DNA from: a virus
Reading direction: 5' to 3' (one strand)
Length of the DNA: 26,092 nucleotides
Virus record (IMG/VR): IMGVR_UViG_3300017744_002287
Location: 1-26,092 of that record
The number at the start of each line of letters is the position of its first letter. Positions within the stretch are counted from its first letter, which is position 1. Of the stretch, positions 1 to 26,092 are shown in pieces. A program made the translations under genes and the position numbers. The notes under the pieces were generated by a model. That model saw only the letters and a program-made list of their open reading frames with translations. It ran no database searches and was not told where the DNA came from.

Positions 1-455
1 TCAACCATAGCATCTTTGTCAGCCATTTCTTGTGTGTAACCATCAGGTGCATAAGATGTAGCCTCTTCTTCTGTTTGTTTACTTCCAGACCATAATTCTA
101 CACCTAAACCAAACCTCATACATGCACGTTTAAATGCATCAGACTCTGCGTCTTTAAGGTTGTTACCGTCATTAAACTTAGCATTGCCAAGTTTAAAGGT
201 ATCAACGTCACCAAAACCGTCATAAGTACCCATACCTTCTATAAATATAGTTCCTTTAGCACCGACTATTCTTTTTTCTCCATTGTATGTACCATATACA
301 GGTTCACATTTCCAAGAGTATATTACTCCACTATCACGTAGTCTTTCTACATAATTAGCGTGTGGTACATAGTCCCCGAATTTACCAGCAGGTGCTTTTT
401 TAACTAACTCCTGTGGAAATGGGGATAATAATTTACTGGTATCTTTTTCTACCAT
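1..455 (-). CDS. Rad52/Sak-like single-strand annealing protein (C-terminus cut by window edge)
   Basis: The frame is open from the ATG at 455 to the window edge, giving 151 visible residues; it was read directly from the reverse strand. Residues 12-30 (PFP..LV...PAG.FGDYVPH) and especially the segment around 99-118 (LKDAESDAFKRAC then FGLG) match the signature of the Rad52/Rad22-type phage annealing proteins, in which an acidic-SDA-KRA helix precedes a phenylalanine-glycine turn. Such proteins anneal complementary single strands during phage recombination and replication, usually together with SSB; an SSB-like gene lies in the same leftward block. An AGGAG Shine-Dalgarno sits just upstream of the ATG. 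The gene follows a 55-aa ORF and a hairpin at 503-518. The C-terminal tail, often variable and involved in SSB contacts, is not visible. Family assignment is from motif recognition only. Confidence 0.8.
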   Translation of the reverse strand, partial: MVEKDTSKLLSPFPQELVKKAPAGKFGDYVPHANYVERLRDSGVIYSWKCEPVYGTYNGEKRIVGAKGTIFIEGMGTYDGFGDVDTFKLGNAKFNDGNNLKDAESDAFKRACMRFGLGVELWSGSKQTEEEATSYAPDGYTQEMADKDAMV

Positions 456-502
456 TATTCTCCTATCATATTTACTTAATCGCAAAAGAAAGACTGTATA
501 AA

Positions 503-518
503 GGCTGCGTTAGCAGCC
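503..518 (-). repeat. GTTA-loop hairpin, copy 1 (intergenic)
   Basis: A perfect 6-bp stem GGCTGC/GCAGCC encloses a GTTA loop (TAAC on the transcribed minus strand). It lies between the stop of the 55-aa ORF and the start of the Rad52-like gene. It shares the GCGTTAGC core with hairpins at 5448, 8445 and the 8736-8924 cluster. On the minus strand it is followed by TTTATA rather than a long U tract, so it may be a weak terminator, an RNA processing site or a protein-binding site. Confidence 0.75.
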
Positions 519-526
519 GTATAAGA

Positions 527-694
527 CTAACTTAATGCTTTTTCTACTGCACTTGTAAGTGTATTACTACCCAGTTCAATAGGTACAAATTTATATTCAT
601 CATCAATTAAGATAATAAAATATGGTTTGCTACCTAGACCTGCATATTCTACGCTTACTACACGCACAGAATCTTTTACTACTAGACTAGACAT
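527..694 (-). CDS. small hypothetical protein, 55 aa
   Basis: An ATG at 694 opens a 55-codon frame ending in TAG at 527-529. GGAGAG lies a few bases upstream as Shine-Dalgarno. The product is a short beta-rich protein with alternating hydrophobic residues (VVSVEYAG, KPYFIILIDDEYKFVPIEL), compatible with a small beta-barrel or beta-sheet fold. It lies between the metallophosphoesterase and the Rad52-like gene on the same strand, so it is probably co-transcribed with them. No family is recognised. Support comes from the start signal, the tight spacing and the lack of any competing frame. Confidence 0.7.
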   Translation of the reverse strand: MSSLVVKDSVRVVSVEYAGLGSKPYFIILIDDEYKFVPIELGSNTLTSAVEKALS

Positions 695-712
695 AACATC
701 TCTCCAATTGTT

Positions 713-1774
713 CTATACATCCATTAGTTTAACAAGATATTCTGCAGTTACACCGTGTTTTGGTTTTACAAACAATAACCATTGACATGGTTTACCCATG
801 CTTGCTAATTGTTCTAGTGCATAAGTGTTATAACTTTCTGTACTTCCATTAACCCAAAGCCTAATATCATTAAGATACATAGTTGTAGGTGTATGAAAAT
901 GGCCAGCTATAGCATAATCAAAGTCTGGCATCATACCATTTGCAGCTAATGTTTTCCAACCTTGTAGTTTTTTTCCGAATCCATACCATGGAAAACCACC
1001 AAAACCTCTGATGTTATCGCCATGCCATAAGAAAAATTTACAATTTTCTCCTAGGTCTGCAACATCAAACCAATGATTGTCACTCTCACTGTCTGGTATT
1101 GTCCATTGTATTCTTTTTTCGTCTCTATATATCATTGACATAATTTTGCCAAGCATTCTATCTGCATTGGAATCTGGATGGTAGTCTTTTCTACTACGTC
1201 CACCTAAATGTCCATGATTACCTATTACCCAATGTACGTCTACTTCGTCAAAGTTTGCAAGTAATATGTCAAAAAATTTAGTCATTATACGTGGACCGTC
1301 TACTGTTACTTGTTTGTATAATGAACTGTCAATTAAATGTGATTGTCCAGGAAATATAAGTTCGCCTTCTATTATATCTCCAACTGCAAACACTGCACAT
1401 TTTTTAACCTTATGTACATGTCTTTGTACATTAGCTAAATCAACTATCTTATTTGCATACTTAACAACTCTTTCTTCAGCTATTTCTGTATTGTATTCTG
1501 GTGTTACTTTAGCTAATTGTATATCTGATAATATAGCAACTGCTATCTCTTCATCCTTTCTTACTTTATTAGTTTTAGGTTTAGGTATTTTAGGTTTATC
1601 CCAAGTTCTTAAATTGGTATTAACAGCATCATAAATAGAATTTATTAAATCCTCTTTTTTATTTTTAGCTTTATCTAATTGTTTAAGTAACTTTAAATTG
1701 TCTTTTTTAAGTTCCTGTATTTGAGTAGATTCAGCAGCTGCTAACAGTTCGTCTATATTTTTTTTATTTGCCAT
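713..1774 (-). CDS. calcineurin-like metallophosphoesterase
   Basis: The ATG at 1774 is preferred over a TTG two codons upstream; the product is about 353 aa. Residues about 10-45 are lysine/glutamate-rich and probably a coiled coil. The phosphoesterase motifs then follow in order: SDIQ (84-86), GDIIEG (near 133), GNHGH (near 186), WHGD (near 251) and GHFH (near 292). Together these form the two-metal site of the Mre11/SbcD-like calcineurin superfamily, which hydrolyses phosphoesters, often nucleic acid ends or nucleotides. The first motif has glutamine where the usual D-x-H has histidine, and GNHG replaces GNHD. The start lies inside the end of the preceding 78-aa gene, so translation is probably coupled. 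The neighbouring Rad52-like gene suggests a role in DNA processing or recombination. Substrate unknown. Confidence 0.85.
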   Translation of the reverse strand: MANKKNIDELLAAAESTQIQELKKDNLKLLKQLDKAKNKKEDLINSIYDAVNTNLRTWDKPKIPKPKTNKVRKDEEIAVAILSDIQLAKVTPEYNTEIAEERVVKYANKIVDLANVQRHVHKVKKCAVFAVGDIIEGELIFPGQSHLIDSSLYKQVTVDGPRIMTKFFDILLANFDEVDVHWVIGNHGHLGGRSRKDYHPDSNADRMLGKIMSMIYRDEKRIQWTIPDSESDNHWFDVADLGENCKFFLWHGDNIRGFGGFPWYGFGKKLQGWKTLAANGMMPDFDYAIAGHFHTPTTMYLNDIRLWVNGSTESYNTYALEQLASMGKPCQWLLFVKPKHGVTAEYLVKLMDV

Positions 1775-2000
1775 TGTCAAACTTTTTTAAATAGTTTTTC
1801 ATAGCAGTTTCTGATAATTTAATATTAAAATTATCCTCAAGTATTCTACATAATACGTAAGGTTTCATCTTAACATTGTCTTCGGTTATTCTTTTTTTGA
1901 TTGCGTCCCAAAATTCACGAGCATCGTCTGTAATTGCATCTTCTACAAGATTACCTTTCATTCCATGCTCAGCTTCTGAGACTAATTTATTTATATCCAT
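1764..2000 (-). CDS. hypothetical 78-aa protein, probably translated from a leaderless mRNA
   Basis: ATG at 2000 to TAA at 1764. The protein is mostly helical and charged (VEDAITDDAREFWDAIKKR, then a segment like a small winged-helix or HTH, LCRILEDNFNIKLSETAMK). It could be a small DNA-binding protein, but no family is recognised. No Shine-Dalgarno is visible before the ATG. Instead a perfect TATAAT ends seven bases before the A of the ATG, which puts the transcription start on the start codon itself. It is the first gene after a terminator and appears to lead the unit that also makes the metallophosphoesterase, the 55-aa ORF and the Rad52-like protein. Confidence 0.75.
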   Translation of the reverse strand: MDINKLVSEAEHGMKGNLVEDAITDDAREFWDAIKKRITEDNVKMKPYVLCRILEDNFNIKLSETAMKNYLKKFDNGK

Positions 2001-2006
2001 AAAATG

Positions 2007-2033
2007 ATTATAATAGGATAAAGATTAATGCAA
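2007..2033 (-). promoter_or_regulatory. sigma70-type promoter for a leaderless transcript
   Basis: On the minus strand an exact TATAAT occupies 2012-2007. The -35 is weak: TTGCAT at 2033-2028 with a 15-base spacer, or ACTTGC at 17. Six bases separate the -10 from the ATG at 2000, so the expected +1 is the A of the start codon. A terminator just upstream (2041-2085) supports new initiation here. Confidence 0.6.
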
Positions 2034-2040
2034 GTGATTT

Positions 2041-2085
2041 TAAAATAAATATAGTACAGTAGGCATGAATAACACCTACTGCACT
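2041..2085 (-). terminator. rho-independent-like terminator after the VWA gene
   Basis: An 11-bp stem (2053-2063 with 2075-2085, one G-U on the minus strand) encloses an 11-base loop and is followed on the minus strand by an AU-rich tract (ATATTTATTTTA). It lies downstream of the VWA gene and upstream of the promoter at 2007-2033. Confidence 0.7.
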
Positions 2086-2096
2086 ATTCCAAAGAC

Positions 2097-2158
2097 GTAG
2101 CACTAGGCTTACCGCAGGAAAGGAGTACTGCAGACACTTGCGTGTGACTTAATGCTAC
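2097..2158 (-). ncRNA. structured intergenic RNA, possible three-way junction
   Basis: Between the VWA stop codon and the terminator, a closing stem (2097-2102 with 2153-2158, GTAGCA/TGCTAC) encloses two hairpins: 2114-2131 (GCAG/CTGC) and 2134-2145, which reads ACAC-GCAA-GTGT on the minus strand, a GNRA tetraloop. The arrangement could be a 3' UTR structure or a processed small RNA. Inference from eye-folded pairing only. Confidence 0.4.
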
Positions 2159-2167
2159 TTATTGTCT

Positions 2168-3673
2168 TTAGTTTAACTGATTTATTTGTAATGCAAAGGC
2201 TTTAACATCATCTATATCTGCTAATCTTGTGATATTATTTACTCGTAGAATTTCTTGACATTCTTTAAATAAATTACCACTATTAGAACCTGCTTTACCA
2301 AATACATACATATCTGATACCCATATTCTTTTAGATTTTTGAGTACCTAACCAACGTAATGCAGGTCCGTCAACACCATTACCGCCACCAGTATATTTGT
2401 CCAAATATTCTTGTTGAACTCGCTTACCTCTATCTGCAATAATACGTAACGAACCTGATTGATAAGAATCGTAATAACCTTGATTGTACATAGCAATTTT
2501 AACTGCTGGTAGTAACAACATAATATCTAATATATCTTGTCCATCAAAATTCATAGAACCTGATGCGTCAATAAGTATTGTGCCACCATAAACTCGTTGT
2601 TTTTGTTGAAACACTTTCTTATCTACACACCAACGATTAATATACTTAGGATTAGTACCATAATCCATAGGTCTATATTCTCTTCCTTTCTTTAATTTAC
2701 TTTGCATATTTACAGATAATTCTGGTTTATGAGTTATCATATCGCACCATTGTCCATTATTAGCTTGTAAATCTACTGCATAATTTATGTCAGCAGGGTA
2801 TGTTTCTTTAATTTGTTCTTCTTTTTGTCTACTTTCTAACATTGCTTCTTCTAATGTCTGTGGTTTTTCATTATCATCTTCAGATACATCACCAGATTTT
2901 TTCTTATTACCATGTGACATAGAATTTTTAGCACGTTGTTCTGCTGCTAAACGTTCAGATTCATATATTTGTTCTTTAGTAGGTTTATCATTAAAATTAT
3001 CCATTAATTTATGCAAATCTTTTGCTACTTTTCTTACTTTTGCATAACTAGGACTTTCAGCATAATAATAAGAGCGTCCATTTTTTACTATTCTGTTGTA
3101 AAAACTTTCAGCTTTTTTTATAGCCCAATTTACTTGTGATATACGATACCTAGTAAGTTCATTTGTATCTTTTACTTCTTTCCATATTTCTTTGAATAAA
3201 GTAAATTCTCTACTATCTGGTGTCCATCTATTATAAGCAGACTTTTCATTTTGTATAGGCCACATTTGACTCATCAAATAAAGTATTATTTCAAATTCAG
3301 AGTTATTATATATCATTTCATAATGTTTTTTCTCTAAATCTTCAGGACATAATATCCAATCGTCCATAAATAATTCTTTTCTACATAATAAATAACCAAT
3401 ACGCACTTCTTCACATGCCTCAATAGTTATTTCTGATTCGTCAGGTCCTAGCCTCCCAATAGTTTTGGGAGACCATTTAACATGACCTAATTCATGACGT
3501 CTTATATTTCTAGAATGAAAATGTCCACAATTTGCACATTCATCATCTAAAGGAACATACATTTCTTTAGATTGATTTGATGTACGTGGTCTATCTGCAT
3601 CCTCAAATATTTTCCAGTCTGATTCACCAGATACAATATCTGGAAATGGTATTTTATTCTTCTTCTGATACAT
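2168..3673 (-). CDS. metallopeptidase-like / VWA domain protein, partner of the MoxR-type ATPase
   Basis: 501 aa. The N-terminal part has a CxxC (C47, C50) followed by HELGH at 60-64, a textbook HExxH zinc motif, and acidic residues near 86-89 (EACEE) that could supply a third ligand. The middle (about 230-300) is charged and low-complexity. The C-terminal part holds a von Willebrand A domain with the MIDAS sequence DASGSM at 369-374 and an aspartate in WVSD at 454. This layout, a putative metallopeptidase region followed by a VWA-like domain beside a MoxR ATPase, resembles the DUF2201-type and CobS/CobT-type pairs, in which the ATPase and VWA protein act as a chaperone or metal-insertion machine. 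The gene overlaps the ATPase gene by 20 bases, so the two are translationally coupled. What it acts on in the phage is unknown. Confidence 0.8.
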   Translation of the reverse strand: MYQKKNKIPFPDIVSGESDWKIFEDADRPRTSNQSKEMYVPLDDECANCGHFHSRNIRRHELGHVKWSPKTIGRLGPDESEITIEACEEVRIGYLLCRKELFMDDWILCPEDLEKKHYEMIYNNSEFEIILYLMSQMWPIQNEKSAYNRWTPDSREFTLFKEIWKEVKDTNELTRYRISQVNWAIKKAESFYNRIVKNGRSYYYAESPSYAKVRKVAKDLHKLMDNFNDKPTKEQIYESERLAAEQRAKNSMSHGNKKKSGDVSEDDNEKPQTLEEAMLESRQKEEQIKETYPADINYAVDLQANNGQWCDMITHKPELSVNMQSKLKKGREYRPMDYGTNPKYINRWCVDKKVFQQKQRVYGGTILIDASGSMNFDGQDILDIMLLLPAVKIAMYNQGYYDSYQSGSLRIIADRGKRVQQEYLDKYTGGGNGVDGPALRWLGTQKSKRIWVSDMYVFGKAGSNSGNLFKECQEILRVNNITRLADIDDVKAFALQINQLN

Positions 3674-4406
3674 AATTTAACTCAGTGTCATTTATTTCAA
3701 TATCGTCTGATAATTTAATAGCATCCATTAATTCTGTAGCTCTATCTTGAAATATTAGAAATGCTGCTTGTTCTTTACTTAAACCTTTTTCTAAAAGTTC
3801 AAAAAATTCACGCCAACTTCTAATAGACAGTCTAGTTTCCATATCAGTACTTAACGAACTTTCTGATATAGTTGATTGCCACGATTTAGGGAACATTGCT
3901 AATGCTTTAGGATGTATAGTATCAACATGTATTTTAACTGGGAACCTATCTTTCAATGCCATAGGCAGTGATTCAGGTAACGAGTTAGTTGTAGCTATTA
4001 CAGTAAAACCTCGTTCAGGTCGTACTGTTTCCTTATTGTCATTATTTAATGTCAATTGTGCTATATCTTTGTCATCTAATATAGCATGCAAAAATGTCAT
4101 AGCGTCTGGTGATGCATGGTCTATCTCATTGATAACTAACCTACCACCTTTACGCCATGATTGTATTGCAATACCGTCATGCCATTCAAACGTGCCTGTA
4201 CTACTTGGTTTGTAAAAACCTTCTAAGTTAGCACTAGCTGTGTCTTCTGTCATAGTTACTTGATATACATTAGGTTCTCCTTCTAATGTCATACCAACTT
4301 TTTGCGTTGCAGCACTATATGTTTTACCCGTGCCAGGTGGCCCGTATAATAATATTCTGTCTGCGTTTCCGATTGCAGCGTCAACTGCTTCCCAACAATT
4401 TTTCAT
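3654..4406 (-). CDS. MoxR/CobS-type AAA+ ATPase
   Basis: 250 aa with an AAAGGAG Shine-Dalgarno before the ATG at 4406. Walker A GPPGTGKT is at residues 22-29, Walker B (RLVINEID) at about 89-96, sensor 1 asparagine in IATTN near 141, and an arginine-finger-like ALKDRF near 150-155. The short length, the P-loop near the N-terminus and the E-I-D-H-A Walker B extension fit the MoxR/CobS/dynein-related AAA+ group, which pairs with VWA proteins to remodel protein targets or insert metal cofactors. Its partner is the next gene, overlapping by 20 bases. CobS-like ATPases are known in marine phages, but nothing here shows a link to cobalamin. Expected location: cytoplasm of the infected cell. Confidence 0.9.
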   Translation of the reverse strand: MKNCWEAVDAAIGNADRILLYGPPGTGKTYSAATQKVGMTLEGEPNVYQVTMTEDTASANLEGFYKPSSTGTFEWHDGIAIQSWRKGGRLVINEIDHASPDAMTFLHAILDDKDIAQLTLNNDNKETVRPERGFTVIATTNSLPESLPMALKDRFPVKIHVDTIHPKALAMFPKSWQSTISESSLSTDMETRLSIRSWREFFELLEKGLSKEQAAFLIFQDRATELMDAIKLSDDIEINDTELNYVSEEE

Positions 4407-4424
4407 GTTGCTCCTTTCGTATTG

Positions 4425-4733
4425 TTAATATACAGATGGTACAAAACGACAATAAATGTCAATTTGTCCTGTATCTATATTTCTTCTTTGTTTAATTTCA
4501 AACACACCTTTATCTTTAAGATGTGTTATGTTTTTTTGTGTCATATTTTCTATATTAGATTTAACACCACTTATCCATTTGTCACTTGAACCTATAACGT
4601 ACCATTCTTCTGGTGTTGATAGCAAAGTTTTAGCTATGCTATCTGTTAATAGGTTTGGTTGTTTACCACTTCTGTTTAACCCAGCAGCTGGTGGTGTTTT
4701 TCTTTCTATAGGTTTATTATTATCAATTGTCAT
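4425..4733 (-). CDS. hypothetical protein, 102 aa
   Basis: ATG at 4733 lies inside the end of the upstream 173-aa gene (11-base overlap), with no strong Shine-Dalgarno, so translation is probably coupled. The N-terminal 25 residues are polar and proline-rich (PIERKTPPAAG), likely disordered. The rest looks like a small mixed alpha/beta domain, with a possible helix-turn-helix-like region (MTQKNITHLKDKGVFEIKQR). The gene sits directly ahead of the MoxR ATPase. No family recognised. It could be a small regulator or an adaptor for the ATPase module; that is speculation from position. Confidence 0.75.
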   Translation of the reverse strand: MTIDNNKPIERKTPPAAGLNRSGKQPNLLTDSIAKTLLSTPEEWYVIGSSDKWISGVKSNIENMTQKNITHLKDKGVFEIKQRRNIDTGQIDIYCRFVPSVY

Positions 4734-5244
4734 TATTTTTTAACCATTGTTCTACATCATCCGCCACATGTGACGCGACTTCTTCTAATCCAGTAGCAGC
4801 TATGCCGATAATTAAATCTTCATTATCTACTAAACATGCTTGTATTGAAGTTGGTTCTGATAAATAAAAATCATGAAATGCTTTATTTTCTAATATAAAA
4901 GTATGAAATTCTGTCACTGATTCCATAGTAAATTCTACTTTGTCTTGTCTATCAAGTACTTTGTAAAATTGAGTCAATATCATCATTTTCCTCATCTTAT
5001 CTATTTCCAATGCTTGTTGTATAGCAGCATTAACGTCTATTGCATATACTCTATAACGTGAAGTTATAACTTTTTCATTGGTATTAAATACTTTTGAACT
5101 AAAAAACGTATTTTCAGTGTCTGATTTTACATAACATGTTGTTACATAATATAGACGTTGATTGTTTTTTATTACTTGTATTTGTTCGTTATTGCTAAAT
5201 TCCTCATCGCAATTTGGACAGTCGCAATTTTCTTCATCACTCAT
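4723..5244 (-). CDS. hypothetical protein with N-terminal CxCxxC motif, 173 aa
   Basis: ATG at 5244 is preceded by AAAGGAATACT, an AAAGGA Shine-Dalgarno with good spacing. The N-terminus has three closely spaced cysteines (C7, C9, C12 in NCDCPNCDEEF), compatible with metal binding, although a fourth cysteine is not adjacent. The body is a mix of beta and alpha segments with no recognised domain. It is the first gene after structured leader RNA copy 1 (5263-5403), whose last stem ends about 15 bases before the start codon, so its expression may be controlled by that RNA. It leads a cluster with the 102-aa, MoxR and VWA genes. Confidence 0.75.
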   Translation of the reverse strand: MSDEENCDCPNCDEEFSNNEQIQVIKNNQRLYYVTTCYVKSDTENTFFSSKVFNTNEKVITSRYRVYAIDVNAAIQQALEIDKMRKMMILTQFYKVLDRQDKVEFTMESVTEFHTFILENKAFHDFYLSEPTSIQACLVDNEDLIIGIAATGLEEVASHVADDVEQWLKNNDN

Positions 5245-5262
5245 AGTATTCCTTTCTGCTTA

Positions 5263-5403
5263 AATAGCTTGTAACACACAGTTTGAGGTTGCCTAGAAAA
5301 CCTATTACAAAATGCTTTCGCTTAGATTGTAAGACCTTACTATGTGCTACAAGCTACTTACATAGAACGTAAACAAAGGGGATTGTTTATATAATAAGTA
5401 GCT
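5263..5403 (-). ncRNA. structured 5' leader RNA, copy 1
   Basis: On the minus strand: hairpin P1 (AGCTACTTA/TAAGTAGCT, 5395-5403 with 5352-5360) with an inner stem AAACA/TGTTT around ATCCCC; then P2, in which TAGCTTGTA (5356-5348) pairs with TACAAGCTA (5273-5265). Inside P2 are a hairpin closed by TTACAA/TTGTAA ending in GC-GAAA-GC (a GNRA loop) and an AGGTT/AACCT hairpin. P1 and P2 share five bases (5352-5356). The P2 3' arm plus TTTA leads straight into the Shine-Dalgarno of the 173-aa gene. Copy 2 at 6703-6889 has the same plan with changed but still paired stem bases. Not matched to any known RNA class by me. Confidence 0.65.
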
Positions 5404-5423
5404 TTTATCCTGCTGGGATAAAA
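5403..5423 (-). repeat. 8-bp stem-loop upstream of leader RNA copy 1
   Basis: TTTTATCC/GGATAAAA around a five-base loop. It is symmetric in sequence, so it could act on either strand, and it lies between the terminator at 5440-5464 and leader RNA copy 1. Copy 2 of the leader has no equivalent. Confidence 0.55.
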
Positions 5424-5439
5424 TTCAAAATAGAAAATA

Positions 5440-5464
5440 TAAAAAAAGATAGCGTTAGCTATCT
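5440..5464 (-). terminator. rho-independent terminator built from a GTTA-loop hairpin (copy 2)
   Basis: A 7-bp stem AGATAGC/GCTATCT with loop TAAC (minus strand), followed directly by seven Us. The stop codon of the 92-aa zinc-ribbon gene (5463-5465) overlaps the stem. The 16-base core is identical to the hairpin at 8445-8460. Confidence 0.85.
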
Positions 5465-5741
5465 ATATGTCAGTTGATAAATCATAATCTTCATAACTGG
5501 CATGACATTTCCAGCACCACCACATGTCTGTATATTCATCGTCAAATTCTAATTCATATCCACAATCGCAAATAGGTTTGTTAGCTTTATTTTGCTGCTT
5601 CCATTCCCATTCAGGTTCAGGCTTGAATTGTTGACGTAACTTGTATAGTGCTATGTCTATTTCTATTATTTTAATTAATTGTTTAATATGGTATATAATC
5701 CATTTATAGATATTATTGTTAAAGAATTTAAGATTTATCAT
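5463..5741 (-). CDS. small zinc-ribbon-like protein, about 92 aa
   Basis: The ATG at 5741 is chosen over an in-frame TTG at 5753; both lie inside the end of the preceding 49-aa ORF. The N-terminal half is basic, aromatic and isoleucine-rich (IYKWIIYHIKQLIKIIEI), perhaps an amphipathic helix that touches membrane or nucleic acid. The C-terminal half has CDCGYELEF then WWCWKC, which makes a C-x-C...C-x2-C zinc-ribbon-like arrangement with acidic surroundings. No family recognised. It is the last gene of the six-gene cluster starting at 6688 and ends in the terminator hairpin. Confidence 0.7.
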   Translation of the reverse strand: MINLKFFNNNIYKWIIYHIKQLIKIIEIDIALYKLRQQFKPEPEWEWKQQNKANKPICDCGYELEFDDEYTDMWWCWKCHASYEDYDLSTDI

Positions 5742-5877
5742 CTTTAAACACAAAAACTTCCATATTAAAATTAGGATGTACAGTTAAAATGTCTTTTTGT
5801 GCAGTTTTTATAGCTGTTACTATATCTTTTGCAAAATAAGTCTTTTCTCCTTTAAAACTAATCCTAAATTTCTTCAT
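5728..5877 (-). CDS. hypothetical protein, 49 aa
   Basis: ATG at 5877 with GGAAAG upstream, ending in TAA at 5728. The start overlaps the end of the 74-aa gene by 14 bases, and its own end overlaps the next gene. The sequence (KKFRISFKGEKTYFAKDIV, then a helix, then NMEVFVFKDDKS) reads as a small beta-alpha-beta protein. No family recognised. The nested overlaps and the start signal support it as real. Confidence 0.65.
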   Translation of the reverse strand: MKKFRISFKGEKTYFAKDIVTAIKTAQKDILTVHPNFNMEVFVFKDDKS

Positions 5878-6088
5878 AATCTTTCCATATTTCTAATATA
5901 TCAAGAACATAAGCGTCAAATTTCTTATTTTCCCCAGCAATTCTTATTACTTCATGTATATTTTCTATTATGTCGTCATTATCCATATCTTCTGGATATA
6001 CAAATGTCACTGATATATCTTTAGTCATATATCTTTTCTCTGTATTATGGTATATGTATACTTCGTTATTGTCTATATCGTTATTCAT
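5864..6088 (-). CDS. hypothetical acidic protein, 74 aa
   Basis: ATG at 6088 with GGAGGAAG Shine-Dalgarno, overlapping the previous stop codon as ATGA. The product is strongly acidic (many Asp/Glu, e.g. YPEDMDNDDIIENIHEVI) with alternating strand and helix. Small acidic early phage proteins often act as host-protein inhibitors or DNA mimics, but nothing specific is recognised here. Part of the six-gene cluster downstream of leader RNA copy 2. Confidence 0.75.
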   Translation of the reverse strand: MNNDIDNNEVYIYHNTEKRYMTKDISVTFVYPEDMDNDDIIENIHEVIRIAGENKKFDAYVLDILEIWKDYEEI

Positions 6089-6294
6089 TCTTCCTCCAAT
6101 TCTGTAATAACAGTTTGTAACTGTATTACATTTAATTTTAATTGACTAATAATGTCTTGTTTTTGTTGTTTTTTAGTGTTACCATATGTTTTACTACCAA
6201 AATAAGATAAATATCCACCACCAAAACCTACATTTTCGGTATTAAACGGAACAGATATACTTATATCTTTAGCAAATTCTCTAATTTTTACCAT
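6085..6294 (-). CDS. hypothetical protein, 69 aa
   Basis: The ATG at 6294 is chosen because it forms a TAATG overlap with the stop of the 53-aa ORF and has a purine-rich GAAGAAG upstream. A longer in-frame reading to 6348 would run deep into that ORF. The product has a glycine/tyrosine-rich centre (GFGGGYLSYFGSK) and a helical C-terminus that looks coiled-coil (KLNVIQLQTVITELEEE). Function unknown. Confidence 0.7.
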   Translation of the reverse strand: MVKIREFAKDISISVPFNTENVGFGGGYLSYFGSKTYGNTKKQQKQDIISQLKLNVIQLQTVITELEEE

Positions 6295-6455
6295 TATTCT
6301 TCTTCTTTTACTTTTTCTGGAGTCATTGTTTGTATTTGTGTTAACCATAGAGCTTGTTGTTCGGCTGTCATAATATTAAAAGCCAAGTCTATATGTTTAC
6401 GTAATACTTTAATGATTGCTAATGCTTTAGCAACACTCATTATTATGTCATTCAT
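6294..6455 (-). CDS. hypothetical protein, 53 aa
   Basis: ATG at 6455 overlaps the stop of the 78-aa gene as ATGA, and its own stop overlaps the next start as TAATG. The product is a helical peptide (SVAKALAIIKVLRKHIDLAF then MTAEQQALWLTQIQTM). Both ends show the translational coupling typical of this cluster. The helix pattern resembles that of the preceding 78-aa protein (AIIKGY there, AIIKVL here), so the two may interact or be related; this is weak. Confidence 0.7.
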   Translation of the reverse strand: MNDIIMSVAKALAIIKVLRKHIDLAFNIMTAEQQALWLTQIQTMTPEKVKEEE

Positions 6456-6688
6456 TGTTCTTCTCCTTTATTTATTTTATTTATTTGTGTATCAATTAAA
6501 AAAGAAAATCTGTTTAACAACATACTTGTATAACCTTTGATAATTGCTAGAGCTTTGTCATCTTCTGACCACTCTTCTAATTCTATTAATATTAATAATA
6601 TTAAATTTCTGACTGAATTGTTATCTAATTGATTGATTTTATCTAACCATTCATCATGTGTTTGTTTTATTTGTTTCATTTTTGCCAA
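6452..6688 (-). CDS. hypothetical helical protein, 78 aa (TTG start)
   Basis: The first possible start is TTG at 6688, four bases after AAGGAGG; the next ATG (6679) would sit 13 bases away, so TTG is preferred. The product is helical and charged, with a leucine/isoleucine-rich centre (NLILLILIELEEW) and a lysine-rich end. No family recognised. It is the first gene after structured leader RNA copy 2, whose final stem ends a few bases before the Shine-Dalgarno, so translation initiation is probably exposed to control by that RNA. Confidence 0.7.
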   Translation of the reverse strand: MAKMKQIKQTHDEWLDKINQLDNNSVRNLILLILIELEEWSEDDKALAIIKGYTSMLLNRFSFLIDTQINKINKGEEQ

Positions 6689-6702
6689 TTTACCTCCTTA
6701 TA

Positions 6703-6889
6703 AATAGCTTGTAACTTACCGTGTATTAATACTGTTTGTGCTACCGATGACTATTGCTAGTCACTTTCAACCGCACTCATATTTCTCAGTATTAATTCGA
6801 ATGTTCGCACATCGACTTACCAAGCACGATAAGCTACAAGCTATCTACATTGTTGCATACAGGGCATTGTATTTAATTTGTAGATAGCT
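6703..6889 (-). ncRNA. structured 5' leader RNA, copy 2
   Basis: On the minus strand: P1 AGCTATCTAC/GTAGATAGCT (6889-6880 with 6848-6839), inner stem ATACA/TGTAT around ATGCCC, then P2 pairing TAGCTTGTA (6843-6835) with TACAAGCTA (6713-6705). Inside P2 are TCGATGT-GCGA-ACATTCGA (a GNRA loop with one bulge) and a 10-bp stem ATTAATACTG/CAGTATTAAT carrying GTGC/GCAC and then GTGACTA-GCAA-TAGTCAT (another GNRA loop). Same plan as copy 1, but with longer internal branches and compensatory changes in P1 and the inner stem. P1 and P2 again share five bases. The RNA abuts the Shine-Dalgarno of the 78-aa gene. Confidence 0.65.
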
Positions 6890-6894
6890 TTAAT

Positions 6895-7473
6895 TTAACC
6901 TTCTATTGGTGTAGAAGTATTAAATGAATTTTGTATTTGTTTATATTGTGATAAATATACTGATTTAATTAATTTAAAATCATTCATTGGGTATTCTGTC
7001 ACTTGTAATTTATCATAATCATATTCATCAACATGTTTATTAACTATTGTTAAGTTATATGTTGATGCAATATGTTCTAATAACATAAACGGTTCACCCC
7101 AAGCACTACGGAAACTAAGTTTTATTTTTGTGTCATCTTTAAGAACTACCTCAGTTTCTCTGTCTCCCCATTTAGTTCCCCAATTAAGATATTGCCAGTC
7201 AATAGAGTTATTACAGTCATATTTTGCTATTAACTCATCGTTTACCATATCTAATAATGGTCGTTTAGTACCGTTTTCATCCTCATACCATTCGCTATAT
7301 TGAATATCATCAATAGTTATTGAACCAGTGCTTATTTGCGTTAGTTCAAATGGTGTAGGTAGTGTATTAGCTAAGAAATATACATCCTCATCAACTGATA
7401 TATCATCATATAATTTGTCTATATCTTTCTTTTCACCTGTAATTTCTATGTTATTCATTGTCCAGTTAGGCAT
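6895..7473 (-). CDS. YubB/Api92-like ferredoxin-fold protein
   Basis: 192 aa, ATG at 7473 with AGGAGGAAT just upstream and a TAATG overlap with the previous gene. The N-terminus MPNWTMNNIEITGEKKDI matches the start of Api92/YubB (DUF1281-type) proteins of phages and plasmids, and the W-x-x-x-x-WGTKWGD segment (DWQYLNWGTKWGD) is the other hallmark. These proteins have a ferredoxin-like domain; a defined function is not established to my knowledge. The C-terminal 30 residues are more variable. It lies directly upstream of leader RNA copy 2. Assignment rests on the N-terminal and WGTKW motifs. Confidence 0.8.
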   Translation of the reverse strand: MPNWTMNNIEITGEKKDIDKLYDDISVDEDVYFLANTLPTPFELTQISTGSITIDDIQYSEWYEDENGTKRPLLDMVNDELIAKYDCNNSIDWQYLNWGTKWGDRETEVVLKDDTKIKLSFRSAWGEPFMLLEHIASTYNLTIVNKHVDEYDYDKLQVTEYPMNDFKLIKSVYLSQYKQIQNSFNTSTPIEG

Positions 7474-7853
7474 TATTCCTCCTCTTTTTTCATATTTCGT
7501 GTTGTTTCCTCAAATATTGCTCTAGTAACCATACGATTAATAGTTGTGTCCATAAGTCTTGTCAAATCAACATTACTTAAGTTTGATTGTTTTTGTTCTT
7601 CTATACTGTGTCTATCTATCATATTTGGTATAGTAATTGCACTCCAGTCAAATAAATCTAGCCAATTATGTGTAACGGTCATTAACATACTTCTTTTGTT
7701 AATTGTTAGTACAAAACTAACGCCAGAACGAAATTCTGGTTGTTCTCCATTTTCTGGATAGATTTGTATATCCTCAAAGTATTTGCTGTTAAATACATCG
7801 ACATCTATCATGTCAAATATATACCCAGCAGTAGTTGTATTTATATTATACAT
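7473..7853 (-). CDS. hypothetical protein, 126 aa
   Basis: The ATG at 7853 is chosen over an upstream in-frame ATG at 7883 because it follows AAAGGAATACA, the same start signal as the 173-aa gene. The product has a beta-rich centre (VSFVLTINKRSMLMTVTHNW) followed by charged helices ending in KKEEE. No family recognised. It is the first gene downstream of the terminator at 7911-7945 and overlaps the YubB-like gene by one base, so the pair probably forms one unit. Confidence 0.75.
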   Translation of the reverse strand: MYNINTTTAGYIFDMIDVDVFNSKYFEDIQIYPENGEQPEFRSGVSFVLTINKRSMLMTVTHNWLDLFDWSAITIPNMIDRHSIEEQKQSNLSNVDLTRLMDTTINRMVTRAIFEETTRNMKKEEE

Positions 7854-7910
7854 TGTATTCCTTTCATATTGTTCGTCTCGCATTTAAGTGCTAAGTTCCT
7901 TGAAGGGCTT

Positions 7911-7945
7911 AAAAAAGAAAAGCCTGGCTAATTTAATAACCAGGC
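7911..7945 (-). terminator. rho-independent terminator after the SSB-like gene
   Basis: A 9-bp stem GCCTGGTTA/TAGCCAGGC (one G-U) with a six-base loop, followed by TTTTCTTTTTT on the minus strand. It lies just after the SSB-like stop codon at 7963. Confidence 0.9.
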
Positions 7946-7962
7946 AATTCTTAAGAGTTATG

Positions 7963-8397
7963 TTAGTAACTCCAGATAGTAGAAGATTTAACAGGTGGGG
8001 CAAACACCTTAGAAATGGTCATTTGATAACCAATTTTTGTCTCATCAACACCAGTCTCTGGATTAGTAACTGTGTAATCATCCCTGCGTGGCTTACCTTC
8101 AATAAGAACTCTAAACATAGGTCCTTTATAAGGGTTACCGTCAACATCATTACCAATTGGAGCAGATTTTATACTCGCAAGTATTGTATCTGCAGTTTCG
8201 CCAAATGCTGAACAAAAGAAACTAGCTTGTTTCCCTTCAACATCATCATAACGAAATGTAAATTGGTTAACCCAAGTATCACCATTGCTAGTTGTACCTG
8301 TTTTAAGTTTTGCCATATCTGGTACGACTATCACACCAGTTGACACGAAGCTATTAATAGTATTCATATCTCCGCTATATTGTTTTAATTCATTCAT
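7963..8397 (-). CDS. single-stranded DNA-binding protein-like (OB fold)
   Basis: 144 aa with GGAG upstream of the ATG at 8397. The order of segments fits an SSB-type OB fold: TWVNQFTFRYDD, then GKQASFFCSAFGETADTIL (like the strand-plus-helix FPVVAFGKLAE of SSBs), then FRVLIEGKPRRDDY (the V-EGRLR strand), then GYQMTISKVFAP. A typical acidic SSB tail (DDDIPF) is absent: the protein ends in STIWSY. It would coat single strands during replication and recombination and could work with the Rad52-like protein. The gene is followed by a strong terminator and preceded by a GTTA-loop hairpin. Divergent from bacterial SSB, so the family call is by pattern. Confidence 0.7.
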   Translation of the reverse strand: MNELKQYSGDMNTINSFVSTGVIVVPDMAKLKTGTTSNGDTWVNQFTFRYDDVEGKQASFFCSAFGETADTILASIKSAPIGNDVDGNPYKGPMFRVLIEGKPRRDDYTVTNPETGVDETKIGYQMTISKVFAPPVKSSTIWSY

Positions 8398-8444
8398 AAT
8401 TTAATCTCCTTTTCATAATGAACATAAAAGAAAAACAGCCGAAA

Positions 8445-8460
8445 GATAGCGTTAGCTATC
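8445..8460 (-). repeat. GTTA-loop hairpin, copy 3, overlapping a stop codon
   Basis: GATAGC-GTTA-GCTATC, identical over 16 bases to the terminator hairpin at 5448-5463. With wobble pairs the minus-strand stem extends to about 9 bp. It is followed by TTTCGGCTGTTTTTC, so it may terminate weakly. The stop codon TAA of the 35-aa gene lies within the TAAC loop. Confidence 0.8.
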
Positions 8461-8559
8461 CTCCAGCCATAATTCTGTAGTATTTAATTTGTAATCCCAA
8501 CATGGGTCACAAAATTTAAGGCCTTGCATTGGTAGCTTAGCCTGACATCTAGTACACAT
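8452..8559 (-). CDS. tiny four-cysteine (zinc-knuckle-like) protein, 35 aa
   Basis: The ATG at 8559 immediately follows the stop of the 44-aa ORF with no gap. The sequence contains MCTRC near the start and KFCDPCW in the middle, a C-x2-C...C-x2-C set typical of a small zinc-binding knuckle. The stop TAA is inside the loop of a GTTA hairpin. No promoter of its own is seen; it would be translated by re-initiation after the 44-aa ORF. Function unknown. Its small size leaves some doubt. Confidence 0.6.
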   Translation of the reverse strand: MCTRCQAKLPMQGLKFCDPCWDYKLNTTELWLEDS

Positions 8560-8694
8560 TTAATGTACCTGACAACCACCAGTGACGCAAAGGCATGGGT
8601 CATTGAATTGCTCGGCTTGATAAGTCATTAGCTCATCTGCGAACAAGTCATCATACCATTGGTCAATGTGTTTCTCTGGGTAGTGTGTTCTCAT
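8560..8694 (-). CDS. small hypothetical protein, 44 aa
   Basis: ATG at 8694 with AAAGGATATT upstream (AAAGGA Shine-Dalgarno). The product starts MRTHYPEKHIDQWYDD and ends NDPCLCVTGGCQVH, with three cysteines in the last ten residues that could bind metal. It is the first gene of the leftward block, next to the hairpin-rich intergenic region. No family recognised. The start signal and the directly abutting next ORF support it. Confidence 0.6.
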   Translation of the reverse strand: MRTHYPEKHIDQWYDDLFADELMTYQAEQFNDPCLCVTGGCQVH

Positions 8695-8735
8695 AATATC
8701 CTTTCATAAATGTCATAATAGAAGATAGAGAATAT

Positions 8736-8924
8736 GTGTGCGTTAGCATACTTACTACCTACCTAATGATTAAGAAACTATCCCTTAAGTAAGGAACAGA
8801 TGTCTGTATATCATAGAAGAAAGGATGTAGAAAGAGTACGTTAGTACTCAAGCGTTAGCATAGCGTTAGCACTTGATAGCGTTAGCTTGACCTACCGATG
8901 TAAACCTGGACGTACGTTAGTATC
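8736..8924. repeat. cluster of GTTA-loop mini-hairpins (six units)
   Basis: Units: GTGTGC-GTTA-GCATAC (8736), GAGTAC-GTTA-GTACTC (8834), AGC-GTTA-GCA (8851), AGC-GTTA-GCA (8862), ATAGC-GTTA-GCT (8877) and GTAC-GTTA-GTAT (8912). The stem sequence changes while C-GTTA-G stays fixed. TCAAGC (8848) and GCTTGA (8885) also form an outer inverted repeat around three units. See the findings for interpretation. Confidence 0.75.
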
Positions 8925-9122
8925 TATGTATCTAGTTTAAGATATGCTGGTAATACTGTAGTTGGTTGGGACGTAACGGGCCAGTGTTTACCTGTCTTTT
9001 CTGATTAGTAGCTCTATTAAGTCCTTGAGTATTCGGTTTGTGTTTCTGCTGTATACTTTCGTATCCCGAACTTTCTGCCCCCCGATGGCAACTTCACTTG
9101 TAACTGAATTTACTTCTAATGT

Positions 9123-9151
9123 TTGTAATTATTACCAATATAACATATAAT
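9123..9151 (+). promoter_or_regulatory. sigma70-type promoter for the late genes
   Basis: TTGTAA at 9123-9128, a 17-base spacer, and TATAAT at 9146-9151. The expected start is near 9158, giving a leader of about 28 bases before the terminase ATG at 9186, with AGAAAGA as a modest Shine-Dalgarno. Confidence 0.75.
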
Positions 9152-9185
9152 TAAATCTACGCAACCATCTACAGAAAGATAGATT

Positions 9186-11093
9186 ATGAGCCGTATTATA
9201 TGTCAAGCAAAAGGATGCAAGAATTGGCTTAAAGGTAAGCAAAGGAAGTACTGTTCCGAGCAATGTAACAAGCGTAGTTGGGCTCAAAAGAATCGTGACG
9301 GAGCAGAATTACCCCTAAAACCCATAAACCAGGAATTTAAATCAGATACAGGTAACTATGCCTCTATACGTAGGGGGAAGTATTATAACGAATTTAGAAC
9401 ATTGTATGCTGAAACACTAGCGACAGGCGAAATAACCACTCAGGAGGTAGCCGCAGACCTTGATTGCACGTCAGCTACCGTATCACGCATGCTCGCTGCA
9501 TACAAGATTGATAAAGGTACAGAAATCAAAGGGGAAAATTGGTCACAAGGGGAGGAAGTTTTAGAGTTATTAGCAAATTTTTCTAGCTTTCGCAACAAGT
9601 ATTTTGCTACGGAAACGGGGGAAAAGTATGAAACAGCAGACTTTCACCTAAACTGGATAGAAAACATAGAAGACTCTATAGAAAACGGTAAAGAGCTTTT
9701 AATACTAAGTCCACCTAGACACGGTAAGACTGAATTATTAATACACTTTGCTGTCTTCCAGATAATGAAAAATCCTAACATACGTATCATGTGGGTAGGT
9801 GGTAATGAAGACATAGCAAAGAATGCTGTAGCATCAGTATTAGACCAACTAGACGAGAATGATAGATTAAAAGAAGACTTTTGTCCTCCAGGTAAGAGTT
9901 TTAAACCTGATAATAGGTCAGGTAAAAACTGGTCACAGAATCAGTTTACTGTAGGTACACGAACAGTACCTGGTATTAAGTCACCAACTATGGTTGCTGT
10001 AGGTAAAGGTGGGAAGATACTTTCTCGTGATTGTGACTTGATAATAGCTGATGACATAGAAGACCACCAAACTACAATGCAACCTGGTGCAAGAGAAAAC
10101 ACTAGACAGTGGTGGACAACAACGTTATCTTCTAGAAAAGAGGAACATACTGCTGTTGTTGTTATAGGTTCAAGACAACACTCTGATGACTTATATCATC
10201 ATTTATTATCTAACGAAAGTTTTATGACCATAGTAGAAACAGCACATAGTATAACGTGTAACTTACCTGACCACTTACAAGAAGAACATCAGGAATGTAT
10301 GTTATGGCCTGGCAAGAGAACATACAAATGGTTAATGTCTCGTATGCAAGCTGCAGAGACTACGGGTGGTAGACAAATTTATGAAATGGTTTATTACAAT
10401 CAGGCATATGTAGAAGGTACGCAAATATTTACTATGGATATGATTGACCAATGTATGAGACCTGATTTAAGTATTGGACAAATACCAGGTAGTTTACATT
10501 TAGTTGCTGGACTTGACCCTGCTAGCTCTGGTTATCAAGCCGCAGTACTATGGGGTATTAATGCTATGAAAGGAGAACTCTTTTTAATAGATATAGAAAA
10601 TAGACAAGGTGGTGGCGTTAAACATGCATTGCAAATTATGTCTGACTGGTATCAAAAATATGATTTACAACATTGGATAATTGAAGAGAATGGTTTTCAA
10701 ACAGCTATACGACAAGATGATAAAATAAAAGATTTTGTTTTACGAGGTGGTATTACTATGCAGGGGCATGTAACAGGTAAAAATAAACACGACCCAATGT
10801 ATGGTGTTGGTTCTATGGCTGGTTTGTTTGAAGCACAAAAAATCTTTTTACCGACAGGAAATTCTGAAAGTCTTGCTAAAGTTAATAGTTATAGACAACA
10901 ATTATTATATTTTGATGGAAAACCTGTTAGTACTAGAAACAAAGAGAAAACAGATTTAGTGATGGCAGCTTGGTTTCCTATGAAAGTATTTAGAAGAATG
11001 AACAAGGAACAGTTAGCGACAATGGGATTAGATTACAACGCAAGTTACACAGATTTTGATAGAACAGATTATAATGAGGCACCATGGGGATAG
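9186..11093 (+). CDS. terL: terminase large subunit with N-terminal zinc-knuckle and HTH extension
   Basis: 635 aa. Residues 6-27 hold C6, C11, C23 and C27 (KYCSEQCNKR at the end), a zinc-knuckle pattern. Residues about 75-108 (EITTQEVAADLDCTSATVSR) form a helix-turn-helix. The ATPase follows: a Walker A variant SPPRHGKTE at 175-183, Walker B CDLIIADD at 283-290, and a coupling region around 326-336. The RNase H-like nuclease has candidate acidic residues D444 (AGLDPASSG), E500/E501 (HWIIEENGF) and D590 (KTDLVMAAW). It would pump DNA into the prohead and cut it. No separate small-subunit gene lies beside it, so the extension may take over DNA recognition. The portal start overlaps its end by 10 bases. 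Confidence 0.95.
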   Translation: MSRIICQAKGCKNWLKGKQRKYCSEQCNKRSWAQKNRDGAELPLKPINQEFKSDTGNYASIRRGKYYNEFRTLYAETLATGEITTQEVAADLDCTSATVSRMLAAYKIDKGTEIKGENWSQGEEVLELLANFSSFRNKYFATETGEKYETADFHLNWIENIEDSIENGKELLILSPPRHGKTELLIHFAVFQIMKNPNIRIMWVGGNEDIAKNAVASVLDQLDENDRLKEDFCPPGKSFKPDNRSGKNWSQNQFTVGTRTVPGIKSPTMVAVGKGGKILSRDCDLIIADDIEDHQTTMQPGARENTRQWWTTTLSSRKEEHTAVVVIGSRQHSDDLYHHLLSNESFMTIVETAHSITCNLPDHLQEEHQECMLWPGKRTYKWLMSRMQAAETTGGRQIYEMVYYNQAYVEGTQIFTMDMIDQCMRPDLSIGQIPGSLHLVAGLDPASSGYQAAVLWGINAMKGELFLIDIENRQGGGVKHALQIMSDWYQKYDLQHWIIEENGFQTAIRQDDKIKDFVLRGGITMQGHVTGKNKHDPMYGVGSMAGLFEAQKIFLPTGNSESLAKVNSYRQQLLYFDGKPVSTRNKEKTDLVMAAWFPMKVFRRMNKEQLATMGLDYNASYTDFDRTDYNEAPWG

Positions 11094-12895
11094 AAAATTT
11101 AGATATTAAAAACTACAAAGAGATTGTAGACAATGCAACACAGTTAGTTGCAGGTAAGCCTTCTAAACATAGACAGGCACAGAAAGCTAGAATCAAAGCA
11201 ATTTTAAATGGTGGTGCTGATGGTATGAAAGCATTACTAGGAAACAAAATGGAAACATCTGATGTTGACTTGTTACCAGCTCCTAACATGTTGCAGTCAG
11301 GTATAGACCGACTTGCACAAAAAATATCTGGTGTACCACAAGTTAGAGTTGACATAATGAACCACAATACCTCTGACAGAGCTAAGGTTCGTGCAGAAAG
11401 ACTAGAAAGAATTGTTACGTCATATGATGAGAAACAAAATTTAAATTTACAATTAGCACAAGCTGCTAGATGGTTACCTGGTTACGGTTACTGTGCGTGG
11501 ATTATAACAACAAGAACAGATAAAAATGGTTATATATATCCTACTGCAGAACTCCGTGACCCTTTTGATACTTTTCCAGGAAACTTTGGTCCTAATCAAG
11601 AACCTAGAGAACTAGCTGTATTAAGAAGAATACCTAGATATAAACTTGCACAGTTGTATCCAGAGTTTGCAAAAGAAATATTGCATGTAGAGGAAAAAGA
11701 AACATCTGAAGCAGCATTCGGTAAAGGTGGCGTAGGTACACAATACGAAAATGACAAAGATAATAACTGGGAAGATAACACAGGTCAAGGCATACGAATA
11801 ATTGAATATTATGACTTAGGTGGTACGTACATAGTATTCCCAGAAAAAAGAATGATACTTGATTTTATTCCTAACTACCTTAGTAGCCCACCTTTTGTTT
11901 TTATGAAAAGAACATCTTTTGATGAACTTAAAGGTCAGTATGACCACGTTATAGGTTTAATGGCTATGATGGCAAAGATAAATATTATGTCAGCTATAGC
12001 TATGGAAGATAGTGTTTTCACAGAAACAAATATTTCTGGTGAATTAGAATCAGGACAATACAGAAGAGGTAGATTTGCTATAAACTATCTTGCACCTGGT
12101 ACACAGGTATCTAAACCATCAAACAATATACCGTATCAATTATTTCAACAGATAGATAGATTAGAAAGACAACTGAGATTAGTTGGTGGCTATCCAGTTA
12201 CTGATGATGCACAATCGCCTAACTCTTTTGTTACTGGTGCTGGTTTACAAGAGTTAAACGGAACTATGTCATTAATGATTAATGAGTATAGAGATATTAT
12301 TAAACATGCATTACAAGAGATGGACGAAAAAAGATTAGAACTTGATAGTTTATTAGCAGCACAGTTTGAAGAACTTAGAAAGAAACCTATACAAGGTTTT
12401 TATGCAGGTACTGCTTTTTCTGAAAATTATGCTCCTATAGCAGATATAGGCGGAGATTTTAGAACAAGGCGTATTTATGGAGTTATGTCAGGTTTTGATG
12501 ATGGACAGAAAATTGTAACTGGTTTGCAATTACTACAAGCAGGTGTTATAGACGTAGAGACATTACAAGATAATATTGACGGTTTAGATAACATAGCTAA
12601 AGTGCAAGAACGTATTAGAAAAAATAAAGCAGAGAATGTTTTATTTGAATCAATACTTGCTAGGTCAGCACAAGGAGACATGGCAGCTACACAAGCAGTA
12701 ATAGCTATATATGAATATCCTGCAGAAATGACAGATATAATGAGAATGTTTTATACTCCACAAGAACCGCAAATGAGTCCAGAACAGGAAGCTATGATAC
12801 AACAACAAATGGCCGCAGAACAAGGCCAGCAAGGTGGCCAACCTCAACAACCACCACCACCACCATCAGTAGCTTCAGCGTTTGGAGGAATGTAA
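11084..12895 (+). CDS. portal protein
   Basis: 603 aa, starting inside the end of the terminase with GAGG upstream of the ATG. Length, position directly after terL and sequence features fit a phage portal: an N-terminal region with PAPNMLQSGIDRLAQKISG, a central stem/wing region (GYGYCAWIITT, then YDLGGTYIVFPEKR), and a helical C-terminal half (RQLRLVGGYPVTDDAQSPNS, then long helices around MDEKRLELDSLL). The last 40 residues are Q- and P-rich (AEQGQQGGQPQQPPPPPS) and probably flexible. Twelve copies would form the ring through which DNA enters and leaves. Portals are weakly conserved, so the call leans on context as well as pattern. Confidence 0.85.
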   Translation: MGIENLDIKNYKEIVDNATQLVAGKPSKHRQAQKARIKAILNGGADGMKALLGNKMETSDVDLLPAPNMLQSGIDRLAQKISGVPQVRVDIMNHNTSDRAKVRAERLERIVTSYDEKQNLNLQLAQAARWLPGYGYCAWIITTRTDKNGYIYPTAELRDPFDTFPGNFGPNQEPRELAVLRRIPRYKLAQLYPEFAKEILHVEEKETSEAAFGKGGVGTQYENDKDNNWEDNTGQGIRIIEYYDLGGTYIVFPEKRMILDFIPNYLSSPPFVFMKRTSFDELKGQYDHVIGLMAMMAKINIMSAIAMEDSVFTETNISGELESGQYRRGRFAINYLAPGTQVSKPSNNIPYQLFQQIDRLERQLRLVGGYPVTDDAQSPNSFVTGAGLQELNGTMSLMINEYRDIIKHALQEMDEKRLELDSLLAAQFEELRKKPIQGFYAGTAFSENYAPIADIGGDFRTRRIYGVMSGFDDGQKIVTGLQLLQAGVIDVETLQDNIDGLDNIAKVQERIRKNKAENVLFESILARSAQGDMAATQAVIAIYEYPAEMTDIMRMFYTPQEPQMSPEQEAMIQQQMAAEQGQQGGQPQQPPPPPSVASAFGGM

Positions 12896-13062
12896 TGAAC
12901 GAAGAAGAAAAATTTTGGGACATTATAGATGTAGAGTTTGGAGATAATCCTTTTGGTGATTTTCATAATCCTAAATATCACGTTATAAAACCTTTACCTA
13001 ATATAGTTATTATGATAGAACAACCTGATGAGGAGGAAGAATTTGGCCAAGAACCGTTCTAG
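12895..13062 (+). CDS. small acidic protein, 55 aa
   Basis: Read directly: the ATG at 12895 overlaps the portal stop as TAATG, and GGAGGAATG lies just upstream. The product begins MNEEEKFWDIIDVEFGDN and ends with an acidic run (QPDEEEEFGQEPF). The codons for that acidic run (GATGAGGAGGAAGAA) also provide the Shine-Dalgarno of the next gene. Function unknown; it lies between the portal and a proline/glutamine-rich protein. Confidence 0.75.
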   Translation: MNEEEKFWDIIDVEFGDNPFGDFHNPKYHVIKPLPNIVIMIEQPDEEEEFGQEPF

Positions 13063-13459
13063 GGGTGGGTATAGAAAACCTACACCTCAAAGAAAAAATG
13101 CAGTTAGTGGGCCTGGAGCTTTAAGTCAAAGAACTGATGGCACCCAACCTACAATGCGTGGACAAGATATGGCTTATGGTGAAAGCAAAGCATATCAAGA
13201 ACAACAACAGGCTGCACCAATGGGGGATAGTGGTGGAGCTAATGCACCCTTTCCGATACCTCCAGAACAAGCACAATCACCAGATGTATTTGCAGGAACC
13301 GAATACCCTAATGAACCTATTACAGAAGGAGTTCCTATAGGAGAAGGTGTTGGAGCAACTAGGAATACAGCAAGTGATGTGGATATATTATTGCAAGCAA
13401 TGTATCAAGTTAATCCTCATCCTCTTATAGCTGAATTAATTAATGGCAGAAGTCAATAA
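13043..13459 (+). CDS. hypothetical low-complexity virion-associated protein, 138 aa (TTG start)
   Basis: TTG at 13043 is chosen because GAGGAGGAAGAA sits just upstream at good spacing; an in-frame ATG at 13028 would put that Shine-Dalgarno inside the gene. The N-terminus is basic (AKNRSRGGYRKPTPQRK), and the middle is rich in G, P, Q and A (AYQEQQQAAPMGDSGGANAP), so it is probably disordered. A short helix ends the protein (DVDILLQAMYQVNPHPLIAEL). Similar small proteins follow the portal in other tailed phages, but I recognise no family. Its stop overlaps the next start as TAATG. Confidence 0.75.
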   Translation: MAKNRSRGGYRKPTPQRKNAVSGPGALSQRTDGTQPTMRGQDMAYGESKAYQEQQQAAPMGDSGGANAPFPIPPEQAQSPDVFAGTEYPNEPITEGVPIGEGVGATRNTASDVDILLQAMYQVNPHPLIAELINGRSQ

Positions 13460-16400
13460 TGTTTGGCGACCCTATTAAAGAGCAAGAGATGCTCACTGTA
13501 CAAAGAATAGAACAAGCTAAATTAGCTCAATACACAGAACAATTAAAAAATAACCCAGGTATTACAGATTTAGCAGTAGCTCATTTACAACATAATCCTA
13601 TTTTATCTAAACCATTAATTGCGACATTAGCAGTTATGGGTGTTCCACCAGATGCTCCTGAAGTACAGAAACTAACTGATGAAGCACAAGCTAAATGGGT
13701 AACTGAAGAATCTAAAAAATGGAATGAAATAAACGAAAAATATAGAGACGAAAAAGTAACTGATGATATGCATTTAAATATTATTGATATTGTGACAGGT
13801 GGTTATGCACCAGGTGGTAGAACACCAGAAGAAGTAGGAAAGTTTTCACCAGCTGTTTGGTTAATAGGTACACTTGATGCAATTAGAGAAAGTTGGAATA
13901 AATGGAATCCTTTACCAACATCAGACATATTACAATTTGGGGGTGGAGGTGTACCCTATAGAGCACAAGGTCGTATATGGAGATATTATCAAGATTTAAA
14001 TAGATATGATGAGTTACTTGAAAAAGGATATAGTCCTAAAACAGCACAAGCTAATATTGCCTCATTAGTTAATATATCAGAAGTACCTAATTTAGGTAAA
14101 GATATGGGTGATAAAGAATTATCACAAAATATAGATTTTCTAAAAGAAGCAATAAAATTTTCTGGAGAAAACTATATTTGGGCAGCTGCTAAAAAAGTAT
14201 TTAATGGTGAAGCAGTTAACATGGATAGAAGTAAGAGATTCTTTTTTGAATCTGTTCATCATGACAAAGACCCTAAATATTATGAATTATTAGAAAGATT
14301 TAATGGAGATGAACAAAAAGCTAAAGATTTATATTATTTAAAAATAGGTGCTCCATTAAAAGAACTAGATGAAAATGGTGAGATAAATTATTTAAGTGCT
14401 GCTAATCCAAACAAAATATCAATATGGGCAGATAGAAGAACAAACTATAACGATATGAATGTAACTGAATATGCACAACGTGAATTAATGGGTGATAATC
14501 AATTAACAGAATATTCTTGGGGTAGATATGAAGCTGGACAGGTATTACAACAAGGTACTACACCATATAAGATTGCATCTGGTTTATTAGATTTTGCATC
14601 AGCATTACCTGCTGAATATTTTACTGGTGGATTATTATCTTTAGGTAAATTAAAAAAAGCTTCACGTTCTGTAAATGTAGTTGAAACTACAAAAAATCAA
14701 AGAAAAGCTCAAGGCAGCATACGATTTTTAGAAGATAAAAAAGCTGCACAAGAGTTACAAGAATTAATAACTACTGCAGCTACTAATAGAAGTCAAGCTG
14801 GTAAAAATGCTTGGGCTAAATTAAGTAAAGCAGAACGTGCATTAATTAAAAAAGATGATTGGTTAATAGGTACAGCTAAACGAGAAAAATATAATGGTTT
14901 AAGTACAGCAATCCAAAACCAATTAAATGCAGATAGAGCATTAGCTAGAAAAAGTGGTTTGTTTAATGGTAGGTTGCAAGGTGTTTTTGCTAAAGATGCA
15001 AGAAAATTAATAGCTACTCCTGAATCAAGAGTATTAATAAAACATTTTGCTAAATCAAGTGGTAAAACATTGTCTGAAGACCCTACGTTAATTAATTGGA
15101 TTAATGACGTTGAATATTGGAACTGGGTTGGTAGACAAACAGACGAAGTTAAAATAGCTGATTCGATAGTAGATATGATGACTGATGGTTTAAGAACAAG
15201 TAAACCTCAATATCAAGGATTTAAAGGTCCTGAAAGAATATTAGACGGAGTAACTTCTATGCCTAAAGGTTTTTCTAATATGACTGGTTCTGCAGTTAGA
15301 AAAGTAACAGGTAGTGAAAATTTTACTATGAGAAGTTTAGGTAGTGTTATAGGTGAAAATATTAGAAAACCTTATACATACACTAGAGGTGCTTTAAGAA
15401 CTATTGCTCATTATGATGACAGTGTACAAGCTGCAAAAGCAAGTTGGAAAAAAGCACATGGTTCCGTAGATGCAACACCTGAATCTTGGGATATATTAAA
15501 AGAGATATATAAAAATAATTTACAAGCTAAAGATATTGGAGTGTCAAGATATTTAGGATTTAGTTCTAATTTTCAAAATAGTTTAAGTTTAAATTCAAAA
15601 AGATTATTAGGTGAAATGTCTGGTAGTGCTATGGAAATGGGTAACCGTAAAGTAGCAACAAGACAATTAGCAAATCATATGAGACAAAATAATTTTACTG
15701 ATTTGGAATGGCAAACTTGGATGGATAGATGGTTAGATTTAGGTAATAATTATAGAGAACAATTAAAATATAGTACTGATTTAATGGAATTTCAATATCA
15801 CAAAATTAAAGCAACAGGTAAACAACATGAAGTAATTGCAAAACATATTAAACGTACAGTAGAAGAATGGAACAAAAAACAAAAAGCATATTTTAAATCT
15901 AATGGTATGGATAATAGAGGTATAGCACATAACATTGTTTCACCAGGTGGTGGTACTGCAGATGATTTAATAGAAATTGCAGTAGGTGGTAAAACTATAG
16001 AAATACAAGTACCACGTGCTTCAATATTGTCAGAAATGAGTGACAATATATTTCCATTTTTAAATCAAGATATTGTTGATAGAGTTGTAGGTAAACATTT
16101 TTATGCAGCTGATTTTGAAGATTTAAAAGCTTTTGAAGCTACTAAAATAGGTGCAGCTAATGTTAAAAAATATTTAACAACTTTACGTACAGAAGGTAGA
16201 GCTGCTGCTAGGGAAGTTAATGAATTTGGTTGGATACCAACTAATGCAACAATGGATGACGCTGGTACTAAGTTATTAGATTTTTATACACGAAAAGTAT
16301 TTAAGCCAATTGTTTTGTTAAGACCTGCATTCTTTACAAGAATATTTTTAGAAGAACAGTTCAGAATTTATTCTGCTGGTTTAGATAGTGGATGGAATAA

Positions 16401-19197
16401 TCCATTTCAATATTTATCATGGGTATTTTCACATAGCGAAAAAGAACAAGCTAAATATTGGACTAAATTTTCAGAGTTTGACGACATTATGAGAAGTCCA
16501 GAACATTTAGCTGTTACACATCAACAATGGACTAATAATATTATTAAAGGTGGTAAATATAAAAATAGTTATCGTATTGAAATGCCAGAAGTAACATTTG
16601 GAGAAGTTGGTTACAATAAAGGTATATTTAATACTTTATTTAAATTAAGAAACGATGGTGTAGCAAGATACGTTGCTGCTAATGGTGTTGATGAAGACAC
16701 ATTAAGATGGTTTACTAAAGGAAAAGGAAATGATTATAGACAAGATTTATTAAAAAAAGGTGGAGAAGATTGGATGGATGTAGCTACAAATGATGACATA
16801 GCTATGGCTTATTTAAAATCTGTAGAAAATAGAATTAGACAAGCAACAGGTCATAGATTAGAAGTAGGTAGAGATTATGTACGATTTGACAGTAACATAA
16901 AAAAACCAGGTAGAAAATTTACTAATAGTTTAACTGAAGCACAATTGAGTCACAATATAGATAGTAAAGATGATGGTATGACTTTGTTAAGACGTGTAAT
17001 AGCTGAAGGCGTACTTGAAACTACAGATGGCCAAGAATTAAAAATGTTATCAGAAGTTGATGGTATTGTACAAGGAGTTAGTAGAAGTCAACAAAAAGAA
17101 TTAGAAAACGCTATATCTAAATGGATGGATAAAGATGGAGACAAATTTGATTTAGGTACATTATTTTATAAACGAGAAGTAGATGTACCTGAAGGTAGTT
17201 TGTTTAAAGGTGAAGAATTATTAGATACAGCTTTAGAATTTATGTTTAGAAATATGATGGATAGACCTATTAATTATCTTAATAGAAGTTCTACATTTAA
17301 ACAATACAGATGGGCATACATAGTAGATAAATTTCATTTAATGGACAAAGAATTGCAACAAAAATTTATTAGAGAAGCTTCAGCAACAAAAATACCGCTT
17401 AAAGTGCGTAAACAATTACAAGAATTAATGGGTGGTTCAGAAAAGAAAGTATATCAGTTAACTGATTATCAAACAGTAAGTGATGGAAGTAAAGCATTTG
17501 GATTACAATCTACACAAGACTTATTGTATGACACAACTAAAAGACATAGAATATCACAAAAGACAAGAAACATATTTCCTTTCCCAGAAGTTTGGTTTGA
17601 AATGTTAACTACTTGGCCAAAATTATTAGCTGAAAATCCAAAAGTTATTAGAAGAACACAATTAACGTTAAAAGGTGGTAGAGGTGCTGACGCTTTAGGT
17701 TTTTCTGGAGATGGATTTTTTGCAGAAGACCCTAATGGTTCAGGTGAACAAATGTTTGTAATGCCTTTTGGTGGTCATATGTCTAATTTAATATTTGGTG
17801 AAGATTCTAATGTAAAAATGTCACCACGTGGTTATGTAACTGGAGTTAACTTGTTAGGTCAAGGATTTGTTCCTGGTCCTACACCTATGGCTGGTTTTGC
17901 TATAGACAAAGTATTACCTGCTGGTGGAGTAGCAGATGAGTTAAGAGGTATCTTTTTTGGAGATTTTGGTCCTCCTACAGGTACAGGTTTCTGGGATGCG
18001 ATTATACCTACATCACCTTCTTTACAAAAATTCTTTGCAGCACAAAATATAATACCAGTTGGTAATAAATCAGAAGTAGCATCTATGCGTTCTAGTACGT
18101 CAATTGAATTATTTAAATTATTAAAAATGGAAAATGCTGAAAAAAGATTATTAGAAGCAGGTGCTTTAGATGAATATTTAGAACAAATGGAATGGAAAGG
18201 AACTACAGCTAATTTATTACCTGATGAAGATTTAACACCTGATTTAATAGATGCAGCTTTAAGAGATTATGCAAGAGACAAAGGAAGACAAACATTTTTA
18301 TTTAGAGCTATGGCACAATTTGTATTACCTACAGGATTTAGTCCTAGATATTATATTGAAGATAAAAATGGTAAAATGTGGGGTACACAAATACTTGCTA
18401 AAGAATATCAAAATCTAGTACAAGAACATAATGATGACCATATAGCTGCGTATGAATCTTTTATAAGATTATATGGATATGAACATACTTGGTTAACTAC
18501 AGCTAAAAGTACAGCTAAAGGTGGGAAAAAAGCATACTCACAGAGAGTTTTATCATGGCAACAAGAAAATAAAAATGTATTAGAACAATTACCTAAAAGT
18601 GCATTTTATTTATTACCTGATAGTCCATATGAAGAAAGAAGCTATCAAGAAGTAATAAGACAATACAATATTGGTGAAAGAGAAGTTTTGTCACTAGAAG
18701 AATTTAATGTAGCAGCTAACGATACATTAGGTTATTTTAGATACACAGCTTACAAAGAAAAATTTGAAAACAGTTTTATACCAGAAGCACAAAAAGATAT
18801 GTTATTTAGAATTTATAGAACAGCGTTAATGCAACAGTTACCTGGATTTGAAAGAACTGGTGGACAAAGACAACCAGCTACGTCAAAAGAAATACTAGGT
18901 GAAATGATAGAGAAATGGCCTAATTTAGAAATAACGTTAAAAACAGAAGCAGGTAAAGTATTTGTTAATGATTTTTTACCTAAATGGGAAGCTTTTGCAA
19001 GACAATCAGAATTTCAATCACCTTCAGGTAATCCAGAATGGTGGTTGCAAAGTACAGACCCTATAGCTGTATATATGCGTGCAGATTTTCAAGGATGGGC
19101 AAATGAGATTATACCTTTAAACCCTGACTTTGCAGCAATTTGGACTAATATAATAACTAGAATGTTTCGTGACGATAAAGAGTATTACAATGCATAG
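13459..19197 (+). CDS. giant protein, 1912 aa, probable internal virion/ejection protein
   Basis: The frame is open over 5.7 kb. The start at ATG 13459 overlaps the previous stop. The protein is largely helical and polar, with many lysines and glutamates and no signal peptide. Segments such as PAEYFTGGLLSLGKLKKASR (about 390-410) and a C-terminal part with YLLPDSPYEERSYQEVIRQ recur as helix-plus-loop units. I see no Walker motif, no lytic transglycosylase signature and no T7-type RNA polymerase motifs. A protein of this size between portal and scaffold, followed by four further large unknown proteins, fits an internal head or DNA-ejection protein better than a tape measure, which normally lies after the tail tube genes. 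Function is inferred from position and size; no family recognised. Confidence 0.8.
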   Translation: MFGDPIKEQEMLTVQRIEQAKLAQYTEQLKNNPGITDLAVAHLQHNPILSKPLIATLAVMGVPPDAPEVQKLTDEAQAKWVTEESKKWNEINEKYRDEKVTDDMHLNIIDIVTGGYAPGGRTPEEVGKFSPAVWLIGTLDAIRESWNKWNPLPTSDILQFGGGGVPYRAQGRIWRYYQDLNRYDELLEKGYSPKTAQANIASLVNISEVPNLGKDMGDKELSQNIDFLKEAIKFSGENYIWAAAKKVFNGEAVNMDRSKRFFFESVHHDKDPKYYELLERFNGDEQKAKDLYYLKIGAPLKELDENGEINYLSAANPNKISIWADRRTNYNDMNVTEYAQRELMGDNQLTEYSWGRYEAGQVLQQGTTPYKIASGLLDFASALPAEYFTGGLLSLGKLKKASRSVNVVETTKNQRKAQGSIRFLEDKKAAQELQELITTAATNRSQAGKNAWAKLSKAERALIKKDDWLIGTAKREKYNGLSTAIQNQLNADRALARKSGLFNGRLQGVFAKDARKLIATPESRVLIKHFAKSSGKTLSEDPTLINWINDVEYWNWVGRQTDEVKIADSIVDMMTDGLRTSKPQYQGFKGPERILDGVTSMPKGFSNMTGSAVRKVTGSENFTMRSLGSVIGENIRKPYTYTRGALRTIAHYDDSVQAAKASWKKAHGSVDATPESWDILKEIYKNNLQAKDIGVSRYLGFSSNFQNSLSLNSKRLLGEMSGSAMEMGNRKVATRQLANHMRQNNFTDLEWQTWMDRWLDLGNNYREQLKYSTDLMEFQYHKIKATGKQHEVIAKHIKRTVEEWNKKQKAYFKSNGMDNRGIAHNIVSPGGGTADDLIEIAVGGKTIEIQVPRASILSEMSDNIFPFLNQDIVDRVVGKHFYAADFEDLKAFEATKIGAANVKKYLTTLRTEGRAAAREVNEFGWIPTNATMDDAGTKLLDFYTRKVFKPIVLLRPAFFTRIFLEEQFRIYSAGLDSGWNNPFQYLSWVFSHSEKEQAKYWTKFSEFDDIMRSPEHLAVTHQQWTNNIIKGGKYKNSYRIEMPEVTFGEVGYNKGIFNTLFKLRNDGVARYVAANGVDEDTLRWFTKGKGNDYRQDLLKKGGEDWMDVATNDDIAMAYLKSVENRIRQATGHRLEVGRDYVRFDSNIKKPGRKFTNSLTEAQLSHNIDSKDDGMTLLRRVIAEGVLETTDGQELKMLSEVDGIVQGVSRSQQKELENAISKWMDKDGDKFDLGTLFYKREVDVPEGSLFKGEELLDTALEFMFRNMMDRPINYLNRSSTFKQYRWAYIVDKFHLMDKELQQKFIREASATKIPLKVRKQLQELMGGSEKKVYQLTDYQTVSDGSKAFGLQSTQDLLYDTTKRHRISQKTRNIFPFPEVWFEMLTTWPKLLAENPKVIRRTQLTLKGGRGADALGFSGDGFFAEDPNGSGEQMFVMPFGGHMSNLIFGEDSNVKMSPRGYVTGVNLLGQGFVPGPTPMAGFAIDKVLPAGGVADELRGIFFGDFGPPTGTGFWDAIIPTSPSLQKFFAAQNIIPVGNKSEVASMRSSTSIELFKLLKMENAEKRLLEAGALDEYLEQMEWKGTTANLLPDEDLTPDLIDAALRDYARDKGRQTFLFRAMAQFVLPTGFSPRYYIEDKNGKMWGTQILAKEYQNLVQEHNDDHIAAYESFIRLYGYEHTWLTTAKSTAKGGKKAYSQRVLSWQQENKNVLEQLPKSAFYLLPDSPYEERSYQEVIRQYNIGEREVLSLEEFNVAANDTLGYFRYTAYKEKFENSFIPEAQKDMLFRIYRTALMQQLPGFERTGGQRQPATSKEILGEMIEKWPNLEITLKTEAGKVFVNDFLPKWEAFARQSEFQSPSGNPEWWLQSTDPIAVYMRADFQGWANEIIPLNPDFAAIWTNIITRMFRDDKEYYNA

Positions 19198-19205
19198 GAA
19201 ATTAA

Positions 19206-20705
19206 ATGGCAGAAGATAAAAAAAATAATTACAAAAAGGGAAAAGCTTTACGTGAAGCAATAGCTGCTTGGTTTTCATCAAAAGACACTACGCATTGGAA
19301 TGAAAAATACGGATTACCTGCAGATGCAGTTTTAACATATGGAGAGTATGGACCAAATAAAAAATATAGTTTTAGATTGTTATTAGGGCCAAGCAATAAA
19401 GTAGAATTTATTGAAATAAGTGGTGCAACTATACCAATAACAGATTTACCTAATTATCAAGAATATATATCAGAAGAATGGACATACGAACCAGGATTTA
19501 TTACAGGTCTTTTTGGATTACCTGAAACTTTACCAAAAATAGAAGAAGCAAAACTCATACAAGAATCTATTGTACAAACAGACACTGAAGCAGAATCTGT
19601 TGTACCTAGTGAAGACACTACTTATTTTGAAACTGAAGTACGTAACCGAAAACCTATTCCAGGAGCAACACAAGAAATTGTCGCTAGAGCACCTATAGGT
19701 GAATTAAAAGGTGATGCATTTGACCGATATGTTACAGGAGTAGCAGAGAATAACTTAACTCCAGAACAAGCATATGTAAATGCAACTGGACAACAATTAC
19801 CAGGATTTTTAACTGACGAAAATGGAGATATTTTATTTGAAGAAGTGGATGGTTCGTTTGTTCCTATACCTATAGAAGTACAACCTCAATCTTTATTTAT
19901 GACTGATTTTGTAAATCATATAGGCAAACAAGGACCAGACGTAATTGATTATTTTAAAGATATTTTAATTAGACAAGGTATAGCTGATGAAGGTGATTTT
20001 GATGACACTGGTGAAATGGATATGAATTTACGAGGATACATTGAAGTGTTAATGGCACAATCAAATTATGACAACGCAGGTGTTATGTATGGTTCTAATG
20101 AATATATGGATTTAATAGACACTATACCTGATAGTTATAATTGGGTTGAAGATTCAAATATGAATGTAGAAAAAGTATCTTGGGCTTTATTAAATCAAGC
20201 TATTTACAAATACCCAGAACGAGAAAAATTATTAATGAATGTTGATGTTAAAGCAAAAGAAAAAGAATATGAAATCGAAAAAGATATTCCTACAGAAGCA
20301 TATATGGCAAGAAGAATTGATGCATTATTTCAAGAAGAATTAGATAGACCACCAACTGAAGAAGAAAGAAATAAATATTTAAACAGTTGGAACTCACGAT
20401 ATGATAATTATGCACAAAATTTAGCATATGCATACAAAGCAGCTAAGTATGGTGCAGACATGGAAAATTATTTAATTGAAAATGGTAAAAGTATAGATAT
20501 GACTGGTGCTATGGGTGGAGATTATAGAGATACTATAGGTACACGTGAAATAGGTACTAGAACTTTAAATGATGATGATATTCAAGAAGAAACTTTATAT
20601 GAAATTGAAACTGATTTAAAAACAGAAAAAGACCTTATTGAAGCTGGACAAAATCGTAGAAAACATCAAAGTAATATAATAGGTGTTATGACAGGTAAAA
20701 TATAA
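19206..20705 (+). CDS. hypothetical late protein, 499 aa, possible virion protein
   Basis: ATG at 19206 with AGGAAA upstream, eight bases after the giant gene. The N-terminal about 100 residues look like a globular alpha/beta domain (AVLTYGEYGPNKKYSFRLLL). A second part, about 130-260, is acidic and extended. The C-terminal half is helical and contains FQEELDRPPTEEERNKYLNS, a pattern (R-P-P-T-x-x-E) seen in several large phage virion proteins. No enzymatic motif is visible. Its end overlaps the next gene as TAATG. Co-expression with the giant protein suggests a shared structure. Confidence 0.8.
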   Translation: MAEDKKNNYKKGKALREAIAAWFSSKDTTHWNEKYGLPADAVLTYGEYGPNKKYSFRLLLGPSNKVEFIEISGATIPITDLPNYQEYISEEWTYEPGFITGLFGLPETLPKIEEAKLIQESIVQTDTEAESVVPSEDTTYFETEVRNRKPIPGATQEIVARAPIGELKGDAFDRYVTGVAENNLTPEQAYVNATGQQLPGFLTDENGDILFEEVDGSFVPIPIEVQPQSLFMTDFVNHIGKQGPDVIDYFKDILIRQGIADEGDFDDTGEMDMNLRGYIEVLMAQSNYDNAGVMYGSNEYMDLIDTIPDSYNWVEDSNMNVEKVSWALLNQAIYKYPEREKLLMNVDVKAKEKEYEIEKDIPTEAYMARRIDALFQEELDRPPTEEERNKYLNSWNSRYDNYAQNLAYAYKAAKYGADMENYLIENGKSIDMTGAMGGDYRDTIGTREIGTRTLNDDDIQEETLYEIETDLKTEKDLIEAGQNRRKHQSNIIGVMTGKI

Positions 20706-23353
20706 TGGCTACACAACAAGAAATAAAAGAAATAGTATCAGCATTAAAAGATACCTTAAAAGACACTAAAGGTTACTCTGATGAAAATATTGAAAATCTA
20801 GTTAAACAATTAACAGCTGCATTAAAAAACACAAAGGGTGAAGATATTGAAAAAGTATTTAAAGAAATAATACCTGACTCTGAAATATGGGATAAAGTAC
20901 AAGAAATTAGTAATGCTAGACGTATAGACCGTAAAGAAGTTGTGCAAGAAAGTAAAGCTGAAACTCCTAAAGGTAAAAATGTAGATTGGATAGATGAATT
21001 AGCTGATAATGAAATATTTGTTTTTGGAAGTAACCGAAAAGGAATACATGGTAAAGGAGCTGCATTAGATGCTAAAAATAAATTTGGTGCTCAAGAAGGA
21101 GTAGGAGAAGGATTAACTGGAAAATCATATGCTTTACCTACTAAAGCTACTCCTAATAAAAGTTTATCTTTAGAGGAAATTAGTAAACATATAGATACGT
21201 TTTTAAAATTTGCTGCAGAGAATCCAAATAAAACATTTAAAATGACAGCTATAGGAACTAACTTAGCTGGCTTTGAACCAAAACAAATAGCAAATATATT
21301 ATTTAGTAAAAATATACCTGGTAATGTAGATGTACCTTCAAGTTTTAGTAATGTTAAAACTGCTACTGATGAAACTCCTGATGAAATATTAAAAGATAAT
21401 GAAAGGTTTTCACAATATGATGATGTAGATATGAAACCAAGTAATACACCTAAATTAACTAATGGTGTAATAAATCCTGCAGATAAACATAATTTAGAAT
21501 ACATTGTTAAAAATCTAAAAAACATTCCTAACCAAGCAGATAGAAAAGCATGGGTAGGAAAACAACCACAATACATACAAGATTTAGCTAATAAATATAA
21601 AAATAGTTATATTACCGAACAAATGGGTTTAGGGAAAACTGTTGATAAACCTATTACAGAAGCAACTAATGTAAGTCCAGAAAATGTAAATAATGCTAAA
21701 GTTGTAAGAAAACCTCTAACTTCTGATTTTGAATTAGGCATTCCTAATTACGGAAAAAAGATACCAGACAATACAGTAAAAGTTTGGAATTTAGGAAGAA
21801 AAATATTTGAACAAGAAATAGACGTGACAAAACTTGTAGATGGTAAACCTGCAGTTAGTGGTTGGGAACCTAATTTAATAGGTACTGGTCATCAAGAAGG
21901 AATATTAATAGACAAAGGATTAATGGAAGCTGAATGGTTAAATTATGGAAAAGAAGTTCCTAAACCAGGAGAAAGAATAGTACATGGTTTTGATGGTAAC
22001 GCTAGAAGAAATATAAAAAATCTTAAAGGTGGTATTGAATGGAATTATGGTATTGCTACAGAAGTAATAGAAGTTGAAGAACTTGCTGGTGATTGGTTTA
22101 ATGATATTGAAATGAGAAATAAAATTGCTAGACAAATGGGTATTACTCCACAAGCATTAGAAAAATTAGTTATTAGTGGTAAAACAGGTGCTGAACAAAG
22201 TCAAAGAGCTGGTTTTTATGTTGATAAATGGTCAGATGCTTATTTTGTTAAAGTTAAACCATTAACAGAAAAAGATATAACTGACAAATGGATAAATGCT
22301 GAAGAAGGTATAAACGTCAAAGCAACAAGTGTAGAAGCCGCAGCTAGAAGTTGGGGATTTGATGCTACTAAAAATATTGAATTAGATAAATTGCTTAAAG
22401 GAGTTATACCTTTAATGGGTGCGGGATTAAAAAAAGGAGCTAAATTATTAGATTACGGAGAAGTAATTTATGGATGGATGGCTAATGGTATTGGTGGAGT
22501 ATTAAATAAATTAGGTCCACCAGGTAAAGCTGTTGCTAGTGTTGTGGGCCAAGGTGCCAAAAAAGGTACAGCTACGCTTACAGCTGCTGGAGCAGGTGTT
22601 ACAAAGTCTACAGCAGCCAAAGTTGGAGTTAAAGCTGGATTAGGTGCAACTGCAGCAACAGGTTCAGTTACTGCTATGGCCGCTTATGAAAAAGCAAACT
22701 TTTATTATGGTATAGCTAGTGGAATAATATTATCTGCTATAGAAACATTAGGTATTATTACTAAAGATACTTTTGGAGAACAGTCTATTAAAAATGCTTT
22801 AGGGCCTGAATATGAAAAGTGGGCAGAATCTAATGGAATTATTGATAAAATAGGTGTATATCCACTTATAAATAGTTTAGAACTAGCTGAAGAACAAGGT
22901 ATATTATCTCCTGGATTTGTTGACGAATATACTAATTGGACTAATGACAAATGGATAAATGTTATATATGAGTTTTTAGGAACAGAAGGATATGAAGATA
23001 TGGAATCAATCAATACTGTATGGAGAGAAAAAAGAGCACCACAAAATTGGTTTGGTAGCCTTAATGATGTATTTGGTTTAAATTCAGGAACAGCGTTAAT
23101 GAATGCTGGGTTTATACCAGAAACAGGATTAATGCCTGCAATAAAACGTTCACCAATAATAACTGGTATAGAAATACCTTTTGAAAATTGGTTATTACCT
23201 AAAGTAGGATTAGAAGATTGGGTATATCCTGAAGATAATTACTCAGATGAAACACAATTAATAGAAGATTTTAACAATTATGGAGATATAACTCCAGTGG
23301 ACAATAACGCTTGGTTAGGTAATATGTCATCAATAGGAGATGTAGATGAATAG
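20705..23353 (+). CDS. 882-aa late protein with an A1S_2505-like domain and a Gly/Ala-rich hydrophobic region
   Basis: Residues 100-214 contain EIFVFGSNRKGIHGKGAA, then FGAQEGVGEGLTGKSYALPT, then MTAIGTNLAGFEPKQIANI, matching the order of motifs in the phage-associated A1S_2505-like family. Its G-S-N...G-x-G-A-A loop recalls macro-domain nucleotide-binding loops; a biochemical role is not established to my knowledge. Residues about 330-540 are an unrecognised alpha/beta region. From about 560 to 690 the protein is rich in Gly/Ala/Val with hydrophobic stretches (e.g. FYYGIASGIILSAIETLGII), which could insert into membrane. The combination in a late gene suggests a protein carried in the head and ejected with DNA. 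No signal peptide. Its end overlaps the next gene by eight bases. Confidence 0.8.
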   Translation: MATQQEIKEIVSALKDTLKDTKGYSDENIENLVKQLTAALKNTKGEDIEKVFKEIIPDSEIWDKVQEISNARRIDRKEVVQESKAETPKGKNVDWIDELADNEIFVFGSNRKGIHGKGAALDAKNKFGAQEGVGEGLTGKSYALPTKATPNKSLSLEEISKHIDTFLKFAAENPNKTFKMTAIGTNLAGFEPKQIANILFSKNIPGNVDVPSSFSNVKTATDETPDEILKDNERFSQYDDVDMKPSNTPKLTNGVINPADKHNLEYIVKNLKNIPNQADRKAWVGKQPQYIQDLANKYKNSYITEQMGLGKTVDKPITEATNVSPENVNNAKVVRKPLTSDFELGIPNYGKKIPDNTVKVWNLGRKIFEQEIDVTKLVDGKPAVSGWEPNLIGTGHQEGILIDKGLMEAEWLNYGKEVPKPGERIVHGFDGNARRNIKNLKGGIEWNYGIATEVIEVEELAGDWFNDIEMRNKIARQMGITPQALEKLVISGKTGAEQSQRAGFYVDKWSDAYFVKVKPLTEKDITDKWINAEEGINVKATSVEAAARSWGFDATKNIELDKLLKGVIPLMGAGLKKGAKLLDYGEVIYGWMANGIGGVLNKLGPPGKAVASVVGQGAKKGTATLTAAGAGVTKSTAAKVGVKAGLGATAATGSVTAMAAYEKANFYYGIASGIILSAIETLGIITKDTFGEQSIKNALGPEYEKWAESNGIIDKIGVYPLINSLELAEEQGILSPGFVDEYTNWTNDKWINVIYEFLGTEGYEDMESINTVWREKRAPQNWFGSLNDVFGLNSGTALMNAGFIPETGLMPAIKRSPIITGIEIPFENWLLPKVGLEDWVYPEDNYSDETQLIEDFNNYGDITPVDNNAWLGNMSSIGDVDE

Positions 23354-24584
23354 TTTGCCAGAAAATGCAACAATCGTAGAAGTTGAAGGAACAGGTAAAT
23401 ATTACATACGAGTTGATAGAGGTGGTGTAAGTTTTTTCTTTGACCCTGGTGATAAAGATATTACTCAATTAATTGCAGATACTACAGGTCTTGAAGACCC
23501 TATGGCATTAAGTCAATTAGCTAAAGACAATACCGAAACTATAGATGAATTATCTTTTGAACAACAGTTTTTAGATGATGATTTTTTAGTTTTTGTAGGT
23601 GACTACGATTCAGCAAATGAAAATTGGACTGATATATTAAACAATGTAAAAAATATTACTGAAAGAGAAACCTGGTGGGGTAATAAAGAATTTAGAGACG
23701 AATATATAAGAGTATATGAATTAGCTACAGATGATGATGGTGTATTTAATAAAACTACTTTTTTTGAAAATTTAAAAACAAATGATACTATAGGTGCAAG
23801 TTTAGGAACAAACAGAGCATTTTTTAATAGAACAGTTGATGAACGTTTAGACCCAGAACAATATGGTATGGATTTAGATACTTATGTAGGTTCAGTACAA
23901 GCTATTGCAATAGAAGCTGGTGTACCATTAGAAGACATAAAAGAGAATACAGAATTAAATAATAGTTTAAAATTAGTAGCAAACAATTTAAATAATGGTG
24001 TATATGGTGACCCAAATACTAAAGCAGCTGTAGCTAAAGCTTCTCAACAAGTAGTAGCGTTAGTTAATCCAGCTTTTAGAAAAGCAAATGGCGGTATATA
24101 TACATTAGATAATGACATTCTTAAAGCATCAAAAGGTATGTCTACAGTTAGTATCACAACTAAACATGATGAAGTAGAAGAATTATTAAATCAATTTCTA
24201 CCACAAAGTATGTGGGGAGATATAGATGTATCTAAAGAAGCAAGTAAATTACAAATGGAACCTAATTATAAATACGAATTACAAGAAAAACTTAAAGATA
24301 AACGTTTTGCAGAATTTAATATGTATGATAGAGATATTTCTTGGAGTACTATTCTTAATAATAAAAAAGGTTCTATTAAAGCAGCGTGGGGTATAGATGT
24401 TAAATGGAATAATCCAGTTTTAAATGATATAATTTCAATGAATGATACAGCAAAAGAAGGAGAATACTTGAGAGGTAAAGGTATGGAATTAGGAATAGAC
24501 AAAGTAAAGAACGATTTTGCTTTAGCATCAGCTAGTGCATATGGTGACGGTGTAATTAAATCACAAAACTTTTTGGAGAATTAA
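23346..24584 (+). CDS. hypothetical late protein, 412 aa
   Basis: ATG at 23346, overlapping the previous stop by eight bases (ATGAATAG). The N-terminal 50 residues form a small beta domain (ATIVEVEGTGKYYIRVDRGG). The rest is helical and acidic, with a tail of short helices (GMELGIDKVKNDFALASASA). No known domain or catalytic motif is recognised. It ends in a TAATG overlap with the 320-aa gene, so the two products are probably made in similar amounts. Position suggests an internal virion protein. Confidence 0.75.
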   Translation: MNSLPENATIVEVEGTGKYYIRVDRGGVSFFFDPGDKDITQLIADTTGLEDPMALSQLAKDNTETIDELSFEQQFLDDDFLVFVGDYDSANENWTDILNNVKNITERETWWGNKEFRDEYIRVYELATDDDGVFNKTTFFENLKTNDTIGASLGTNRAFFNRTVDERLDPEQYGMDLDTYVGSVQAIAIEAGVPLEDIKENTELNNSLKLVANNLNNGVYGDPNTKAAVAKASQQVVALVNPAFRKANGGIYTLDNDILKASKGMSTVSITTKHDEVEELLNQFLPQSMWGDIDVSKEASKLQMEPNYKYELQEKLKDKRFAEFNMYDRDISWSTILNNKKGSIKAAWGIDVKWNNPVLNDIISMNDTAKEGEYLRGKGMELGIDKVKNDFALASASAYGDGVIKSQNFLEN

Positions 24585-25546
24585 TGGTAAAAGTATATAG
24601 AAGCGATTATTTAACTGGATATGAAATAGGAGATGACCCTAAAGTAATAGCTAGTTACGAAAAAGATGGTTACACACAAAATTTAAAAGATGCTACTGCT
24701 AAATCAAAAATAGTTAATTCTAGAGTTACCGATAAAGAAACTACAGCTGGTGACTATACAGAGGGTTTAGAACGAGCTAAAGCTTTATATAAATTTATGC
24801 CTGAAAATGTACAAGCAGAGTTTGCTAATGCTTGGGTAAAATTTGGTGAAACTAATTTAGCAAAAGCAGCTACAAGAAATACAGCAGCATGGAAAAAAGA
24901 ATTTAAATATTTAGAAAGAGACGATGGTTCTTTAATCATGGACGAGTTACAAGCTATGGCTACAAAAGCAACTTATAGAGAAACTTTAGCTGAAGTTGGA
25001 ATAGTTGATACTAGCGAATTTGAAGAACAATTTAATGCATTAATAACTGGTGATGTATCTGGTGCAGAATTTCAACAAAGAATAGATGTAACATATAACG
25101 CAGTTAAAAATAATATACCTCAAGTAGAAGCTATGTTTAGAGAACAATACAATATATCTACTGACCAACCTACTATATTTGCTGCTTTAATTAATCCAGG
25201 TATTAATGACAAGTTATTAAAAGGTGATTTAAAAACTATAGGTGTTGGTGCAGAAGCAAGAGCTGCTGGATTTAGTAGAAGTTTTAGTAGATTTGAAGCA
25301 TTAAGAAAAGCTGGTCTTACACAAGAAAAAGCTAGACAAGTTTATCAACAAGCAGGTAACTATCAAACAATGGCCACACAAACAAATAGTGAATTTGATG
25401 TTAGTACATTAGAAGCAGCATCTATAGGAGATGCAGATTCAGCAAAAGAAATAGGATTACTAGCAGCAGAATCAGCAGCTATGTCTAGTTTCAAAGCAGG
25501 TGCAGCTAAAAAAGATAATAAAGTTACTGGACTTTTAGAAGGATAG
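24584..25546 (+). CDS. hypothetical late protein, 320 aa
   Basis: ATG at 24584 in a TAATG overlap. Almost entirely helical and alanine-rich (FANAWVKFGETNLAKAAT, then AEARAAGFSRSFSRFEALR, then AGLTQEKARQVYQQAG), ending in a small Ala/Ser-rich tail with KKDNKVTGLLEG. No family recognised. The helical, Ala/Gln-rich make-up resembles ejection or scaffold-type proteins but is not diagnostic. It is the last gene of the first late unit: its stop at 25544-25546 is followed at once by a new promoter -10. Confidence 0.75.
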   Translation: MVKVYRSDYLTGYEIGDDPKVIASYEKDGYTQNLKDATAKSKIVNSRVTDKETTAGDYTEGLERAKALYKFMPENVQAEFANAWVKFGETNLAKAATRNTAAWKKEFKYLERDDGSLIMDELQAMATKATYRETLAEVGIVDTSEFEEQFNALITGDVSGAEFQQRIDVTYNAVKNNIPQVEAMFREQYNISTDQPTIFAALINPGINDKLLKGDLKTIGVGAEARAAGFSRSFSRFEALRKAGLTQEKARQVYQQAGNYQTMATQTNSEFDVSTLEAASIGDADSAKEIGLLAAESAAMSSFKAGAAKKDNKVTGLLEG

Positions 25547-25554
25547 TGTATAAT
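25528..25554 (+). promoter_or_regulatory. promoter for the scaffold/capsid unit
   Basis: A perfect TATAAT at 25549-25554 follows the stop of the 320-aa gene. The -35 is weak: the best candidate is TGGACT at 25528-25533 with a 15-base spacer. Expected start near 25561, leaving a leader of about 190 bases. A separate promoter would allow high expression of capsid-type genes. Confidence 0.55.
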
Positions 25555-25560
25555 AAATAT

Positions 25561-25748
25561 TGACGTTGCGTGGTCCGTCTAAAGACCTGCACTCAGCTTT
25601 CAAAGCCTACGTAGAAAGCTTGTATAAAAATCGTAGAGTAAGGACTTAAAAATTAAGTTATCCAGTTTTAAGTCAAGTGTGAAGGATAACACCGCAATTA
25701 GATTCCACAGGTCTAATTTGATAGGTCAAAACTGTGAGGAGGTACGAA
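25561..25748 (+). promoter_or_regulatory. structured 5' leader with predicted pseudoknot before the scaffold gene
   Basis: Hairpins: AGCTTTC/GAAAGCT in 25595-25620 and ACTTAA/TTAAGT (25644-25658). GTTATCC (25657-25663) pairs with GGATAAC (25684-25690), and CAGTTTT (25663-25669) pairs with AAAACTG (25728-25734). The two stems cross, which makes an H-type pseudoknot with a nested AATTAGA/TCTAATT hairpin (25696-25718). The last strand lies two bases from GAGGAGG, the Shine-Dalgarno. No ORF of note is in this stretch. Confidence 0.55.
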
Positions 25749-26092
25749 ATGGACGAATTTGATGGTCTTGATAATTCAGGAGCAAAAGCAATGCGTGAAA
25801 CTATTGACAGAAAAAATGACGAGATAGCAAAGCTAACAGCTGAGCTTACAAATCATAAAGATGAAAAACTAAAAGATGCTGTAAAGCAAATTGGTTTAAA
25901 TCCTGAAAGTGGTTTTGGTAAAGCATTGACACAAGTGTATACAGGTGAAGTAACAACTGCAGCTGTAAGTGAGTACGCAAAAACAGAGTATGGTTTTGAA
26001 CCTACAGGAATGAACGAAGATGTCACACACCTTAGTTCTACTCCAGTAATTAAAGATGATGCTAGGTCAAGAGTACAATCACTTGATGCAAA
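25749..26092 (+). CDS. probable head scaffolding protein (C-terminus cut by window edge)
   Basis: The ATG at 25749 follows a strong GAGGAGG. 114 codons are visible. Residues about 10-45 form a lysine/glutamate-rich coiled coil (RETIDRKNDEIAKLTAEL). This is followed by a short domain, IGLNPESGFGKALTQVY then TGEVTTAAVSEYAKTEYGFE, which resembles the segment following the coiled coil in scaffold proteins of many actinobacterial and other tailed phages (a helix, a Y-x-G-E turn, then a helix). Such scaffolds guide capsid assembly and leave before DNA packaging; the major capsid gene is expected next, outside the window. The gene has its own promoter and a structured leader. Confidence 0.7.
   Translation, partial: MDEFDGLDNSGAKAMRETIDRKNDEIAKLTAELTNHKDEKLKDAVKQIGLNPESGFGKALTQVYTGEVTTAAVSEYAKTEYGFEPTGMNEDVTHLSSTPVIKDDARSRVQSLDA

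Follow-up and report, generated by a model that had tools for sequence, protein, structure and literature searches.

Hypervariable loci of phages are usually protein genes, e.g. for tail fibres or anti-defence proteins. In strand-exchange riboswitches, mutually exclusive helices share a strand, in some cases before the Shine–Dalgarno sequence; the promoter-stem-loop (PeSL) cassettes of T4-type phages are simple hairpins between small early genes, with the genes being the parts that move (homing-driven mosaicism); and Y RNAs, which are bound by Ro60, carry a variable, sometimes tRNA-like inner module on a constant end-stem. The antitoxins of type III systems (ToxI, AntiQ, CptI) are small pseudoknotted RNAs, with ToxI arrays repeating one unit of about 36 nt beside the toxin gene, and phage TE has a 'pseudo-ToxI' escape RNA that neutralises a type III defence toxin of its host (PMC5086642).

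The locus described below lies in a virus sequence of 26,092 nt from IMG/VR (IMGVR_UViG_3300017744_002287, positions 1 to 26,092), which as a whole is referred to as the window. Its two copies of an RNA element, A and B, are members of a large, apparently undescribed RNA family in uncultured phages; between phages of 97% identity, it is structured noncoding RNA that is replaced most sharply. This RNA class is real.

Two copies in the window

Both copies lie on the minus strand (table 1). An initial annotation had read from each a hairpin P1, the segment TAGCTTGTAGC and a closing arm TTACAAGCTATTTA before the Shine–Dalgarno sequence, all of which are seen in A as well as in B. In copy A, TAGCTTGTAGC occupies 5356-5346 and GTTACAAGCTATTTA, which includes the 14-mer TTACAAGCTATTTA, occupies 5275-5261, with AGCAGAAAGG standing between the element and the ATG of the following gene; in copy B, TAGCTTGTAGC is followed later by GTTACAAGCTATTTA and then by TAAGGAGG. 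P1 differs in sequence between the copies but pairs in both, and its inner stem reads AAACA/TGTTT with the loop ATCCCC in A and ATACA/TGTAT around ATGCCC in B, just as first described. The genes behind the two copies are indeed unrelated. A covariance model of the hairpin class X1 (see below) matches the P1 hairpin of copy B at 6839-6889 (28.6 bits, E=0.0013), which, judged by this match, is a divergent member of that class.

Against dinucleotide shuffles, copies A and B reach folding z-scores of -5.56 and -5.47, respectively, with none of 200 shuffles equalling them, and chance or composition as the origin of the fold is ruled out by such shuffle tests. What has to be given up is the idea of one fixed plan with a branched interior as part of it: constancy is limited to P1/X and the arms, and even phages 97% identical to each other differ by wholesale replacement of the interior. 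Copy A has an interior of 63 nt and copy B one of 110 nt, and these are unrelated modules rather than variants of a single fold.

Table 1. Coordinates of the two elements and adjoining features in the window.
Feature	Positions	Strand	Sequence or remark
Copy A, whole element	5403-5261	minus	read from sequence
Copy A, P1 hairpin with X domain	5352..5403	minus	arms AGCTACTTAT (5403-5394) and GTAAGTAGCT (5361-5352)
Copy A, closing helix, 5' strand	5342..5356	minus	TAGCTTGTAGCACAT; first five bases common with P1
Copy A, exchangeable interior Y	5279..5341	minus	63 nt, cluster 19
Copy A, closing helix, 3' strand	5261..5278	minus	TGTGTTACAAGCTA + TTTA
Terminator-like hairpin	5441..5463	minus	GATAG-CTAACG-CTATC + T run; directly upstream of copy A; sequence reading
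Gene behind copy A	4723..5244	minus	173 aa, no Pfam match
Copy B, whole element	6889-6700	minus	read from sequence
Copy B, P1 hairpin with X domain	6839..6889	minus	arms AGCTATCTAC (6889-6880) and GTAGATAGCT (6848-6839)
Copy B, closing helix, 5' strand	6829..6843	minus	TAGCTTGTAGCTTAT
Copy B, exchangeable interior Y	6719..6828	minus	110 nt, kin to the L263 interior
Copy B, closing helix, 3' strand	6700..6718	minus	TAAGTTACAAGCTA + TTTAT; adjoins Shine–Dalgarno AAGGAGG (6699-6693)
Gene behind copy B	6452..6688	minus	at most 78 aa, no Pfam match

That the elements belong to a known RNA family, i.e. are degenerate tRNAs or tmRNAs, riboswitches or type III antitoxins, is hardly credible. T-arm-like hairpins do occur in some interiors (clusters 3 and 6), but Rfam and ARAGORN, used for a check that the initial annotation had itself suggested, are negative. 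In the whole window, nothing in Rfam 15 matches at E=1 or below; laxer filters, applied to the 1.75-kb stretch, add only a snoRNA match at chance level (E=2). For the element loci L116, L102, L479, L438 and L253 there is no match up to E=0.5, and chance-level matches only with laxer filters. ARAGORN finds no tRNA in the window, and the cloverleaf of a degenerate tRNA was found neither by ARAGORN nor by Rfam. The tmRNA match in locus L522 is to a separate RNA beside the element.

Such tmRNA-like RNAs deserve a description of their own. In 100 searched sources, there were 17 matches of 64-86 nt that resemble a tmRNA reduced to its tRNA-like domain, the entire mRNA-like and pseudoknot part being absent (L522:12214-12293(+), L528:3445-3524(+), L531:7213-7293(+), L424:11561-11642(+), as well as L054, L090, L147, L156, L163, L166, L386, L403, L425, L431, L439, L461 and L532). 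G3-U70 and A73 are present in 14 of 14 aligned sequences, and the one in L522 matches Rfam tmRNA at E=2.5e-19; ARAGORN calls none of them, and none was found in the window. They are possibly tag-less tmRNA decoys, which would fit RNA mimicry.

Elsewhere in the window, the gene at 2168-3673 (minus strand), whose product contains a VWA-like DASGSM as well as a HELGH motif and has no Pfam match, adjoins that of an AAA+ ATPase (3654-4406, minus strand), which is reminiscent of MoxR/VWA pairs. An 882-aa late protein (20705-23353, plus strand), also without Pfam match, contains VFGSNRKGIHGKGAALDAKNKFGA, which by eye resembles macro-type ADP-ribose-binding domains. The divergent region near window positions 8400-9185 corresponds to another conserved, apparently structured noncoding stretch between terminase and early genes in two loci (L520:3029-3814 and L524:6358-6668), where it runs GTTACAAGT...CATCGGGG...GGGATACG...ACACAAACC...ACTCAAGGA.

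The family in IMG/VR and the exchange of interiors

Exact scans of IMG/VR seeded on the arms, followed by a two-arm filter, recovered at least 373 elements (at least 306 of them unique) in at least 263 loci; the further homologues that had been proposed as a check thus exist in hundreds. The arms TAGCTTGTAGCACAT and TGTGTTACAAGCTA are nearly invariant in these elements, in part because they served as the search seed. They enclose at least 264 distinct interiors of 8 to 170 nt, which form at least 117 BLAST clusters, a count in which remote homologues may be split among clusters, with 59 singletons among the matches listed. The interior of copy A (cluster 19) recurs in L116/L221, L479 and L485, and tandem elements hold unlike interiors. 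A coding role of the inserts is ruled out, with lengths in all three phases and an open frame in only 12 of 306.

The elements reside in long same-strand gaps (median 392 nt, compared with 57 nt for all gaps at the same loci). Consecutive modules make up about 820 nt of ORF-poor sequence in L116, flanked by promoter-like TGTAACCTTTT...TAGTCTAAGT motifs. Promoter-like TGTAACCTTTT...AGTCTAAGTA repeats were seen in L116 (1680-1700, 2157-2190, 2927-2955, 3761-3790, 4259-4290) and also in L528, and in a 52-kb phage lineage TGTAACCTTTT...AGTCTAAGTA precedes most early genes and RNA arrays.

Searches of isolate phages yielded no DNA-level relative, and the matches of the window's terminase to cultured phages, among those listed, are all below 30% identity. 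None of the open-access papers searched describes such elements. A scan of 84,980 bacterial and archaeal species, with one genome each, gave mostly chance 15-mer matches and a single convincing locus, L312. Its contig, which lies inside a gammaproteobacterial MAG (MED855), is itself of a phage and encodes a terminase with 60% identity to the window's; it is probably a co-binned phage and a weak hint at host or habitat.

How interiors change is most directly seen in a phage, G001 (IMGVR_UViG_3300025168_000198, 40,860 bp), that aligns with the window along 19.3 kb at 97.1% identity and along a further 6.1 kb at 96.6%. At both sites, the interiors are swapped for unrelated ones (63 nt replaced by 48 nt in A, 110 nt by 33 nt in B), with P1, X, arms, Shine–Dalgarno sequence and genes being retained and the breaks falling in the arms. 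Among syntenic pairs, which are not independent of each other, the module is different in 35 and the same in 71 when the flanks are at least 95% identical, and different in 70 and the same in 8 when they are 65-89% identical. In the more distantly related G007 (terminase 80% identical), several modules are arrayed at homologous site 1, and the element at site 2 has different arms. The window's terminase is common to 13 of 16 long contigs, at 51-98% identity. In G011 and G012, no homologue of it is detectable and a Terminase_6N protein is found instead; G011 holds the arm-interior-arm hairpin of copy A (95% over 104 nt), with nothing else window-like at E 1e-6 or better in the stretches fetched. 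By all these comparisons, the interior is an exchangeable cassette that is replaced whole at fixed sites, and whole-insert swaps in near-identical phages suggest a fast-changing RNA arsenal or a sensor system. With a single-strand annealing protein encoded in G001 and an exonuclease-family protein at window positions 713-1780, short-homology exchange is plausible.

RNA-level selection and two alternative helices

Inverted arms, cassette-like exchange and occurrence in unrelated lineages would also be expected of a DNA-level mobile or recombination element, i.e. a REPIN/MITE-like hairpin or an attC-like site, with the inserts being cargo and RNA structure incidental. We consider this very unlikely, since orientation is strict: of the 266 elements with a clear local coding strand, 263 are in sense with the genes and 3 antisense, which is not the lack of strand preference that characterises REPIN, MITE and attC elements. 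Moreover, wobbles in the outer helix are G-U/U-G in 1049 cases and A-C/C-A in 24, an excess that fixes which strand must pair, and there are interiors that recur within other stems, accompanied by compensatory changes. No antisense insertions in number, target-site duplications or linked recombinase were seen in the loci examined, and the genes searched in the window and in G001 include no recognisable transposase or integrase.

Family scans, sense bias and covariation tests all support the initial proposal of a phage RNA class with covarying stems that is conserved as RNA. Two module alignments exceed all or nearly all of 500 shuffles, with kinship being ignored in both tests: the X1 class (AGTARGAG - stem - GCCCTGTT - stem - RACTGAA) surpasses each of the 500 on all five measures, its slid controls collapsing, and the interior family M_B (20 sequences, two-sided changes in 15 of 26 pairs) tops all 500 shuffles on four of the measures and 499 of them on the remaining one. 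In several X and Y modules, compensatory change is strong and extends to the replacement of whole stems. The arms change from CACA/TGTG to CTTA/TAAG in copy B, L402 and L479, the pseudoknot of module M_D from UGGAA/UUCCA to AGGAA/UUCCU, and one interior is found in differing outer stems, e.g. AGCTTGTAGCACAT with TGTGTTACAAGCT, or AGCTTGAAAGATAT with GTATCTTTCAAGCT. M_D, copies of which occur in L198, L160, L139, L172, L189, L433, L227 and L462, is also seen within the stem AGAAAGGAAATGATGAAA/TTTCATCTTTC, whose 5' strand resembles a ribosome-binding site plus ATG.

Folded alone, the interiors reach a mean z-score of -0.75 against shuffles (113 clusters; coding control -0.10), a modest gain in stability that is to be expected if pseudoknots matter or if some inserts fold loosely. 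Together with constant arms around extremely diverse interiors, these modest scores might also mean that only the stem matters, e.g. as an RNase III site, for 5'-end protection or as a transcript boundary, and that the interior of such a passive stability or processing hairpin is shuffled filler. This appears improbable to us, because filler would neither retain particular loops and pseudoknot pairs nor turn up again in other lineages and other stems, as the interiors do.

In both copies, the closing helix is TAGCTTGTAGC...GTTACAAGCTA, and the 3' strand of P1 (TAAGTAGCT in A, TAGATAGCT in B) doubles as its outer portion. The two helices are thus alternatives, of which only one can form completely at a time. 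When each is forced, the predicted gap between the two states is 3.2 kcal/mol for A and 0.2 kcal/mol for B, with a family median of 5.1. Covariation links the shared strand to both partners: in 25 variant triples, 225 of 250 pairs are kept, compared with 214.1 +/- 2.7 on permutation (0 of 5000; kinship ignored). In addition, P1 has at least 9 bp in 217 of 301 elements, as opposed to 10 of 301 with shuffled flanks. Mutually exclusive structures as in riboswitches are therefore indicated by the shared strand, three-strand covariation and near-equal predicted energies in the window, and a folding switch, in which P1 and the closing helix exchange the strand, is probably added to the element. Pairing of the X-loop CCCC with the Shine–Dalgarno sequence, also considered, amounts by eye to about 5 bp in A and 3 bp in B and is too weak.

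Possible functions and known systems

Passive hairpins and DNA elements fit less well than an action of the RNA either in cis or in trans. In cis, the element would be an exchangeable sensor, with P1 and the closing helix as a common expression platform and X and Y as swappable aptamers that control translation of the next early gene in response to a host protein, RNA or metabolite. The covarying shared strand and the small predicted energy gaps speak for such a sensor, as does the 3' arm adjoining the Shine–Dalgarno sequence in both window copies. A start codon follows 10-29 nt behind 56 of 305 elements, both window copies included, and to this extent the original description as a leader RNA stands; many other elements are in arrays or distant from any start codon, which argues against both this description and the sensor. 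The gene family downstream of copy A follows 62 elements holding 29 interior clusters, and interior cluster 2 stands before 8 gene families, which is not the picture of a riboswitch aptamer tied to one class of genes. An association of interiors with downstream genes was sought and none was found, i.e. the two are decoupled. Moreover, no ligand or known aptamer was matched. Altogether, a sensor in cis is the main rival to action in trans, at clearly less than an even chance.

Conservation follows the module and not the gene, which favours module-specific action in trans. In the model that we prefer, a constant frame, i.e. the P1/X hairpin and the closing helix on the shared strand, would display one exchangeable Y domain at a time. 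The arms may act as homology handles for recombination, with the phage single-strand annealing protein and exonuclease perhaps aiding exchange between them. Each Y would be an RNA complete in itself and directed in trans at a host factor, as a decoy, mimic or inhibitor, most likely in counter-defence, where hosts would select for ever-changing Y domains; an element abutting a Shine–Dalgarno sequence may also tune the gene behind it. For this modular element as a whole, our confidence comes near to even but stays below it. That Y modules are trans-acting decoys or inhibitors of host factors is a proposal we make tentatively, at somewhat less than an even chance. The position of both window copies, with a start codon 10-29 nt behind them, agrees with a role in cis, and three-strand covariation suits a switch; both count against action in trans. 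More doubtful still is a combinatorial RNA system in which more than 100 domains are pooled, shared between lineages and recombined into a two-state stem as effectors against host factors. If true, such a system would be the RNA counterpart of protein anti-defence islands. If the elements act in cis, they would represent a natural plug-and-play riboswitch chassis. Either way, more than 100 RNA modules become candidates for study, several of them supported by covariation, and the same genome with a swapped RNA is a natural experiment that makes function directly testable.

Like riboswitches, the phage elements have two exclusive helices on a shared strand, sometimes before a Shine–Dalgarno sequence; a riboswitch class, however, keeps its aptamer, whereas here the putative aptamer is exchanged and platform and gene stay. 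With PeSL cassettes they have in common that they are stem-loops between small early phage genes, perhaps serving recombination, but it is the RNA interior that moves while the genes are unchanged. Conserved inverted ends with variable content are reminiscent of integron attC cassettes and REPIN/MITE hairpins, from which the phage elements differ by being strand-fixed with the genes, by G-U polarity and compensatory folds and by no linked recombinase being seen. Y RNAs, too, combine a terminal stem that stays constant with an inner module that varies and is tRNA-like in some cases; the inner modules of the phage elements are far more diverse and without Rfam match, and Ro60 was not recognised among the window genes searched. 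In contrast to the tandem repeats of ToxI arrays, each unit differs here and is closed by a common stem, and a gene for a ToxN/AbiQ-like endoribonuclease was not recognised among the window genes searched. The nearest functional precedent for these phage elements is 'pseudo-ToxI' (PMC5086642); if the Y modules act in trans, phages would manipulate their hosts by RNA more widely, and in a more modular way, than the handful of known cases like this one suggests.
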